The position numbers and the translations under genes were made by a program. Below, piece after piece: positions 1 to 64,000 of a stretch of 64,000 nucleotides of DNA. Origin of the DNA: Cyanobacteria bacterium FACHB-471 (lineage in GTDB: Bacteria; Cyanobacteriota; Cyanobacteriia; Elainellales; Elainellaceae); assembly GCA_014695345.1 (NCBI GenBank), contig JACJOC010000030.1:1-64000 (forward strand), given 5' to 3'. The first letter of the stretch is position 1. Each line of letters begins with the position of its first letter. Under the pieces are notes generated by a model, which searched no databases, was not told the DNA's origin, and saw only the letters and a list, made by a program, of their open reading frames with translations.

Positions 1-23
1 GGCACCCCGCTTAGCGGGGTGCC
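1..23. terminator. Strong hairpin at window edge, probable terminator
   Basis: Perfect 10-bp stem (GGCACCCCGC pairing with GCGGGGTGCC) around a 3-base loop. There is no clear T-run on either side, so direction cannot be decided. It may end a gene lying outside the window or be a palindromic intergenic repeat. Confidence 0.5.
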
Positions 24-125
24 CTTCCATCTATAGCCTCTTCCTAGAGAGACGTTATAAAAACAATTTGATGGTGATGAATTGGTAGTGCTATGCACAA
101 ACGCTCAACAGGAGACTGAGCAAAA

Positions 126-159
126 CAAAACCGTGTAGCAGCGAAGCGACACGGTTTTG
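126..159 (-). terminator. Rho-independent terminator of the polysaccharide operon
   Basis: An 11-bp perfect stem (CAAAACCGTGT with ACACGGTTTTG) and 12-base loop. Read leftward, the hairpin runs into a T-rich tail (TTTTGTTTTG). It lies just past the stop of the Wzc-like gene and is the natural end of the leftward operon that starts near 6.8 kb. Confidence 0.75.
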
Positions 160-188
160 CATATTTATCGAGTTAATTCAGCAGTATT

Positions 189-2378
189 TCAAAGCTCTCT
201 CGAACGACTGCCTACTCTCTCAAAGTCTTCCTGATTCTCCATATCCTCTACCACAAACTGTCCATCTAGGTCAGATGGGGTTTGAGGCATCTGCACAGGA
301 ATATCCGCTCCGTTAATGATCGCGCCCAAGAAGCGTACATCATCAGAATCCATAAACTGTTCGATTGCCTCAGCCAAGACTCCGTCTTCGGTGTAACCTG
401 GGCGAGTCACGAGAACCATGCCATCAGCGTAAGGCTCTAGCAGCAAAGCATCATTGTATCGGCTCAATGCGGGCGTATCTAGAATAACCAGATCAAATCG
501 ACCTCGGACATCTTCTAGCACCCGTCGCATTTCAGTTGACTCTAGAATAGCCGCTGCTTGGCTTTGGGCACCCGGACTAGGCAGGATGTAAAGATTCTCG
601 ATCTCTGGCACCAGTCGAATGCAATCGCTCAAGTGACCGTAGTAGCGTAGTGGTTCGACCACACTTTCTGGGTCTGGCACTACTTTCAAAGACTTAGCCT
701 GAGAAGGCGATCGCAAATCTGCTTCGATTAGGAGGGTTCGTTTGCCTGCTCTTGCAGAGGCGATCGCCAAATTGTAAGCGCTGACTGTCTTACCTTCACC
801 ATTCAGCGTACTGGTCAGTAAAACCATCTTCAGGGCTCTTCCACCAGCAGCTCGTCGGAGATTTCCACGGAATCGTTCGTAAGGTTCAATATAGGGAGAG
901 TTAGCATTAACGACCAACGGCAACCCATCTCCCTCATCAGGGATAGCAGGCAGCAAACCCAAAATCGGCACTTCTTGCTGCCGCAAAGATGCCTGCAAAT
1001 CCTGAAGCGTATGGAACGTTGCGTCCAGGGAGTCCAGCAGTAGCACCAAACCACCACCAACCAGGAGACCTACAAAGGCTCCTACCGCCAAAATTACTAC
1101 ACTATTGCGTCCTTGATCCTCAACCAGTCCAGGTTGTGCAGGTTGAGCAATGACTAAATTACCGACTGTTTCTTTCTCAGCAATCGTAGCGTCTTCTAAC
1201 CTGGCTTGAATTTGGTCATAGAACGATTTGGTCAGCGCCACTTCTTGCTGAAGTCGTGCTTGCTCAAGCTGTTTGTTAGGAATGCTAGTGTACTCCTGCC
1301 TTAACTCTTGTTCTGAAGCAGTCACAGCAGCAAGCTGTTGCTGCAAAGTATCTCGCTGCGTCTGTAACCCCACTAAAGTGTTTGCTAACTGTTGTCTTGC
1401 TGGGTCAAGGCTGCTGTCCTGCCGGATTTGGCTGGTCGGTAGAGGGGCTGCAATGTTATTGCCACCAATCACCTCTGCAACCCGCTGTCTGAGTAACTGA
1501 TCATACGCCTGCTGCTGATTTCGCAACGCCACCATATCTGGGTGTTCAGCCCGAAGGCGCTGACTCAAAATCGACATCTGAGTCTCGTTTTGGTATATTA
1601 GCGTCCGCAAGTTGGCAATAATCGGGTCAGCACTGAGAGCAGAAGAAGCATACGCCTGATCAGGAGATAGTCCTAATCTGCCTTGCAAACTCCGAATTTG
1701 GGCATCAATGCCTTGCAACGTCAAGCGAATCTGGCGCTGCTGTTGCTGGCTACCTGTAATTCCGCCAATTAAAGCTCCGTCCTGAGCCGCTTGAATCGCC
1801 GGACCTTCTTCGCGAACATATCTCTCCAAGTTCTGCTCAGCGGTTCTCAGGTCTCCACTAACCTCTCCCAACAGCTGATTCAGGTTATCAATGACGTTAC
1901 TGAGCTGCTGTGTATTAAATAGACGGCTTTGCTCAACCATTGCCTCCATCAGGAGGTTGGCAGTTTGCTCTGCCAATTCCTTGTCAGAAGACTGGTAAGA
2001 CACCAATACCTGGAATACAGCGTCTTCCCCTTCCTCCTCAGGATTGACCTGGACGATAGCATTCTGCCGAATCTCCTCACGAGAAAGCTCCACCTGCTGT
2101 GCAGTTAATTGCTCTTCTGCATAACCGACTACGTAATCAGACAGTAGCATTCTCCCCGTCAGAGCTTGCCCCTGCTGCTGTAGGGCTGTACCCGTTGTAG
2201 AGAAAGTGACAGGGGGAGAACTATAGGTTAGAACACCCTCGGCTACATGGCTAACAGGAGGTTCTGGCTGGAGAGCAGCGACACCCGATAAGCCAAGGAC
2301 GACAAGAAAGCCTGCAAGTCCAGCCCATTTGTGCCGATCCAGAGCTACGAGATAACGTTTGACGAGGGGAGGGGTCAT
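189..2378 (-). CDS. Wzc/GumC-type polysaccharide co-polymerase with BY-kinase-like ATPase domain
   Basis: Inner-membrane protein controlling length and export of an extracellular polysaccharide. It has a Wzz domain with a first membrane helix near residues 20-36, a long periplasmic coiled-coil region rich in Gln, a second membrane helix near 428-450, and a cytoplasmic ATPase domain with Walker A (GEGKT near 525), Walker A' (LLIEADLRSP) and Walker B (VILDTP). Tyr autokinases of this family normally end in a Tyr-rich tail; here the last roughly 65 residues contain no Tyr, so classical tail autophosphorylation is unlikely. Last gene of the leftward exosortase operon, 75 bases after the Wza-like gene. 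ATG start; length is typical for the family. Confidence 0.9.
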   Translation of the reverse strand: MTPPLVKRYLVALDRHKWAGLAGFLVVLGLSGVAALQPEPPVSHVAEGVLTYSSPPVTFSTTGTALQQQGQALTGRMLLSDYVVGYAEEQLTAQQVELSREEIRQNAIVQVNPEEEGEDAVFQVLVSYQSSDKELAEQTANLLMEAMVEQSRLFNTQQLSNVIDNLNQLLGEVSGDLRTAEQNLERYVREEGPAIQAAQDGALIGGITGSQQQQRQIRLTLQGIDAQIRSLQGRLGLSPDQAYASSALSADPIIANLRTLIYQNETQMSILSQRLRAEHPDMVALRNQQQAYDQLLRQRVAEVIGGNNIAAPLPTSQIRQDSSLDPARQQLANTLVGLQTQRDTLQQQLAAVTASEQELRQEYTSIPNKQLEQARLQQEVALTKSFYDQIQARLEDATIAEKETVGNLVIAQPAQPGLVEDQGRNSVVILAVGAFVGLLVGGGLVLLLDSLDATFHTLQDLQASLRQQEVPILGLLPAIPDEGDGLPLVVNANSPYIEPYERFRGNLRRAAGGRALKMVLLTSTLNGEGKTVSAYNLAIASARAGKRTLLIEADLRSPSQAKSLKVVPDPESVVEPLRYYGHLSDCIRLVPEIENLYILPSPGAQSQAAAILESTEMRRVLEDVRGRFDLVILDTPALSRYNDALLLEPYADGMVLVTRPGYTEDGVLAEAIEQFMDSDDVRFLGAIINGADIPVQMPQTPSDLDGQFVVEDMENQEDFERVGSRSREL

Positions 2379-2453
2379 GGCAGTAGGAAAGAATCGAAAC
2401 GGTTAAACAAGCTTTGGGTCATTAAACTCTAGCATCAGGAATAGAAGATGGCT

Positions 2454-3722
2454 CTAGTTGTCATCATCGTCGCCAGGACCGAATAAGTCGTTCGCTCCAT
2501 CAGCTAGTGAATCAAAAAATAGTAGGAATCCTAGAACATCTCGGAAAGGTTGCGTGACAGTATTAAGCGCATAGGTAATACGACTCACAAAGTTTCGACC
2601 TACGACAATAACGTCGTTGTTTTCAAGGGGGGGATCTTGGGATGCATTTCCTAATAGAGCTTCTTTCGCATCCAACTCTTGGCTGGTCGCTCTGCCTTGT
2701 TCAGGGTCAAATCGAACTAGGGCAACTTCACCCAGGTCTGCAGTGCTTGGACTGACGCCAATAGTAGTTAGAGCATCCAGGAAGTGACTGCTGCTGGGTA
2801 GAGTAATGCTACTGATGGCTCCGGGTACTGCCCTTCCTCCGGCCGAGTAATTTAGAACACGGACGACGATTTGCTGTTGAGAGATCGTGGAACGGGCGAT
2901 GAGGTTTCGATCGTAATCGGCGATCGCATCCGATGTCAGGGTTGGAATAATAATTGAATCGCCATCCGCTAACCTTACATCCGGAACACCATTAGCTTCT
3001 CGTAAGGGGGTGTAGAGATCAATATTCTGTTCAACTACCGATCCATCTGTCAAGGTACGTCGAACTCTGACCGTTCTCAAATCAGCTAGTCGAGTTGTGC
3101 CTCCAGCCGAGAGCAGAGCCGTTGTAAGTTGAGGCGCTGCTAAAGGATAAACCCCTGGTCTAACGACTTCGCCGGTGATGGTAACTTCAACAGGACGTTG
3201 GGTCGTTAAAATCAAATCAACCTGAGGGTTGATGACGTAGCGATTTAAAGCTGTTTGAATTCTATCTGTAGCTTGTTGAAGAGTTAACCCTTTCAAGGAA
3301 AGTACGCCCGCCAAAGGGACGATAACGTTACCTTCTAGGTCAAGCGTTACTTGAAAGTTAAGCTCTGGATAGAAGGGTAAAGTTGCAGCAACTGTATCTC
3401 CTGGTCCAAGACGGTAGGCATCAAATTCGGGGGAGAGTTGATTGAGCGGGACGCCTGAATCAGTTTCAGGATCCGGATTTAGAATTTCTCCACGGTCTAT
3501 GAGCCGCTCTCTTGCTTCCTCTAAAAGTTCTTCAGCATCCGGATCAGCACTGGTAGACGGCTGCTCAGATTGAGTTTGACCGAGTGCGACAAGGGAGGAA
3601 GTGCTAGAGTCAATGACCCAGAACAAAACAGCGCTTGAAAGAACTGAGGCTAAAGAGTATAAGCCAACAAACGCCAGGGCAGTAAAACGACGAATAGGTT
3701 GATAAGGTAAGACTTGAGGCAT
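2454..3722 (-). CDS. Wza-like polysaccharide biosynthesis/export protein (SLBB domains)
   Basis: Periplasmic/outer-membrane export component for a capsular or released polysaccharide. An N-terminal hydrophobic stretch (about residues 12-36) is followed by an acidic low-complexity spacer, then a polysaccharide-export domain starting at YRLGPGDTV (about 104) and an SLBB domain at TGEVVRPGVYPL (about 183-194), with a second SLBB-like part further on. The C-terminus ends in an acidic run. No lipobox Cys was seen, unlike E. coli Wza, which fits many cyanobacterial homologues. It lies between the exosortase partner gene and the Wzc-like gene, and should work with the latter as an envelope-spanning exporter. 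Confidence 0.88.
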   Translation of the reverse strand: MPQVLPYQPIRRFTALAFVGLYSLASVLSSAVLFWVIDSSTSSLVALGQTQSEQPSTSADPDAEELLEEARERLIDRGEILNPDPETDSGVPLNQLSPEFDAYRLGPGDTVAATLPFYPELNFQVTLDLEGNVIVPLAGVLSLKGLTLQQATDRIQTALNRYVINPQVDLILTTQRPVEVTITGEVVRPGVYPLAAPQLTTALLSAGGTTRLADLRTVRVRRTLTDGSVVEQNIDLYTPLREANGVPDVRLADGDSIIIPTLTSDAIADYDRNLIARSTISQQQIVVRVLNYSAGGRAVPGAISSITLPSSSHFLDALTTIGVSPSTADLGEVALVRFDPEQGRATSQELDAKEALLGNASQDPPLENNDVIVVGRNFVSRITYALNTVTQPFRDVLGFLLFFDSLADGANDLFGPGDDDDN

Positions 3723-3860
3723 GGGTCTTAACAGGATTAGGCTCCAGCTATGAGCTTGTAGGTTTATAAACTAGAAAGATTTAGAGTGTTGTATCAAAAG
3801 ACTGGTTCGCATGGTCTTGGTTCCTGAGTTGTCAGACTTCAACAACCACAGTTGCCTGAA

Positions 3861-4616
3861 TCATGATTCCGCACTCAAAGCGTTCTGCATAAGCGCTGAC
3901 TGCACAGTTTGACCTAAAGTGATTGCCAAGGTTCTAACTTGCTCAATATCCCCTAAAGGCTGAATCGGAATCAGAATGCTGACTGCAACCCAGGGCATTC
4001 GATGGCGATTACGCCATTGAGAGCGTTGATCAGCCCAAAACCAGTGGCTAGGAGCCGGATTACCACCATCTGACCAGGCGTACCATTGCAAAACTGCATA
4101 GGTTTGTCTCTGGTTCCAGCCTCTCAAAAAGCGGGCCTCAACTTGAGCAGATTTTATTGAACTGCTATCAGAGAGCTGTCCTGACGGTATTTGCGCTTCA
4201 AATTTGATCTGACGCTTTGAATCCGCAGTCCACCGTTGCACCCCATTAATATCCATCCACTCTACCTGCGGTTGGTCGCGCTGCCAAGTCTGAGGGCGCA
4301 GCATGAGAAATATAGGTGCTTGAGAGCTAGTTTCAGTAACAACTTGATTGGTAGGAGCGATCGCCTGGACTGACCAATCTTGTCCGCCAATCTCAACGGT
4401 TTCCTGGTTAAGAGTTTGCCATTCAGGTAAAACAAGCCCTTCTTGCTCAATTGCTCTAAGCTGCTCTAATCTTGGAACTTCGGGTAAACCTTTCCAAACC
4501 CAACTCCCTGTGAAGTAAGTGGAAATGGCAGGAATAGCAGCGATCGCCAAAATAAACAGAATTACTAGCATTCTGAGAAGCTGCGATCGCGGGGAAGTCT
4601 TGGAAAGGGACAACAT
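3861..4616 (-). CDS. Cyanoexosortase B system-associated protein
   Basis: A 251-residue protein with one N-terminal membrane anchor (about residues 13-33) and an extracytoplasmic domain. Its place directly downstream of the exosortase gene, and an N-terminal pattern of anchor then WxW-L-PGLPEVP, match the partner family found with cyanoexosortase B. Such EpsI-like partners are thought to assist polysaccharide or protein processing by the exosortase; the biochemical role is not established. A 57-base gap separates it from the exosortase gene and 138 bases from the Wza-like gene. The family assignment rests on context plus recognised sequence. Confidence 0.75.
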   Translation of the reverse strand: MLSLSKTSPRSQLLRMLVILFILAIAAIPAISTYFTGSWVWKGLPEVPRLEQLRAIEQEGLVLPEWQTLNQETVEIGGQDWSVQAIAPTNQVVTETSSQAPIFLMLRPQTWQRDQPQVEWMDINGVQRWTADSKRQIKFEAQIPSGQLSDSSSIKSAQVEARFLRGWNQRQTYAVLQWYAWSDGGNPAPSHWFWADQRSQWRNRHRMPWVAVSILIPIQPLGDIEQVRTLAITLGQTVQSALMQNALSAES

Positions 4617-4673
4617 AGCTCAAAATTAACCTAATAAGTTCATATTCCGGCATATCCGGCCAAATCGGTAAGC

Positions 4674-5567
4674 TTAAGATTCTGCAGCATCGACGATATC
4701 AGAATCATCAGGAATCCAGGCTTCAATCCCTCTCAACAGAAAAACTAACAGTCCCAGCATTGCAGCCGAGTAGAGATCACCTCCCCACCCTTCATGCAGC
4801 CATGCGAAAGCCTGTTCCCTACCAGTGCCATGAAAGAAGGTCAGCAACGTATTGCGAAAAATATTGGCACTAACGCTAACAAAAATGATTCCTGCGAAAA
4901 ACCAGAATGTCTTGGCACGAGAAGCTAAAGCGCCTGTCCAATGAAGCAGAAGCAAACCTACATAGAGGCTTGTGAACAGCATCTTTAACCCAGCACAATA
5001 AGGAGCAACTTCAACGATGCGATTGTTGACGAAGAGATAAATTTGGTCAACCCTAACATCCATACCAATTTGTTGCAGAATAAAGCCTGCTGTCCCGGCT
5101 ATGAAGCTTTGCAGCGGTAGAGTGTAAGGCGCTAATAGGTAAGGAATTTCGGTTGGAGTTGCTAGAAATACGAGCAGTAGGGGAAATGCTTGGAGTCGTA
5201 ATCCTGGCATTCCCTTCAGCCAGAGACAAAGCCCCGTCAAAATGATAGGTAAGGAAAGATTGATTAAGTCAGTCAGGTTGCTCCGATAACAGGCAACTCC
5301 TAGCAGCAACAGAACGATTCCAGCTAAATGGGGCGTGTCAGATGATTGCTGCCAGCGGTTGCGGTTGCTCCAAGCCAGATAGGCTGCAAAGGGTAGACCG
5401 ATCAAGCCGTGGCTAAAATATTCGTGCTCAATGCTGATACTTTTGTTGAGCCACCCATTAACCCAGTGGAGTAGCAGGGGGACATACATGAGCAGCAGTA
5501 ACCCCAGTACAGCTCCACTGAGGGCATAGCGTCCGATCGGTAGGGGAAGTTGATGCCTGATTTGCAT
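4674..5567 (-). CDS. Cyanoexosortase B (multi-pass transpeptidase-like membrane protease)
   Basis: Exosortases are membrane enzymes that recognise PEP-CTERM-type sorting tails, cut them and probably transfer the protein to a surface acceptor. The protein has about eight hydrophobic segments. The expected catalytic triad is visible: Cys191 in APYCAGLKML, Arg238 in NIFRNTLL and His258 in AWLHEGWGG. The N-terminal EHEYFSHGLIGLP motif (47-59) is also typical. It lies 3 bases downstream of the aminotransferase stop and is co-oriented with polysaccharide export genes, the usual exosortase setting. No PEP-CTERM substrate is encoded in this window, so its targets must lie elsewhere. The choice of subtype B rather than A is by recognition. 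Confidence 0.85.
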   Translation of the reverse strand: MQIRHQLPLPIGRYALSGAVLGLLLLMYVPLLLHWVNGWLNKSISIEHEYFSHGLIGLPFAAYLAWSNRNRWQQSSDTPHLAGIVLLLLGVACYRSNLTDLINLSLPIILTGLCLWLKGMPGLRLQAFPLLLVFLATPTEIPYLLAPYTLPLQSFIAGTAGFILQQIGMDVRVDQIYLFVNNRIVEVAPYCAGLKMLFTSLYVGLLLLHWTGALASRAKTFWFFAGIIFVSVSANIFRNTLLTFFHGTGREQAFAWLHEGWGGDLYSAAMLGLLVFLLRGIEAWIPDDSDIVDAAES

Positions 5568-5570
5568 AGC

Positions 5571-6770
5571 TTATCCTGGAACCAGTGAACTATGAGGTTG
5601 AACGGGGGGATGAAAGACTAACGGTGCAGGAGTTTTGATTAACTCCTCAATTGCGTTAATGACTTGATTCACTTGGCCGTTGCTAAGACCGGGGTACATA
5701 GGCAGCGAGAGAATTTGCTCACATAGCCCCTCGGCATGAGGAAAGTCACCCAATTTATAACCTAAATATTGGAAAGCAGGTTGAAGATGACAGGGCAGAG
5801 GGTAGTGAATTCCGGTTTGAATGCCTCGTGCTGCAAGCTCTGTTTGAAGAGTAGAACGATCGATAGGGCAATCTTCAGTGATGCGCACCACGTAAAGATG
5901 GTAGACGTGTCCACCGTCGCTTAAATTCTTGATGGGGACGATACCTTGCGATCGCAATGGGCTGAGTAGCGCATCGTAATGTTGTCCAATTTGGTTGCGA
6001 TCGCCATTCCACAGTGGCAGATGAGGCAGCTTAACGTTCAAAACAGCCGCTTGCAGAGTGTCTAGACGACTGTTGGTACCGTAGTCAGTGTGGTAGTACT
6101 TGCGCGGCGCGCCGTAATTGCGCAAAGACTGCATGGTTTGAGCGACCAATTGTTCTTGGGTGACTAGCATTCCGCCATCTCCCATCGCTCCCAAGTTTTT
6201 GCTGGGATAAAAGCTAAATGCAGCAGCACTACCTACAGACCCCGCTCGATATCCTTCACGTTCAGCTAAATGTGCCTGTGCCGCATCTTCAAAAATTAGC
6301 AAGTCATAACTGCTAGTTAAGTCCAACAATTGGCCCGGGGAAACCATCTGACCATATAGGTGAACTGGAACAATGGCTCGTGTCTTCGGTGTAATCGCTT
6401 TTTTGGCTGCTGTTAGGTCAAGTAGGGCTGTCTCTGGATCGCAATCTACTAAAACGGGCGTTGCGCCGCTGCGTAAAACTCCAATTAGGGTAGCGACAAA
6501 TGTATTGGCAGGTAAGATCACTTCGTCTCCCTGCCCAATGCCACAAGCCTGTAGACCTAAAGCGATCGCATCCGTGCCGCAGGCGACCCCAACGCCGTAC
6601 TTAGCTCCACAAGCAGTCGCAAAATTAGATTCAAATTCCGTCACGGCTTTGCCCATGACGTAATCGCCCCGTCGTGCAACGTTCAAGATCGCATCTTCTA
6701 GTTGAGGTTGAATTGGCTGATGCTGAAGTGTCAGGTCAACAAACGGAATCTCTGCGATCGAATTACTCAT
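5571..6770 (-). CDS. DegT/DnrJ/EryC1/StrS-family sugar aminotransferase
   Basis: PLP-dependent enzyme of the type that aminates keto-sugar nucleotides for polysaccharide synthesis. With the ATG at 6770 as start, the PLP Lys is residue 191 in YPSKNLGAMGDGG, and FEDAAQAH near 160 holds the cofactor-contacting Asp. IPFVDL near the N-terminus is the usual family beginning, which supports this start. The frame stays open to a TTG at 6833, but those 21 extra residues (TPTLTSSPSL-like) do not look like the family. First gene of the leftward operon, three bases before the exosortase. It probably supplies an amino sugar, though the exact substrate cannot be read from the sequence. Confidence 0.88.
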   Translation of the reverse strand: MSNSIAEIPFVDLTLQHQPIQPQLEDAILNVARRGDYVMGKAVTEFESNFATACGAKYGVGVACGTDAIALGLQACGIGQGDEVILPANTFVATLIGVLRSGATPVLVDCDPETALLDLTAAKKAITPKTRAIVPVHLYGQMVSPGQLLDLTSSYDLLIFEDAAQAHLAEREGYRAGSVGSAAAFSFYPSKNLGAMGDGGMLVTQEQLVAQTMQSLRNYGAPRKYYHTDYGTNSRLDTLQAAVLNVKLPHLPLWNGDRNQIGQHYDALLSPLRSQGIVPIKNLSDGGHVYHLYVVRITEDCPIDRSTLQTELAARGIQTGIHYPLPCHLQPAFQYLGYKLGDFPHAEGLCEQILSLPMYPGLSNGQVNQVINAIEELIKTPAPLVFHPPVQPHSSLVPG

Positions 6771-7257
6771 GTTGAGCGAAGGGGATGAGGTAAGAGTGGG
6801 AGTTTGCACAGTAGCGATGGGGTGTAGATACAAAAAGGCTCTAATTCAGTTTTGGTCGATTTTTGCCGACTTGAACACCGTAGAAGCTTGAAGAGTGTGT
6901 GAAGGGAAGCTTGAAAATGGAGGCTTTGATGCCAACTCAGGAATTAAATTCTCTCCAAAGTGCTTAACTACAAGGAGGCTGTGCAAGCAAAAAATTTATA
7001 AAGATAGCATTCCCACTTCGCTGTTACACAAGTGGAGGAGTGCAGGTGAAATTCAGGCTGTCAGTGACAAAATTGTGCTCATAGCAGAAAGTAGCTGTAC
7101 TTTTACAGTCAGCTTTTACCAGAATTGTTTGGGCATTCAAATCGTTGCTTTGAAGATGAACTTGGAGCAAACAGAATCTTTAAACTTTGAATCACCTCTA
7201 ACAGCTGCAAAGACTTTTGAATTTAGGGCAGTGGATTAAAGACAGGTTAAAGGTGAA
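6771..7257. other. Intergenic region upstream of the exopolysaccharide operon
   Basis: About 490 bases with no recognisable gene. It must hold the promoter for the leftward aminotransferase-exosortase operon and the 3' end of the transcript of the 7258-8307 gene. One rightward frame is open from a GTG at 6895 to 7239 (114 codons), but the protein has no recognisable domain, no convincing ribosome site and unusual composition; I do not call it. No strong hairpin was seen. Confidence 0.5.
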
Positions 7258-8307
7258 TTAGGGGCGATCGCCCGATTGTTCAGGTAAAAATGACAGAAAG
7301 CGCTGTAGGGCAGGTTGTCTAGAAATTTCTTCTTTCAACTTTGTTTCTTGAGGAGAAAGTACCTCTCGACTTCTTTCGCGCTCCAGAAGATTTAGATAAG
7401 TCTCAAGGTCTTTGAAATTCCAATATGGCTCAAGTTTCTTACCAAAGTAATCAATTGAGCTGCTTACTCTTTCTGAGTCATTGCCGTTAATCTCTGCTAA
7501 TAACGTTGCAACACGAGTAGGAGTTTCAAAATTTTCACTAGAAGCTATTCCTTCTTCAAGCGATAAAACGGCGTATGCTAAATCTTTTTCTACCTTGTCG
7601 GGTTCGCTTTTTAGCTGTAGCTTGTACCGATCTAATTCGTATTGACTTCCATCGATTGCTTTACTGACAAGGGTATATTTTCCGTAGCGCAAAGGACTCT
7701 CTTCACTATTCGTGTTAGCAGTGATTCTGCCTGATGCATATAGGCAAACGTCTTCTTCTAAAACTCCTGAATAAGGCTTTTGATTAGGTTTGCTAAACAG
7801 TTGCCAAAGTCCTCCGGCGACCTTAGCACCAACCTTGACGTACGGAAAAATGATTGGAAAAACCTGACTAGCTTTAGTAATTGCAGTTTCTTGAAAAAAG
7901 CCTTTTAGCTTGCTGCGCTGGTCACTGTCTAGATCGTCGATCTCTAGAATTTCTATTCCGAAGAGGAGAGTTCCTTCCTGATAGCTATTGCAGGAAAAGA
8001 CAACTTCAGATGGAAAATCATCCAAAACTTTGCCACGCTCTACATTGTTTTCGTAGTAGTGGATGCGCTGAATTTTAGGTTGTCCTTCTAAATGGGTGTT
8101 GGAAAGGATAAGTAGGTCATTATCTTTACCATCGCCGAGGGATAATTCCTCATCATAATTCTTCGTTACCCTGGCGGTTTTCAGCTTGATGTTGAACTGC
8201 TTCCCGACAGTAATTTGATTGTCTAAGTAGCCTGAAGCTTGGGATTTATCATAGGTGTGAAACAGTTCCTTTGAGCTGTGAGGCGTAAACCACTCTGTTT
8301 CAGCCAC
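7258..8307 (-). CDS. Hypothetical protein, 349 residues, unrecognised
   Basis: No family recognised. Soluble-looking overall. The N-terminal half (about residues 20-125) is predicted beta-rich with alternating hydrophobics (DNDLLILSNTHLEG, TLLFGIEILEID), followed by a short hydrophobic stretch near 145-170 (FPIIFPYVKVGAKVAGG) and a charged helical C-terminus (RERSREVLSPQETKLKEE). Starts at GTG 8307 with TAGGAG seven bases upstream, which supports that start. Codons are more A/T-rich than in the alcohol dehydrogenase next door, a possible sign of transfer. It has no operon partner: flanking gaps are about 490 and 130 bases. It could be an accessory or stress-linked protein, but nothing in the sequence gives a function. 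Confidence 0.75.
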   Translation of the reverse strand: MAETEWFTPHSSKELFHTYDKSQASGYLDNQITVGKQFNIKLKTARVTKNYDEELSLGDGKDNDLLILSNTHLEGQPKIQRIHYYENNVERGKVLDDFPSEVVFSCNSYQEGTLLFGIEILEIDDLDSDQRSKLKGFFQETAITKASQVFPIIFPYVKVGAKVAGGLWQLFSKPNQKPYSGVLEEDVCLYASGRITANTNSEESPLRYGKYTLVSKAIDGSQYELDRYKLQLKSEPDKVEKDLAYAVLSLEEGIASSENFETPTRVATLLAEINGNDSERVSSSIDYFGKKLEPYWNFKDLETYLNLLERERSREVLSPQETKLKEEISRQPALQRFLSFLPEQSGDRP

Positions 8308-8435
8308 TGTTTTGCTCCTAAAAATTGAGCTTGATAAATTTCAGTACTATCACCCCAACCGAATCTAACTTTTATACCTTAGAAACAAGCAGCTACTTAT
8401 TAAATTGAAATAAAGATTCTCCTGCGGAAGAAAAC

Positions 8436-9473
8436 TTATGCTTCGGTAGCGCCCGGTTCAATCGCAACTTTGATCACTCTGCGGTCTTTCATGTCCTGAA
8501 AAACTTTTTCTAGCTGTTGAAGTGGCTGACTTTCACTGACAAGTAGATCAAAAGGAACCTGACTAGATAGAAAAGCTAGGGCGGCTCGGACGTATTCGGG
8601 CGTGTTGTGAAAAACACCTTTTAGGGTAAGTTCGCTGTAGTGAAGCTGCTCCGTGTTAACGCTAATAGTCGTGTCACGAGGGCAACCGCCGAAGAGGTTG
8701 ACTGTAGCACCAGGACGGGCGCAGGCGATCGCCATTTCCCAAACGCTAGGTACTCCAGTTGCTTCAATCACGACATCAGCTCCCCACCCGTCGGTCAAGT
8801 CGTGTACTACAGCAGGTACATCTGGGATTGAGCGATAGTTGAAGGTTTGAACGGCACCAAATTTTGCGCCGACCTTAAGCCGCTGGTCGTTGCCGCCAAA
8901 CAGAAACACTTTGGCAGACTGCTGCACTAGAGCTGCGACAAACATTAAGCCGATTGCCCCATCTCCTAAAACTACGACGCGATCGCCAGGTTTCACATTG
9001 GAACGAGCAACCCCGTGCAGGACACAGGCAAGCGGTTCGGTCATGGCAGCTAGTTTGTCAGACATGCCTTCCGGGATAGGCAGAAGATTGTGCTGTACGA
9101 TCGCCGCTGGAATTTTTAAGTACTCCGCAAAGGTGCCGTTGTTGAAGGTGAGGTTGGCGCAAAGGGAATATTCTCGACGCTGACAGAAAAAGCAGGTCAT
9201 GCAAGGGGCGGAGTTGTTGGCAACGACGCGATCGCCCACTTTCCAACCCGTTACGCCTTCTCCCAAAGCCACAATCCGTCCGGCCGCTTCATGTCCAAAT
9301 AGAGTGGGAGGTTTCAGCATTTTGGCATGTCCGCCTCTGCGCCAAACTTTTAGATCAGTGCCACAGGTGGTTGCTGCTGTCACCTGAATCACGACCTCAC
9401 CCGCTGCCGGAGTCGGGTCAGCTACCTGCTCTAGCCGTAAATCTTCCTGACCATAAAGTAAAGCTACTAGCAT
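8436..9473 (-). CDS. Zinc-dependent medium-chain alcohol/polyol dehydrogenase
   Basis: NAD(P)-dependent oxidoreductase of the MDR superfamily. The catalytic zinc ligands are Cys37 (TTCGTD), His61 and Glu62 (FGHEAAGR). The structural zinc Cys cluster is present in SAPCMTCFFCQRREYSLC. A Rossmann fold begins at VVVLGDGAIGLM. The closest general types are sorbitol, threonine and 2,3-butanediol dehydrogenases; the substrate cannot be told from sequence. At 345 residues it is full length, with an ATG start. Single leftward gene, preceded by the long palindrome at 9551-9607. Confidence 0.85.
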   Translation of the reverse strand: MLVALLYGQEDLRLEQVADPTPAAGEVVIQVTAATTCGTDLKVWRRGGHAKMLKPPTLFGHEAAGRIVALGEGVTGWKVGDRVVANNSAPCMTCFFCQRREYSLCANLTFNNGTFAEYLKIPAAIVQHNLLPIPEGMSDKLAAMTEPLACVLHGVARSNVKPGDRVVVLGDGAIGLMFVAALVQQSAKVFLFGGNDQRLKVGAKFGAVQTFNYRSIPDVPAVVHDLTDGWGADVVIEATGVPSVWEMAIACARPGATVNLFGGCPRDTTISVNTEQLHYSELTLKGVFHNTPEYVRAALAFLSSQVPFDLLVSESQPLQQLEKVFQDMKDRRVIKVAIEPGATEA

Positions 9474-9550
9474 TGCTGCCCTGTGAACTCGGAGAAACTT
9501 GATTCTACCCCACGGTTGATTCCTAACTTAAGCAACCTACTTCTTTCCCA

Positions 9551-9607
9551 CTAAAAGATTCAGGGATGCCCCCTCGTTAAGCGAGGGGGCATCCCTGAAT
9601 CTTTTAG
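9551..9607. repeat. 26-bp perfect inverted repeat, terminator-like
   Basis: Two perfectly complementary 26-base arms (9551-9576 and 9582-9607) around a TTAAG loop, with a G/C-rich core (GCCCCCTCG/CGAGGGGGC) and A/T-rich ends. Its right arm merges into the 39-base element at 9602-9640. It sits between the leftward small membrane protein gene and the alcohol dehydrogenase, so it can end transcription from the moeB side. The exceptional length and perfection suggest a mobile palindromic repeat as well as a terminator. Confidence 0.7.
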
Positions 9608-9640
9608 TACCTAATCTTTAACCAGGAAGGGAGTAATTAA
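9602..9640 (+). repeat. 39-base intergenic repeat element, copy 1
   Basis: Begins TTTTAGTACCTAATCTT and ends GGAAGGGAGTAATTAA. A second copy lies at 63637-63675, matching at 35 of 39 positions by my alignment. Both copies are intergenic, on the same strand and beside a strong hairpin. I do not recognise a known family. Confidence 0.65.
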
Positions 9641-9651
9641 ACCGGTGGTTC

Positions 9652-9879
9652 TTATGGTTTCACCAACTGATGGATTTGAGGTCTGCTGATAAATACACGG
9701 AAGGTAGCAGTAAGGAAAGCGATCTCCACCCCGACTACAATCACGGGGAACTGAGTCTCCACCCAGTGCTGCACCTGGCCAGAAGGTCCACCCATTAGAG
9801 GTTTGAGGGCGATCGCCAGCCCATTCTCAACAATCAGCAGCTTCCAAAAAACCGGAGGCTGAGACTGAGCGATCGCCAT
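9652..9879 (-). CDS. Small membrane protein of unknown function
   Basis: About 75 residues, with a C-terminal hydrophobic segment (FPVIVVGVEIAFLTATF) that should span the membrane once. An in-frame TTG lies two codons upstream at 9885; the ATG at 9879 is preferred. It follows moeB by 27 bases in the same direction and is probably cotranscribed with it. No domain recognised. Its reading frame is protein-like and it has a plausible operon position, but existence as an expressed gene is inferred. Confidence 0.6.
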   Translation of the reverse strand: MAIAQSQPPVFWKLLIVENGLAIALKPLMGGPSGQVQHWVETQFPVIVVGVEIAFLTATFRVFISRPQIHQLVKP

Positions 9880-9906
9880 ACTCAAGGTGAGCCTTTGGAG
9901 ATTTGC

Positions 9907-11079
9907 TTAATACTCTGGGACGGAAGGATCAACTTCCCGACTCCAGGCAGTGATGCCTCCTGCAACATTGGTTCCTTCAATTCCAGATTCCTTGAGAATC
10001 GCCAGCGCCTTGGCAGAACGACCGCCCATCTTGCAGTGAGCAATCAGCCGATGACCGTTGAGCAATTCTTTGACTTTGGCGACTCCGTCACCATTTTCGA
10101 TCTCTGGTAGGGGAACCAGGACTGAACCAGGAATTTTGGCAATCTCGTATTCGTGGGGATTACGAACATCCAGCAGCACAAAGTCGTCTGCATCGCTGTC
10201 GAGCAGTTGCTTCAGCTCCATAACGCTCATTTCTGACATACCTGCTTTTTCCTCCGCTTCTGCTGCTTGTGCTTGAGGGATACCGCAAAATTCTTCGTAG
10301 TCAATTAGTTTTTCGATCACAGGGCGCACAGGGTTGGGACGCAGCTTTAGCTCCCGGAAGGTCATATCCAGTGAGTTGTACAGCAACAGCCGTCCGCTTA
10401 GGGTTTTGCCCTGTCCCAGAATGATTTTGACCGTCTCAGTTGCCTGAATTACGCCGATAATTCCTGGCAAAATTCCTAACACGCCGCCCTCAGCGCAAGA
10501 GGGCACCAGTCCGGGTGGGGGTGGTTCGGGATAGAGGTCGCGGTAGTTGGGTCCGCCCTCATAGTTAAACACCGTTGCCTGACCCTCAAAGCGGAAGATC
10601 GAGCCGTAGACGTTGGGCTTGTTAAGCAGAACGCAGGCATCGTTGACCAGGTAGCGGGTGGGGAAGTTGTCGGTGCCATCTACCACAATGTCGTAGGGCG
10701 CAACGATGTCCAGCGCATTTTCAGAAGAGAGGCGAACTTCGTGAAGATCGACCTGGCAAGCGGGGTTAATTTCTAAGATTCGCGCTTTGGCGGACTCAAT
10801 CTTGGGCTTGCCGACCCAGGACGTGCCGTGAATCACCTGACGCTGAAGGTTGGAGTGATCGACTACATCAAAATCGACGATGCCGATGCGTCCAATTCCA
10901 GCAGCGGCAAGGTACAGCAGCAGTGGTGAGCCTAAACCGCCTGTGCCGATGCACAGTACGCTGGCAGCTTTTAACCGCTTCTGTCCATCCAATCCTACTT
11001 CCGGCAGGATCAGGTGACGGGAATAGCGTTCATATTCGTCTCGGTCGAGCTGGATTTGCTCCAGATTGGGATTTAGCAT
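9907..11079 (-). CDS. moeB: MoeB/MoeZ-like adenylyltransferase with C-terminal rhodanese domain
   Basis: E1-like enzyme that adenylates the C-terminus of ubiquitin-fold sulfur carriers (MoaD, ThiS or CysO type), then uses its rhodanese domain to supply sulfur and make the thiocarboxylate. The ATP-binding GTGGLG loop is at residues 45-50 and the linker Cys in PSCAEGG at 195. The rhodanese domain spans about 285-385 with active-site Cys349 in CKMGGR. The paired CxxC zinc motifs of E. coli MoeB are absent (YRDLYPEP stands at the first), as in MoeZ-type enzymes. It lies 74 bases downstream of a JAMM protease gene, a pairing known in sulfur-carrier cysteine synthesis. Confidence 0.88.
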   Translation of the reverse strand: MLNPNLEQIQLDRDEYERYSRHLILPEVGLDGQKRLKAASVLCIGTGGLGSPLLLYLAAAGIGRIGIVDFDVVDHSNLQRQVIHGTSWVGKPKIESAKARILEINPACQVDLHEVRLSSENALDIVAPYDIVVDGTDNFPTRYLVNDACVLLNKPNVYGSIFRFEGQATVFNYEGGPNYRDLYPEPPPPGLVPSCAEGGVLGILPGIIGVIQATETVKIILGQGKTLSGRLLLYNSLDMTFRELKLRPNPVRPVIEKLIDYEEFCGIPQAQAAEAEEKAGMSEMSVMELKQLLDSDADDFVLLDVRNPHEYEIAKIPGSVLVPLPEIENGDGVAKVKELLNGHRLIAHCKMGGRSAKALAILKESGIEGTNVAGGITAWSREVDPSVPEY

Positions 11080-11153
11080 GGCAATGGCAGAAGACAGTAG
11101 TGGTCAGTAAAAGGGCGAACTGTTAGAACTAGCGAACTGTAGAGAATGGAATT

Positions 11154-11660
11154 TTACGGGCTTGCGGGGGCGACCGTCAAAATTTCTTCGGATTGAAACT
11201 GTCGTTTCTCGTCCAATCTCCAGGATAGAACGTCTTGGGCATTGCCTTGCTGGACGGAAACAATCAGATACGAGTAGTGTGGCCAGGCGCAGAGCCGATC
11301 GCACTCTGAAGGCACTGCTGCGTGGTCTGTATGAGAATGATAGATTCCCACAATATCTAAATTCTTGCTGCGGGCGTAGCGCTGCGCCTCTAGCATTTCT
11401 TTGGGATCAATCCAGTAGCGACGGTCTTTGGTGAGGGGATGAGTAGCGGTTTCAGGGGCAATCGCCCGCATTTCAGCTTCCGCCTCAGCATTCCAGGTGT
11501 TCTCAGTCGCCCAAACTTCCACCAGCCTATGAGTTTCAGTTTGACTCGTCGAGGCTTGAGGCTCAACCTGACCCAACAGCAACCCACAGCACTCTTCAGG
11601 GTAAGTGCGTTCGGCGTGAGCAAAGATAGTTTGCAAGTGGTCAGGGTTGATCTGAAGCAC
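11154..11660 (-). CDS. M67 family JAMM/MPN+ metalloprotease
   Basis: Zinc isopeptidase/carboxypeptidase-type enzyme. The full JAMM signature is present: Glu in YPEECCG (about 22) and His108, His110, Ser118 and Asp121 in HSHTDHAAVPSECD. Related bacterial enzymes (Mec of Mycobacterium) release an amino acid from the end of a sulfur-carrier protein. The downstream E1-like moeB fits such a pathway, with the carrier itself encoded elsewhere. The start is GTG at 11660. The ABC ATPase gene ends 20 bases upstream, so all three may share a transcript. Length, 168 residues, is normal for the family. Confidence 0.88.
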   Translation of the reverse strand: MLQINPDHLQTIFAHAERTYPEECCGLLLGQVEPQASTSQTETHRLVEVWATENTWNAEAEAEMRAIAPETATHPLTKDRRYWIDPKEMLEAQRYARSKNLDIVGIYHSHTDHAAVPSECDRLCAWPHYSYLIVSVQQGNAQDVLSWRLDEKRQFQSEEILTVAPASP

Positions 11661-11680
11661 GGTATGAGGGATCGATGAAT

Positions 11681-12412
11681 CTAATGAGCAGTCGTTGCGC
11701 CTAGGTAAAGTTCACCGACCTTGGGATCATTGAGCAGGTCAGGACCAGGTCCTTCGAAGCGATCGCGCCCTGTATCCAGGACATAACCCCGATCTGCCAT
11801 TGCTAAAGCTTTTCTGGCGTTCTGCTCAACTAGCACGATGGCCGTTCCTGTCTGGTTAATCTGTTGAATTCGCTCAAACACGCTGTTGACCAGCAGTGGA
11901 GAAAGAGCCGCAGACGGTTCATCTAGCAATAGTAGATCCGGTTGCAGCATCAATGCCCGCCCCATTGCAAGCTGCTGCCGTTCGCCACCAGAAAGGGTGC
12001 CCGCCCGCTGTCGTCGCCGCTCAGCCAAAATTGGAAACGTGTCAAAAATTTGCTGTTTCAACGGTTTTAGCGACGTGCTACGGGTGAATGCCCCCATTTC
12101 CAGGTTTTCTTCAACCGTCAGCGAGGGGAACACATTGGCGATCTGGGGCACGTAGCACATGCCGCGTTGCACAATTTGGTTAGACTTCAAACCCGCAATA
12201 TTTTCGCTTTTGAAGTTGATCTTGCCTCGGTGCGGAGTCAGTAAGCCAAAAATCGTTTTCGCCAGCGTAGACTTTCCTGCCCCGTTGGGTCCAATCACCG
12301 CAACTAATTCACCTGGATAAATTTTGAAATTCACACCCTGAAGGATGTCGAGATCCTGAATGTATCCGGCGTAGACATCCTCAACCTGAAGCAGGGGTTC
12401 GGCACTCGTCAT
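11681..12412 (-). CDS. LivF/UrtE-type ABC transporter ATP-binding protein
   Basis: ATPase subunit of a branched-chain amino acid, urea or related importer. Walker A GPNGAGKST is at 41-49, the signature LSGGE at 140-144 and Walker B LLLDEP at 161-166. The compact 243-residue size and ending (DPKVGELYLG) are typical of LivF. Permeases, the LivG partner and a binding protein are not adjacent, so the rest of the transporter must be elsewhere. Start ATG at 12412; it is divergent from ubiD, with the two promoters in the roughly 170 bases between them. Confidence 0.88.
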   Translation of the reverse strand: MTSAEPLLQVEDVYAGYIQDLDILQGVNFKIYPGELVAVIGPNGAGKSTLAKTIFGLLTPHRGKINFKSENIAGLKSNQIVQRGMCYVPQIANVFPSLTVEENLEMGAFTRSTSLKPLKQQIFDTFPILAERRRQRAGTLSGGERQQLAMGRALMLQPDLLLLDEPSAALSPLLVNSVFERIQQINQTGTAIVLVEQNARKALAMADRGYVLDTGRDRFEGPGPDLLNDPKVGELYLGATTAH

Positions 12413-12581
12413 ACTGGCTAGGGGTTAGAGAAATAGTTGGGCTAATCTTTCAAGATTACTGTTTGACAGCCAGCTTTTAAGGTTTATAGCTTACAGCTTT
12501 GCCGTTCTATTTTAAGAAGTCTCACTGCCCTCTGGTGCTAGAAGCCTCATAATGGGAGCAGATGCTTTACATTGCTTCATC

Positions 12582-14090
12582 ATGGCGAGAGACTTACGGG
12601 AATTCCTCAAACAGATTGAACAGCGGGGGCAACTGCGCCGGATCAAGGCGTCAGTCGATCCTGATTTAGAAATTGCTGAAATTGCCAACCGCATGTTGCA
12701 GCGGGGCGGCCCAGCACTGCTGTTTGAGAATGTGAAAGGCTCTCCCTACTCCGTTGCGGTCAATGTGATGGGCACGGTCGAGCGCATCTGCTGGGCTATG
12801 AAGATGGAGCGTCCTGAAGAGTTGGAGGATTTAGGCAAAAAGCTCGGCATGTTGCAGCAGCCTAAGCCACCCAAGAAAATTTCTCAGGCGATCGAGTTTG
12901 GCAAAGTTCTATTTGACGTGGTGAAAGCCAAGCCAGGGCGGGATTTTCTGCCCCCCTGCCACCAGGTTGTGGTTAAGGGTGAAGAGTTGGATTTGAATCA
13001 GATTCCAATGATTCGTCCCTATTCTGGCGATGCGGGAAAGATCATCACGCTGGGACTGGTGATTACCAAAGACTGCGAGACAGGAATTCCTAATGTCGGT
13101 GTGTATCGACTTCAGCTTCAGTCTAAAAATACGATGACTGTCCACTGGCTATCGGTGCGGGGCGGAGCAAGGCATCTGCGAAAGGCAGCGGAACGGGGTA
13201 AAAAACTGGAAGTGGCGATCGCCCTCGGTGTTGATCCCCTAATTATCATGGCAGCCGCTACCCCGATTCCAGTAGACCTGTCGGAGTGGCTATTTGCCGG
13301 ACTCTATGGCGGCTCTGGCGTAAATCTGGCGAAATGTAAAACCGTTGATTTGGAAGTGCCAGCTGATTCAGAGTTTGTTTTGGAAGGCACGATCACACCT
13401 GGCGAAATGCTGCCGGATGGACCGTTTGGTGATCACATGGGCTACTACGGCGGCGTTGAAGATTCGCCTCTGGTGCGGTTTCATTGCGTCACCCACCGCA
13501 AAGATCCGATTTACCTGACGACGTTTAGTGGTCGTCCGCCTAAGGAAGAAGCAATGATGGCGATCGCCCTCAACCGCATCTACACGCCTATTCTGCGGCA
13601 GCAAGTCTCCGAGATCGTAGATTTCTTCTTGCCAATGGAAGCATTGAGCTACAAAGCGGCAATTATTTCCATTGACAAAGCTTATCCGGGGCAGGCTCGT
13701 CGCGCTGCACTCGCCTTCTGGAGCGCTTTGCCTCAGTTCACTTACACCAAATTCGTGATCGTGGTGGATAAAGACATCAACATCCGCGATCCCCGACAGG
13801 TGGTATGGGCAATTACCTCAAAAGTCGATCCGGTGCGAGACGTATTCATTTTGCCTGAAACGCCCTTTGATACTCTAGACTTTGCCAGCGAAAAAATTGG
13901 ACTGGGCGGACGCATGGGCATTGATGCAACAACCAAAATTCCGCCAGAAACCGATCATGCATGGGGTGCTCCACTGGAATCTGACGCTGACACAGCGGCA
14001 ATGGTTGAGCGGCGTTGGGCAGAATATGGACTGGCGGACTTGAAGTTAGGCGATGTTGATCCCAATCTGTTTGGCTATGACATGCACTAA
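12582..14090 (+). CDS. ubiD: UbiD-family prenylated-FMN decarboxylase
   Basis: Prenyl-FMN-dependent decarboxylase. In cyanobacteria the likely substrate is 4-hydroxy-3-solanesylbenzoate in plastoquinone synthesis, with a UbiX protein supplying the cofactor. The protein aligns by eye with the full UbiD family from MARDLREFLKQIEQRG to the end, including the conserved GGSGVN, GPFGDHMGYY and FSGRPPKEE blocks. The start at ATG 12582 is chosen because family members begin MARDLR; an in-frame ATG at 12552 would add ten residues. Single rightward gene, divergent from the LivF-type ATPase. Confidence 0.9.
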   Translation: MARDLREFLKQIEQRGQLRRIKASVDPDLEIAEIANRMLQRGGPALLFENVKGSPYSVAVNVMGTVERICWAMKMERPEELEDLGKKLGMLQQPKPPKKISQAIEFGKVLFDVVKAKPGRDFLPPCHQVVVKGEELDLNQIPMIRPYSGDAGKIITLGLVITKDCETGIPNVGVYRLQLQSKNTMTVHWLSVRGGARHLRKAAERGKKLEVAIALGVDPLIIMAAATPIPVDLSEWLFAGLYGGSGVNLAKCKTVDLEVPADSEFVLEGTITPGEMLPDGPFGDHMGYYGGVEDSPLVRFHCVTHRKDPIYLTTFSGRPPKEEAMMAIALNRIYTPILRQQVSEIVDFFLPMEALSYKAAIISIDKAYPGQARRAALAFWSALPQFTYTKFVIVVDKDINIRDPRQVVWAITSKVDPVRDVFILPETPFDTLDFASEKIGLGGRMGIDATTKIPPETDHAWGAPLESDADTAAMVERRWAEYGLADLKLGDVDPNLFGYDMH

Positions 14091-14173
14091 TGAAGCCCTA
14101 AATCTCCATGCATCCATCTCGTCTTTAAGTTCGTATTACTAGCTGAATCCATCACTTCTCAGCTAGGCAAACA

Positions 14174-14809
14174 ATGAACAGGAAAAGACAGATTCTATTC
14201 AACTTTCTCCTTGGTGTAGTCGCTTGCGTATTGCTCATCAACCTTTCCTCAACGCCATCTTTTAGCAATTCTGCTATTAGCACGCCTCAAGCATTCCAGG
14301 CTTCAAATCTTGATTTGATCAATCAGCAGCTAGTGGCAAATCTGCGTGAAACCGACGATATCCTTATGGCTCAAAATACAACCGCTGGCCCAATTATGCG
14401 CTACGTTGCTGTTTTGAATAAAAACAATGTGATTGCGCCAACAGCTCCATCTTCTTCGGCTTTTGGTGCAGCAGGGGCAGTTTTGGTAGGCGATCGCCTA
14501 ATCGTAAAAGGAGACTTTAGCAACCTGTCCAGCGCTTTAAGGGATTATGCAACAGATCCCCTTGATCCACCCAATCCAAACATCACTTCTGGAGTCCACA
14601 TTCACCAGGGCGAATCTACTACCAACGGAGCATTTCAGTACGCTCTAGATGTTACTCCTGATGCGAGTCAGCTAAAGGGTAGATTCTCCGGTGAATATAC
14701 GCTCACTCAGGAACAACTACAGGCTTTATCAAGCGGCAACTTATACGTAGACCTCCACACTCAAATGAACCGGGCAGGTGAATTGCGCGGAGTCTTCCAG
14801 GCGTATTAA
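14174..14809 (+). CDS. Secreted CHRD-domain protein
   Basis: N-terminal signal peptide or anchor (LLGVVACVLLINLSS, about residues 12-28) and a C-terminal CHRD domain from about residue 75 to the end. The domain is marked by GVHIHQG and the final LYVDLHTQMNRAGELRGVF. CHRD was first named in chordin and occurs in many secreted bacterial proteins of unclear role. It lies 83 bases after ubiD in the same direction but is probably a separate unit. Confidence 0.85.
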   Translation: MNRKRQILFNFLLGVVACVLLINLSSTPSFSNSAISTPQAFQASNLDLINQQLVANLRETDDILMAQNTTAGPIMRYVAVLNKNNVIAPTAPSSSAFGAAGAVLVGDRLIVKGDFSNLSSALRDYATDPLDPPNPNITSGVHIHQGESTTNGAFQYALDVTPDASQLKGRFSGEYTLTQEQLQALSSGNLYVDLHTQMNRAGELRGVFQAY

Positions 14810-14829
14810 AGCTTATACCCGTTCTCTTT

Positions 14830-14890
14830 AAGGCTGCACAGTTTGAAGCGTATCTCGCAAATATGGGACATACTTCAAATTGCGCAGCTT
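14830..14890. repeat. Imperfect inverted repeat between convergent genes
   Basis: Left arm 14830-14853 (AAGGCTGCACAGTTTGAAG) pairs imperfectly with right arm 14870-14890 (reverse complement AAGCTGCGCAATTTGAAG). It sits between the convergent CHRD and glycosyltransferase genes and may terminate one or both. It lacks a clear T-run. Confidence 0.45.
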
Positions 14891-14919
14891 CATGTAGAAA
14901 CCAGTGTCAAACAGTAGAA

Positions 14920-15900
14920 TTAAGCAGGCGCTTGATTTTGGCGTAAGGCTCTGATAGATGTCAACAGCTTTCTGGTTTGGTATTGAGGCAGCAGGGTAGC
15001 TACCATGATTTTGAATAGAATAATTGCCATTAGTTTGGGTCTTTTCAACCAGGTAGGATCGTTGGCGATCGCCATCCCAAAAAATCTCACCGAAGTTAAC
15101 CCTTTGCGTCGCTCTAAATTGCCTTCTAAAGCTTTCAAAGTCAAGTATTGATAGCGACTCCCTAAAACTTTTCGCTTTAAGGCAGTTGAAGAATCCAGTT
15201 CTGAAGATTGACTTGCTTCAGCAAAAGCTTTTTCAATCACCCGCAAACTCGATTTCTCCATTTTCCACACGTTTGTAGACATGGAATTTGCAGAAATTCG
15301 ATACAGAATTTGAGGAGACGGAACTGCGACGAACTCATAACGTGCAGCCAAACGAAGCCACATATCCCAATCTTCAACGCCAGGAACGGAGCCATCAAAC
15401 CCGCCTACCGTGTCTAAAGCCTGCTTACGAATTAATGGATTGGAGCCGCTTTCAACAAAGTCTCTAATTAATAATTTTGTATAAACCTGACCGCTTGCCA
15501 GAATGTGTCCGCCCGATCGCAGAAATTGATTTGATTCATCAATCCAGTTTGTCCAGCTGTAGGCAACACTCGCTTGAGGATTTGCTTGTAGTGCCTTGAG
15601 TTGAGCCTCTAGCTTGTCTGCTGTCCAGAGATCGTCTGCATCAATAAAAGAAATATATTCGCCAGAAGCCTGTTCAATGCCACGATTTCTACTAGCCGCT
15701 AACCCAGCATTGGAATAGGAGAGAACTTTGAGGCGTGAATCTGAAATATTGGAAAGAATTTCTAAAGTTGAATCTTGAGAACCGTCATTAATGACAATTA
15801 GTTCAAAGTTTGAGAAGGTCTGATTTAAAACCGACCCTACGGTTTCTTTAATCGTTTTCTCGCCGTTGTACACTGGAATCACTACGGATATAAGCGGCAT
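14920..15900 (-). CDS. Family 2 glycosyltransferase (GT-A fold), tandem copy 2
   Basis: Nucleotide-sugar-dependent transferase of the inverting GT2 type. It opens with ISVVIPVYNGEKTI, has VINDGSQD near 37-44 and the metal-binding DADD at 87-90. A later EDWDMWLRLA block corresponds to the catalytic-base region. It closely resembles the adjacent upstream gene over the first roughly 220 residues and diverges in the C-terminal third, suggesting tandem duplication followed by acceptor change. The gap between the two is 33 bases. It probably adds sugars to an extracellular polysaccharide; donor and acceptor are unknown. Confidence 0.88.
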   Translation of the reverse strand: MPLISVVIPVYNGEKTIKETVGSVLNQTFSNFELIVINDGSQDSTLEILSNISDSRLKVLSYSNAGLAASRNRGIEQASGEYISFIDADDLWTADKLEAQLKALQANPQASVAYSWTNWIDESNQFLRSGGHILASGQVYTKLLIRDFVESGSNPLIRKQALDTVGGFDGSVPGVEDWDMWLRLAARYEFVAVPSPQILYRISANSMSTNVWKMEKSSLRVIEKAFAEASQSSELDSSTALKRKVLGSRYQYLTLKALEGNLERRKGLTSVRFFGMAIANDPTWLKRPKLMAIILFKIMVATLLPQYQTRKLLTSIRALRQNQAPA

Positions 15901-15933
15901 CTGATGCTAACTCCTCAGACATTTTTCCCTGAT

Positions 15934-16926
15934 TTAAGACGGATCTAATCGCAAATACCCATGCAGCGCTTTCACATCAGAAAGGTTGCCTAATTTATTG
16001 AACAAAGCTTGTGCTTGGCGATCGGACAGTACTCCTACCAAGGCAGTTTTCAAAACGACTTTAGCTAAAACTCTTGCACGAAGTAAAGACGGATCATTCT
16101 TTAGAGCAATCCAAAGAAATCTAGCGGTTGTTAGAGCGCGTTTTCTGCCTGCGGGTCTTTCTAAAGCATCCACAATCAGGCATTTGTAGCGATTAGAAAT
16201 GATATCTTTCTGATAGCGCTTTACCGAATCAGGAGCTTCAGAAAGTGCTTTCTTGATTACTCGCTTGAAACCAATTTCTTGTCTTTCTACATTGTTAGAC
16301 CATGAGTTGGAGTTGGGATATTTACGATACAAAATTTGAGGCGATGAGACAACGGTGAAAGGAAATTTAGCCGATAGACGCAGCCACATGTCCCAATCTT
16401 GTCCTCCAACAAGAGCTTCATCGAAACTACCAACCGCCTCTAAAGCATGGCGGCGAATGAGAGGATTGGACCCACTTTCTACAAAGTCAATGAGCAGTAA
16501 TTTGGCAAATACATCGCCTGTAGCGCTGATATGAGTGCCTCGACGGAGGAAGCGATCGCTCTCATCTATCCAATCTGTCCAGCTATAGGCAACAGCTGCT
16601 TCAGGGTTGGTCTGAAGTGCGTTGAACTGAGATTCAAGCTTGTCGGGTGTCCATAAGTCATCCGCATCCAGGAAGGAAATATATTCACCAGTAGCTTCCT
16701 TGATGCCGCGATTACGGCTGATTTGGGGACCAGAATTTGAATGAGAAAAAACTTTAAGGCGAGAATCATTAATATTAGAAAGAATATCAAGCGTTGAGTC
16801 TTTAGACCCATCGTTAATCACAATCAGCTCAAGATATGAGAAGCTCTGATTTAGAACTGATTCAACGGTGCTTTTAATGGTTTTCTCAGCGTTATAGGCT
16901 GGAATAACAACGGATATTAAAGGCAT
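15934..16926 (-). CDS. Family 2 glycosyltransferase (GT-A fold), tandem copy 1
   Basis: Paralogue of the downstream gene: ISVVIPAYNAEKTI, VINDGSKD, DADD at about 87-90, GSNPLIRRHALEAVG and QDWDMWLRLS. All catalytic positions are kept, so both copies should be active. The C-terminal region (from about 225) is unlike the neighbour. It is 9 bases from the HpsE-like gene upstream, so the set is one operon. Role inferred: a step in surface polysaccharide synthesis. Confidence 0.88.
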   Translation of the reverse strand: MPLISVVIPAYNAEKTIKSTVESVLNQSFSYLELIVINDGSKDSTLDILSNINDSRLKVFSHSNSGPQISRNRGIKEATGEYISFLDADDLWTPDKLESQFNALQTNPEAAVAYSWTDWIDESDRFLRRGTHISATGDVFAKLLLIDFVESGSNPLIRRHALEAVGSFDEALVGGQDWDMWLRLSAKFPFTVVSSPQILYRKYPNSNSWSNNVERQEIGFKRVIKKALSEAPDSVKRYQKDIISNRYKCLIVDALERPAGRKRALTTARFLWIALKNDPSLLRARVLAKVVLKTALVGVLSDRQAQALFNKLGNLSDVKALHGYLRLDPS

Positions 16927-16935
16927 GTCATATAG

Positions 16936-17889
16936 CTATTTATTTTGAGGTTTTCTGAAAGAGAAGAACGTACTTTCTAAACTGCCTCGGTAGAATGCCA
17001 TTTCAAATGCTGGAATGAGCTCAGTTTTAAGTTTCCCCCGATATTTAAGCAGGTGCATGAGCATTCGCCGCAGATTTCCAATCAAAGTTTTGGTGAAAAT
17101 TAGCGGTGCCTGCTGGGGCGTAGCATTGATCATTCGCAATTGATAAGTAGCCAAACCGCACCCACGAGCCAGCATCAGCAGATAGCTTCTTTCAAAGCGC
17201 TGACGCGGGATTTGGTGATAGGTGTGCATGTCGGGGTTATACCAAATTTCCCAGCCAGCTTTGTGCATGTAAAGCAACGGCTCATAATCGTCACCCTGGA
17301 TAAATAAGCCAGGTAGCTTGCCGGTTAAGTTTGGGCGGGGTGGAACGTCGTTCCAGGCTTGCTTACGGACGACTAACGAGGCCGCCGGAGGGAGTTGAAG
17401 TTTATCGGGATCAAAACGGCTAGGGTTCGGACCATGCTCTCGAATTGCCAGAAAAGCCTGAATCTGGTTGAAATCTGCGGGTGGCTCCACTTCAAAGTCA
17501 CCGTGAATTTGACCGCTGTAAGCTCCTGCTTTCGGGTATTTTCGGCTAAAGGAATAGGAGGCTGAAAGCCAATTGGAATCAGGTAAATTGTCGTCATCCA
17601 GAAAGCCAACTAGGTCTGCTTTTGCTTCGCGAACAGCACGATGTCTGGCAAAAGCGGCTCCCTGCTCGGGTTCAAAGGAATATCTGAGGGGGAAATTTTG
17701 ATTCCAGTTTGACTGATAGTTTTGAATAATTTGCGCGGTTTCGTCGGTGCTGTTGTTGTCAACGATCAGGATTTCCCAGTGGATTTGGTCGGGGTTGATT
17801 TGCGATCGCAATCTTTCCAACAAGATAGGCAACCGCTTTGCGCCATTGTAGGTTGGTATAGCCACCGTAAAATCGACTTGCATCCCCAT
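16936..17889 (-). CDS. HpsE-like family 2 glycosyltransferase
   Basis: GT2 enzyme resembling HpsE of the hormogonium polysaccharide locus: DFTVAIPTYNGAKRLP at the N-terminus, VDNNSTDET, FLDDDNLPD with the metal-binding Asp cluster, GDFEVEPP, and GWEIWYNPDM followed by HQIPRQRFERSYL. Starts at ATG 17889 with AAGGTAGG a few bases upstream; a second in-frame ATG is at 17883. It is paralogous to the next gene upstream, with a 70-base gap. HpsE acts in making the polysaccharide used for gliding of filaments; transfer of that role to this copy is inference. Confidence 0.82.
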   Translation of the reverse strand: MGMQVDFTVAIPTYNGAKRLPILLERLRSQINPDQIHWEILIVDNNSTDETAQIIQNYQSNWNQNFPLRYSFEPEQGAAFARHRAVREAKADLVGFLDDDNLPDSNWLSASYSFSRKYPKAGAYSGQIHGDFEVEPPADFNQIQAFLAIREHGPNPSRFDPDKLQLPPAASLVVRKQAWNDVPPRPNLTGKLPGLFIQGDDYEPLLYMHKAGWEIWYNPDMHTYHQIPRQRFERSYLLMLARGCGLATYQLRMINATPQQAPLIFTKTLIGNLRRMLMHLLKYRGKLKTELIPAFEMAFYRGSLESTFFSFRKPQNK

Positions 17890-17959
17890 CCCCGCCTACC
17901 TTCGTAGTTATATTAACTTAGTAACTCTCGTAATACAAACCGCCTATTCTTGCTAAATT

Positions 17960-18913
17960 TTATGTTTTCTTAGAGCTTAAATAGCCTTTTCTCCACAAAT
18001 AAAGAGGACTGATTAAGCTGCTAGTAAATAGCTCTAATTCGCAGGCTGCAACGAGGTCAGTTTTGACTTTCGTGCGGTGTTTGAGCAGATGTAAGGTGAT
18101 TTTGCGAATATCGTTGAGTGTGTAGGCAATCAGGGCGGGCGATCGCTGCCAGGGTTTAACGCTGAGCATTCGAGTAACGTAGCGGCTCAAGCCAATGCCG
18201 CGAAAGAATGGAATTAAGTATTCCCGCTCTAGTCGCTGCTTAGGAATTTTGTGGCGCACCTGCATTGCTGGGTTGTACCAAATTTCCCAGCCCGATCGCT
18301 GGATGTAGGAAAGCATTTCCAAATCTTCGGCGGTCAGCATGTTGCCATCGACTCTGCCGTTTAGGATCAGGCGATCGGGCACGTTTTCTATCCATGCCTG
18401 TTTGCGGATAACTAGCCCAGCCGAGGGGGGCAGCACTTTTTTGGCAGGTTCATAAATTAGCGGATCAGGTCCGCGTTCGGTCAGTGCCAGGAAGGATAAG
18501 AGTCGGCTAAAATCTTCGGGCGGCTCGACCTCAAACTCTCCTTGAATTCGACTGGCGATCGCTCCTGCGTTTGGATGTTCCTGAGCGAAAGCGTAGGCGG
18601 CAGCAATCCAGTTTGCATGGGGAATATTATCGTCATCCAGGAAGCCGATCAGTCCACTTTGGGCTTCCTGGATGGCGCGCTTGCGGGCGAAGCCAGCTCC
18701 CTGCATGGCTTCAAGACAGTAGCGGACTGGGTAAGGGCTGTCTTGTTGATAGGCTTTGACGACTTCGGCTGTTGTGTCGCGACTGTTGTTGTCAACGACG
18801 AGGACTTCCCAGGTAAAAGCCTCAGTGCCCGTTTGGGATTTCAGTGCTTCTAGTACATCTGGCAAACGCTGGGCACCGTTGTAGGTGGGAATGGCTACTG
18901 TCAAATCGACCAT
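17960..18913 (-). CDS. hpsE: HpsE-like glycosyltransferase, second copy
   Basis: GT2 enzyme starting MVDLTVAIPTYNGAQRLP, with VDNNSRDTT, FLDDDNIPHANW, GEFEVEPPEDF, LPPSAGLVIRKQAW and GWEIWYNPAMQVRHKIP. Of the two paralogues this looks nearer to canonical HpsE. ATG at 18913 is chosen; the frame is open to a TTG at 18961, but those 16 residues precede the usual family start. Its stop-to-start spacing suggests transcription with the three downstream glycosyltransferase genes. It follows uvrB in the same direction, 74 bases away, probably with its own promoter. The symbol is by similarity only. Confidence 0.82.
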   Translation of the reverse strand: MVDLTVAIPTYNGAQRLPDVLEALKSQTGTEAFTWEVLVVDNNSRDTTAEVVKAYQQDSPYPVRYCLEAMQGAGFARKRAIQEAQSGLIGFLDDDNIPHANWIAAAYAFAQEHPNAGAIASRIQGEFEVEPPEDFSRLLSFLALTERGPDPLIYEPAKKVLPPSAGLVIRKQAWIENVPDRLILNGRVDGNMLTAEDLEMLSYIQRSGWEIWYNPAMQVRHKIPKQRLEREYLIPFFRGIGLSRYVTRMLSVKPWQRSPALIAYTLNDIRKITLHLLKHRTKVKTDLVAACELELFTSSLISPLYLWRKGYLSSKKT

Positions 18914-18987
18914 GCTTTTAGACCTGGCAAGCACCACGTAGAAAATATCAACCTCGAACAAGATATCAATTTCAGTCGGGAGTGGCT

Positions 18988-20985
18988 TCAGTGTTTGCCC
19001 AAGAGTTTATCGCGCAGGTGCTTGATGCGATCGCGCAACTTAGCTGCTTCTTCAAACTCCAGCCGCTTGGCTGCATCTTTCATCTGACTTTCAAGCTGGG
19101 TAATCAGTTCCGGAATGTTTTCTAGCGGCAGATCGTCAGCATGTTCGTAGGCAACCTCTAGCTCTTGAGCATTCAGCCGTCGGGAGACTTCCAGGAAAGA
19201 GAGGATCGAATTTCGCTGCCTTTTGACGATGGGCTGCGGCGTGATGTTGTGCTTGATGTTGTACTCTATCTGAATTTCGCGACGACGTTCTGTCGTGCTG
19301 ATTGCCTTGGCCATGCTGTCTGTAAGATTGTCAGCGTAAAGAATAGCCTGCCCTTGAACGTGACGAGCGGCGCGACCGATGGTTTGAATAAGCGATCGCT
19401 CTGCCCGCAAAAATCCTTCCTTATCAGCATCAAGGATCGCTACCAGCGACACCTCCGGTAAGTCCAGACCTTCCCGCAGCAGGTTCACTCCGATGAGCAC
19501 GTCAAAGACTCCCTCGCGCAAGTCTTGCAGAATCTCGATGCGCTCAATCGAGTTGATTTCAGAATGCAGATAGCGAACTCGAATGCCCCGTTCCTGGAGG
19601 TATTCGGTTAGGTCTTCCGCCATTCGCTTAGTCAAAGTCGTCACCAGGGTGCGCTCTGAGCGGCTGATGCGCGTCTGGATTTCACCCAGCAGATCGTCAA
19701 TTTGCCCTTCGCTAGGGCGTACAAAGATTTCGGGATCGACTACTCCAGTTGGGCGAATTACCTGCTCGATCACGCGATCTTCAGAGATTTCTACTTCCCA
19801 ATCGCCAGGAGTTGCGGAAACGAATACGCACTGCTTGACCTTGTCCCAGAATTCCTCAGCTTTGAGTGGACGGTTATCGGCGGCACTAGGCAGGCGAAAT
19901 CCGTGTTCAATCAGGACGAGTTTGCGGGCGCGATCGCCATTGTACATCGCTCGAATTTGCGGAATTGAGACGTGAGACTCGTCGATCACCAGCAACCAAT
20001 CATCAGGAAAATAGTCGAGCAAACACTCTGGCGGCGACCCCGGAATGCGTCCTGCCAAATGACGAGCATAGTTTTCAACGCCGTTGCAGTAGCCGACCTC
20101 ACGCAGCATTTCCAGGTCATAACGGGTGCGCTGTTCGAGCCGCTGTGCTTCTAGCAACTTGTTGTCTTTTTCTAGTTCTTCCAGGCGATCGCGCAATTCC
20201 TGCTGAATCGCGTCACAGGCCACTTCCAGCCGCTCATCCGGCGTGACAAAGTGACGAGCCGGATAGACGTTCAGCGCTTCCATGCTTTGCAACGTTTCGC
20301 CCGTGATGGGGTCGATGTAGCGAATTGCGTCAATTTCGTCGCCAAAAAACTCAATCCGGATCAGGCGATCTTCATAGGCTGGGCCAATTTCTAGCACGTC
20401 ACCCTTCACCCGAAACTTGCCGCGCCCCACGTCCAAGTCATTTCGCTCGTACTGCACTGATGCCAGATCGCGCAAAACCTGCCGCTGATCAACCTCCATG
20501 CCCACTCGAAACGGAATCGAGGCTTTGAGGTATTCCGAGGGAATTCCCAAACCGTAAATGCAGCTAATCGAAGCGACGACAATCACATCTTGCCGTTCAA
20601 ACAGCGATCGCGTTGCCGAGTGCCGCAGCATGTCAATCTCGTCGTTGATTGAAGCAGTCTTGGCAATGTAGGTGTCAGTAACGGGAATGTAGGCTTCGGG
20701 CTGATAGTAGTCGTAATAGCTGATGAAGTACTCAACTGCGTTGTCTGGGAAAAACTCGCGTAGCTCATTACAAAGTTGCGCTGCTAGCGTTTTATTGTGC
20801 GCCAACACGAGCGTCGGGCGACCCACTTTTTCAATCACCCTTGCCATCGTATGGGTTTTGCCTGTTCCAGTTGCGCCACGCAGGGTTTGGAAGCGGTGCC
20901 CTGCATTGATGCTTGATACGAGTTGGGCGATCGCTGTGGGTTGGTCGCCTGTCGGTTCAAACGGAGCCTTAATTTGAAATTCCAT
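18988..20985 (-). CDS. uvrB: Excinuclease ABC subunit B
   Basis: Helicase-like damage-verification subunit of nucleotide excision repair; it receives DNA from UvrA and recruits UvrC. Walker A GATGTGKT is at 37-44, the beta-hairpin region [10 protein letters not shown] near 92-101 is intact, and helicase motifs VIDESHV and [12 protein letters not shown] are present. The C-terminal UVR domain that binds UvrC is at the end ([16 protein letters not shown]). 665 residues is normal for the family. Start ATG 20985; single gene with no repair genes nearby. Confidence 0.97.
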
Positions 20986-21100
20986 AAAGAGTTTCAGCAG
21001 CCATTCCTAAAGAAACACCAGCCAACTGAGAAATTATTGAGTTCTTGCGAATATCTACTGATGGCATCCTAACGAATTTTGATTAAAGCAGCTATTAAAA

Positions 21101-21140
21101 CGGGGTGCTGGAATCCGTAAAGGTCATTCCAACACCCCGC
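21101..21140 (-). terminator. Rho-independent terminator of the DUF3887 gene
   Basis: A 14-bp stem with one mismatch (CGGGGTGCTGGAAT against ATTCCAACACCCCG) and an 11-base loop. Read leftward it runs into TTTTAATAG. It lies about 30 bases past the stop of the leftward gene at 21172. Confidence 0.8.
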
Positions 21141-21171
21141 TTTAGATAGATTCTGACTTGTCTAGAACGCT

Positions 21172-21600
21172 CTATTCAGCCACTGGGAAAATGCTAACAA
21201 TCTGATTTTGGCCTGTGAAGTTTACGAGAAAATCAACCGTGCCGTTCTCAAATTCGGTCGTGACGATCGCAATGTAAGAACCGTCTGCGGACTCTTCTAG
21301 CGCCTGGGTTTCAACACCAACAACGCGCTGGAATGCTCCATTTGCAGCAATGGCTTCTTCCCAACCCTGACGCAGAGTGTCGGTGGTGATGCTCGTTCTC
21401 ACAGCAGGGTCATACATCTGAAGCGCAGCGTTGTAGTCACCTGCTACCAGGTTATCGACAAAATCCTGGGCAGTCGTGGTCAAATCTTGTGATTGTTCAA
21501 CAGACAGAGGTGCAGCAGGTACAGCATCCTGAGCCTGAGCAGGAAGAGCACCAGCCGCAAGGGCGACACCGAGCAATAGAACTGGGATGCACTTTTTCAT
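21172..21600 (-). CDS. Secreted DUF3887-type protein
   Basis: A 142-residue protein with a clear signal peptide (LLLGVALAAGALPAQAQ, cut near residue 23) and an NTF2-like DUF3887 domain (AQDFVDNLVAGDYNAALQMYDP onward). In other bacteria this domain is fused to hydrolases or stands alone in the periplasm; its function is unknown. Monocistronic: its own terminator follows and a 370-base gap precedes it. The assignment is by pattern of the domain start and length. Confidence 0.75.
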   Translation of the reverse strand: MKKCIPVLLLGVALAAGALPAQAQDAVPAAPLSVEQSQDLTTTAQDFVDNLVAGDYNAALQMYDPAVRTSITTDTLRQGWEEAIAANGAFQRVVGVETQALEESADGSYIAIVTTEFENGTVDFLVNFTGQNQIVSIFPVAE

Positions 21601-21855
21601 TTAAGTTTCCTTGGTTGTTTTAATTTAGGTGAATTGAGTGAGGGGAGAACCAAAGCCCGATCTATCAGAATGACGACATCCAGGTAGATTTTGTGCCTTT
21701 GCTAAGCAGAAGGTTGAGGGACATCGTCTGGATGCTGAGAACCAATGCAGATTAGGAGACAGGACTTACACAAGTAAAAGTTAAGCGATCGCCATACTAA
21801 CAAGAGTTTTAAGCCCTTGTTCTATGGAGGATTGCGTAAGTTTTAAGAGAATCAG

Positions 21856-21885
21856 AGGGGCAAAGCATTTTGCCCCTAATTTTTC
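21856..21885 (+). terminator. Orphan rightward Rho-independent terminator
   Basis: A 9-bp stem (AGGGGCAAA with TTTGCCCCT, loop GCAT) followed on the plus strand by AATTTTTCCTTTT. The T-run is on the plus side only. Yet the genes on both sides read leftward, so no known rightward gene needs it. It suggests a small rightward transcript in 21.6-21.88 kb; an AACAAG/CTTGTT hairpin lies just upstream near 21800-21822. Confidence 0.55.
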
Positions 21886-21970
21886 CTTTTCCTGGACTCG
21901 ACTCTGCCATCCGGAGCAATTTGAACTCTGCAAGGTAGCATTTAGAGGACGCTACCTAACGCCAGCTCAC

Positions 21971-23395
21971 TTACTGTCGGGTTCCGCCTGGGGTCGGCGT
22001 CGGCTGGGTTTGCTGTCCAGTTCCACCTGGGGTCGGCTGTGGCTGGGTTTGCTGTCCAGTTCCGCCTTGAGGTGGCTGTGTTTGAGGCTGCTGTCCAGAG
22101 AGACAGTTGTACATCCGCAAGGTGGCAGCAGCAGCGTAGTTACGCAGTGCTTGACTATTGGGACTAAAGGCAGTTCCCGTCTCATTCACTGGAGAGGCAA
22201 CGCCGCAGTAACCCGACATCTGGCTGATCACTTGAGCAGCCCAGTGTCCAGAAGTATCAGAGAAGGTTCTGGGTTGCTGCGATTGGAGCTGAGTACCGCG
22301 TCCTTGCAGGTTTTGACCGTATTGAGCGGCTCTGCTCAGTACTGCAATCATTTCAGCCCGTGTAACAGGTTGGGTAGGACGGAAAGTACCGTCTTCGTAG
22401 CCGCTGATGATGTTGTTAGCACGAGCAAACTGAATCTTAGCGGCACTCCAACGAGACGCATCTACATCTGGATAAGGTCTGCTGCTGGTTTGGGTAGGAA
22501 TGGTCAGATTAAGATTAGGTACTCGATCCAGCGATTCTAGAACCAGTGAGACAAGCTGCTCACGGGTCAGAGGAGAACGTGGCCGGAAGGTGTTGTCTTC
22601 AGAGAAACCTGAGATGAAACCAACGTTGACAGCTCGCTGAATTTCGTTCGCATAGGTGTCGCCCGCAACATCACGGAAGGTTGTACCCGTGCCAGGAGTG
22701 CCCGTGCCTGGGGTACCTGTACCAGGAGTGCCTGTGCCGGGAGTGCCCGTGCCAGGAGTGCCCGTGCCTGGGGTACCTGTACCAGGAGTGCCTGTGCCGG
22801 GAGTGCCTGTACCCGGAGTAGTCAGCTGAGCAAGTGGGGTATCTGTGGCAATGTAGATGTGTCCTGTGCCTCTTCCCTGGAACGAGCGCTCAGCAAAGCG
22901 CCAGCCTGGGTTGAGGTTAAGCTTGGCAAAGCCAGTAGTTGTGCCGTTTGCTTTAGCGATTTCGATTTGCTGTCCACCTGGGCGGTTGGGTGCAGCGACC
23001 AAGGTCAGATCACCGCTTCGGTTGACGACGCGAAGGCTGTACTGCAAGCCCAAATCTTCACCTGCGGCACGAAGAGAGTAGCCGTTGCTATCTAGGCTAC
23101 GACCGCAGATTCCGGTGAAGTCAAAGTTAAGCCAGAGTGGGTCAACAATTGTTGGGTTTGAGCCTGACACACCCCAGCAGGGACGGGCATTGCTTCTCTG
23201 CCGCATGACGACGAGGTAGTGGGAAGTGCCAGCAGAAGTGCGGGGGGCGGCGACTGCAAGGAATTCTGTTTGGTTAACTTCTTGCTGCTCAAAGGTGACG
23301 GCGATCGCTGGGCTAGAGGGAATCGCAATGCTACCCATTGCAGTAGATGCAGCAATGGCAAGAGCAGCAATAGAACGGCGGATAGAGGATTTCAT
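21971..23395 (-). CDS. DUF3747 and SLH domain surface protein with GTPG repeats
   Basis: Secreted cell-wall-binding protein. Signal peptide at residues about 8-32, then an N-terminal DUF3747-like domain (about 33-188) as in other cyanobacterial SLH proteins. A flexible Gly-Thr-Pro repeat (TPGTG units, about 193-238) leads to two S-layer homology repeats (TFRDVAGDTYANEIQRAV and YPDVDASRWSAAKIQFA regions) and a partial third (FSDTSGHWAAQVI). The tail is rich in Gln, Thr, Pro and Gly. SLH repeats should anchor it to peptidoglycan-linked polymer. The repeat DNA has a 60-bp higher-order period. Monocistronic, ATG start. Confidence 0.85.
   Translation of the reverse strand: MKSSIRRSIAALAIAASTAMGSIAIPSSPAIAVTFEQQEVNQTEFLAVAAPRTSAGTSHYLVVMRQRSNARPCWGVSGSNPTIVDPLWLNFDFTGICGRSLDSNGYSLRAAGEDLGLQYSLRVVNRSGDLTLVAAPNRPGGQQIEIAKANGTTTGFAKLNLNPGWRFAERSFQGRGTGHIYIATDTPLAQLTTPGTGTPGTGTPGTGTPGTGTPGTGTPGTGTPGTGTPGTGTPGTGTTFRDVAGDTYANEIQRAVNVGFISGFSEDNTFRPRSPLTREQLVSLVLESLDRVPNLNLTIPTQTSSRPYPDVDASRWSAAKIQFARANNIISGYEDGTFRPTQPVTRAEMIAVLSRAAQYGQNLQGRGTQLQSQQPRTFSDTSGHWAAQVISQMSGYCGVASPVNETGTAFSPNSQALRNYAAAATLRMYNCLSGQQPQTQPPQGGTGQQTQPQPTPGGTGQQTQPTPTPGGTRQ
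22686..22811. repeat. In-gene tandem repeat with 60-bp higher-order unit
   Basis: The DNA encoding the TPGTG linker is a 15-bp repeat organised into a longer unit. 22686-22740 and 22746-22800 are identical base for base, whereas neighbouring 15-bp units differ at third positions. This indicates a recent duplication of a four-unit block, and copy number may vary between strains. Confidence 0.85.
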
Positions 23396-23820
23396 GAATT
23401 ACCTACGAGGATTCTGATTAGCTTGGAATCTCCAGAGAGACTGTGCAAACTCCCTGTTGGGTATAAAACTATTATTCTTCGGAAACCTCAGTTCTGAGGA
23501 GAAGGTGGTTGAAGTTCTGTGATTGTGCCAGTGAGCTTCATCCCACCTGATTCTAATAGATAGACCGGAGATCGGGTGATAACAATCATTTCAGCGTTTT
23601 GGAGAACTGGAAAAATAGCTTAATCAAATGGCTAAGTATGGGACAGTTTGAGATGTGTCCTGTAGGAAGAGCGAATCGCATTTAGCGACATTTATTACCG
23701 TCTCACTGAATGCTCTCTTTGCCCTCCTCCATACGGGTTAGCGAGATTGTGTGGTACAACACATCCAAACCGACGCGCTTGCGTATGAAGTAGAAGAATT
23801 CAGGATTTAGTGCCGTTAGC
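23396..23820. other. Intergenic region upstream of the SLH gene
   Basis: About 425 bases between two leftward genes. It should contain the SLH gene promoter. I see no open frame with coding character, no strong hairpin and no RNA gene. Confidence 0.5.
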
Positions 23821-24417
23821 TCAGAAAGAAGAACCAGGTTCTTTCAGAAACTCTGCTTCTTCGGGTGTGGTTTCTCGTCCCAAAATTTCGTTGCGGTGGG
23901 GAAACCGTCCGAAGCGTTTGACTATTGCCTGATGCCGGACTGCGTAAGAATAGGTATCTTCAAACTCTTTGCCCAACTCTGGATGGTCTGTGACGAGTTT
24001 GTGAAACAGAGCAACGCAATGGTTTTGGGGATCTAAGTTTTCGCTGTGTTCTAGCGGCAGGTAGAGAAAAAGCTGCTGGAGCGGTTTTAGCTGCTGGTGA
24101 AATTCTCTGGCGATCGCCCTTTGCGTTGTCTCCACAGCTTTTGAATCAGTCGCAAAAGCCCTGGGATCGCGGCGAAACATATTTCGGGGAAACTGATCTA
24201 GCACCAGGATTAATGCTAGACAGCCAGTGGGGGAATCTTGCCAGTGGTCAAGTTGATCTACTGCTGCTTGTTCGTAGGTGGTGAGGAAGCGATCGCGCAC
24301 CTGTTGATCAAACGCCGCATTCTTAATAAACCAGACCTTGCGCCATTGAGCATAGTTAGCCAATCCCGTTTGAGGGTCGGCAAACCAAAAGTTCAGCACG
24401 TCATCTATCTGTGCCAT
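23821..24417 (-). CDS. DUF924 family protein
   Basis: A 198-residue soluble, all-helical protein of the DUF924 family, related to tetratricopeptide-like folds. Typical blocks are visible: VLNFWFADP at the start, LALILVLDQFPRNMFR in the middle, YLPLEHSE, and HRNEILGRETTPEEAEFL at the end. Function is not known. Single leftward gene, ATG start, about 60 bases downstream of the small secreted protein gene. Confidence 0.88.
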   Translation of the reverse strand: MAQIDDVLNFWFADPQTGLANYAQWRKVWFIKNAAFDQQVRDRFLTTYEQAAVDQLDHWQDSPTGCLALILVLDQFPRNMFRRDPRAFATDSKAVETTQRAIAREFHQQLKPLQQLFLYLPLEHSENLDPQNHCVALFHKLVTDHPELGKEFEDTYSYAVRHQAIVKRFGRFPHRNEILGRETTPEEAEFLKEPGSSF

Positions 24418-24480
24418 AAAAGGGGAGATGCAAGGGTGGAAGGTGGGAGACGGCGACAGTAAGTATAGGAGCGTTGAGCC

Positions 24481-24858
24481 CTAGTTACTTTCTGCTGGAA
24501 TCTCGCTAGATTCTTGGGTTTCAGGCTGATTTTGGTTTTGCTCGCGCAAAAGTTCTAGTTGTCGAGTGCGAAAGTCTGTAGCTGCAGTCCCCAGGTTTTC
24601 TTGCTGCGTCGAGTTGTATTCAGATGGAGTGCGATCATTCCCTAGGGTGACCCGGTGGATCAGGTCAAGCAGACTACCAGACTGGTTGCCCCTGCCTGAG
24701 AAAGGATCAGAACTGTCGCCATCTCCACTCAGAGAGTTGTCTAACTGGTCAACCGTTTGAGCCACACTCGGTTGGAGGGATGCTGTAGCCAAAACTCCCA
24801 CAGCCATCAGCACAGCAGAAGTAGAACGCAGGAGTGTTATCAGAAATGCAGTCTTCAT
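24481..24858 (-). CDS. Small secreted protein of unknown function
   Basis: With ATG at 24858 as start the product has 125 residues: a signal peptide (TAFLITLLRSTSAVLMAVG then AQTVD, cut near 34), then a hydrophilic, Gln/Asn/Ser-rich chain ending in QNQNQPETQESS. An upstream TTG at 24879 would put seven residues before the signal, which is less likely. No domain is recognised; the mature part looks disordered apart from a short SLLDLIHRVTLG segment. Confidence 0.65.
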   Translation of the reverse strand: MKTAFLITLLRSTSAVLMAVGVLATASLQPSVAQTVDQLDNSLSGDGDSSDPFSGRGNQSGSLLDLIHRVTLGNDRTPSEYNSTQQENLGTAATDFRTRQLELLREQNQNQPETQESSEIPAESN

Positions 24859-24995
24859 AGAACTAAGCTCAAATACCAAATTGTTTGGTCAACACTATTC
24901 AAGACGGAAATTGATGAGAACTTGCTCCCAATTGGATAATTCACTCTGGCAACTTGCCCAAATTCGATCGCCCAATTTGAGGAAAGTCAGGAAAA

Positions 24996-25901
24996 TCAAG
25001 CAAAGGAACGGCGAAGCAGGGAACGGATGCTGAGGAGGGCGATCGCATCAAAACCTAGCAGCACAATCAGCGCCATTCCCAAGGTCACCTCTGCAAATGG
25101 AGCATGAAGAATGATGCTATTTAACGACCAATCGCTGTGGACATAGATATAGCGGATTGGTTCAATCGCGTAAGTGAGTGGATTCAGGCTAGCCACCGTC
25201 TGTAACCAACCTGGCATAAACTCTATCGGTGCTAAAGCAGTACTGGCAAACAGTAGCGGCAAGTTCGTGACAAAAATCACGGCAATGAGCTCAATGTGCC
25301 CCGGTAGCGCAAACGCTAGCCCCAGGCTCAATGCCGTTACACCCAGCACCAGCATCAGCACGATCGCCACTACCAGTCCTAGACCCAGCGGATTTGGCAA
25401 GCCTGCACCGAGAAATGCGCTAAGGGCAACGATCGAAACCGTCTGCACCATGCTTAGCGTCGCAATAAAGATTGCTGATGCCAAAACGATGGAAAAACGG
25501 GAAGCCAAGGGAGCAACCAGCAGCCGATTGAGGAAACCAAACTCGCGGTCGAACATGACTGGCAGTCCGGCGTTTAGCGCTCCACCAAAGGCGGTAAAGA
25601 CAATGATTCCTGCGCCCAAAAACTGCCCGTAGTTGGCACTCTCGCCAAATAATCCCTGAGGGACGTTTTGGAACAGTGCGCCAAATAGCACCAGCCACAT
25701 CAAAGGTTGAATAATTCCGGCAATCAGGGTGCTGGGTCGTCGCTGAAGCTGAATGAATAGCCGCCGTGTTAGCGCCAGCGTTTCCTGCACAAATTCGCCA
25801 GAGAAAAAGCCAGGAGGAGGAGCGATCGCCACTTTCGTACTCGATGGGCGAAGCTGAGGATTACTCAGTTCTGTGGGAGGTGGGGTAATCGTCTGACTCA
25901 T
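24996..25901 (-). CDS. ABC-2 type transporter permease (DrrB-like)
   Basis: Membrane subunit of an ABC-2 exporter with six hydrophobic segments after a cytoplasmic N-terminal region of about 45 residues. The ABC-2 signature region is visible at LPLLFASTALAPIEFMPGWLQTVASLNPLTYAIEPIRY. Such proteins export drugs, lipids or polysaccharides with a separate ATPase; in cyanobacteria related pairs are common. No ATPase gene is adjacent, so the partner must be encoded elsewhere. Substrate unknown. ATG start at 25901. Confidence 0.85.
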   Translation of the reverse strand: MSQTITPPPTELSNPQLRPSSTKVAIAPPPGFFSGEFVQETLALTRRLFIQLQRRPSTLIAGIIQPLMWLVLFGALFQNVPQGLFGESANYGQFLGAGIIVFTAFGGALNAGLPVMFDREFGFLNRLLVAPLASRFSIVLASAIFIATLSMVQTVSIVALSAFLGAGLPNPLGLGLVVAIVLMLVLGVTALSLGLAFALPGHIELIAVIFVTNLPLLFASTALAPIEFMPGWLQTVASLNPLTYAIEPIRYIYVHSDWSLNSIILHAPFAEVTLGMALIVLLGFDAIALLSIRSLLRRSFA

Positions 25902-26131
25902 GGGACTCCTCTATGTCGTTCAAGGCTTTTTATCTATGATTCAAAGCTTCTAGTTTGAGGCTCTGTTTTTACACTAGCGCATCTGACGTTGGGTTTTGCG
26001 TTGGCTAAGTCTCTCAAGGTTCAAGTCTCCCAAGTCCTGTATCTGCAATTCATTAACCTTTCCCTAAAGTTCTTTAGCTATGACTGAATAGAAAACATTC
26101 ATGTGCTTGTCATACGGGTTTAGGAGGTCAA

Positions 26132-27124
26132 ATGCGCCCACAGGCTTTTCTAATTGCTTTTTTGTCTGCTTTGGTGATCAGCCTGGGGCTGTGGACAGTT
26201 GCTCATCCATCGTTCAGTCAGCAAGGTGAAAGATTTTCTTTTGCATTGATTGGCGATCTGCCTTATGACAACGACCAGATTGAGAAATTTGGCAACTTGA
26301 TTGACCAGATTAACCAATCAGATTCCGAATTTGTGGTGCACGATGGCGACTTCAAGAGCGGCACTGATTTGTGCAGTGATGAGGTATTCGCCCAGCGCAA
26401 GCAGCTGTTTGATCGATTTGAGTCGCCTTTTGTCTATATTCCTGGTGACAACGAGTGGACGGACTGCTACCGCGAAAGCAATGGCAGCTATGACCCGCTT
26501 GAACGACTGGAAAAATTTCGTGACCTGTTTACTCAAGGCAACCAGAGTTTGGGCAAACGAACGCTGCATCTGACTCGACAAAGCGAAAATTCCCAATTTG
26601 CGAAGTTCCGAGAGAATGTGCGCTGGAGCTATGGTGACGTGCTGTTTGTCGGGCTAAATGTGACAGGAAGCAACAACGGCTTTGGACGCACACCAGAGGG
26701 CGATGCTGAATATTGGGAACGGAATACAGCCAATTTAGCTTGGATGCAGGAGGCTTTTACGTTGTCCAAGCAAAATGGCGATCGCGGCATTATGTTAATC
26801 ATCCAGGCAAACCCAAACTTTGAGCTAGAGCCAGCTAAACGCACCGGCTTCAACGATTTCCTTAGCGCTTTAGAAACTGAAACCTTTAACTTTCGGGGGC
26901 AAGTGGTTCTGGTTCACGGAGACAGCCACTACTTTCGAATTGACAAACCGCTGCTGCACTTCACCCATGAAGGAATTCCGCCATTGGAGAACTTCACCCG
27001 TGTTGAAACCTTCGGCTCCCCCAACGTTCACTGGCTACGCGCCACCGTAAACGCCTCCAACCCCAATCTATTCGAGTTTGAGCAAATGATCGTTGACGCA
27101 AATCGAAGCCGTTTCTCAATTTAG
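26132..27124 (+). CDS. Secreted calcineurin-like metallophosphoesterase
   Basis: Signal peptide or anchor at residues about 5-25, then a metallophosphoesterase fold. Metal-binding motifs are GDLPYD (41-46), HDGDFKSG (70-77), PGDNEW (104-109, in the place of the usual GNHE) and VHGDSHYF near 260. Cyanobacterial proteins of this kind act outside the cytoplasm, but the substrate is unknown. A strong AGGAGG-like site lies a few bases before the ATG. Followed by two tandem terminator-bearing repeats. Confidence 0.8.
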   Translation: MRPQAFLIAFLSALVISLGLWTVAHPSFSQQGERFSFALIGDLPYDNDQIEKFGNLIDQINQSDSEFVVHDGDFKSGTDLCSDEVFAQRKQLFDRFESPFVYIPGDNEWTDCYRESNGSYDPLERLEKFRDLFTQGNQSLGKRTLHLTRQSENSQFAKFRENVRWSYGDVLFVGLNVTGSNNGFGRTPEGDAEYWERNTANLAWMQEAFTLSKQNGDRGIMLIIQANPNFELEPAKRTGFNDFLSALETETFNFRGQVVLVHGDSHYFRIDKPLLHFTHEGIPPLENFTRVETFGSPNVHWLRATVNASNPNLFEFEQMIVDANRSRFSI

Positions 27125-27218
27125 AGACGACTATTCTTCTGCTTTGACAATGTTAGGCGCAACACGGGTTGGGAACCATAAGCTTACGTTTTTGATTTGT
27201 CATGGGTTTTCTCTCTAG

Positions 27219-27244
27219 ACCTGGCAGCAATGTCAGGTTTTTTT
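27219..27244 (+). terminator. Terminator in element copy 1
   Basis: Hairpin ACCTGGCA/TGTCAGGT (one G-T pair) with loop GCAA, followed by seven T. First terminator after the phosphoesterase gene. Confidence 0.8.
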
Positions 27245-27340
27245 GTGGGCGCTCGCTGTGAGTTAGCCTTGCAGTCTGGGAACCATAAACTCACGTTTTC
27301 GATGTGTCATTGGAAATTCCTTGCAAGAACTACACTCTCG

Positions 27341-27366
27341 ACCTGGCAGCGATGCTAGGTCTTTTT
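27341..27366 (+). terminator. Terminator in element copy 2
   Basis: Hairpin ACCTGGCA/TGCTAGGT (one G-T pair) with loop GCGA, followed by CTTTTT. It repeats the layout of the terminator 122 bases upstream. Confidence 0.75.
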
Positions 27367-27416
27367 GTTGTCAAAGAATATGATCAGGGCAATTCAGTTA
27401 CCTGCCGCCCAAACTC

Positions 27417-27526
27417 ATGAACATTGACCCCAATTTTTGGATTGGTTGCGTTGGGGCAGCCGCTCCAGAAGCTTTGAGGCTCTATAATCTGGATCGCAGC
27501 CCGTATTTCGCTGGTCGTGGGGCTAT
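27417..27526 (+). pseudogene. Probable frameshifted N-terminus of the following gene
   Basis: From ATG 27417 the sequence encodes MNIDPNFWIGCVGAAAPEA and on to LRLYNL, then continues out of frame to a stop near 27527. The following frame, open from 27488 without a normal start, reads SQPVFRWSWGYLIFS into the downstream protein. Restoring one base at CTGGATCGCAG (27489-27499) to give CTGCGATCGCAG joins the two as NLRSQPVF and recreates a HIP1 octamer. I infer a single-base deletion in the gene or in the assembly. Confidence 0.6.
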
Positions 27527-28171
27527 TTGATCTTTTCCATCCCTTTTTTGATCGTGGGCGGATTCATCGCCTGGGTGCTGGAGCCATCGACTCGATGGGC
27601 TGCCTTCTACTCTGGGTTAACTGCCCCGGTGCTGCTCACCACCGTCCTGAAGGACACCGCCAAGGCGCAAAAGGAATTGGAGGAAGTCGAGAAGGAACGA
27701 GATCAAATTCAGCGGGAGCGGGAAGAACTTCAGGCTAGTAATCAGGAGTTCAAGCAAACCATAGAGGAGCTGAAACAGAAGTTGGAGCGATCGCAGCAAG
27801 AGACGACTTTACCATCAGAACGCATTCCTCCAGTTCCTTTGCCACCATCAGTCAGTCCTTCGATTCCACCACTCCCCAGTCAAATACCTACTGAGCCTGT
27901 TCCATTAATATCCCCCCAGGCACCCCAGCGATCGCCCCGAAAAACATCGGCTTCATTCTCGTTTGCGGTTTCGATCCTGATTGGATTCCTCTCTATTCTG
28001 TTTATCAGACCTTTTATCCTAAACGAGCAGAACAGCAGTTACTCCACCGCTGAGCAACCCCAACCTGACTGGCAACCCATTATTTTGATTGTTGTTTTGG
28101 GAGCAGCGATCGCCCTCTTCTTCTATCTCAGACGCAATCGCTGGTTCAAGGAATTCCTCAAAGGAATATAG
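27527..28171 (+). CDS. Membrane protein with coiled coil, probably 5'-truncated by frameshift
   Basis: 214 residues if started at TTG 27527, with no good ribosome site. A membrane helix (about 3-18) and a further hydrophobic stretch near 27-42 lead into a long Glu/Lys/Gln coiled coil (KAQKELEEVEKERDQIQ to LKQKLERSQQET, about 45-92). A Pro-rich linker follows, then two membrane helices near 145-165 and 182-200. The probable true start is ATG 27417, in another frame (see the adjacent entry), giving about 250 residues. Function unknown. It may be a pseudogene, or expressed in shortened form. Confidence 0.65.
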   Translation: MIFSIPFLIVGGFIAWVLEPSTRWAAFYSGLTAPVLLTTVLKDTAKAQKELEEVEKERDQIQREREELQASNQEFKQTIEELKQKLERSQQETTLPSERIPPVPLPPSVSPSIPPLPSQIPTEPVPLISPQAPQRSPRKTSASFSFAVSILIGFLSILFIRPFILNEQNSSYSTAEQPQPDWQPIILIVVLGAAIALFFYLRRNRWFKEFLKGI

Positions 28172-28362
28172 GACTGCGGAATATGGAACTGCTCTCTTCT
28201 CTAATTGACTGACAAAAACTATTGCGTAGGTAGGGTGGAGCAAAGCGCAACCCAACGCTTGAGATTCACTGTGCGTACTACTAGCTGCTCAACTGCACGA
28301 TTGGAGCCTCGAAACCCCGATCTCTTCAACCTCCTGCCAAACCTTGTAGGGAACAGCGCCAA

Positions 28363-28389
28363 ATAAAAAAGCGGGCAAGATGCCCGCTT
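28363..28389 (-). terminator. Rho-independent terminator of typA
   Basis: A 9-bp perfect stem (AAGCGGGCA/TGCCCGCTT, loop AGA). Read leftward it is followed by TTTTTT, 22 bases past the typA stop codon. Confidence 0.88.
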
Positions 28390-28411
28390 CACAAAGTCTA
28401 TCGACTGATTT

Positions 28412-30202
28412 TTAGCGCTTCGCTAGCTTCTTAGACATCTTGCGCAGACGAATTGACTCTGGAGTGACTTCCAGCAGTTCATCGGGTCCGATGTATTCCA
28501 GCGCGCGTTCCAGGCTCATGTCAACCGGAGTCTGAAGCTGCACCAGTTCTTCACCGCCCGAGGCGCGGTGGTTAGTCAACTGTTTGGTTTTGCAAACGTT
28601 GATTTCCAGGTCTTGAGGACGGTTGTTCTCACCGATAATCATGCCTTTGTAGACCTTGGTTCCGGGTGAGATAAAGAATACGCCTCGATCCTCAGCGTTC
28701 TTCATGGCATAGAAGGTGGAAACGCCTTCCTCAAAGGAAATCAACACACCATTGCGACGAGTATCCACATCGCCAGAGAGCGGACGATAATCGAGGAAGC
28801 TGTGGCTCATGATGCCGTCACCACGAGTCAGACGCATAAATTCGCCCCGGAAGCCGATTAAGCCTCGCGCCGGGATGACAAACTCTAGCTGAGTGCGACC
28901 GTTGCCGCCCACCTGCATGTCCTGCATTTCGCCTCGACGCTGACCCAGACGCTCGATACAGCCGCCGACTCCATCTTCAGGAACGTCTAGCACAAGTAGC
29001 TCAAATGGCTCACAGGGCTGACCGTTGACCTCGCGGTAAATGACCTGTGGCTGAGAAACCTGGAACTCGTAGCCTTCTCGCCGCATGGTTTCGATCAAGA
29101 TGCCTAAGTGAAGTTCACCCCGACCCGCAACCGCAATTTTATCTGGAGAGTCGGTTTCTTCGACTCGCAGCGCAACGTTGGTTTCCAGTTCTCGGAAGAG
29201 GCGATCGCGCACCTGACGAGACGTAACGTAAGTTCCCTCTTGTCCCGCAAACGGCGAATCGTTCACTGAGAAAGTCATTTGCAGAGTTGGCTCATCCACT
29301 TTGATCAGCGGCAAAGCCTGTGGCTCATTCGGGCAGGTGATTGTTTCACCGATGTTGGCATTGGCAAACCCAGCGACCGCAACGATGTTGCCTGCCGAAG
29401 CCTCCTGCAATTCGATGCGCTTCAGTCCATCAAAGCCCAGCAGCTTCGTCACTTTTGCCTTGACGACTTCACCCGTTTCAGTCACGAGTGCCGCCTGCTG
29501 ACCTGCCTGGATGGTGCCGTTGTGAATTTTGCCGATGATGATTCGACCCAGATATTCTGAATAGTCCAGCGTCGTCACCTGAAGCTGCAAAGGCTTCGCT
29601 GGATCGCCAACCGGAGCGGGGACGTACTGCAAAATTGCCTCAAACATGGGCTGCATGTCTACGCCTTCTTCTTCCAGAGTGTTTTTGGCGTAGCCTTCTA
29701 GCCCAGAAGCAAACAGGTAAGGGAAATCGCACTGGTCGTCATCTGCACCCAACTCTAGGAACAGATCCAGCACTTTGTCGATCGCCCCATGCGGGTCAGC
29801 TTGGGGACGGTCAATTTTATTCACCACCACAATTGGGCGCAAGCCCTTTTCCAGAGCCTTTTTCAACACAAATCGGGTTTGAGGCATTGGGCCTTCGTTG
29901 GCATCCACAATTAGGATGCAGCCGTCTACCATGCCCAACACGCGCTCCACTTCGCCACCAAAGTCAGCGTGACCAGGGGTGTCTACAATGTTGATCAGCG
30001 TTTCCTTGAAACGAACGGCTGTATTTTTTGACAGAATGGTGATGCCCCGCTCCCGTTCCAGGGTGTTGGAGTCCATGACGCAGTCTGGAACCTCTTCCCC
30101 TTCGCGAAATGTGCCAGACTGCTTGAGCAGCGCATCAACTAGAGTTGTTTTGCCATGATCAACGTGAGCAATGATGGCGACATTGCGAATCGGCAGAGTC
30201 AT
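28412..30202 (-). CDS. typA: Ribosome-associated translational GTPase TypA/BipA
   Basis: EF-G-like GTPase that binds ribosomes and helps 50S assembly and stress adaptation. G1 AHVDHGKT is at residues 12-19, then [13 protein letters not shown] (switch I), [12 protein letters not shown] (G3) and NKIDRPQA (G4). The later domains II, III, V and the unique C-terminal domain are all present ([26 protein letters not shown]). 596 residues is the standard length. Start ATG 30202; monocistronic with its own terminator. Confidence 0.97.
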
Positions 30203-30406
30203 AAGAGAATTCCAGAGAGATTGAATAAGAGATAAGCTGCGCTTAATAGCTTCTTAACAAAGTTTTCCTAGTCGATCGGGATCGGGTGCTGTAAAGAAGC
30301 CGTAATGATCTTATCTTAATATTTCTTGGAATAACTGAGTGAATTTAGGGGCGATCGCCTTTAGCCAATCCCACGATAATCTCGATTGGCATCTGCAACG
30401 AGCAAA

Positions 30407-30442
30407 CTTGGCTGTCAGAAGCAGGAGCTTGGCTGTCAGAAG
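30407..30442 (+). repeat. 15-bp direct repeat upstream of pyrR
   Basis: CTTGGCTGTCAGAAG occurs at 30407-30421 and again at 30428-30442, six bases apart, ending about 45 bases before the pyrR start. It could be a double protein-binding site or a simple slippage duplication. Confidence 0.5.
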
Positions 30443-30486
30443 ATTGCTAAAATAATCAGCCTTCCCAACTCCTAACCCCTGACCCC

Positions 30487-31026
30487 ATGCCCCCAGAAGT
30501 TGTTGAAATTCTCTCCGCCGACGAACTGCGTCGTACCCTGACTCGGCTAGCCTCTCAAATCGTTGAACGGGCTGGAGATTTGTCGAGACTCATGCTGTTA
30601 GGGATCCACACTAAAGGCGTACCACTTGCAGAAACGCTAGCTCGACAAATTGAAGTCCTGGAACAAGTGGAAGTTCCCGTTGGTGCAATAGATATTACCT
30701 TCTATCGGGATGACTTAGACACCATTGGAGTACGCACACCTGCAAAAACGGAGCTTCCCTTTGATTTGTCGGGCAAAACCGTTGTGTTAGTTGATGACGT
30801 GATCTTCAAAGGGCGAACCATTCGGGCGGCGTTAAATGCAGTAAACGATTACGGTAGACCAGAAGCAATTTGGCTGGCAGTACTGGTTGATCGCGGGCAT
30901 CGAGAGCTACCAATTCACCCTGATTTCACTGGAAAAAAATTGCCTACCGCCAAAGAAGAACAGGTGAAAGTTTATCTACAAGAAATTGATGGGCGCGATG
31001 CAGTGGAATTAATCACTCGCAGCTAA
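30487..31026 (+). CDS. pyrR: PyrR: pyrimidine regulator / uracil phosphoribosyltransferase
   Basis: Type I phosphoribosyltransferase fold with the PRPP-binding motif [13 protein letters not shown] at residues 99-111, and typical [10 protein letters not shown] and [13 protein letters not shown] segments. In Bacillus PyrR binds pyr mRNA and also makes UMP from uracil and PRPP. In cyanobacteria no pyr operon follows, so the salvage activity may be the main role. No pyrimidine gene is nearby here. ATG start; 179 residues is normal. Confidence 0.93.
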
Positions 31027-31873
31027 TTACCGCTCGAATAGGTGAGTGTGAGAAGCTATCTCGTCTGTCTAAATTAACAAGATAATTGTTCCCAAAAAAC
31101 AAAAAGTTTTGGCAACCCGTTCACATCATTTTGTTGCCGAACGAATCATATCAATTAGTTAGACGAACGGAGCATCAACAAAGTTCCTGCTAACTCTAAA
31201 TATCACTCATTTTTGGCAATCCTTGACATTATTTACACGGGTAGAATATAACGTTAGACGTGTATAACGCATCTAACCTCTAAGGGTGAAATTGAATACC
31301 CATTCTTTCAATGCATCCGCCAGGTCTAGGCACAATCGTTTACCAACCAATACTTCTTGGTTAAACATGACTAATGCTCAATAGCTTTTGTGGAGATGGC
31401 ATGTATCACATCTTTGCAAGTTCAAAGATTGCTTGTCCAAGAAAGATTCGAGCAAATTCTAACCAGTCCTGTACTTGAGTTCTATACTCTGAACCCAAAC
31501 GGCGATTCTGCGAAAGTTTTCAGCACATTCATCACTCATCTATCAGTGGCTCCTGATGGGGAATCTACCTGAAATTAAGGTTTCAGGAGCCGGTGTTTTG
31601 CGTCTAATTCAGCTTTAGTGAGGGTGGAAATAAGGGAGGTGGCGATCGCCATTTCTCCTTACACTTCCAACACCTCCAGTTGTGTTCAGCCCATCTACCA
31701 GAAACAGTGCTGAACCCGATATTTCACGGCTAAGTCGCTGTGCTTTGTTGCAGCAGTCTGTAAAGACACATGTTTTGCAGATGTTTTGAGTACCGAACTT
31801 AACCCCGGTCGCTCAGCTTTAGCCTGCTCATTGCACAACATTCCAACAATCTAATCATCAATAGGAGCTCAAC
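31027..31873 (+). other. Long non-coding stretch upstream of the GH5 gene
   Basis: About 850 bases with no recognised gene. It holds a good promoter-like pair at 31223-31252, and an inverted repeat GGCTCCTGA/TCAGGAGCC at 31548-31591. A short rightward frame (31390-31572, GTG start, 60 codons) has no recognised product and no good ribosome site. If the promoter is used, the GH5 transcript has a leader of about 610 bases, or a separate short RNA ends near the inverted repeat. Confidence 0.5.
31223..31252 (+). promoter_or_regulatory. Candidate sigma-70-type promoter
   Basis: TTGACA (31223-31228) and TATAAC (31247-31252) with an 18-base spacer. It points at the GH5 gene, 620 bases downstream. 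TATAACG recurs 20 bases on, within a short repeat. Called by pattern only. Confidence 0.4.
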
Positions 31874-33553
31874 ATGCAATCCAGCAAAGGTTTTGGACAA
31901 AAGAACCAGCAACCTTTAGGAACTGCATCACCAGACATTACAGCATCCCCTTTGAGTACTCCAAAATACTCACCATCAATACACAGACAACGTTCCAGCG
32001 ATTCTTTGATGGCTTCTACGAGCCAAACCTCATCTCAAAGATTTGCTGCTGCTGCAACCACTCCAGCCGGTAGGTCAGACTCCTCAAATGACTTTAGGGT
32101 GGTTGGCACCAAAATCTATGACCCAAACGGACGTGAGTTTATTGCCAAAGGGGTCAACATTAACGGCCCAGGCTATGGATGGCCTGGCAAAACACCTGAA
32201 CAGGTAGACAACATTAAACGTTGGGGATTTAACTCAATTCGATTAAATGTTCGTCAGCTCGGTTTGGACAACAAACAAACCTATGCTGAAAACGGCACCA
32301 TTGATGCGATCGTCGAGAAATTCACCAGTCAGCGCATTGTGGTGATGATTGAACCGCACGAACGCACCGGGAAATGGTACAGCTCAGATGAATTGAACAA
32401 GCTGGTCAACTGGCATAAAGGATTAGCCAGCAAATACAAAGACAATCCCTATGTCTGGCTCAACGTTTCTAATGAACCTGGAGGCTCTGACAGCGGCAGC
32501 TCCAGCGCAGTGAGCAAATATGTACAGCAAAACACTACCGTGATCAAAGCAATTCGCTCTACTGGCTTTGATAACCCGATCGTCGTAGATGGTTGGTCTT
32601 GGGGGCAAGACAGCGGTTCCTGGAACAGTAGCCCGGTGAGTGAAAGCAAATCTGCCATTCTTTCTTTAGGACAAAAACTGTTATCTGTTGATCCGGACAA
32701 AAACACAGTTTTTTCCCTGCACACATACGACCAGTGGAAGACGAACACTCAAGCAAAAATGGATGATTTCATTGACCGAGTTCACGCCAAAGGACTTGCC
32801 CTGGTTGTGGGGGAATATGGTGCTGAAAACGGTAGCTCAGGCAGATTTAAGGAGACAGTGAGTGGTGTTTTGCCGGTTGTTCAAAAGCGAGAGGTGGGAC
32901 GCTTTGCCTGGGCTTGGCAGGGAGGCGATGCCTTTGACCTGACCACTGGTGGTGGGGGACACAAAGCTAACTTTAGTTCTAGTGGTTCAATGCCAGATAA
33001 TTTAAGCTGGTTTGGACAGCAGGTGTGGAAAGATGCTCGTCGCGCTGAGAGCCTACAGACGCGTCCTGGCAACACCCCTGCGCCTGCACCCCTGCCAACT
33101 CCTACACCAGTACCCAATCCAACACCTAGTCCAGTTCCCAGTCCTTCTCCATCAAGTAGCTTGCGCTATGAGGCTGAGAATATGTCCAAATCAGGCTACT
33201 CAGCTGAAAGCTTGTCTTCGGCTTCCGCTCAAAAACTAGTTAAACTAACCGGGACAAAAGGCAGCTTGAGCCAAACGTTTAAGGGCAGTTCTGGTACCTA
33301 TGACGTTGTGATGGGCTATTTCGACGAAAATGATGGTCGTTCTACCCTCAAGCTAGACTTTGCCGCAAAGGATTTTACTCTGAGCTTTGACCAGAATTTG
33401 TCTAGCAATAAAGCAAGCTCGTCTAGCTTTGTGCGACGTAATTTAGGTTCTGTGCAACTAAAGGAGGGAGAGACATTTAAGCTGGAAGGTATTCGAGATG
33501 GGGCTGAGTATGCTCGCTTTGACTATCTTGAGTTTGTCAAAAAGCCTGCCTGA
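31874..33553 (+). CDS. GH5 family glycanase (cellulase-like) with C-terminal carbohydrate-binding module
   Basis: Retaining glycoside hydrolase. The catalytic domain covers about residues 73-392, with acid/base Glu201 in VSNEPG, nucleophile Glu314 in VVGEYGAE and substrate-site HTY near 283-285. A Pro/Thr/Ser linker (about 398-430) leads to a beta-sandwich module (YEAENMSKSGY onward) of CBM35/CBM6 type. The N-terminal 70 residues are polar, Ser/Gln/Thr-rich, with no Sec signal peptide, which is odd for a polysaccharide-degrading enzyme. A ribosome site GGAG lies 8 bases before the ATG. Likely acts on beta-glucan or mannan, perhaps the cell's own matrix; substrate is inferred. Confidence 0.85.
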   Translation: MQSSKGFGQKNQQPLGTASPDITASPLSTPKYSPSIHRQRSSDSLMASTSQTSSQRFAAAATTPAGRSDSSNDFRVVGTKIYDPNGREFIAKGVNINGPGYGWPGKTPEQVDNIKRWGFNSIRLNVRQLGLDNKQTYAENGTIDAIVEKFTSQRIVVMIEPHERTGKWYSSDELNKLVNWHKGLASKYKDNPYVWLNVSNEPGGSDSGSSSAVSKYVQQNTTVIKAIRSTGFDNPIVVDGWSWGQDSGSWNSSPVSESKSAILSLGQKLLSVDPDKNTVFSLHTYDQWKTNTQAKMDDFIDRVHAKGLALVVGEYGAENGSSGRFKETVSGVLPVVQKREVGRFAWAWQGGDAFDLTTGGGGHKANFSSSGSMPDNLSWFGQQVWKDARRAESLQTRPGNTPAPAPLPTPTPVPNPTPSPVPSPSPSSSLRYEAENMSKSGYSAESLSSASAQKLVKLTGTKGSLSQTFKGSSGTYDVVMGYFDENDGRSTLKLDFAAKDFTLSFDQNLSSNKASSSSFVRRNLGSVQLKEGETFKLEGIRDGAEYARFDYLEFVKKPA

Positions 33554-33641
33554 AGCAGACTTCTCCTTGCCGATCAAAGCTCAACCTTGGTTTGCATAAG
33601 CTGATGCCAGCAGACTAAACATTCAGGGCATTTCAATGGGT

Positions 33642-33676
33642 GTAGGGACGTTTCGCGATTCGCGAAACGTCCCTAC
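33642..33676. repeat. REP-like palindrome
   Basis: A 16-bp perfect inverted repeat (GTAGGGACGTTTCGCG and its complement) around ATT. No T-run follows, so a simple terminator is less likely. The GTAGGGACGTTTCGCGAAAC type of palindrome is a common interspersed element in cyanobacterial genomes. Confidence 0.75.
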
Positions 33677-33837
33677 CCAAAGCCTATTGCGTTGTTAATA
33701 TGGGCGATCGCCACCGCTTGTGCCGCAAATTCTTTCGATTAGCTGTACCGTTAAGCAAAGTTATGCAAATTACTAAAAGTCATGGTGCCACTTTTTAGCA
33801 AAATATCAGTGGCATATTAGCGGCTGGTTCAAGCACT

Positions 33838-34941
33838 GTGAGTTCAACTATAAATTCTTCAATCAATCAAACAGCGAATCACAACGGAAACATCTTAGAG
33901 GATGCAGCTTTAACTCAGGGACGCAAAGCAGACCACTTAAGGGTTTGCCTGGAAGAGGATGTGCAGTTTCACCAAACTACGACTGGGCTAGAGCGCTATC
34001 GGTTTACTCACTGTTGTTTACCAGAGCTAGATCTGAATGAAATTGACCTGACAACTACTTTCTTAGGAAAGTCGCTGGGTGCGCCCCTACTGATCTCCTC
34101 CATGACGGGGGGAACTGAGTTAGCCCAACGGATTAACTACCGATTGGCAGAAGTGGCGCAGCATTACAAGCTGGCGATGGGAGTGGGGTCGCAACGAGTA
34201 GCGATCGAAAATCCGCAAGTGAAGCCAACCTTTGCGGTGCGATCGCTTGCCCCTGACATTCTCCTATTTGCCAATCTGGGAGCCGTTCAGCTCAACTACA
34301 GCTACGGTTTGGAGGAATGCCAGCGGGCGATCGACTGGCTAGAAGCCGATGCCTTGGTACTGCATCTCAATCCGCTTCAGGAGGCAGTCCAAACCAGTGG
34401 AGATACTAACTTTCGCGGACTGTTTGCCAAAATTGCGCAACTTTGTCAAAAGCTACCTGTGCCTGTGATTGCGAAAGAAGTCGGCAACGGCATCTCGGCA
34501 AAAATGGCAGAAAGATTGATTGATGCAGGGATTAGTGCAATTGATGTAGCCGGAGCCGGAGGAACATCCTGGGCAAAGGTGGAAAGTGAGCGGGCAAAGG
34601 ATGCTCAGCAGCGACGACTAGGAGAAACATTCGCCAATTGGGGACTGCCAACGGCAGAGTGCATTGTTGGAATTCGGGCGATCGCCCCCACCATTCCCTT
34701 GATTGCCTCTGGCGGATTGCGGAATGGACTGGATGCAGCTAAGGCGATCGCCCTTGGAGCAGACTTAGCTGGGCTAGCCCTGCCTTTTTTGCAAGCCGCC
34801 TCAGAATCAGAAGATGCACTGCATGAGCTAGTCAAGCTGTTAATTGCAGAACTTACTACCGTTCTCTTTTGCACAGGCAATTCTACAGTGAGAGATTTAG
34901 GGAATCCTGGTGTTCTGCAAAGTTTGGGAATGAGGGTTTAG
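33838..34941 (+). CDS. fni: Type 2 isopentenyl-diphosphate delta-isomerase (FMN-dependent)
   Basis: Interconverts IPP and DMAPP for carotenoids, phytol and quinone chains, using reduced FMN. Family blocks are present: [51 protein letters not shown] and [20 protein letters not shown]. The start is GTG at 33838; the N-terminal 25 residues before RKADHL are Asn/Ser-rich and vary in the family, so the exact start is uncertain. 367 residues is slightly long. Monocistronic. Confidence 0.93.
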
Positions 34942-35139
34942 GTTTGGAGGTTAGGGAATTTAGTTGAATTTCCAACAGTTCTAAATCCAAACTCTAAACT
35001 AGATCTAGCCTCAATTCCGTTTTGGTTGACTACCCTCCATGGAGACGTGATGGAATTGCGTTTGTAGTAACCCTCAAATACCCATCAAAATTCCAACTCC
35101 ACAATCCCCAACCCCTAATCCCTAATTCCAACTCCCCTC

Positions 35140-36975
35140 ATGCGCGACTTTCTCAAATACACTTTTGCTAGTTTCGTTGGACTAATTCTGTTTGTGACGC
35201 TGGGACTTGGAGGACTCCTATTTATCATCAGTGCGATCGCCACTGCCTCTCGAAGTGCTGGACCGACTGTAGAAAAAGATTCCATCTTAGTTCTCGACCT
35301 GTCTACGGAGATCACAGATTCCAGCCCGGTTTCTGATGCCAACACGGTTATTCAAGGGGTTTTATCAGACGGTACTCCAGAAACGGTGTCACTCCGCAAT
35401 GTTTTGAATGCGTTGGAGAAGGCTGCTACAGATGACCGCATCGTCGGACTATATCTTACGGGCAATGTGAATGCCACTGGGCTTGGCTCTGGGTTCGCCA
35501 CATTGCGAGAAGTGCGAGAGGCACTGCAAACATTTCACGAGTCTGGAAAACCAATTTTTGCCTATTCAGAAGCTTGGGCAGAACAAGACTATTATCTTGG
35601 CTCTGTAGCAGATACGGTTGCCCTTAGTCCCAGTGGACTGATGGAGCTAAACGGGTTCAGGGCAGAAACTACATTTTTTGCAGGAGCTTTGGAAAAATAC
35701 GGTGTTGGCATTCAGGTCTTGCGCGTGGGGCGCTATAAGTCGGCAGTGGAGCCGTTTATCCGCACTAGCAGAAGCCCTGAAGAGCGGGAACAAACCCAAC
35801 AACTGCTGGCTGATTTGTGGAGTGAGTTTCTTGCTGCTACCTCCGAAAGTCAGGGAATTACTTCTCAACAGCTTCAGGCGATCGCCAACAATCAAGGGCT
35901 ACTGCTAGCCGATGAGGCTCAAGAGGCAGGCTTGGTTGACCGGGTCAGCTATTTCGATGAAATTGTGACAGAGTTACGAAAACTAACGGGTGAATCAGAG
36001 GGAGAAGGGGAAGGGGAAGGAGAAACATTCCGCCACATTGCTCTACCCACTTATGCTGATGTGCTTGCGGCCGACGAGGATGCTGGAGGCGACAACCAAG
36101 TGGCGCTTGTAGTTGCAGAGGGCGATATCGTCAGCGGTGAAGGGAGTGCAGGTCAGGTGGGGGGCGATCGCCTTTCCAGACAGCTTCGAGAACTGCGTAA
36201 AGACGACGAAGTAAAAGCGATCGTATTGCGGATTAACAGTCCGGGTGGAAGTGCCACTGCCTCTGAACAGATTGCGCGAGAAGTATTTTTGGCGCAAGAA
36301 GCAAAACCCGTCATTGTCTCAATGGGTAGCTTTGCTGCCTCTGGTGGCTACATGATTGCTACCTATGGCGGTCAAATTTTTGCCTCACCCAATACGATTA
36401 CCGGCTCGATCGGCGTGTTCGGACTATTGCCTAACGTGCAGGAACTTGCTAACCAAAACGGTATCACCTGGGACGTAGTGAAGACCGGACAGTATGCCGA
36501 TTACGAGACGATCGCCCGTCCTAAAACAGAAGCAGAACTGGCGATCGGGCAGCAAATTGTCGATCGGCTCTACGATCGCTTCCTCGACAAAATTGAAGAA
36601 TCTCGTCCCATTCCTCGACAGCAGCTTGCCGAAATTGCTCAGGGACGAGTCTGGTCTGGTGTTGCCGCAGAGCGGTTAGGACTGGTAGATGAATTGGGTG
36701 GGCTAGATGCCGCAATTCAGGCGGCCGTTGAAGAAGCCGACTTGGGAGATGACTGGCGGCTAGAGGAATATCCCAAATATCCCAGCTTTGGCGAGCAATT
36801 CTTTGGTCAACTGTTCAGCAGTCGAATCAACGACCAGATAACCCGTGCTGCAACACCAAGCGACCCGCTTTCTCTAGAACTTCAAAAGCTAAGAGCCGAC
36901 CTGGAAACCCTAAAAGCGCTCAACGATCCGCTAGGAGCGTACATGCGTCTGCCGTTTTTACCAAGGGTGAACTGA
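35140..36975 (+). CDS. sppA: Signal peptide peptidase SppA (67K type)
   Basis: Membrane-bound serine protease with Ser-Lys dyad that degrades cleaved signal peptides; cyanobacterial SppA also affects light acclimation. One N-terminal membrane helix (about 12-33) is followed by two tandem S49 domains. The catalytic Lys200 is in GRYKSAVEPF in the N-terminal domain and Ser401 in GSFAASGGYMIA in the C-terminal domain. The linker carries a Gly-Glu run (GEGEGEGE, near 288-295) encoded by a GGAGAA-like hexamer repeat. 611 residues is normal for the two-domain form. Ends 7 bases from a convergent regulator gene. Confidence 0.95.
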   Translation: MRDFLKYTFASFVGLILFVTLGLGGLLFIISAIATASRSAGPTVEKDSILVLDLSTEITDSSPVSDANTVIQGVLSDGTPETVSLRNVLNALEKAATDDRIVGLYLTGNVNATGLGSGFATLREVREALQTFHESGKPIFAYSEAWAEQDYYLGSVADTVALSPSGLMELNGFRAETTFFAGALEKYGVGIQVLRVGRYKSAVEPFIRTSRSPEEREQTQQLLADLWSEFLAATSESQGITSQQLQAIANNQGLLLADEAQEAGLVDRVSYFDEIVTELRKLTGESEGEGEGEGETFRHIALPTYADVLAADEDAGGDNQVALVVAEGDIVSGEGSAGQVGGDRLSRQLRELRKDDEVKAIVLRINSPGGSATASEQIAREVFLAQEAKPVIVSMGSFAASGGYMIATYGGQIFASPNTITGSIGVFGLLPNVQELANQNGITWDVVKTGQYADYETIARPKTEAELAIGQQIVDRLYDRFLDKIEESRPIPRQQLAEIAQGRVWSGVAAERLGLVDELGGLDAAIQAAVEEADLGDDWRLEEYPKYPSFGEQFFGQLFSSRINDQITRAATPSDPLSLELQKLRADLETLKALNDPLGAYMRLPFLPRVN

Positions 36976-36982
36976 TGAGGGG

Positions 36983-37660
36983 CTAAGGATTAGGGAAAGA
37001 GGTATTTCCTCGTCCTTGATCCCTCAGCCCTACCCAATAGGCACAGCGGCGATCGCCCTGCAAAATATGTTCAACTCGCTCAATGGCGATCGCCTCTCCC
37101 AAAATTGCCTTAAATACCTCTAATTCTGCTCCACACAGCTTTTGGCAGGTTTGGGCAGCAGTGCAGATGGGGCAATGGTTTTCAACTAGCAACAGGCTTC
37201 CATCGGGTTGATCGATCACTTCTGCCATGTAGCCTTCCTGGGTACGAAGCTGGGCGATCGCTTTCACCTGGTGTTGCCAATTCTGCTCAGCGACCAAATC
37301 AGTCAGCTTAGATTGGTAAGTTTGAATTTGCCGCTGGCTGCGCTCTGTCACTAGCCTATCCACCCCATCAGAGCCAAACACCGTTTGAATGCTACGGAGC
37401 AAATCTACCATCAGGTCAGCGTGCCGATTGGGAAAGCGATCGGCTGACTGCTTGGTTAATTGCCATAGCTTGACGGGTCGCCCCATTGGACGACGTTCCT
37501 CGCGATAAGTCACCCACTGTTCTGCTTTTAAGGTCTGAAGGTGCTGCCGAATTGCCATCGGTGATACCTGTAGCTCATCAGCCAGAGCAGTCGCTGTTTG
37601 TGCGCCCTGTAGCTTCAGCACATGCAGAATTTGGTCCTTCGCTTTTTTAACGTCCTCCAT
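36983..37660 (-). CDS. SufR-like winged-helix regulator with Cys-rich C-terminal domain
   Basis: N-terminal HTH of the DeoR/ArsR type (ALADELQVSPMAIRQHLQTL, about 25-44) with the wing GRPVKLWQLT. The C-terminal half carries Cys163, Cys166, Cys172, Cys176 and Cys206 (HCPICTAAQTCQKLC, RRCAYW), a likely iron-sulfur or metal site. SufR of cyanobacteria represses the suf operon through such a cluster, but this Cys pattern (CPIC...C...C) differs from canonical SufR as I recall it, so it may be a paralogue with other targets. No suf genes are adjacent. A possible operator lies just upstream of the start. Confidence 0.75.
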   Translation of the reverse strand: MEDVKKAKDQILHVLKLQGAQTATALADELQVSPMAIRQHLQTLKAEQWVTYREERRPMGRPVKLWQLTKQSADRFPNRHADLMVDLLRSIQTVFGSDGVDRLVTERSQRQIQTYQSKLTDLVAEQNWQHQVKAIAQLRTQEGYMAEVIDQPDGSLLLVENHCPICTAAQTCQKLCGAELEVFKAILGEAIAIERVEHILQGDRRCAYWVGLRDQGRGNTSFPNP

Positions 37661-37663
37661 TAA

Positions 37664-37680
37664 CCAATCCTCCCCATTGG
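37664..37680 (-). promoter_or_regulatory. Inverted repeat CCAAT-N7-ATTGG, possible auto-operator
   Basis: Lies 3 bases upstream of the regulator's ATG, overlapping its ribosome-site region. A winged-helix dimer could bind here to repress its own gene. Pattern and position only. Confidence 0.3.
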
Positions 37681-37803
37681 GAGAGATAAAAGAAGATTAA
37701 TGATAGCAAACTCACTGCGTAGACCGTTAGAAGCAGAGTAGCTAGAAGCAAAGCAAAGAGGGTAGTTTTGAGTTTTGAATGATCAGCTTTGGGTGAGGAA
37801 GAC

Positions 37804-38433
37804 TCAAAACTTATAATTCTGATCGCCTACCCACAAGCTGATGGGCACTGCTTGCCCCTGGGCATCTACTTTTACCTCTACGACAAAGGCTTGTGCTTCG
37901 CCTGATTGCCCAGACTGGTTGATTCGTTCATTAATTTCAATCCGCTGATCTTCAGGAATATAGTACGCCTCTAGTCCATAGGAAATGCTGCCGCGTCGAT
38001 AGTTTCCCTGTAGGGCAATTTGGTTGGAGGGTAAGTTGGTGGGGCGATCGCCACTAATCCGCACAGGCTGCCAGGGTTGGGGCAATGAACTGGTTGCCGC
38101 AGATTGCGAATCGGAGTCTGGAGCAGGCTGCAACACGACATAAAAGGGCAACCCAGATTCAAATAAAGAGGGAGTTTGGGCTGACCAATTTGGAGTAGCT
38201 AAAATTTCTCCACCAGGCAAGTTTTGTAGGGTTTCAAGCCTGGAGATGTCGTAGCTCAGCGTTACATAATAGCCACGTAGCAAATCATAAGGATCAACCG
38301 GAACCGTTTGTAGAATTGCCGTTCTGCCTGCGAACTGTGTGTAAACTGCCTGCGCTGGAACTGCCAAAATCAGAGCGACCTGAGCTGCTAATGGCAACCA
38401 AAACCGCCAACCTGGAACGTTGTGAGTAGTCAT
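37804..38433 (-). CDS. GDYXXLXY-domain membrane-anchored protein
   Basis: 209 residues with one N-terminal membrane helix (about 11-28) and an extracytoplasmic domain. The motif LLRGYYVTLSYDISRL (near 47-62) corresponds to the GDYXXLXY signature, with Gly-Tyr replacing the first Gly-Asp. These proteins are usually encoded next to DUF2157 membrane proteins, as here: the genes overlap by 4 bases (ATGA), showing translational coupling. Function unknown. Confidence 0.8.
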   Translation of the reverse strand: MTTHNVPGWRFWLPLAAQVALILAVPAQAVYTQFAGRTAILQTVPVDPYDLLRGYYVTLSYDISRLETLQNLPGGEILATPNWSAQTPSLFESGLPFYVVLQPAPDSDSQSAATSSLPQPWQPVRISGDRPTNLPSNQIALQGNYRRGSISYGLEAYYIPEDQRIEINERINQSGQSGEAQAFVVEVKVDAQGQAVPISLWVGDQNYKF

Positions 38434-39908
38434 GACGCTTGCTCCGATGATGAAGTGTCGGGGAGGATTGGACGTTTCAACACACGCATATGCCGCTCAA
38501 ACCACAGCCCAACCAGGATGACGGCAACGCCGCAGAGCAAAAATACCAGCGATTTCAGCAATAGCCCGGTGTTGTATTCCAATGTGCGGCTAAGAACTTG
38601 CAGTGTCAGCAGCACGATGCCGCTCCAAAATAGGCGACGTTGCCCCTCCGCTAAGCCTTCGCGCAGGCATCCGGCAGCTAGCAAAAACAGTAGGAGGTTA
38701 AAGGCGAGGGTAGCGATCGCCATGATCGGCGAAACATTCCAATGCCATAACGATATACAAGCAATGACGAGCAAAAATACCAGCATCACCCCGTCATTCT
38801 GAGTCAGCCGCCAGTAGTTAGTACGTTGCTCTGATTTGCCTCGGTAGAACCACTGCACCAGTGTTAGTCCAATTAGAAAGAGCAGATTAGGGTTAAGCAA
38901 TAGCGGTAGTCCAGTACCAGTTAGTTGGGACTGGGGCGAGGCAGCAGCCTGATTGCCACCTTCAGTCCACCAGAAGTGGTAAGACATCAGGTAAACCAAG
39001 CCACTCAGATAAATCAGCGCCATGGGTTGGGCGATCGCTCGAAACGGCTTAGGACGTGGCAAGGAAGCTAGTCTTTGCCAGGGACGCTGCCAGATTGCGT
39101 CGTCATAGCTCCACAGCAACGCAGCCGGTAAAGTGAAGGCGATCGCTCCCATAGCACCCTGGGCATTAGGAAACAGCCAACTCAGATCCATAAGGATGAC
39201 TAGAAAAGAAGAGATGACGGCGATCGCTGCCAACCCAAATAAGACTCCAGAGCGGCACCGATAAGCCAGCGGCACAAACAGCACCCCAGCAATGATCGGC
39301 ATGTTTTGCATCACCAATCCCAAGGCAGGTAGCACACCTACACTAAACAATTCCTGGATGCCCAGCCAGTAGCCAATTCCCATCAGCAAAATTGCCAGAA
39401 TTCCAAGGGAAACAAGGCGCAGACTATAGGCCATCGCGACTACACCCAATCCCCAAATCAGGCATAGGGCGTAGGCTGAACCGCTATGATGAAAAATTTG
39501 TCCCATCAGCGCCATATTCGCGCCCAAAATCAGCGCCCCCAGGAGCAATAGCCCCTGCCCAACACGCTGCTGTGCCTGTTCTCTACCAGGGGACAGGCTC
39601 AAAGGCTGCTTCCACAGATAAAATCCCAGCGCATTGATGCCAACAAATAGAACCAACAGCATTGCTACTTTCAGTTCACGTGGAATGGCTTGCCAGTTTG
39701 CTGCCACAAAGGTGATGATCCCTAGCCCCAGCAAGATGCTGCCCAGACCAACCAGGATGACAATGAAGCGATCGCGGGCGGCTGTATCCAGACGGTCAAA
39801 TTCGTAAAGCTCTGACAACCGCTGATGCTGAGCTTGATCAATCACGCCATTCGCCAGCCAACCTACCGCTTCTTGCCGAAGCTGCCGCCGAAACTTATCT
39901 GACACCAT
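38430..39908 (-). CDS. DUF2157 multi-pass membrane protein
   Basis: 492 residues. The N-terminal about 45 residues are cytoplasmic (FRRQLRQEAVGWLANGVID, a DUF2157 hallmark), followed by about a dozen membrane segments. It is coupled by stop-start overlap to the GDYXXLXY gene downstream, and this pair is recurrent in bacteria. The role is unknown; an envelope function is likely. ATG start at 39908. Confidence 0.85.
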   Translation of the reverse strand: MVSDKFRRQLRQEAVGWLANGVIDQAQHQRLSELYEFDRLDTAARDRFIVILVGLGSILLGLGIITFVAANWQAIPRELKVAMLLVLFVGINALGFYLWKQPLSLSPGREQAQQRVGQGLLLLGALILGANMALMGQIFHHSGSAYALCLIWGLGVVAMAYSLRLVSLGILAILLMGIGYWLGIQELFSVGVLPALGLVMQNMPIIAGVLFVPLAYRCRSGVLFGLAAIAVISSFLVILMDLSWLFPNAQGAMGAIAFTLPAALLWSYDDAIWQRPWQRLASLPRPKPFRAIAQPMALIYLSGLVYLMSYHFWWTEGGNQAAASPQSQLTGTGLPLLLNPNLLFLIGLTLVQWFYRGKSEQRTNYWRLTQNDGVMLVFLLVIACISLWHWNVSPIMAIATLAFNLLLFLLAAGCLREGLAEGQRRLFWSGIVLLTLQVLSRTLEYNTGLLLKSLVFLLCGVAVILVGLWFERHMRVLKRPILPDTSSSEQAS

Positions 39909-40187
39909 CTTGCACCGCCCCCAAGGATGATTTGAGCCGATGTTTCTGGTATCCCATTAATTAAATTATTTGCCACAAAGGAATATGCCAGATACACAAC
40001 TGGCTCCACGCAATCAATTGAGTCCTTTGTCTTGACTTCCAAAGTCTTTATCTTAACTTGACGATTCGTAGATTCTATTACTAAGTTGATCAAGAGTTCT
40101 TTGTTAATGAATTGAGCCTGAAGCATTTTTTTGAGGGTATTCATCCATAAAGCAACTTCAAATTCTTCGTTAGATCAGGTCTTTACC

Positions 40188-40757
40188 ATGCAAATTAAGC
40201 TGCAGCTTAAAAAAGTTTTCTTAGCCTTATTATTTATTGCAATTGTCTATGCTTTGATGGCTTTGGCTCTACGAGCAATAGGCTTAGAAAACGCCCAACA
40301 TTTTATTAAAGAAACAGGAGCCTGGGCACCTTTAATTTTTGTTGTTCTATGTTCACTGAGTTTAATTCTTGCCCCTTTTAGTGGAAGCTCTCTCTTTGTT
40401 GTAGGGGGAGCTTTATTTGGCAAGGAAACTGGCTTTATTCTAAGTTATGTCGCTACTCTGATTGGGTGCAGCATTAATTATTGGATCTCTAGAAAACTCG
40501 GTCGTGGAGTTGCAAGCCGTTTCATTGGTAAGAAGAATCTAGAGGAACTGGATAAATTTATGAGGCGACTTAAAAGTCGCCAAAGCATCTTCTACATAAT
40601 TTTAATCATGCCTCTCTCACAAGATATTGTGAGCTATGCTGTAGGTTTAACTAAAGTCAGATATAGATATTTTTTAATTGCATTACTGATAAGTGGTGCG
40701 GCGATCGTTGCAGCTTACATCTATTTAGGGAGCAGCCTATTAGAAGCTTTAATTTAG
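40188..40757 (+). CDS. TVP38/TMEM64 (DedA-like) family membrane protein
   Basis: About 189 residues from ATG 40188, with five to six hydrophobic segments. The VTT-type core is visible: FVVLCSLSLILAPFSGSSLFVVGGALFG, GCSINYWISRKLGRG and FYIILIMPLSQDIVSYAVGLTKVRYRYFL. Such proteins are linked to lipid scrambling or flipping in membranes; the substrate here is unknown. The frame is open to a TTG at 40131, but the ATG with AGGT upstream is preferred. Codons are clearly more A/T-rich than in flanking genes, a possible sign of transfer. Confidence 0.82.
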   Translation: MQIKLQLKKVFLALLFIAIVYALMALALRAIGLENAQHFIKETGAWAPLIFVVLCSLSLILAPFSGSSLFVVGGALFGKETGFILSYVATLIGCSINYWISRKLGRGVASRFIGKKNLEELDKFMRRLKSRQSIFYIILIMPLSQDIVSYAVGLTKVRYRYFLIALLISGAAIVAAYIYLGSSLLEALI

Positions 40758-41023
40758 ATTGGTTTTAGAGAAAGCTAATATTTTCATATTCACCAACAAT
40801 TATGCTAATTCAAAATTCATTCAAACATTTGCAGAATTAGTTTGCAGAATTAGTTCATTAAGTTGGGAAATGGCACTGCTTCAAGCTCAATATCTGCACG
40901 TTAACAGCATTCTTATTATCACAATGAGGAGTATGTTTGAGATGCAGGGCGGAGGGCTAGAGCGATTTTTGGGGCGATCGCCGTAGAACTCAAAGAGACG
41001 CGATACATCGCGTCCCAGCAGAT

Positions 41024-41356
41024 TCATTTCAACGGATCGTGTCCCCAGTTCATCAAGGAATAGCGCCAACGTGTATCCGTCACATCGCCGGATGGTCGCT
41101 GAGCGGAATGGCGGTGAACATAGCTGATCACTCGCTTCATTTGTGCTAGATCGTCCTCTGTGTAGTCAGCCTGCTTCACTTTCAGCAGTTCAACGATGTG
41201 CCGACCTGATTTGTGTCCAGTCAACTCTTCGTTGCCATCTTTTTGCCCTACTGCCTTGGAGTCCTCTGTCTTAAGCCAAGCCTCAAGCTCTTTAGGAGAC
41301 ATGTTCACGACGGACTGAAACTCGTCGACGGTTGCTTTGCGATCGCCTGCCATCAT
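41024..41356 (-). CDS. DUF3140 family protein
   Basis: About 110 residues, soluble. Family features are VVNMSPKELEAWLKTEDS, VGQKDGNEELTGHKSGRHIVELL and the strongly conserved end DTRWRYSLMNWGHDP. The start is ATG 41356 or the adjacent ATG 41353, with AGGAG just upstream; a TTG at 41374 would overlap the neighbouring stop. It follows the DUF2945 gene by a few bases, so the two are cotranscribed. Function unknown; the pair is common in soil and desiccation-tolerant bacteria, by general recollection. Confidence 0.85.
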   Translation of the reverse strand: MMAGDRKATVDEFQSVVNMSPKELEAWLKTEDSKAVGQKDGNEELTGHKSGRHIVELLKVKQADYTEDDLAQMKRVISYVHRHSAQRPSGDVTDTRWRYSLMNWGHDPLK

Positions 41357-41363
41357 CCTGCTC

Positions 41364-41579
41364 CTAGTCGTCAATCTTTTTCAGCGATTCGGGTTTATGA
41401 GCCGCCTCTTTGCCAGATTTATCGCTCTCAACCAGGTACTCAGGACTGTCTTTAGAAGCAGCAACGTGATGCCCTTTAATATCGGTTTCTGAGGTCAGCT
41501 TTTTCTTCACCTCACCCGTTGTTTTCCCTTGGGAAGTTTTCCACTCGACGTGATCGCCTTTCTTAAAATTCTCTGTCAT
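41364..41579 (-). CDS. DUF2945 (hypervirulence-associated TUDOR-like) small protein
   Basis: 71 residues, highly charged. It begins MTENFKKGDHVEWKTSQGKTTGEV, the DUF2945 beta-barrel start (GDHVxW), and includes DIKGHHVAASKDSPEYLVESDKSG-type strands. Related domains resemble TUDOR folds, but the bacterial role is unknown. First gene of a two-gene leftward unit with DUF3140. Confidence 0.85.
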   Translation of the reverse strand: MTENFKKGDHVEWKTSQGKTTGEVKKKLTSETDIKGHHVAASKDSPEYLVESDKSGKEAAHKPESLKKIDD

Positions 41580-41840
41580 GAATCAGCTCCAATTAATATT
41601 TCTTAACGGTTGCTCCTATTGTCTGGATTGAAGTTCTCAAAGCAATCGGTCTTATTGAAGATTGCAGATCCAGGATTGCCTGACGCAAATCTTTCTAGAG
41701 TGAGTTGTTCTACTGATTCCAAAAATTAGGGCTACCGATGGAAGAGCACTCTTTCGAGCCACAAATTTTCGAAGAGCGGCTGATTAACGGTGTATCGTCA
41801 GACAGTGCGAATTTTGCGATGTGCAGCAGTGTTACTCCCT

Positions 41841-41857
41841 AAGGAGACTTAGCTTTG
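41841..41857 (+). promoter_or_regulatory. Ribosome site fixing a TTG start
   Basis: AAGGAG at 41841-41846 lies 8 bases before TTG at 41855. The signal peptide begins directly after, and no ATG gives as good an arrangement, so TTG is the probable start of the SIMPL gene. Confidence 0.65.
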
Positions 41858-42751
41858 AGCAAAAAAATAGCCCCCTCGCCGCTAGTATCAATGGCGATCG
41901 CCACACTCACCTGGATTGCAACACCCTCTCTGAGTCACGCTTTTACCCAGTCGTTGCCACCCAACGTGGAACAGGAACCTGGGACAGCAGATGACCAAGT
42001 AGCCCAGCTTTTCTACCCTCCTGTCAATGAAGACCAGCAGGCGCTTATGGTTTTAGGTCAGGGAGAGGCAAGCGCTCCAGCGGAGGTAGCTGAAGTTGAG
42101 TTTTCTTTCACAAACTACGACCCTTATGCTGTTCCAGAGGAAGGGTTGCTGCTGTTTAACGATACCTCTGCTCAAGCACCATCTTCACTGCAAGCACAGG
42201 CTACACCAGGAGAACCGCCTACCCTCACCGAGGCTCAACTTCAGCCTGTTGTCGATGCGTTGGTTGCAGCAGGCATCTCATCTGAGTCTATTGAGGTTTC
42301 GATCGTACCCGGTAGCCCGAATGTTTATCCTTACACCACTGATCGAGGTTCTGTGTCTTTTGACTTGAACACGCCTAGTCAAGAACAAATTAAGCAAGCG
42401 GTGGATGGGGTGAATGAGGCGATCGCTGACAGTGAAGAAATCTTCCTGCAAAATCTGAGTGTTCAATATTCCGTCAATGACTGCACGGATCTGGAGCAGG
42501 ATGTTTATCAAGACGCTATTAGTGATGCTCGAAATCGAGCGACGGCGATCGCTACAGCTATGGGAGTCGAACTTGCGGCAGTACCCTCTGTCGCAGAATC
42601 ACCGTTCAATTTCTTTTCCCCTGCCTGCGGCTCGACCGCTCAGCCATCTCCCTACAATCCGTTTGGGCTCGGCGCATCCTACTACGACCCCGAAGCACCC
42701 GCAGAAGTGCTGGTGAGACGAGATATTTTTGTGACTTTCCCAATCCGCTAA
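41855..42751 (+). CDS. Secreted SIMPL (DUF541) domain protein
   Basis: 298 residues from a TTG start with strong AAGGAG. Signal peptide near residues 8-30 (MAIATLTWIATPSLSHA). The SIMPL domain (about 62-297) is marked by LMVLGQGEASAPAEVAEVEF, a central LQPVVDALVAAGI helix and DARNRATAIATAMGVELA. Bacterial SIMPL proteins are periplasmic or outer-membrane-associated with oxidative or envelope stress links; the precise role is unknown. A strong terminator follows directly. Confidence 0.85.
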   Translation: MSKKIAPSPLVSMAIATLTWIATPSLSHAFTQSLPPNVEQEPGTADDQVAQLFYPPVNEDQQALMVLGQGEASAPAEVAEVEFSFTNYDPYAVPEEGLLLFNDTSAQAPSSLQAQATPGEPPTLTEAQLQPVVDALVAAGISSESIEVSIVPGSPNVYPYTTDRGSVSFDLNTPSQEQIKQAVDGVNEAIADSEEIFLQNLSVQYSVNDCTDLEQDVYQDAISDARNRATAIATAMGVELAAVPSVAESPFNFFSPACGSTAQPSPYNPFGLGASYYDPEAPAEVLVRRDIFVTFPIR

Positions 42752-42756
42752 ATCTT

Positions 42757-42781
42757 AAGGGCTTGGCAACGCCAAGCCCTT
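42757..42781 (+). terminator. Terminator of the SIMPL gene
   Basis: Perfect 11-bp stem (AAGGGCTTGGC/GCCAAGCCCTT) with loop AAC, then TTCTGCTT. It begins 5 bases past the stop and may also serve the leftward gene pair from the other side. Confidence 0.8.
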
Positions 42782-42815
42782 TCTGCTTAAGAACCGAACT
42801 GTGAGCACGTATCCT

Positions 42816-43043
42816 CTAGCTCACCACTTCAAAGCTTTTCACTTCTAAAACAGGTCCAATCATGGCGGTCGTCATGACATCGTTTCGCACCTGCCCTTCA
42901 ACTTTGACCTGTAAGCCAGGTTGCAAGAGGTCTTTGGGTGCGCCTTGGTGAATTTCGTAAGAGTCTCCATCTCCTGTTACCAAAGCCCAGGTGCCTGTGC
43001 CCATTTCCGACTTTTGCATAATCCCTTCTACTGTAATGCTCAT
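42816..43043 (-). CDS. Small OB-fold-like protein coupled to the subtilase
   Basis: 75 residues with an OB-fold-like pattern of beta strands: ITVEGIMQKSEMGTGTWALVT, SYEIHQGAPKDLLQPGLQVKVEGQV and GPVLEVKSFEV. It is similar in outline to small domains that bind nucleic acid or metal, but no specific family is claimed. Its start codon overlaps the subtilase stop (ATGA), so the two are translationally coupled. Confidence 0.7.
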   Translation of the reverse strand: MSITVEGIMQKSEMGTGTWALVTGDGDSYEIHQGAPKDLLQPGLQVKVEGQVRNDVMTTAMIGPVLEVKSFEVVS

Positions 43044-44821
43044 GCTGACTGCGTCTCCGCTTTTGATCCTAGGTATGCCAGTCCAAAGCAGAGGAGAGCA
43101 TTCACGATCAGATAGCTACGGGCGATCGCTCCACTTCCCAGCCAAAGGACTTCTGGCGAAACAATAGCACTGATAGCAAGACAAGAGGCCACCCCAAGGG
43201 CAGAACCTACAGCAAACCATTTCCACTGTGCGCTACCCAACAACAGAGCTACCAGCACCAGCGGAATTAGCACACTGGCAAAGATCGGGTTTAGCAAACT
43301 GCTACCCTGAATTGCTCCGCCCAGTTCAGGAATCGAGCTACCCAGAATGCGAAAGGGGAACTGCGGCGCGTCAAACACGTACAGTCCACGCAAAAAGAAC
43401 AGTCCAGCACTACCCGCAACCAGTCCACTTCCCAGCGAGAAGCTAAAAATCGGCAGATAGTTTCTCAGGAACCACGCCAGCAGATAAGACCCCAACACCA
43501 TACCAATCTTGGGCAACAGCGTCACTACACCGCCGTCAAACCAGAAGCGCAGGTTGAGATAGCCATTCTCGCGTAGCCAACGGAAAAAGTCGCGGAAGTT
43601 TATTTGTCCTTTTTGCGCCAGCTTTACAGCAGCAGCAGCATCAAGCTGTCCCGCACCAAAGTGGTTTAGCTCATCTCCCTGAATCACTCTGGCAGACTGC
43701 TTGAGGACTTGAGCAATCTCATCGGGACTTTCAACCCCAGATGCTTTCACCAGTGCCGCAACGCCAGCGACGTGAGGGGAAGCCATGCTAGTGCCCTGGA
43801 AGGCGCGAAAAACAGCTTCTCCAGTTTCGGGATCAATCGTCTGTTGAAGCACTCCACCCGCCGGGTTAGTGCCGCCTGTGGAACCACCGGGAGCAGCAAT
43901 GTCTACCCCAGCTCCGAAGTTAGAATAGGGTGCTTTGACTCCGGTAGAATCCAGCGCCGAAACGGCAATCACATTGGGATAACGGGCTGGATACGAGGCA
44001 GAGTTACTGCTTGCATTACCTGCGGCAGCAACAATCACAACGCCTTTGCCATGGGCATAATCGATTGCCTCTCGCATCAGGTCAGTGTCACCGCCGCCGC
44101 CCAAGCTCATATTAATCACGTCGGCGTTGTGATCTGCGGCAAATCGAATCGCTTCGGCAATGTCAGCAATCGTGCCGCCACCAGAGGCAGCCAATACTTT
44201 TAGCGGCATGATGCTGGCTTCGTAAGCGATCCCGGCTACGCCGTAGCCGTTATTAGTAGACTGGGCGATCGTACCAGCAACGTGAGTGCCATGACCGTTA
44301 TCGTCTGCGGCTTCTGCTCTATTGTTGACAAAATCGTAACCCGCAACAAACTTAGTGCTGCGAAGGTCGGGAACCTGGCTGACTCCGGTGTCAATTACAG
44401 CTACCGTTACGCCTGCCCCTTTGGTTTCGTTCCAGGCGGATTCGATGTTGATATTGAGGAAATTCCACTGCTTGGCGTAATCGGGATCGTTGGGAATGTC
44501 TTGAGTGGAGTAGATATAGTTTGGCTCAATCGATTCAGTATACTGCTTTAGCTCTGAGCGTCTCAGCCGTTTTAGCAGTTGGCGATCGCCCTCCACGACA
44601 TAGACGTTATCCTGCTCTGAGAAAATGCTGTTGAGTTGAGGGGTGGCGTTGAACTGCTGGGCGATCGCCCCCAACTCACGCTCAATTTGCCCTGCCTGCA
44701 AATCATCCCGAAAATCCAGCACAATGGACTCGTATTCACCCTTGTTTGCCAGACCGGGAAAACTCGCCAGCGCAAAAAACAGCCCCACCAAAAACAAGCC
44801 AGTTAGAAAAAGCCTTTTCAT
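43040..44821 (-). CDS. Membrane-anchored S8 family subtilisin-like protease
   Basis: Serine protease exported by an N-terminal signal (about 4-22), with an inhibitor-like propeptide (about 28-108) and an S8 catalytic domain. The triad is Asp144 (AVIDTGV), His177 (DDNGHGTHVAGT) and Ser345 (QGTSMASPHVAG), with oxyanion Asn in AAAGNASSNS. The last about 150 residues have at least four hydrophobic segments, so the enzyme is tethered to the membrane, unlike ordinary secreted subtilases. It is coupled by stop-start overlap to a small OB-like protein gene and divergent from the gene at 44951. Confidence 0.9.
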   Translation of the reverse strand: MKRLFLTGLFLVGLFFALASFPGLANKGEYESIVLDFRDDLQAGQIERELGAIAQQFNATPQLNSIFSEQDNVYVVEGDRQLLKRLRRSELKQYTESIEPNYIYSTQDIPNDPDYAKQWNFLNINIESAWNETKGAGVTVAVIDTGVSQVPDLRSTKFVAGYDFVNNRAEAADDNGHGTHVAGTIAQSTNNGYGVAGIAYEASIMPLKVLAASGGGTIADIAEAIRFAADHNADVINMSLGGGGDTDLMREAIDYAHGKGVVIVAAAGNASSNSASYPARYPNVIAVSALDSTGVKAPYSNFGAGVDIAAPGGSTGGTNPAGGVLQQTIDPETGEAVFRAFQGTSMASPHVAGVAALVKASGVESPDEIAQVLKQSARVIQGDELNHFGAGQLDAAAAVKLAQKGQINFRDFFRWLRENGYLNLRFWFDGGVVTLLPKIGMVLGSYLLAWFLRNYLPIFSFSLGSGLVAGSAGLFFLRGLYVFDAPQFPFRILGSSIPELGGAIQGSSLLNPIFASVLIPLVLVALLLGSAQWKWFAVGSALGVASCLAISAIVSPEVLWLGSGAIARSYLIVNALLCFGLAYLGSKAETQSA

Positions 44822-44950
44822 AGAATCCGCTTCGCCGCAGCATCAGTTATCCACCAAGATAGCTCAAGCCCCCTCTAATAGAGGTTGAACATTGCTAAAA
44901 AACGTTGCTAAAAGTTGCTTTCAATATCGTGTTGAATCAGGTAAAAAGTT

Positions 44951-45391
44951 ATGACAAGAGGACTTCTTTGGCTGCCCCTACTAGCGGTTTTTATCGGGTT
45001 AGCCTGGGCGGGCTGGAATGAATATCAGAAATTAGAAGCTTACCGAGTTTGGGCAGAGCAGTTTGAACGTGCCAAATACGATATCTATTCAGTGCTAGGG
45101 CAAAATGGCAGCACCTTGACCTGGGGCAAGCCGACTCGCAAAGCTCCTGTTAACCTGCAAACCTTTTCGCTGAAGCAGATTCGCGCCATTCGCCTCTGGG
45201 TAGACAATCAGTCTGTCAATTTAGAAACACCGCCTCAAAAGAGCCGCAAAGTTGCTTTGGAATTTGAGCGATCGGATAGCGCTGAGCCAATTCGCATTCC
45301 TTTCACCGATTTGTCCCTGGCAATTCAATGGGGAAATCACCTTCAGCAGAACTTACGCCAGCTTCAAGCCGAACCAATCGACGGGAATTGA
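44951..45391 (+). CDS. Membrane-anchored protein of unknown function upstream of ftsQ
   Basis: 146 residues with an N-terminal membrane helix (LLWLPLLAVFIGLAWAGW, about 5-22) and a soluble domain of mixed strands (STLTWGKPTRKAPVNLQTFSL, VALEFERSDSAEPIRIPF). The charge pattern places the domain either side; no family recognised. It lies 72 bases before ftsQ in the same direction and may share its transcript, so an envelope or division role is possible but unproven. Confidence 0.7.
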   Translation: MTRGLLWLPLLAVFIGLAWAGWNEYQKLEAYRVWAEQFERAKYDIYSVLGQNGSTLTWGKPTRKAPVNLQTFSLKQIRAIRLWVDNQSVNLETPPQKSRKVALEFERSDSAEPIRIPFTDLSLAIQWGNHLQQNLRQLQAEPIDGN

Positions 45392-45463
45392 TTCTTCAGA
45401 AGGAGTTGGTATCATGCATTCATAAAAAATTGGTCTTCTACTTTATCCCCCTGCCCGATAGCG

Positions 45464-46351
45464 ATGACTAACATTGCATCCGTTTCTCGAACAGAATTAA
45501 CAGAACGACGGCAAAAACTACGCCGTCAGCGCCGTTTGAAGGTTGTGCAGGCTGGCTGGCGAACCCTTGCAGTCAGTGGATTGGCAAGCGGATTAGTTTG
45601 GGGAGTGACCTTACCTGCCTGGACAATTCGGGTACCTGAACAAATTGCGATCGATGGTAACGAGTTTCTCTCTGAAGAGGCAGTTCAGGCGCTCTTACCG
45701 GTTGCCTATCCTCAACATCTCTTGCAGTTACAGCCACAGGCGCTAGCAGCTCAGCTAAAGTCTCAGGCATTCATTGCCGATGCGACGATAACTCGCCATC
45801 TGTTTCCTCCCGGACTGACTGTGCAAGTTCAGGAGCGTCGTCCTGTTGCAGTTTTGTTAGAACCCGATTCGGGTACTGCTGGTTTAGCCAACTCCCCTGA
45901 GCAATCCGCACAGTCAACCGTTTTGCCAGGGGCAACCCAGATCAAACTACTCGATGAAACGGGGGTATCTATGCCCCTAGCAAATTACAGCGGAGCAAAC
46001 CAATCACCACTGCCAAGCTTGAGAGTTGTAGGAATGCCCCGCCAGTATTTTGCTGAGTGGTCAAAACTTTATCAGCAGGTCAGCCGTAGCCCAGTTGCAG
46101 TTCTTGAAATTGATTGGCGAGATCCAGCTAACTTGATTCTCAAGACAGATCTAGGAATGGTGCATTTGGGTTCATACAGTTCCCAGTTTCCAAAGCAACT
46201 GAATGCCTTAAACCAAATGCGTGAACTTCCAGAAACTGTAAATACTAGTCAGATTGATTATATTGACCTGAGAAATCCTGATAATCCTTCTCTCCACATG
46301 ATTGAAACTAGCGCTGTGCCAGAGGACACAACAGCATCTAGTTCTCCCTAA
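45464..46351 (+). CDS. ftsQ: Cell division protein FtsQ
   Basis: Divisome protein linking FtsZ-proximal and septal-wall components. A short cytoplasmic N-terminus rich in Arg/Lys (RRQKLRRQRRLK), one membrane helix (about 32-52), then a POTRA domain (RVPEQIAIDGNEFLSEEAVQALLP, about 56-125, ending in VQERRPVAVL) and the beta domain with YIDLRNPDNPSL near the end. 295 residues. It is followed by ftsZ after a 525-base gap, the usual cyanobacterial order. Confidence 0.9.
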   Translation: MTNIASVSRTELTERRQKLRRQRRLKVVQAGWRTLAVSGLASGLVWGVTLPAWTIRVPEQIAIDGNEFLSEEAVQALLPVAYPQHLLQLQPQALAAQLKSQAFIADATITRHLFPPGLTVQVQERRPVAVLLEPDSGTAGLANSPEQSAQSTVLPGATQIKLLDETGVSMPLANYSGANQSPLPSLRVVGMPRQYFAEWSKLYQQVSRSPVAVLEIDWRDPANLILKTDLGMVHLGSYSSQFPKQLNALNQMRELPETVNTSQIDYIDLRNPDNPSLHMIETSAVPEDTTASSSP

Positions 46352-46876
46352 TTTTTGTGGTTGCTCATTCTGAGATTATTGCTATTTTGGCAGCGGTTGA
46401 TTCATTCAACAGCTTGAGCTTTGGGCGATCGCACTTCCCCCAAACAATCTTTGCAAGGCTATAGTCTTAAACTTTTCGCTAGAGCAATTTCACAACGGGT
46501 TGAAATGAATGGATTGACCCATTGGTGCTTGCATATTCCTCTGGCGAATGCACCCAGAAGTAGATTTCTATCTTTTGGATTTAGTTAAACTCCTATTTAC
46601 TCCAGCTATTGTGTATCATTGGTTTTTCAAGCAACTTACCCTATAGTTGACTAGAGTTGGCGAGTAGGTAAAGTTGAGCCTCAGCCATACACGGTTGAAG
46701 CGCTTCTCAAATAGATTAAATTACTGAGTCTTTTGAGTTCTGCCCATCTAGGCTCATAAGTTTACGGGTAGAAGGTCACTGAATTGCTTATTCTTAAGCC
46801 CTATCGCTTTAGCAGTTAGTGATTTATCACCCATGCAGTTTTTAGTAAATGAAATCAATTTACTCTTCCAGTATCA
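46352..46876 (+). other. Regulatory region between ftsQ and ftsZ
   Basis: 525 bases without a gene. The length suggests that ftsZ has its own promoter or promoters, as is known in other cyanobacteria. I see no clear hairpin terminator after ftsQ and no RNA gene. Several A/T-rich stretches could hold promoters, but none matches well enough to place. Confidence 0.5.
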
Positions 46877-48067
46877 ATGAACACTTCAAATCCTTTTACC
46901 AACTCTGGGCTACACTTAAGTCAGGTCCGCGATGCCAGAGCCGTGCTGGGAGAGGAATCCAGGAGCGATGAGATCGTGCCGAGCAGCATAGCCAGAATCA
47001 AAGTGATTGGGGTCGGCGGTGGTGGTTGTAACGCCGTAAACCGAATGATTGCCAGTGAGGTCGCGGGTGTAGAGTTTTGGTCGATTAATACAGATGCTCA
47101 GGCATTGGTTAATGCATCTACCCACAATCGACTTCAAGTTGGGCAAAAGCTAACTCGTGGATTGGGTGCTGGCGGCAATCCGGCAATTGGGCAAAAGGCA
47201 GCCGAAGAATCACGAGATGAGGTTGCTTCGGCGCTAGAACATGCTGACTTGGTGTTTATTACGGCTGGCATGGGTGGCGGAACAGGCACCGGCGCAGCCC
47301 CCATTGTTGCAGAAGTCGCAAAAGAGATTGGAGCTTTGACCGTCGGCGTGGTGACCCGTCCCTTTACTTTTGAGGGTAGACGGCGTACCAGTCAAGCAGA
47401 CGAAGGGATTGCAGCTTTGCAGAGCAGAGTCGATACGCTGATTATGATCCCCAACGATAAGCTGCTGTCGGTGATCTCAGAGCAGACCCCCGTGCAGGAA
47501 GCATTTCGGGTTGCAGATGACATTTTGCGTCAGGGTGTTCAAGGCATCTCAGACATCATCACGGTTCCAGGGTTAGTCAACGTTGACTTTGCCGATGTGC
47601 GGGCAGTGATGGCGGATGCAGGCTCTGCGCTAATGGGAATTGGGGTTGGCTCCGGCAAGTCTAGGGCTAGAGAAGCCGCAATGACCGCAATTTCCTCGCC
47701 ACTGCTCGAATCCTCAATTGATGGGGCGCGAGGGGTCGTGTTCAATATCACGGGCGGCTCTGATTTGACGCTGCACGAGGTCAATTCGGCAGCGGAGATC
47801 ATTTACGAGGCAGTTGATCCCAACGCAAACATCATTTTCGGGGCGGTGATTGACGATCGCCTTCAGGGTGAGGTTCGAATTACGGTGATTGCGACGGGTT
47901 TCTCAGCTGAGCCACAAGCTGCACCTACATCTAGAGTGACAACTCTAAAACGGAGTGTTAGCGCTCCCCCCATCACCCCTGCACCTCCAACCACGCTTTC
48001 TGAACCCAAGAACAAACCCGGTTTGGATATTCCTGAGTTTTTGCAGAGACGACGACCCACTCGGTAG
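46877..48067 (+). CDS. ftsZ: Cell division GTPase FtsZ
   Basis: Tubulin-like GTPase forming the Z-ring. An N-terminal extension of about 38 residues, typical of cyanobacteria, precedes [19 protein letters not shown]. The GTP-binding tubulin signature GMGGGTGTG is at 131-139, and the synergy loop [12 protein letters not shown] is intact. A variable linker leads to the conserved C-terminal peptide DIPEFLQRR, which binds partner proteins. 396 residues. ATG at 46877. Confidence 0.97.
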
Positions 48068-48255
48068 AGAAATTGCTCTTAACCTCTTTATGCTCATCGA
48101 ACTGTGAAAAAATCATAGTTCGATAGCTGCTCTTAAAGAGATAGCGCTTGGCAATCACCCAATCTGTTAGAACTTTAATCTACGGTTTGCACGTCGGAAT
48201 AGGTGGTAATTTAGAATTTGCTCTGTTACAATCACAGGTTAAAAGTGGTTAACCC

Positions 48256-48828
48256 ATGAGATTTGTAACCATGACAGGAGTACCTGCTCAGCCCCGTTTT
48301 GTTCAGGCAACGATTTCAGAACCATTTCGAGAGCCAATGTTCTATTATTTTGCCTACGGCTCCTGCATGTGTCCGGTAGATTTAAAGCGATCGCTCGGTG
48401 AAAATGTTCACGCTCATGTGATTGGGGCTGCCACGCTAAGAGGCTATCGGTTGGGCTTTTTTCGCCAATCGCGTTTAAGAAACTGCGGCGTTTTAGATGT
48501 AGTTAAAGACCCGACTGCATTTGTCGAAGGCGTTTTGTACCGATTGCCGCAGCGGTTGAGCGATCGCCTAGATTTACGTGAAGAAGGCTATCAGCACGAA
48601 ATTGTGACCATTCATCATCAAGGTCAGCAATATGAGAATGTTCGCACCTACGTTGTTTTAGAGAAGCTAACTGAAGAGCTTGCTCCAAATGACTGGTATT
48701 TCAACGTGGTGCTACGGGGCGCTGTCACTTGCGGTCTGCCAGAGCAATATTGCTGGCAGTTGTTTAACCACATGCATCAGCTTCAGCAACGCCACGGGCT
48801 ACAAGCTCCGCTACTACGCTCAGCCTAA
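48256..48828 (+). CDS. Gamma-glutamylcyclotransferase-like protein
   Basis: GGCT/AIG2-type fold. The substrate-loop motif FYYFAYGSCM (near 31-40) and the catalytic-Glu region LDLREEGYQHEIVTI are present. Family members release 5-oxoproline from gamma-glutamyl compounds, but the substrate here is not known. The N-terminal about 30 residues before MFYYFAYGS are unusual and an internal start at 48349 is possible. Single gene. Confidence 0.75.
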   Translation: MRFVTMTGVPAQPRFVQATISEPFREPMFYYFAYGSCMCPVDLKRSLGENVHAHVIGAATLRGYRLGFFRQSRLRNCGVLDVVKDPTAFVEGVLYRLPQRLSDRLDLREEGYQHEIVTIHHQGQQYENVRTYVVLEKLTEELAPNDWYFNVVLRGAVTCGLPEQYCWQLFNHMHQLQQRHGLQAPLLRSA

Positions 48829-48981
48829 AAGCAAGTTTCATCTTGCTCGTGGTAAAGGTCAGCACTACAGCAACCAATAAATTGATATAGGTCGGATGCG
48901 CTTGTTTCTGTCTCACCTTTTTTTGCAACAGCTAGTTTGGACTAAAAGATAAACTGGGTGCGAACGACGCTTCTATACTTT

Positions 48982-49551
48982 ATGCAAGCGAAAGAACAGC
49001 CTCACTATTCGCCGGAAGAATATTTAGCGCTTGAGGAAACTGCTGAGTTCAGGAGCGAATATTGTAATGGGCAAATTTTTCCGATGGCAGGGGGAACACC
49101 AAATCACAATCGCATCACGGTTAATTTTGGTTCTGCTTTAAGCCTTGCCTTAACTGAGCAAGACTATGACATTTTTATAAGCGATATGAGGCTCTGGATT
49201 CCTCGCAAAGGACTGTATACCTATCCAGATGTCATGGTCGTTGAAGGAGAATTGTCCTTTGTAGAAGGACGCAAAGACACTATTACAAATCCCTTGCTAA
49301 TTGTCGAAGTTTTGTCCGATTCCACGAAAAATTACGATCGAGGCGAGAAATTTGAGTTTTACAGGACTTTAGCTAGCTTTCGAGAGTACGTCTTGGTGGA
49401 TCAGTACAAAGTGCATGTGGAACATTGCTCAAAAACTGCAAACAATCAATGGCTGATGACTGAGTATGAGCAACTGGATGCAGTACTGTGTCTGGTTACA
49501 GTTCCATTGCAGATTCCGCTATCCAATGTCTATAGAAGGGTAGTTTTCTGA
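48982..49551 (+). CDS. Uma2 family endonuclease-like protein (DUF820)
   Basis: PD-(D/E)XK nuclease-like fold: YSPEEYLALEETAEFRSEY at the start, TYPDVMVVEGE with the metal-binding Asp, and LIVEVLSDSTKNYDRGEKFEFYR with the Glu and following helix. These proteins are greatly amplified in filamentous cyanobacteria; nuclease activity is predicted, not shown for most. ATG 48982 is chosen; an upstream in-frame GTG is at 48958. Stand-alone gene. Confidence 0.88.
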   Translation: MQAKEQPHYSPEEYLALEETAEFRSEYCNGQIFPMAGGTPNHNRITVNFGSALSLALTEQDYDIFISDMRLWIPRKGLYTYPDVMVVEGELSFVEGRKDTITNPLLIVEVLSDSTKNYDRGEKFEFYRTLASFREYVLVDQYKVHVEHCSKTANNQWLMTEYEQLDAVLCLVTVPLQIPLSNVYRRVVF

Positions 49552-49745
49552 GCGATCGCCCTCCTCAAAATTATTTTCTTTAAGACTCTTCAGACTTGCA
49601 GTAGCAGAAAATAGGTATTGTTGATTTCACCTTGATAGGTGATGTTAACTAACCTGTTTTTTGTGATTCTTGTTTTAGCGAAGAGTGAACGTAATCCCTG
49701 AATAGCCTAGCTTTTCTAAACAGTAGCTAGGAGGAGTATGTTTGT

Positions 49746-50210
49746 ATGTTTAAGCTCAGCAGCATTTCGGCGATCGCACTATTAGCTCCAGTTTTATGCC
49801 TGTTTGGAGTTTCTCCAGCCAAATCTCAAGACGTAACCTGTAGAAACTTTTTGACTCAAGAAGCGGCTCAATCTTATTTCGTGTTAACAGGATTGCAAGC
49901 CCTAGACTTTGATGGGAATGATATTGCCTGCGAGTCTCTGCCTAACCTGCAAACTACAGAAGATTTTCAGGTTGCAAATGGGCGGGAAGATAATTATGTT
50001 TATGAACTCTGGAGAACTTTGAACCATGATGACGAAATCAGGTATTACCTGACAGTTCGAGAGTTGCGACAAAGAGTTCGCCCTGAAGGGTGGACAGTGA
50101 GGTTAGGCGGCTTTCAAACAGGTTCAGACGCTCTAGTCTTTTTTGACTGCATTTATACCGATCGGGCATCTTCAACCTGTCCTGATTTATCCTCTCTTTC
50201 CTTACGGTGA
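49746..50210 (+). CDS. Secreted Excalibur-like protein of unknown function
   Basis: 154 residues with a signal peptide (ISAIALLAPVLCLFGVSPAKS, cut near 28) and two Cys directly after (DVTCRNF...DIACESLP). The segment CRNFLTQEAAQSYF to DFDGNDIACE matches the pattern of the calcium-binding Excalibur domain, with DFDGND as metal loop, although the loop is shorter than usual. The C-terminal half is unrecognised. AGGAGG lies about 11 bases upstream of the ATG. Confidence 0.7.
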   Translation: MFKLSSISAIALLAPVLCLFGVSPAKSQDVTCRNFLTQEAAQSYFVLTGLQALDFDGNDIACESLPNLQTTEDFQVANGREDNYVYELWRTLNHDDEIRYYLTVRELRQRVRPEGWTVRLGGFQTGSDALVFFDCIYTDRASSTCPDLSSLSLR

Positions 50211-50259
50211 ACCCTATGTTTTGTCCCCCACGTAACGGAGTTATTCATAAGAGTTAAGA

Positions 50260-50288
50260 GAGAAGGCAGGGTGAAGCCTTGCCTTCTC
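50260..50288. terminator. Bidirectional terminator between convergent genes
   Basis: A 12-bp stem (GAGAAGGCAGGG with CCTTGCCTTCTC, one G-T pair) and 5-base loop. A T-stretch (CTAATTTTGG) follows rightward. It separates the Excalibur-like gene from the leftward transglycosylase gene. Confidence 0.65.
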
Positions 50289-50346
50289 GCCTAATTTTGG
50301 TAACTAGCCCAATAGTTGAACCCAATGGTTGAAAACTGCGATCGGG

Positions 50347-52569
50347 CTACTCGGGTAGAAAGCCGACTGTCTCGGCGTGTTCTTCAGAATACTGAGCCAA
50401 ACGTTGGGAAACCTCTGGGTTATAGAGGCGTAAATAGTTCCAGTAGTTTTCAAATACGGATTCGACGTAACCCTTCGTTTCGGGGAAGGGAATCTGTTCA
50501 ACAAATACATCAGGGTCGCTAAAGCCAAAGCGATCGATCCAATCGGCAACACTTCCCGGCCCAGCATTGTAGCTGGCGACCGCAAATAGGGAATTGTTGT
50601 CGTACTCCCGATGGGTATAGTCCAGATACCAGGTGCCCAGAGAGATGTTGTCGTTGGGGTCACTCATCGTGTAATCTTGCAAGCCAATTTGCGAAGCAAC
50701 CCAGTCTGCCGTATCTGGCATCACCTGCATTAGCCCAACTGCACCCGCCACGGATTCAATTTTGGGCTCAAATCGAGACTCTTGCCGAATTAAAGCGGTC
50801 ACCAGCATCGGATTAAGCTGCCGCTGCTGTGACCACGAATTGATCGGTTCTAAAAATGGAAAAGGGTAAAGTGCTTGCCAGTAGCCTGTCTGACGCTTGA
50901 GTGCCTGATATTCAAGCTCTTCCTCTGGCTTTTCGCGCCACTCTAGGCTAGAAACCATGAAAATGCCGTCTAGATTGTCTCCCACGCCAAGACGCATTAA
51001 CCCATCAGTGAATTGTTGAGCAACGGTAGGCTGTACTGGGTTGTCAAATTCAACTTGCCAAATTGACCAGGCATCGCGGTATTGTCCCAGACGATAAAGC
51101 TCTTGCAGCGCGGCTGACCCGGCAGGTGGGACAGGTTGGCTAATCGGTTTGACCACCTGCGGAATCTGTTGCCGCACGGTGGTGAAGTCGCCTACATCCC
51201 AACCCAGTGTGGATGCCGATCGCCATGCATAATAAGACCCAGGATAGTGCGTCAGGACATACTCAAAAGCTTTGTTTGCTTCTGCCTGCTGACCCATCTG
51301 AATTGCCCATTTGCCTACCCAGTAAGCAGCTTCAGGGGCTAATTCGCTGTCGCCATTTTCGGTGACGATTTGCCGTGCCCATTCCCATGCTGTTCGGGCA
51401 TCGCCTGCTGTCGCTGCTCGTTCTGCCTGCTTCCAGCGCAGTTCTGCGGCTGCCTCAGAATTGCTGTACTGAGTCAAGATAGACTGCCGTGCCTGACTTG
51501 CAGACTCAGGGCTTTGCATTGCCTCCAACACGTCTGCCCTTTCTGCGAGTGCTTCGGCAGCGCGGTCAGGAAAACGCTCAATCACAGTATCCAGGTAAAT
51601 TAAGGCATCCTGTGGCTTGTCAGTTAGCTCTGCCATTTTAATCAGAGCGGTTGCGGTTTCGTCAGCATCAGGAAATTCTTGCGTTAGCTGGTAGTAAGCT
51701 CTGAGTGCATCAGAGTAGCGTTCTCCTAACTGGGCACCGCGCCCAGTCCGGTAGGCATTTAGGGAAGTGCGAGGCGCTTTGGCGTAGGCTGAGCCAGCGC
51801 TGCCGTAGTAACCATTTTCCCAATAGGCAAAGGCGATCGCCTCCCAGTCTTCCGGTTGAAGCTGGCTACCGTACTCATTCACCAACCGATCCAAAATGGA
51901 AGTAATTTCGGGTAAGTAATGCCCATGCTTCGCCAGAACCAACAGCATTGAAAGCTGGTTTGGGTTTTGGCTGAGGCGAGTTTTAGCAATTTCAATGCTG
52001 CGGGGGTGAGCAGGGAATTTGGCGATCGCCTGATCCCAGTACTGCGGGTCACTCTGCCCCAGCGCAAATAACGCCTCCGCTGTAACCGGATCATCAGGAT
52101 ATTCCGTCCAAAGCTGCTGCCACATTGCTGTTGCTGCTGCCGGATTGCCGCTTGCCGTGTGTGCTTGCGCCCGCTTGTAGAGAATCTGCGGTGCCAGAGC
52201 AGCATAGTCTTGCTCCAGATCTTCCAGCCAAGGCAGCGCTGACCCTGCCTGTCCCTGCTGAATCAAGTCACTGGCGAGAAGATAGCGTGCTCGATTGCGA
52301 TCGGGCGAAGGGGAACCGCTCGCAATTTCCTCTAGTTGAGCGGCCCGTTCTGTCACTGATACTGACACCAGGGGCAACACAGCGGAGGTTGTATCCTGGC
52401 TCAAATCCAGTTCACCGGTTGCCTGCTCAGTGACAAACCATTGCTTGACCAGGGGTTGCTCTAAGACTAAATTGCTCAATCTGGATGCAGAGAAAGTAGC
52501 ACCCATAGTTAAAGCTGCCAGCCCTGCGCCAACAGCTAAGAAAACCTGATTCTTACGTTGCTTTAGCAT
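50347..52569 (-). CDS. slt: Soluble lytic murein transglycosylase (Slt-like)
   Basis: Peptidoglycan-cleaving enzyme forming 1,6-anhydro ends. An N-terminal signal or anchor (about 8-28), a long helical superhelix of TPR-like repeats (about 70-520), then a lysozyme-like SLT domain with catalytic Glu597 in IRQESRFEP, followed by GAVGLMQVMPDTA and ASYNAGPGSVADWI. 740 residues fits the Slt70-like class. Active in the periplasm on septal or growing wall. Single leftward gene, ATG start. Confidence 0.92.
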   Translation of the reverse strand: MLKQRKNQVFLAVGAGLAALTMGATFSASRLSNLVLEQPLVKQWFVTEQATGELDLSQDTTSAVLPLVSVSVTERAAQLEEIASGSPSPDRNRARYLLASDLIQQGQAGSALPWLEDLEQDYAALAPQILYKRAQAHTASGNPAAATAMWQQLWTEYPDDPVTAEALFALGQSDPQYWDQAIAKFPAHPRSIEIAKTRLSQNPNQLSMLLVLAKHGHYLPEITSILDRLVNEYGSQLQPEDWEAIAFAYWENGYYGSAGSAYAKAPRTSLNAYRTGRGAQLGERYSDALRAYYQLTQEFPDADETATALIKMAELTDKPQDALIYLDTVIERFPDRAAEALAERADVLEAMQSPESASQARQSILTQYSNSEAAAELRWKQAERAATAGDARTAWEWARQIVTENGDSELAPEAAYWVGKWAIQMGQQAEANKAFEYVLTHYPGSYYAWRSASTLGWDVGDFTTVRQQIPQVVKPISQPVPPAGSAALQELYRLGQYRDAWSIWQVEFDNPVQPTVAQQFTDGLMRLGVGDNLDGIFMVSSLEWREKPEEELEYQALKRQTGYWQALYPFPFLEPINSWSQQRQLNPMLVTALIRQESRFEPKIESVAGAVGLMQVMPDTADWVASQIGLQDYTMSDPNDNISLGTWYLDYTHREYDNNSLFAVASYNAGPGSVADWIDRFGFSDPDVFVEQIPFPETKGYVESVFENYWNYLRLYNPEVSQRLAQYSEEHAETVGFLPE

Positions 52570-52774
52570 GAAGTCTGGCTAAACCTGCAATTCCTAGATT
52601 GAATGACTGCTAGCGTCCCAAGGATCGTTCTGTCTTTCACAGCATGATAACAATCCTTAATTGATTGTGACCGTCTTTAGACAGCGATCGCCCTCTTCCT
52701 GATGCAGCCCAAACTCAGCTCAAATCAAAATTGAGCAATACTGGACGTATTGATGCTTTCAGGTAGCGGGAGAA

Positions 52775-54250
52775 ATGAATCTTCTAGGGACAGATACGCC
52801 ACGCTTAAGTTGGTCTGGAGATTTGCTGGTCATTGGTTTATTTGAAGATGCTGTAGATTTGACGGGCGATCTGGCAGAGCTAGATACCAAGCTGTCCGGC
52901 ACCTTAACCGAACTGATTGGAGAAGCCGAGTTTAAAGGAAAAGAAGGCAGCAGCGCAGTGACCCGAGTCGGCGCAGGTAGCCCTATTCGCAAGATTGCAG
53001 TATTGGGTTTAGGTAAACCCGAATCATTGAAGCTGGAAAGTCTGCGTCGAGCTGCCGCAGCCGCCGTTCGCCTGGCGAAGAAAGAAAAGAGTAAAACGGT
53101 GGGGGTAAGTCTGCCTCTGTGGAATAGCGATGCGGCAATAAGTGCCCAGGCGATCGCCGAGGGAATCGAACTCACCCTGCATCAGGACAATCGCTTTAAG
53201 TCGGACGAAGATAAAGACAAAGCTCCTCCGCTTGAGCAAATCGATCTGCTTGGCTTTAACGGTCAGGATGAGGCGATCACCCGTGCCCGCCAGATAGCCT
53301 TAGGTGTCATTCTCGCTAGGGAACTGGTGGCAGCCCCAGCCAACATCGTTAACCCCATTGTCATGGCAGAAACCGCAGCGGCGATCGCTAACGAATTTGG
53401 CTTAGAGCTACAGATTCTTGAGCGAGAAGACTGCGAGAAGTTAGGGATGGGTTCTTTTTTGGGCGTTGCTCAAGCTTCTGACCTGCCGCCTAAATTTATC
53501 CACCTCACCTATCGCCCTGAGGGAACACCCCGCCGCAAACTGGCGATCGTCGGCAAAGGGCTGACCTTTGACTCTGGTGGGCTCAACATCAAAGGACCAG
53601 GCAGCGGTGTAGAAATGATGAAGACCGACATGGGTGGGGCCGCCGCAACGCTCGGTGCTGCAAAGGCGATCGGGCAGATTAAGCCCGATGTTGAAGTTCA
53701 CTTCATTAGTGCTGTAACCGAGAACATGATCAGTGGTCGGGCTATGCGCCCCGGCGACATTCTCACTGCCTCTAATGGCAAAACCATTGAAGTCAATAAC
53801 ACTGACGCTGAGGGCCGTTTGACCCTGGCAGATGCGCTGGTGTTTGCCGAAAAGCTAGGCGTAGATGCCATTATCGATCTGGCAACCCTAACCGGAGCCT
53901 GCATTGTTGCACTCGGTGATGATATTGGCGGGTTGTGGAGCGAAGATGAGGCGATCGCCACCCAGCTTACCCAAGCCGCCGAACGTTCTGGCGAAAAGTT
54001 TTGGCGAATGCCTATGGAAGAAAAATACTTCGACGGCTTAAAGTCTGTTGTAGCCGATATGAAAAATACTGGCCCGCGTGCTGGAGGCGCAATCACAGCC
54101 GCCCTCTTCCTCAAACAATTCGTTAAAGAAACCCCCTGGGCCCATCTAGACATCGCTGGGCCTGTGTGGAAGGAAAAGGAAAATGGCTACAACAACCCCG
54201 GAGCTACGGGTTTCCCGGTTCGGACGTTGGTGAATTGGGTGTTGAGCTAA
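52775..54250 (+). CDS. pepA: Leucyl aminopeptidase (M17)
   Basis: Two-metal cytosolic exopeptidase. The metal and catalytic region is complete: Lys261 and Asp266 in [12 protein letters not shown], Lys273, the Asp in MKTDMGGAA, and NTDAEGRL at 342-349. The N-terminal about 150 residues form the macro-like domain. 491 residues is normal. Besides peptide turnover, PepA binds DNA in E. coli; no evidence here. ATG with AGGTAGCGGGAG upstream. Confidence 0.95.
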
Positions 54251-54416
54251 GGGGTTAGGGGGCAGGGGCTAGGGGCTAGGGGAGCGCTAAAGCCCCTTCT
54301 GAAGACTCTGCCTCCGTAGTTCCCAAGCCCAGCTTAGGAACAGGTAAAAACTTGCAAAGACTCGGCAACAAAGGTAAGTAGAAGGAAATATGCCCTAGCC
54401 CCCAGTCCCTAGCCCC
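54251..54416. repeat. Paired G-rich and C-rich tracts after pepA
   Basis: A G-rich tract at about 54250-54282 (repeats of GGGGCTAGGGG type) faces a C-rich tract at about 54391-54416 (CCTAGCCCC type), over 100 bases apart. They are complementary in part and could fold back. Such CTAGCCCC tracts are common low-complexity intergenic sequence in cyanobacteria. Confidence 0.5.
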
Positions 54417-54513
54417 TTACTTAACAATCCCTTTTGTAAAGAAATATTGCAACTCCAAGAACTTCCGTGTTAACTTCTATTTACAAGAGTTGACTTAACT
54501 GAGGATTGCTGTC

Positions 54514-54657
54514 ATGGAAGCTCAAGAGCCTAAGTTTGGATTTACCCGGTTTGCTGAAACTTGGAACGGTCGCTTGGCAATGATTGGTTTCGTCGTGGGT
54601 TTGGCTACCGAATATGTGACTGGTCAGGGCATCCTCTCTCAACTGGGCTTGATGTAA
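54514..54657 (+). CDS. High-light-inducible protein (HLIP / SCP family)
   Basis: A 47-residue single-helix protein with the chlorophyll-binding ELIP/HLIP signature: FAETWNGRLAMIGFVVGLATEYVTG in two parts, with the key E-x-x-N-x-R motif (ETWNGR) and a membrane helix LAMIGFVVGLA. Members bind chlorophyll and carotenoid, and protect photosystem II assembly and chlorophyll synthesis under strong light. Start ATG 54514, stop TAA 54655-54657, followed by a strong terminator. Possible HLR1-like half sites (TTTACA) lie just upstream. Confidence 0.93.
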   Translation: MEAQEPKFGFTRFAETWNGRLAMIGFVVGLATEYVTGQGILSQLGLM

Positions 54658-54689
54658 TTATTCCTGCCAAGTTTAGTTAACAATTCATC

Positions 54690-54728
54690 AATAGCAAAGG
54701 GGCGCACACTGTGCGCCCCTTTGCTATT
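54690..54728. terminator. Very strong hairpin after the HLIP gene
   Basis: A 19-bp perfect palindrome (AATAGCAAAGGGGCGCACA and complement) around a single base. T-rich bases flank both arms. It separates the HLIP gene from the convergent asnS gene and probably works in both directions. Confidence 0.8.
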
Positions 54729-54804
54729 GGGTATCACGAGAGTTAGAAAAAAATGGGAGAGGGTTAAGCCTTTTTTTGCTAACTTGAGTACCAGCGGAAT
54801 GTGT

Positions 54805-56196
54805 CTAAAATTCGGCGCTAAGCGGAGTTCTGGGAAAAGGAATCACGTCACGGATGTTGCTCATCCCCGTCATGAACTGCACAACCCGCTCAAAGCCTAA
54901 GCCAAATCCGGCATGGGGCACTGTGCCATAGCGGCGTAGGTCAAGATACCACCAGAGGTCTTCAGGATTCATGCCCTGCGCTTGAATCCTCCGTTCCAGC
55001 ACGTCAAAACGCTCTTCCCGTTGAGAGCCGCCAATGATTTCGCCGATCTTAGGAGCTAACACGTCCATTGCTCTGACGGTCTTCTCATCGTCGCTGAGGC
55101 GCATGTAAAAAGCTTTGATTTCCGTAGGGTAGTCCGTCACGATGAGCGGCTTTTTGAATAGCTCTTCTGCCAGGTAGCGCTCGTGTTCGGACTGCAAGTC
55201 CAAACCCCAGGAAACGGGATACTCAAAGGTACGATCGCTCTTTTCTAGTAGGGCGATCGCCTCTGTATAAGTAATTCGCTCAAACTCGTTGTTGATAATA
55301 TTGTCTGCTGTCGCCAGCACTGAGTCATCAATCCGCTGGTTAAAGAACTCCATATCTTCTGGGCAAGCTTCCAGCACATACTTAAAGATGTGTTTGAGAA
55401 AGTCTTCTGCCAGGTTCATGTTGCCTTCCAAGTCGCAGAAAGCCATCTCTGGCTCGACCATCCAAAACTCTGCTAGGTGGCGTGATGTATTCGAGTTTTC
55501 GGCTCGGAAAGTCGGGCCAAACGTGTAAACATTGGAGAACGCCAGCGCCATTGCCTCGACCTGAAGCTGTCCACTGACAGTGAGGTAAGCCTGTCTGCCA
55601 AAGAAATCTTGGCTAAAGTCTACTTTCTGATCCTTGGTCAGAGGCACTTTCTGTAAATCCAAGCTGGTGACGGTAAACAGTTCTCCTGCCCCTTCACAGT
55701 CATTTGCAGTAATGATTGGCGTGTGAATCCACAGAAAGCCTCGCTCTTGAAAGAACTGGTGAATGGCGGCAGCACAGGCATTGCGAACCCGTAGTACAGC
55801 TCCGATCGTGTTGGTGCGCGATCGCAAATGTCCCATTGTTCGCAAAAACTCAAACGAATGGCGCTTTTTCTGCAACGGATAGGTTTCTGGATCGGCTTCC
55901 CCTTGAACGGTGACGCTTTCTGCCTTCATCTCAATCCGTTGACCTTTGCCCGGAGATGGCACCAACACTCCCGATATTTCTAAAGCAGCGCCCGTATTCA
56001 ACCGCCGAACTACTTCGGCATAATCCGGCAAATCTTGATTGATCACGACTTGAAGGCTAGCCAGAGAGGAGCCATCATTCACCTCAACAAAGGAAAACCC
56101 TTTCAATTCCCGCTTAGTTCGCACCCAGCCCTGAATTTTGACCGCTTCGTCAGGCTGTCCGGTTTTTAAAAGTGTTGCAATGCGTTGAGTCGTCAT
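54805..56196 (-). CDS. asnS: Asparagine-tRNA ligase
   Basis: Class IIb aminoacyl-tRNA synthetase with an N-terminal OB-fold anticodon domain ([25 protein letters not shown]) and a catalytic domain ([32 protein letters not shown] in parts, motif 3 [15 protein letters not shown]). ATG 56196 is chosen because the family begins [10 protein letters not shown]; the frame is open 21 codons further to 56259, with residues unlike the family. Product about 463 residues, normal. Single leftward gene. Confidence 0.95.
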
Positions 56197-56591
56197 AGCG
56201 GAAATCACAAGGTTAGAAGAATGGTGAATTTGGAAAAGAACGCAAATTCCTTTTCTCATATTGCCTCAGAGAGCTAGAGTTCTGTGGCAAATGCAAGAAC
56301 TGCTTCCTGGGAAGAGCGACAGGTGTGAAAAATGAAAAAGCTAGGAAATGCAAGCATTCTCTCGTTAAAGAGCGATTTTACTCCGAGTTTCAGAGTACGT
56401 TACCGAACAGACAGGTTTACGCCTCTAATCAATAATTCGGGTACAGAGTTAGTGTGGTAATTCTCTGTCTAGCTGAGCGGAAGTGATTGAAAAATGATCC
56501 TCGACCTTGAGAGATGGGAAAACGATAATGTCTTTCCCTATATACTGTCAGCCATTCTCTTCTTAAGTAAGGCTTAGTTTAGAAACGCCCA
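56197..56591. other. Divergent promoter region between asnS and the Crp-type gene
   Basis: About 395 bases with promoters for both divergent genes. No coding frame beyond the unlikely asnS extension, no clear hairpin, and no RNA gene recognised. Confidence 0.5.
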
Positions 56592-57320
56592 ATGTCTGAG
56601 CCTGAAATTTTGAATAAACCCAAGAATCACTTACTGGCTGCCCTGCCCGACGAAGACTACCAGCGCCTCTTACCTCATCTGGAGGAGGTTCAGCTTCCGT
56701 TGAGAAAAATCCTCTATGAGCCAGGTGAAACTCTTAGTGCAGTTTACTTTCCCAATAATGCGATGGTTTCCCTCGTTGCGACGATGGAAGATGGAGCAAC
56801 CGTTGAAGTTGGGCTGGTGGGTGCTGAGGGCGTAATTGGTTTGCCTATTGTTTTAGGCGGCAAAGCAACTGTCTACCAAGCAATCGTGCAGCTTCCTGGC
56901 ACTGGAACGAGGCTAGATGCCGATATCTTTAAAGCTGAATTTGAACGGGGCGAATATCTGCAAAGGTTGGTGTTGCTCTACACCCAGGCATTGCTCACTC
57001 AGGTTTCACAGAACGCGGTCTGTAACCGTCTGCACACTATAGATGAACGGTTGGGACGCTGGCTGCTATCTGTTCAAGATTCCTTGGAAGCAGATGAGCT
57101 ACCGCTGACCCAGGAGTTTATTTCGCAAATGCTGGGAACCCGCCGAGCTAGCGTTACCGTGGCTGCCGGAAGTTTGCAAGAGCAAGGAATCATCAGCTAT
57201 AGCCGAGGCAAAATCACGATTCTCAATCGGGAACGGCTTAGAGAGAAGTCCTGCGAGTGCTACAACGTGATTAGCGGTGAGTTTAATCGGCTATTAGGAC
57301 TTAAGAGGAATTCGTCCTAA
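56592..57320 (+). CDS. Crp/Fnr family transcriptional regulator
   Basis: 242 residues: an N-terminal cyclic-nucleotide-like domain (about 10-130; ILYEPGETLSAVYFPNNAMVSLVATMEDG in parts) and a C-terminal winged HTH (LTQEFISQMLGTRRASVTVAAGSLQEQGIISYSRGKITILNRERL). The cAMP phosphate-binding Arg-Ser pair is not seen in the expected loop, so the effector may differ. Proteins of this subgroup are numerous in filamentous cyanobacteria. Targets unknown. No neighbour in operon. Confidence 0.88.
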   Translation: MSEPEILNKPKNHLLAALPDEDYQRLLPHLEEVQLPLRKILYEPGETLSAVYFPNNAMVSLVATMEDGATVEVGLVGAEGVIGLPIVLGGKATVYQAIVQLPGTGTRLDADIFKAEFERGEYLQRLVLLYTQALLTQVSQNAVCNRLHTIDERLGRWLLSVQDSLEADELPLTQEFISQMLGTRRASVTVAAGSLQEQGIISYSRGKITILNRERLREKSCECYNVISGEFNRLLGLKRNSS

Positions 57321-57888
57321 GTTAAACTCGTTTAGTTGGGGCGATCGCCCATGCTTGAGCTGCTATATGTACGCATATGAACAGACAAGTACACAATTGA
57401 CTGGTACCGTATTATCGATGCTAAGTTTGAAAAAGTTGCTCAGGCTTGCTAGTACTTATTTCTGCTTATTCCGGTTTGTGACTGTATGAATATAGAGAGC
57501 GGTTCTGTTGTTCTCTTTCATCCAGGTTCATCCAAGCCAGCAGATATGAGTGTAGGGTTAGTCTTTTAGAAAGCATTTTGTTTGCTGCAAGTTTTATTAC
57601 ACCTTGTCTTAAATAAGTTTTAGCTGAAAGTTCGTTAATGCATCAGGTGGGAGATTTTTGAGTCAACTTGAATGAGTAGAGCCGTCATAGAAAACTGGTG
57701 CAAAGATTCTGCATGGATATCGTGCAGTTTCTAAGCCTAAGTACAGATAAAAGTTCTACCTGAACCGCAGAGCTTTTTATCGGTGTATTGTTGCATGTCT
57801 CTCTAAGCAAGTTAACTCCACAATCGAGCGAGTTATTAGTGTTTGCTAATTCACGCTTTGGTTCAACCTAGCCTTTCAACCGTGTAGC
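57321..57888. other. Long intergenic region
   Basis: About 570 bases between the Crp-type regulator and the response regulator. I see no reading frame of coding quality, no strong terminator and no recognisable RNA. It presumably holds the response-regulator promoter. Confidence 0.45.
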
Positions 57889-57909
57889 TTGAAAAGGGTA
57901 GAGCAACTA

Positions 57910-58362
57910 ATGACATTGCCTATCAGGGACGATTTCAGTGTTCGTGAACCAACCTCTCAAAATGTGCCGTTGCTGAATGGGCTGCGGTTGTTGATTGTAG
58001 ACGACGATCCAGATACCCGGTGCCTGTTTGCCCTTGTCTTAGAAGAAGATGGAGCAGAGGTAATTGTGGCAGCTTCGGCAGATGAGGCGATGGATGCCGT
58101 TGAGCAGCATCAGCCAGATGTAGTGGTTAGCGATATTTTAATGCCCTGTACAACGGGCTATGACCTGCTTCGTCAGGTTAAAGATCTAGACGCACGTCGG
58201 GGCAAGCAAACTTTGGCGATCGCCGTCACAGCACTCGCAGGGCATGAAGAACGTGCCCGTGCCCTAGAAGCAGGGTTTAGTGGCTATTTGCCGAAGCCTG
58301 TAAATATCGACAACCTGTCAGCTGCTGTTGCGATTTTGGCAGGACGGGCGATCGCCGTTTAA
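57910..58362 (+). CDS. Single-domain response regulator (REC only)
   Basis: CheY-like receiver with no output domain. Residues (numbered from ATG 57910): acidic pair in LLIVDDDPDTR near 28-36, phospho-acceptor Asp75 in VVVSDILMP, Thr107 in AVTALAG and Lys129 in YLPKPV. A TTG at 57889 would add seven residues. Probably phosphorylated by an unlinked hybrid or soluble kinase. No kinase gene is adjacent; the nearby serine/threonine kinase is of another type. Ends 8 bases from the convergent coiled-coil gene. Confidence 0.85.
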   Translation: MTLPIRDDFSVREPTSQNVPLLNGLRLLIVDDDPDTRCLFALVLEEDGAEVIVAASADEAMDAVEQHQPDVVVSDILMPCTTGYDLLRQVKDLDARRGKQTLAIAVTALAGHEERARALEAGFSGYLPKPVNIDNLSAAVAILAGRAIAV

Positions 58363-58370
58363 CCCCAGAC

Positions 58371-58745
58371 TTACTCAGCAAAGTATCTAAGCAGCCAACC
58401 TACAACAATTCCCAGCCCACCAAATCGGACTGCCTGCCAAAATACCTCCTTTAGCCCGTTCCAGGAAAAGAGCTGGCTTTCTAGCGCAACTTCTAATTCC
58501 TCTAGCTGTTGTTGGATTTGCAGAAGCTCAGCTTTTAGCTCTCGTGAACGGATTTGCTTGAGTTCTCGCTGTGTTTGACTGAGCCGTTGCTGAAGCTGAA
58601 GCTGCCGCTGTTGGTCGGCTTTAACTTGAGCATAGCGGGCTTTTATAGCTTGTAGCGATCGCTCCACCTCAGCTAATGTTTGCTCAAATTCCCGATCGTC
58701 AGTCTCATCGGGAGATGGTGAAGGAGAATCTTGGGACGGCTTCAT
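58371..58745 (-). CDS. Coiled-coil protein with C-terminal membrane anchor
   Basis: 124 residues: an acidic, Ser/Pro-rich N-terminus, a coiled coil of about 75 residues (FEQTLAEVERSLQAIKARY to QIQQQLEELEVALE) and a C-terminal hydrophobic segment (FGGLGIVVGWLLRYF). A tail-anchored arrangement. Family not recognised; function unknown. Divergent from the small protein gene at 58777, with a 31-base gap that must hold overlapping promoters. Confidence 0.7.
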   Translation of the reverse strand: MKPSQDSPSPSPDETDDREFEQTLAEVERSLQAIKARYAQVKADQQRQLQLQQRLSQTQRELKQIRSRELKAELLQIQQQLEELEVALESQLFSWNGLKEVFWQAVRFGGLGIVVGWLLRYFAE

Positions 58746-58776
58746 GCTGGCGTAGTAGAGTAGGGACAGTTAGCTC

Positions 58777-59088
58777 ATGAATAGTATGCCTGACTCACCG
58801 CTTCATTCGATTCAGTTTTCTCCCCTATCCACTGCCAAAACGGGCAACGTGTCGGAGTTGAGTACGTTGGAACTGGCGCAAGCACTAGCAGAACGGCTGG
58901 CGATCGCCCCCAATGACTGGCATCGGCTCAAGTCAAACCGCAAGGCAAGAGCCGCAGAACAGGCGGCGATCGCTCTGGTATACCTGCTCAACGACCAGTC
59001 TGAGGAATCCTTGCTCAGACTACAGCAAGCTGCCGGATGGCTCGATCGCAGTATCTCAGCACCTCCCTGCCCAACGCATGGGAAATAG
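58777..59088 (+). CDS. Small conserved cyanobacterial protein (DUF6439-like)
   Basis: 103 residues, soluble, helical. The pattern LSTLELAQALAERLAIAPNDWHRLK, then RKARAAEQAAIALVYLLNDQ and GWLDRSISAPPCPTHG at the end is one I associate with a small cyanobacterial family (DUF6439). Function unknown. Its stop is 3 bases from the stop of the convergent kinase gene. Confidence 0.7.
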   Translation: MNSMPDSPLHSIQFSPLSTAKTGNVSELSTLELAQALAERLAIAPNDWHRLKSNRKARAAEQAAIALVYLLNDQSEESLLRLQQAAGWLDRSISAPPCPTHGK

Positions 59089-59091
59089 AAC

Positions 59092-61275
59092 CTAGCCCCT
59101 CCCCCGGGGCAACGTTCTCGTCTCTATCGTTTGCCACATTACTTTAGTTTGAATCAGCGGCGGCTGAGGTTTGTAGCTGCGATAAACAGTTACTACGCTA
59201 ATGGTGGACACCAAGGCGATCGCAGGAGCTACAACGGGCACCCAGCCACCAATGACAAAGATAAACAGTGCCGTTCCGGTGAGCACGATCAGCATCCCGA
59301 CGCTGCTCACGCCCAGACTCACGGGATGGCGGACCATCCAGGCAACACAGCCACCCGCGATCGCCCAACCTGCTACCCAGATCATCTCCAGCCAATCCGG
59401 CCAGTACCAAAAAGGCTGTTGCCCATCCATCGCAGCACTGAGAATTTGACTGACCATTTGAGCATGGACGATAACTCCTGGCATTCGATAGTCAGTCTGA
59501 CGGACGGCACTGTAGGGCGTATTAAACAAATCTTTGCCGCTGGGAGCAGTTGTGCCGATCAACACAATTTTGTCGCGAACCCAGTCCGGCTCAATTTCGC
59601 CGTTCATCACATCAGTGAAAGAAATTTGTCTAGCTACATTTGTCGCAGCACGGTAGTTCAGCATCACCTGATAGCCACCCCAGTCTGCTTTCTGATAGCC
59701 ACCTGCTGTCGGTTCTAGGGGCAGAAATACCGTATTGCCCAACTGCATATTGTCAGAGTTAGCTTCACTCGGACGAGGCTCGACATTTTCTGCTGCTAAG
59801 TACTTAAAAGCTAATCGCAGTCCAAAAGAGTAATATACTCCTTGCTCGTTGCTGCCGATCAGCAGATGCCGACGGATGACATCATCGTTGTCGATCGCAA
59901 AATCATTAAATCCAACTCGCTCTTCAGGCACACCCGGCGGAGGCGGAATGTAATCTGCTTCAGAGGTGCCCAGTTTAGTAATGGCGATAATATCGTCAGA
60001 CTGCTGAAGTACTTGCAATAGCTCTTGATGTCCAGGTTCTTGGGGTAGCTCCCGATATAGATCAAGCCCTATCACACGAGGTTGGTAACCCTGCAAGGTT
60101 TGCAACACCTGAGTCACAGAGGCATCGGAAGGGGTAGGTCGCCCTAGCACTTGAAGATCGGCTTCAGTAATGGCAACGACCAGCAGCCGAGGGTCTGGTG
60201 GAGCATCTTTGCGAAGCCGCGTCATCTGGTCAAAAGCTGCAATTTCTGGATTTTGGAGCCAACCCATTTCTCGGGCACCCAGAACCATACTGGTGATAGC
60301 GAGGGTAGCGATCGCCACTACTTTTAACCCCAACTTAACTCGCTGTGTCAAAGTTTCTGCTGGTGCCAGCATCGTTTGCTCACGCATCATCGCTTCTGGC
60401 ATGAGCATTGATGGCAGTAAGGCTTGTGGCGTGGAAGTCAGGTCTGTAGGCAACTCAGATAGCCGGTCTAGCGCCCACAGCACCTCACTCGCAGACTGGT
60501 AGCGCTTGCTAAAGTGGTGTCGCACCATTTGACTGAGAATAAACGCTAAGCCGGGGCTAATGCTGGCGTAATCTTCCCAAATCAGTTCGGAGGTTTCTGG
60601 GTCTTCGGGCAGTTGGGAAGGCTGCAAGCCCGTTACTGCCTGAATTGCAGTGACACCCAATGCGTAAATGTCGCTGCTAAAACGAGGTTTACCTAAAAGC
60701 TGTTCGCCCGGTGTATAACCTTGAGTACCAATGCCGACCGTGAAACCTGTCTGCCCTGACTCGCCCTGAATTTGAGTGCGAATCTCTTTGACGGCTCCAA
60801 AATCGATCAAGACAATTTTGCCGTCTTGTCGTCGTCGAATCAGGTTGCCAGGTTTGATGTCGCGATGGATGACCTGATTTTTGTGGATAAACTCCAGCAC
60901 TCCCAGCACATCTTTGAGTAAAGCAACGACTTCTGCTTCATTCAAACGGCTAGCACGAGAAATTTCTTCGCTCAGCGGATGTCCATCAATGAATTCTTGA
61001 ACCAGGTAGAATTCTCGATTTTCTTCAAAAAAGCCCAATAGCTCAGGAATCTGGTCGTGTTGTCCCAGTTTGCCAAGGGCCCCAACTTCGGTATCAAACA
61101 GGCGACGAGCTACTTCAAGAAACTTGCTGTCTCGACTAGCGGGCTTAAAATGCTTAATGACGCAGCGCAAACCACCGGGATGCTGAATGTCCTCTGCGAG
61201 ATAAGTTTGACCAAATCCGCCAGCTCCCAATGCGGTGATGAGTTTGTATCGCCCACCCAGTAACGTCCCTAGCAT
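59092..61275 (-). CDS. Serine/threonine kinase fused to a CHASE2 sensor domain
   Basis: 727 residues. The N-terminal Hanks-type kinase domain (about 9-270) has a Gly-rich loop GAGGFGQTY, Lys41, catalytic Asp139 in HRDIKPGN and Asp158 in DFG. A membrane helix near 320-335 is followed by a CHASE2 domain (about 345-590, extracytoplasmic; CHASE2 opening around LLVVAITEADLQ) and three C-terminal membrane helices. An outside signal may thus regulate the cytoplasmic kinase. This kinase-CHASE2 order is known in cyanobacteria; the ligand is unknown. ATG at 61275. Confidence 0.92.
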   Translation of the reverse strand: MLGTLLGGRYKLITALGAGGFGQTYLAEDIQHPGGLRCVIKHFKPASRDSKFLEVARRLFDTEVGALGKLGQHDQIPELLGFFEENREFYLVQEFIDGHPLSEEISRASRLNEAEVVALLKDVLGVLEFIHKNQVIHRDIKPGNLIRRRQDGKIVLIDFGAVKEIRTQIQGESGQTGFTVGIGTQGYTPGEQLLGKPRFSSDIYALGVTAIQAVTGLQPSQLPEDPETSELIWEDYASISPGLAFILSQMVRHHFSKRYQSASEVLWALDRLSELPTDLTSTPQALLPSMLMPEAMMREQTMLAPAETLTQRVKLGLKVVAIATLAITSMVLGAREMGWLQNPEIAAFDQMTRLRKDAPPDPRLLVVAITEADLQVLGRPTPSDASVTQVLQTLQGYQPRVIGLDLYRELPQEPGHQELLQVLQQSDDIIAITKLGTSEADYIPPPPGVPEERVGFNDFAIDNDDVIRRHLLIGSNEQGVYYSFGLRLAFKYLAAENVEPRPSEANSDNMQLGNTVFLPLEPTAGGYQKADWGGYQVMLNYRAATNVARQISFTDVMNGEIEPDWVRDKIVLIGTTAPSGKDLFNTPYSAVRQTDYRMPGVIVHAQMVSQILSAAMDGQQPFWYWPDWLEMIWVAGWAIAGGCVAWMVRHPVSLGVSSVGMLIVLTGTALFIFVIGGWVPVVAPAIALVSTISVVTVYRSYKPQPPLIQTKVMWQTIETRTLPRGRG

Positions 61276-61359
61276 GGTAGCTCAACGTGCATGTTTAATG
61301 ATTCTTACACAGAATCTTAGATCGGCATCAAGACCCTAAACTTTTAGGTTAATCTTCCT

Positions 61360-62241
61360 ATGGCTAAAAATACAAGAATCACGGCAACAACGAAATTGTT
61401 AGGGGTAATTGGCTACCCGATCGCTCACTCGCTATCCCCCGTCATGCACAATGCCGCGATCGCCCATTTGGAAGCTGACTATGCTTATTTGCCCTTTCCG
61501 GTGCCGCCCGAACATCTAGAGCAGGCGATCGCAGGCTTTGCTGCAACTGGAGTGCAGGGCTTTAACGTCACTATTCCCCACAAGCAGGCAGTCATACCAT
61601 TTCTGTCAGAAATTTCTGAGATTGCTCAAGCAGTCGGAGCCGTTAACACGGTCTACCGCACTGAGCGAGGCTGGGGCGGCACTAACACCGACGTAACCGG
61701 ATTTCTAGCTCCCCTCTACATCCACCAGCGGCACTGGAACCAAAATATCGCCGTTGTTTTGGGAAATGGTGGAGCCGCCAGAGCCGTTGTCGCAGGCTGT
61801 GCCCAACTTGGCTGTACCCAAATGCAGGTGGTGGGACGCGATCGCCAAAAGCTCGAGGCCTTTCATCGTGATTGGGCGAATTCTCCCCTTTCTCCTACGC
61901 TTTCTGTTCATCTCTGGGAGGAACTGCCCCAACTGCTGCCCCAGGCAGATCTGCTGATCAACACAACGCCGATTGGAATGCACCCTCACAACGATGCCTC
62001 TCCGTTAACGCTGGATGAGATGAAGTTGCTAAAAGTAGAGACGATCGCCTATGACCTGATTTATACACCACGCCCTACAACCTTCTTGCAGCTCGCTGAG
62101 AAACAAGGAGCGATCGCCATTGATGGTTTGGAAATGCTGATACAGCAAGGGGCTGCTGCTCTCCAACTTTGGCTCGGTCAACCTGTTCCTGTGGAGGTGA
62201 TGCGGCGAGCGTTGAAAGAAGTTTTGAGTTTTGAGGTCTGA
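61360..62241 (+). CDS. aroE: Shikimate dehydrogenase
   Basis: NADPH-dependent reduction of 3-dehydroshikimate to shikimate in aromatic amino acid synthesis. The substrate-binding motif YPIAHSLSPVMHNAA (19-33), catalytic Lys75 in NVTIPHKQAV, and the NADP-binding loop GNGGAARAVVAGC are present. 293 residues. A palindrome CCTAAACTTTTAGG lies just before the ATG. Divergent from the kinase gene; ends 17 bases from the convergent gene. Confidence 0.95.
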   Translation: MAKNTRITATTKLLGVIGYPIAHSLSPVMHNAAIAHLEADYAYLPFPVPPEHLEQAIAGFAATGVQGFNVTIPHKQAVIPFLSEISEIAQAVGAVNTVYRTERGWGGTNTDVTGFLAPLYIHQRHWNQNIAVVLGNGGAARAVVAGCAQLGCTQMQVVGRDRQKLEAFHRDWANSPLSPTLSVHLWEELPQLLPQADLLINTTPIGMHPHNDASPLTLDEMKLLKVETIAYDLIYTPRPTTFLQLAEKQGAIAIDGLEMLIQQGAAALQLWLGQPVPVEVMRRALKEVLSFEV

Positions 62242-62258
62242 GTTTATCCTCGTTTTTC

Positions 62259-62921
62259 CTATTTCAGCCAGCGCCAGTTATATCGATTCCATTCGTAAAC
62301 ACCCTGGATTTCATATTCCATGCCGTTGTCAAAGCGAATCATGCAGTTTGTGTAGGTGCTATAGCTTGCAGGCATGATGCCGTTGCTATCGGAAGCTTGG
62401 CTGACGTGAATCACTGTGCAGCCAAACCACTCTCGGCTACAGGGGCCCTCTTCCTGCACCCATTCCCAGAGATTGTTAGACACTTCGATGCGATCGCCCA
62501 GTTTCAGCGATACAGCGGTTTCTGCATACTCCGCGACGTGGAAAGGCTGCACTTGCTCTAACCATTGCGGTCCATATAAATCGCGAATAAATTGAATTGC
62601 TCCTGACTCACGCCCCTCTAGCCAATCGTTTAGCAGTTGCACCTTCCAAGGAATTCCCTCTTGCTCTTGCATCTGGATAAATTGCAACAAAGCTGTTCGC
62701 TGCTCAGGCGTTAGCTCATTTAGCGGATTCTCAGCCTCAATTGGGGGGGAGTCTATTTCACTACTACCGTTCTGTGAAGCTGTCCCTGCCGACTGACTTT
62801 GGCTCAGGGCGATCGCTGCCGCCAAAAGAATTTGCTTTTGTTCAGCCTCAAGTGGGTATCCGGCAGCCTCACACTCGCCAAAAGCTGCTTTTAAGACGGC
62901 TTCAATTTCGGCTTTGGTCAT
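62259..62921 (-). CDS. Conserved cyanobacterial hypothetical protein
   Basis: About 220 residues, soluble. N-terminal helical segment (KAEIEAVLKAAFGECEAAGYPLE), then a Ser/Gln-rich spacer and a second helical part (LTPEQRTALLQFIQMQEQEGIPWKVQLLNDWLEG in parts). The C-terminal about 90 residues look beta-rich with several Trp and Cys (REWFGCTVI, YEIQGVYEWNRYNWRWL). No known domain. ATG 62921 is preferred over an upstream codon at 62939. Confidence 0.7.
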   Translation of the reverse strand: MTKAEIEAVLKAAFGECEAAGYPLEAEQKQILLAAAIALSQSQSAGTASQNGSSEIDSPPIEAENPLNELTPEQRTALLQFIQMQEQEGIPWKVQLLNDWLEGRESGAIQFIRDLYGPQWLEQVQPFHVAEYAETAVSLKLGDRIEVSNNLWEWVQEEGPCSREWFGCTVIHVSQASDSNGIMPASYSTYTNCMIRFDNGMEYEIQGVYEWNRYNWRWLK

Positions 62922-63200
62922 AGCAAATACTAGACACAAATATTGAGCAGATGCAAATGTTAGGCACAGTGCCTATGACTTTTTCTTGAGCTAACTTCAA
63001 TGTAAAAAAACAAACATCCAGCGTTCATCTCAAATTAGGATGATTAACTCTAACTTAACGAATTTATAAACTGCAAAGTCTTCCAGTATGCTCCTCTTTA
63101 GGATGATTTATTGCTGCCCTTCCAGCGTTTCTCAAATCAATTCACGCTAAGCTGAGAAATGTTAGATCACTTCATATATTTGAACTTTAAGGTTGAGTCT

Positions 63201-63635
63201 ATGCAGTCCCGAGTACTAATTGTTGCTATTGTGTCTTGCTGTATTTGGCTGCTGAGCTGGGTTTCAACTCCTGCTGCGTGGGCACTTACTCAGATTAAAC
63301 TGTCTGATTTGTCTTATCACGAATGCCCCGCCGATATCGCAGAAGGAACCGTCACGCCAGGAGGCGCAAGTCGAGCAGCAAACTGCTTTATCATCACTGG
63401 CAAGGCGCAAAACGATTCGGGCAAACCCGTTCTCAATGCCGATATCTTCGGGCGTATCTATGATGCCAATAACAACCCCGTAATGCAGAACCGCACGCGG
63501 CTTGGCTCCATTGAGGAAGTCCCTCCAGGAGCGAGTGACTTTGAACTGCGTGTCACCGTTGCGGCCAATCAGCCTACACCGCTGAAGCTAGAGCAGTTCA
63601 AGGCATCTGGCTTTGTTGGCAAGGTTCGACGATAG
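63201..63635 (+). CDS. Secreted conserved protein of unknown function
   Basis: About 144 residues from ATG 63201, with a signal peptide (VLIVAIVSCCIWLLSWVSTPAAWA) and a beta-sandwich-like mature part: KLSDLSYHECPADIAEG, RAANCFIITGKAQNDSGKPV, NADIFGRIYDANNNPV and the end LEQFKASGFVGKVRR. The pattern resembles FxLYD-type domains that sense or bind surface partners. Two Cys could form a disulfide. Upstream frame from 63159 adds an unlikely leader. Confidence 0.7.
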   Translation: MQSRVLIVAIVSCCIWLLSWVSTPAAWALTQIKLSDLSYHECPADIAEGTVTPGGASRAANCFIITGKAQNDSGKPVLNADIFGRIYDANNNPVMQNRTRLGSIEEVPPGASDFELRVTVAANQPTPLKLEQFKASGFVGKVRR

Positions 63636-63636
63636 T

Positions 63637-63675
63637 TTTTAGTACCTAATCTTCAAGCGGGAAGGGAGTAATAAA
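63637..63675 (+). repeat. 39-base intergenic repeat element, copy 2
   Basis: TTTTAGTACCTAATCTT followed by CAAGCG and GGAAGGGAGTAATAAA. It matches copy 1 at 9602-9640 with four differences. It begins right after the stop codon of the preceding gene and is followed by a hairpin. Confidence 0.65.
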
Positions 63676-63680
63676 TAGCA

Positions 63681-63711
63681 AACAGGGGTTTGGCACTGCC
63701 AGACCCCTGTT
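63681..63711. terminator. Bidirectional terminator hairpin
   Basis: A 14-bp stem (AACAGGGGTTTGGC with GCCAGACCCCTGTT, one G-T pair) and loop ACT, between convergent genes. Arms extend imperfectly outward through AGCAAA/TTTGCT. Confidence 0.8.
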
Positions 63712-63747
63712 CGCGTTTGCTGTGAATTGTTTGCCGTGAAGCGTTAA

Positions 63748-64000
63748 CTAGTACATTGCTAGTTGTCCGCCACCTGCCAATCCTGTGACTGCTTGAGCAA
63801 CAAAACCAAGCAGAAAAATGGCAAGCATTGGGGACAGATCGATGCCACCCAGCGGGGGAATAAAAGAGCGAAAGACGTTGAGGTAAGGGTCGGTCAGTTG
63901 ACTGAGAATAGAAAATGGAGGATTCATCCAGTTGATGGTAGGAAACCAACTCAACAGGATACGGATGAACAGTAGAGCGATATAGATTCTCAAGAAGATA
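63748..64000 (-). CDS. YggT family membrane protein, N-terminus outside the window
   Basis: Short membrane protein of the YggT/Ycf19 family, leftward, with two to three hydrophobic segments: LLFIRILLSWFPTINW, then NPPFSILSQLTDPYLNVFRSFIPP (family hallmark) and MLAIFLLGFVAQAVTGL. The frame stays open (IFLRIYIALL) to the window edge, so the start lies beyond 64000. The plant relative Ycf19/YLMG acts in thylakoid organisation, and E. coli YggT is linked to osmotic response. Confidence 0.85.
   Translation of the reverse strand, partial: IFLRIYIALLFIRILLSWFPTINWMNPPFSILSQLTDPYLNVFRSFIPPLGGIDLSPMLAIFLLGFVAQAVTGLAGGGQLAMY

Follow-up and report, generated by a model that had tools for sequence, protein, structure and literature searches.

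The region 27171-27367 of the window (the whole 64,000-nucleotide stretch analysed here) contains a two-block module, a 33-base box followed by an intrinsic terminator, which is present twice in tandem. With a probability of roughly 0.4, we tentatively read it as a genus-restricted tandem double terminator that would insulate the putative membrane-protein gene downstream. Two further genomes of the same genus carry the module: a MAG (G001, 83% complete) has one intact copy, and G002 has a fourth copy with a broken terminator. The features at the locus are as follows.

26132..27124, + strand: upstream gene, 330 aa (open reading frame)
27171..27203, + strand: box, copy 1 (GGGAACCATAAGCTTACGTTTTTGATTTGTCAT; repeat comparison and pattern match)
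27175..27203, - strand: leftward sigma70-like site in box 1 (ATGACA, 17, TATGGT; consensus match only)
27217..27246, + strand: intrinsic terminator, copy 1 (10-pair stem, loop GCAA, T-run)
27278..27310, + strand: box, copy 2 (GGGAACCATAAACTCACGTTTTCGATGTGTCAT; repeat comparison and pattern match)
27282..27310, - strand: leftward sigma70-like site in box 2 (ATGACA, 17, TATGGT; consensus match only)
27292..27306, + strand: possible small hairpin in box 2 (CACGU...AUGUG; folding)
27340..27367, + strand: intrinsic terminator, copy 2 (9-pair stem, loop GCGA, T-run)
27379..27384, + strand: candidate -10 of the downstream gene (TATGAT; by eye, inferred)
27417..28171, + strand: downstream gene (ATG at 27417; frame broken near 27491 relative to the G001 homologue)

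The two boxes agree at 29 of 33 positions and lie within a 37-base repeat (27170-27206 and 27277-27313, spacing 107) that is 86% identical, while the terminators lie in 34-base stretches (27213-27246 and 27335-27368, spacing 122) that are 85% identical. The first-pass annotation had reported two copies that share a common string and end in near-identical intrinsic terminators, and both are present exactly as it described. Box and terminator are joined by a linker of 13 bases in copy 1 and 29 bases in copy 2, and 31 bases separate the copy 1 terminator from box 2. Ungapped agreement of the copies is 6/30 for the 30 bases 5′ of the boxes and 7/20 for the 20 bases 3′ of the terminators; 25/29 agreement 5′ of the boxes is reached only at the cost of 24 gap columns. 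This arrangement bears on the proposal that the copies are twin small RNA genes, each box and terminator giving a trans-acting RNA of about 76 and 91 bases, respectively, with the box as pairing region, which we consider somewhat unlikely. Size and layout would fit such genes, as would the limitation of ungapped likeness to box and terminator; the joint duplication of both blocks over unequal linkers fits them too and weakens the double-terminator reading. The separation of just 31 bases and the poor ungapped agreement upstream argue against them.

The module occupies one place in its own genome. A 33-mer pattern (<=3 mismatches) matched twice in the window, at the two copies, and in none of 100 shuffles, its fit to both copies being by construction as it was built from them. 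A search of the 7.15-Mb genome with the whole 217 bases (E <=0.001) returned no second place, and the 18-mer core has two exact matches there, both at the locus and none elsewhere; with up to 2 mismatches it gave 18 and 17 matches per strand, against higher counts of 26 and 45 for backwards-pattern controls. A mobile or repeated element was rejected in view of this single place, and an assembly artefact is unlikely because the copies differ from each other. Viral contigs contained no exact match to one 22-base pattern, and plasmids and phages gave one 27-base match each (E 0.9 and E 0.3), from which no species was accepted. Rfam covariance models had no match in the window at gathering score and none for 27000-27550 at E <=5, and a known RNA family was rejected accordingly.

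Between 26900 and 27700, three terminator-like sites were found (shuffle mean 0.8), two of which are the copies. In each copy a predicted G+C-rich stem-loop is directly followed by a T-run, and the hairpins folded alone reach -12.9 and -15.6 kcal/mol. Both stems are intact: the three stem differences between the copies all fall in the 3′ arm, with pairing kept. The G001 stem is intact as well, with two pairs altered on both sides. G002, whose downstream gene is a truncated remnant, has lost 3 of the 9 stem pairs and has an interrupted T-run; its hairpin folds at -2.0 kcal/mol as opposed to -12.9 to -15.6 kcal/mol in the other three sequences. The double-terminator reading is favoured because the stems are kept in both copies, because the G001 pairs are changed on both sides, and because stem and T-run are broken where the downstream gene is a remnant. 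Tandem Rho-independent terminators have in common with it the stem and T-run, the doubling and the location between the end of one gene and the start of the next; the present pair differs in that each has a 33-base box on its 5′ side, co-duplicated with it.

RNAalifold on three copies returned the terminator and a small hairpin in the box. Folded alone, the box hairpin reaches -3.2 kcal/mol in copy 2, -5.8 in G001 and -6.4 in G002, which favours twin small RNA genes, but the copy 1 hairpin has no stable fold, which does not. Across the four copies, 91% of cells pair in the proposed structure compared with 20–48% when partners are slid, again in favour of an RNA. Against this, covariation in the stem, suggested in the first-pass annotation as a check on an RNA, was not above chance: depending on the measure, 105–186 of 500 column shuffles reached the observed values.

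In the double-terminator reading, rightward transcripts, coming from the 330-aa gene here and from menF in G001, would pass through the box and stop at either terminator. They would so be kept out of the membrane-protein gene, which probably has its own promoter after the second terminator. The box would be the last conserved part of a 3′ untranslated RNA (a weak hairpin and UCAU), or else a DNA site duplicated with the terminator. The tandem copies, their predicted terminator structures, the fixed place before one gene and the broken terminator beside a remnant of that gene are observed; termination in the cell, insulation as its purpose and a promoter belonging to the downstream gene are inferred.

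The upstream gene, which we take to be metallophosphoesterase-like, has no Pfam family match. A remnant of its start only is found in G002, and G001 has no match to it. Its spread is patchy, with no match in the other 35 genomes of the family (E 1e-10) and presence in 31 of 388 genomes of the class, its own included. The downstream gene starts about 50 bases past the second terminator; by our reading of the sequence it would encode a protein with membrane segments and coiled coil, and its Pfam matches are all below cut-offs. Its homologue in G001 is 330 aa long. In the window the first 25 codons lie in one frame and the remainder in another, with the break near 27491, where G001 carries the octamer GCGATCGC and the window is one base short; the frameshift is either real or a sequencing error. 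Beyond this gene lies typA, on the opposite strand. The names typA, menF, menA and ABC transporter are assumed from the translations.

In all three species the element stands directly before the same membrane-protein gene, or its remnant in G002, and the content upstream varies. The intact G001 copy lies between menF and the downstream gene, after which come a 158-aa frame and typA. In G002, menF adjoins typA with no element between them, and the fourth copy was found by a covariance model (R1) built from the other three (39 bits, rough E 0.0017 per genome, 36 genomes searched). One flank of this copy matches the leader and roughly the opening 12 codons of the downstream gene; the other aligns to the sequence upstream of the window ABC gene and stops near 26180, a short way into the 330-aa gene. 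Both neighbouring genes in G002 are thus remnants, and the flanks support the copy. The next gene leftwards in G002 is the ABC gene, about 300 bases off, and LSU and 5S rRNA lie beyond the element remnant; in the window's own genome, a 5S-like sequence (by eye) adjoins menF. One G002 contig matches window positions 191-26165 in collinear pieces, and a second one, as well as G001, is collinear with 28363-33553, so the element lies at a rearrangement breakpoint (window 26165-28363 versus G002). The double-terminator reading is favoured because the upstream gene varies by species (330-aa gene; menF) and the downstream gene is constant.

Fourfold sites of typA, the downstream gene and menF agree between the window genome and G001 at 308 of 462 positions (67%). 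Against this level we set copy 2 and its surroundings, counting aligned positions only and giving P as an uncorrected binomial. The box core agrees with G001 at 20/23 positions (1 gap column; P 0.027), the whole box at 24/28 (11 gap columns), the linker at 19/22 (12 gap columns), the terminator at 22/27 (0 gap columns; P 0.072), the leader from terminator to start codon at 42/50 (15 gap columns; P 0.005), the gene start at 60/64 (0 gap columns; P 2e-7) and the upstream sequence at 21/30 (14 gap columns). Gapped figures flatter, so on this aligned-position measure the linker shows no clear drop in conservation. These counts suggest that the box core is probably constrained between the intact loci. 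Its agreement above the fourfold level bears out the earlier observation that conservation extends upstream of the hairpin rather than being of the hairpin only; it also speaks for small RNA genes and weakens the double-terminator reading, since a plain terminator needs no conserved 33-base box. The leader is probably constrained likewise, and the typA terminator region also exceeds the fourfold level, so conservation of the box core is not special.

As a control, five other terminator-like sites in the window were scored over 45 bases upstream plus the hairpin. The typA site gave 37/45 and 19/19 against G001 (P 0.016 and 0.0005) and 36/45 and 18/19 against G002, and site 31556 gave 41/44 and 37/40 equally in both. 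Against G002, site 21101 scored 33/45 and 37/40, site 21847 scored 15/45 and 29/40, and site 26105, which overlaps the start of the 330-aa gene and is an unlikely terminator, scored 36/45 and 30/41. The comparison leaves out three sites at 126-160 that aligned in part, copy 1, no part of which aligned, and 27258, with 8 aligned bases. On the same measure copy 2 scored 30/45 and 17/22, within the range of the five, and conservation of the element is not unusual among them. This favours the double-terminator reading and, as conservation is no higher than that of the leader or of other terminator-like sites, counts against small RNA genes; conservation 5′ of a terminator is, on its own, weak small-RNA evidence. 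Between G001 and G002 the element and leader agree at 108 of 149 positions (72.5%), near the 147 of 195 (75%) for typA fourfold sites, as would be expected of a decaying copy. For menF, 217 of 229 fourfold sites agree between the same two genomes (95%, versus 75% for typA; loci L035, L042 and L043), a mismatch that may reflect either mosaic genomes or a mixed assembly.

A consensus promoter scan of 26900-27700 found no forward site and two leftward sites, a single site per box, where shuffles averaged 0.3 in all. The best forward scores in the four sequences had shuffle fractions of 0.93, 0.29, 0.33 and 0.93, none beyond chance. The lack of a forward score beyond shuffles favours the double-terminator reading, although a good -10 (TACAAT) 16 bases 5′ of the element in G001, itself within shuffles (fraction 0.33), weakens it. 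For twin small RNA genes, the missing forward signal near either copy is unfavourable, as is the absence of the GGGAACCATAA half from the intact G001 copy. The first-pass annotation is partly supported overall: its tandem duplication and terminators stand, and conservation reaches beyond the hairpin in a second genome.

The leftward sites raise the alternative that the box is a leftward sigma70-type promoter, either for an antisense RNA against the upstream gene or formerly for the leftward ABC gene, the terminator having been co-duplicated; we hold this to be improbable. ATGACA-17-TATGGT is present in both copies and GTGCCA-17-TATGAT in G002, and 2.5–3% of simple shuffles reach the best leftward score in these three sequences. 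The 17-base spacer contains all 4 box differences, leaving the hexamers identical (chance 0.058), which favours a leftward promoter slightly, and in G002 the ABC gene is the next gene leftwards, about 300 bases away. However, the three matches are homologous and hence not independent, the -10 is lost in G001 (shuffle fraction 0.57), three hexamer bases are altered in G002, and in the window the nearest leftward gene, the ABC transporter, lies past the entire 330-aa gene. A promoter would also leave the association of terminators with the box unexplained, just as the double-terminator reading is weakened because it leaves the leftward match unexplained.

Quite improbable, too, is a premature-termination leader, in which the transcript of the downstream gene would start 5′ of the box and a signal would choose between terminator and read-through. 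The position of the element directly before the gene or its remnant in all three species, its decay beside the remnant and the conserved stretch from terminator to start codon are consistent with such a leader. Pairing of the 5′ arm of the terminator with upstream sequence was, however, better than shuffles in 0/4 sequences (fractions 0.42–0.89), so that no antiterminator is conserved and an attenuator of this type was rejected. Nor is there a conserved leader peptide: an NHKLT frame is shared by both window copies and G002, whereas G001 carries an extra base and, just upstream, an in-frame stop. A small protein was rejected on the same grounds. The lack of an Rfam match also counts against a leader.

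The element had been likened to the NsiR1 tandem small RNAs. As described in PMC9045159, the NsiR1 array of Nostoc sp. PCC 7120 consists of 12 tandem direct repeats with individual promoters, upstream of hetF; PMC6133370 gives the promoter motif DIF1 as TCCGGA. Tandem direct repeats of about small-RNA size and a cyanobacterial host are common to both, but there are two copies here and 12 in that account, and no individual promoters were found here. The exact TCCGGA motif is absent from 21915-32692, and the adjacent frames read (by eye) as an ABC transporter, the 330-aa gene, a membrane gene and TypA, none of them as hetF. The likeness fails on promoter and on neighbouring gene.

The four-copy covariance model (R2) matched 7 of 388 genomes of the class: the three of the genus and, at E 0.009–0.048, G370, G161, G274 and G355. 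These four weak matches, fewer than the E-values alone predict across 388 genomes, were not accepted as members, nor were weak R1 matches in G007 (E 0.17) and at a second place in G002 (E 0.73). The 388 genomes were drawn from a larger group, and the R2 search ran under stricter filters by which weak members could be missed. A search of relatives matched 5 of 60 genomes. Besides the window's own genome and G001, these were G027, where the match falls within a long coding frame, and G044 and G046, where it covers 25 bases at the terminator and at the terminator tail, respectively; none of the last three was accepted. Pattern searches matched 2 of 36 genomes of the order (G000 and G001) and 11 stretches in a genome contig collection, one of them cyanobacterial (L035), with no further species accepted. 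R1 had no match over 34 chosen loci (2 of the downstream gene, 16 of 27 of menF outside the genus and 16 of 24 of the 330-aa gene outside the window's own genome). Over 28 ABC-gene loci it had one match, at E 1.5, not accepted; 30 loci were fetched, the other two being those of the window's own genome and G002, and three more gene-bearing genomes gave no locus. With no member accepted beyond same-genus genomes among the 388, the element appears genus-restricted. The covariance search across cyanobacteria proposed earlier has added the G002 copy and no accepted member outside the genus, the latter being a point against small RNA genes.

G370 and G355, which belong to one genus in another cyanobacterial family, each hold an array of three tandem units (L134:930-1600 and L137:1055-1840, respectively) between genes that, from translations, we take to be MIF-like and U32-peptidase-like. 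All six units conserve ATGTGTAA and have the terminator CCCCGGCA..GGGG, and 4 of 6 folds show a hairpin upstream of it. TTTA direct repeats about 11 bases apart (by eye), presumably Pho-box-like, lie upstream, and there are five GGTGATN4RTCACA palindromes that we assume to be CRP-like; Rfam gave no match at E <=1. The array resembles the window element in having tandem terminator-ended units, most with a hairpin before the terminator, and similar terminator loops. The loop is the main sequence likeness, and two G370 units repeat over 150 bases including the upstream sequence, unlike the window element. We do not regard the two as homologous; the array is a good candidate for true tandem small RNA genes, and a better one than the window element.

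It is also conceivable, if unlikely, that a genus-restricted tandem small RNA pair or twin terminator leader was selected while the uncharacterised membrane-protein gene was present and is decaying where that gene was lost. If the RNA reading were true, the locus would offer a recently arisen pair of small RNAs, and how it was gained and decays could be traced across three related species. If instead the plain double-terminator reading is true, it would illustrate on a small scale how a terminator and its upstream sequence are copied together as one unit. The site of the duplication is a rearranged region of the chromosome within one cyanobacterial genus, beside an rRNA operon in one genome.
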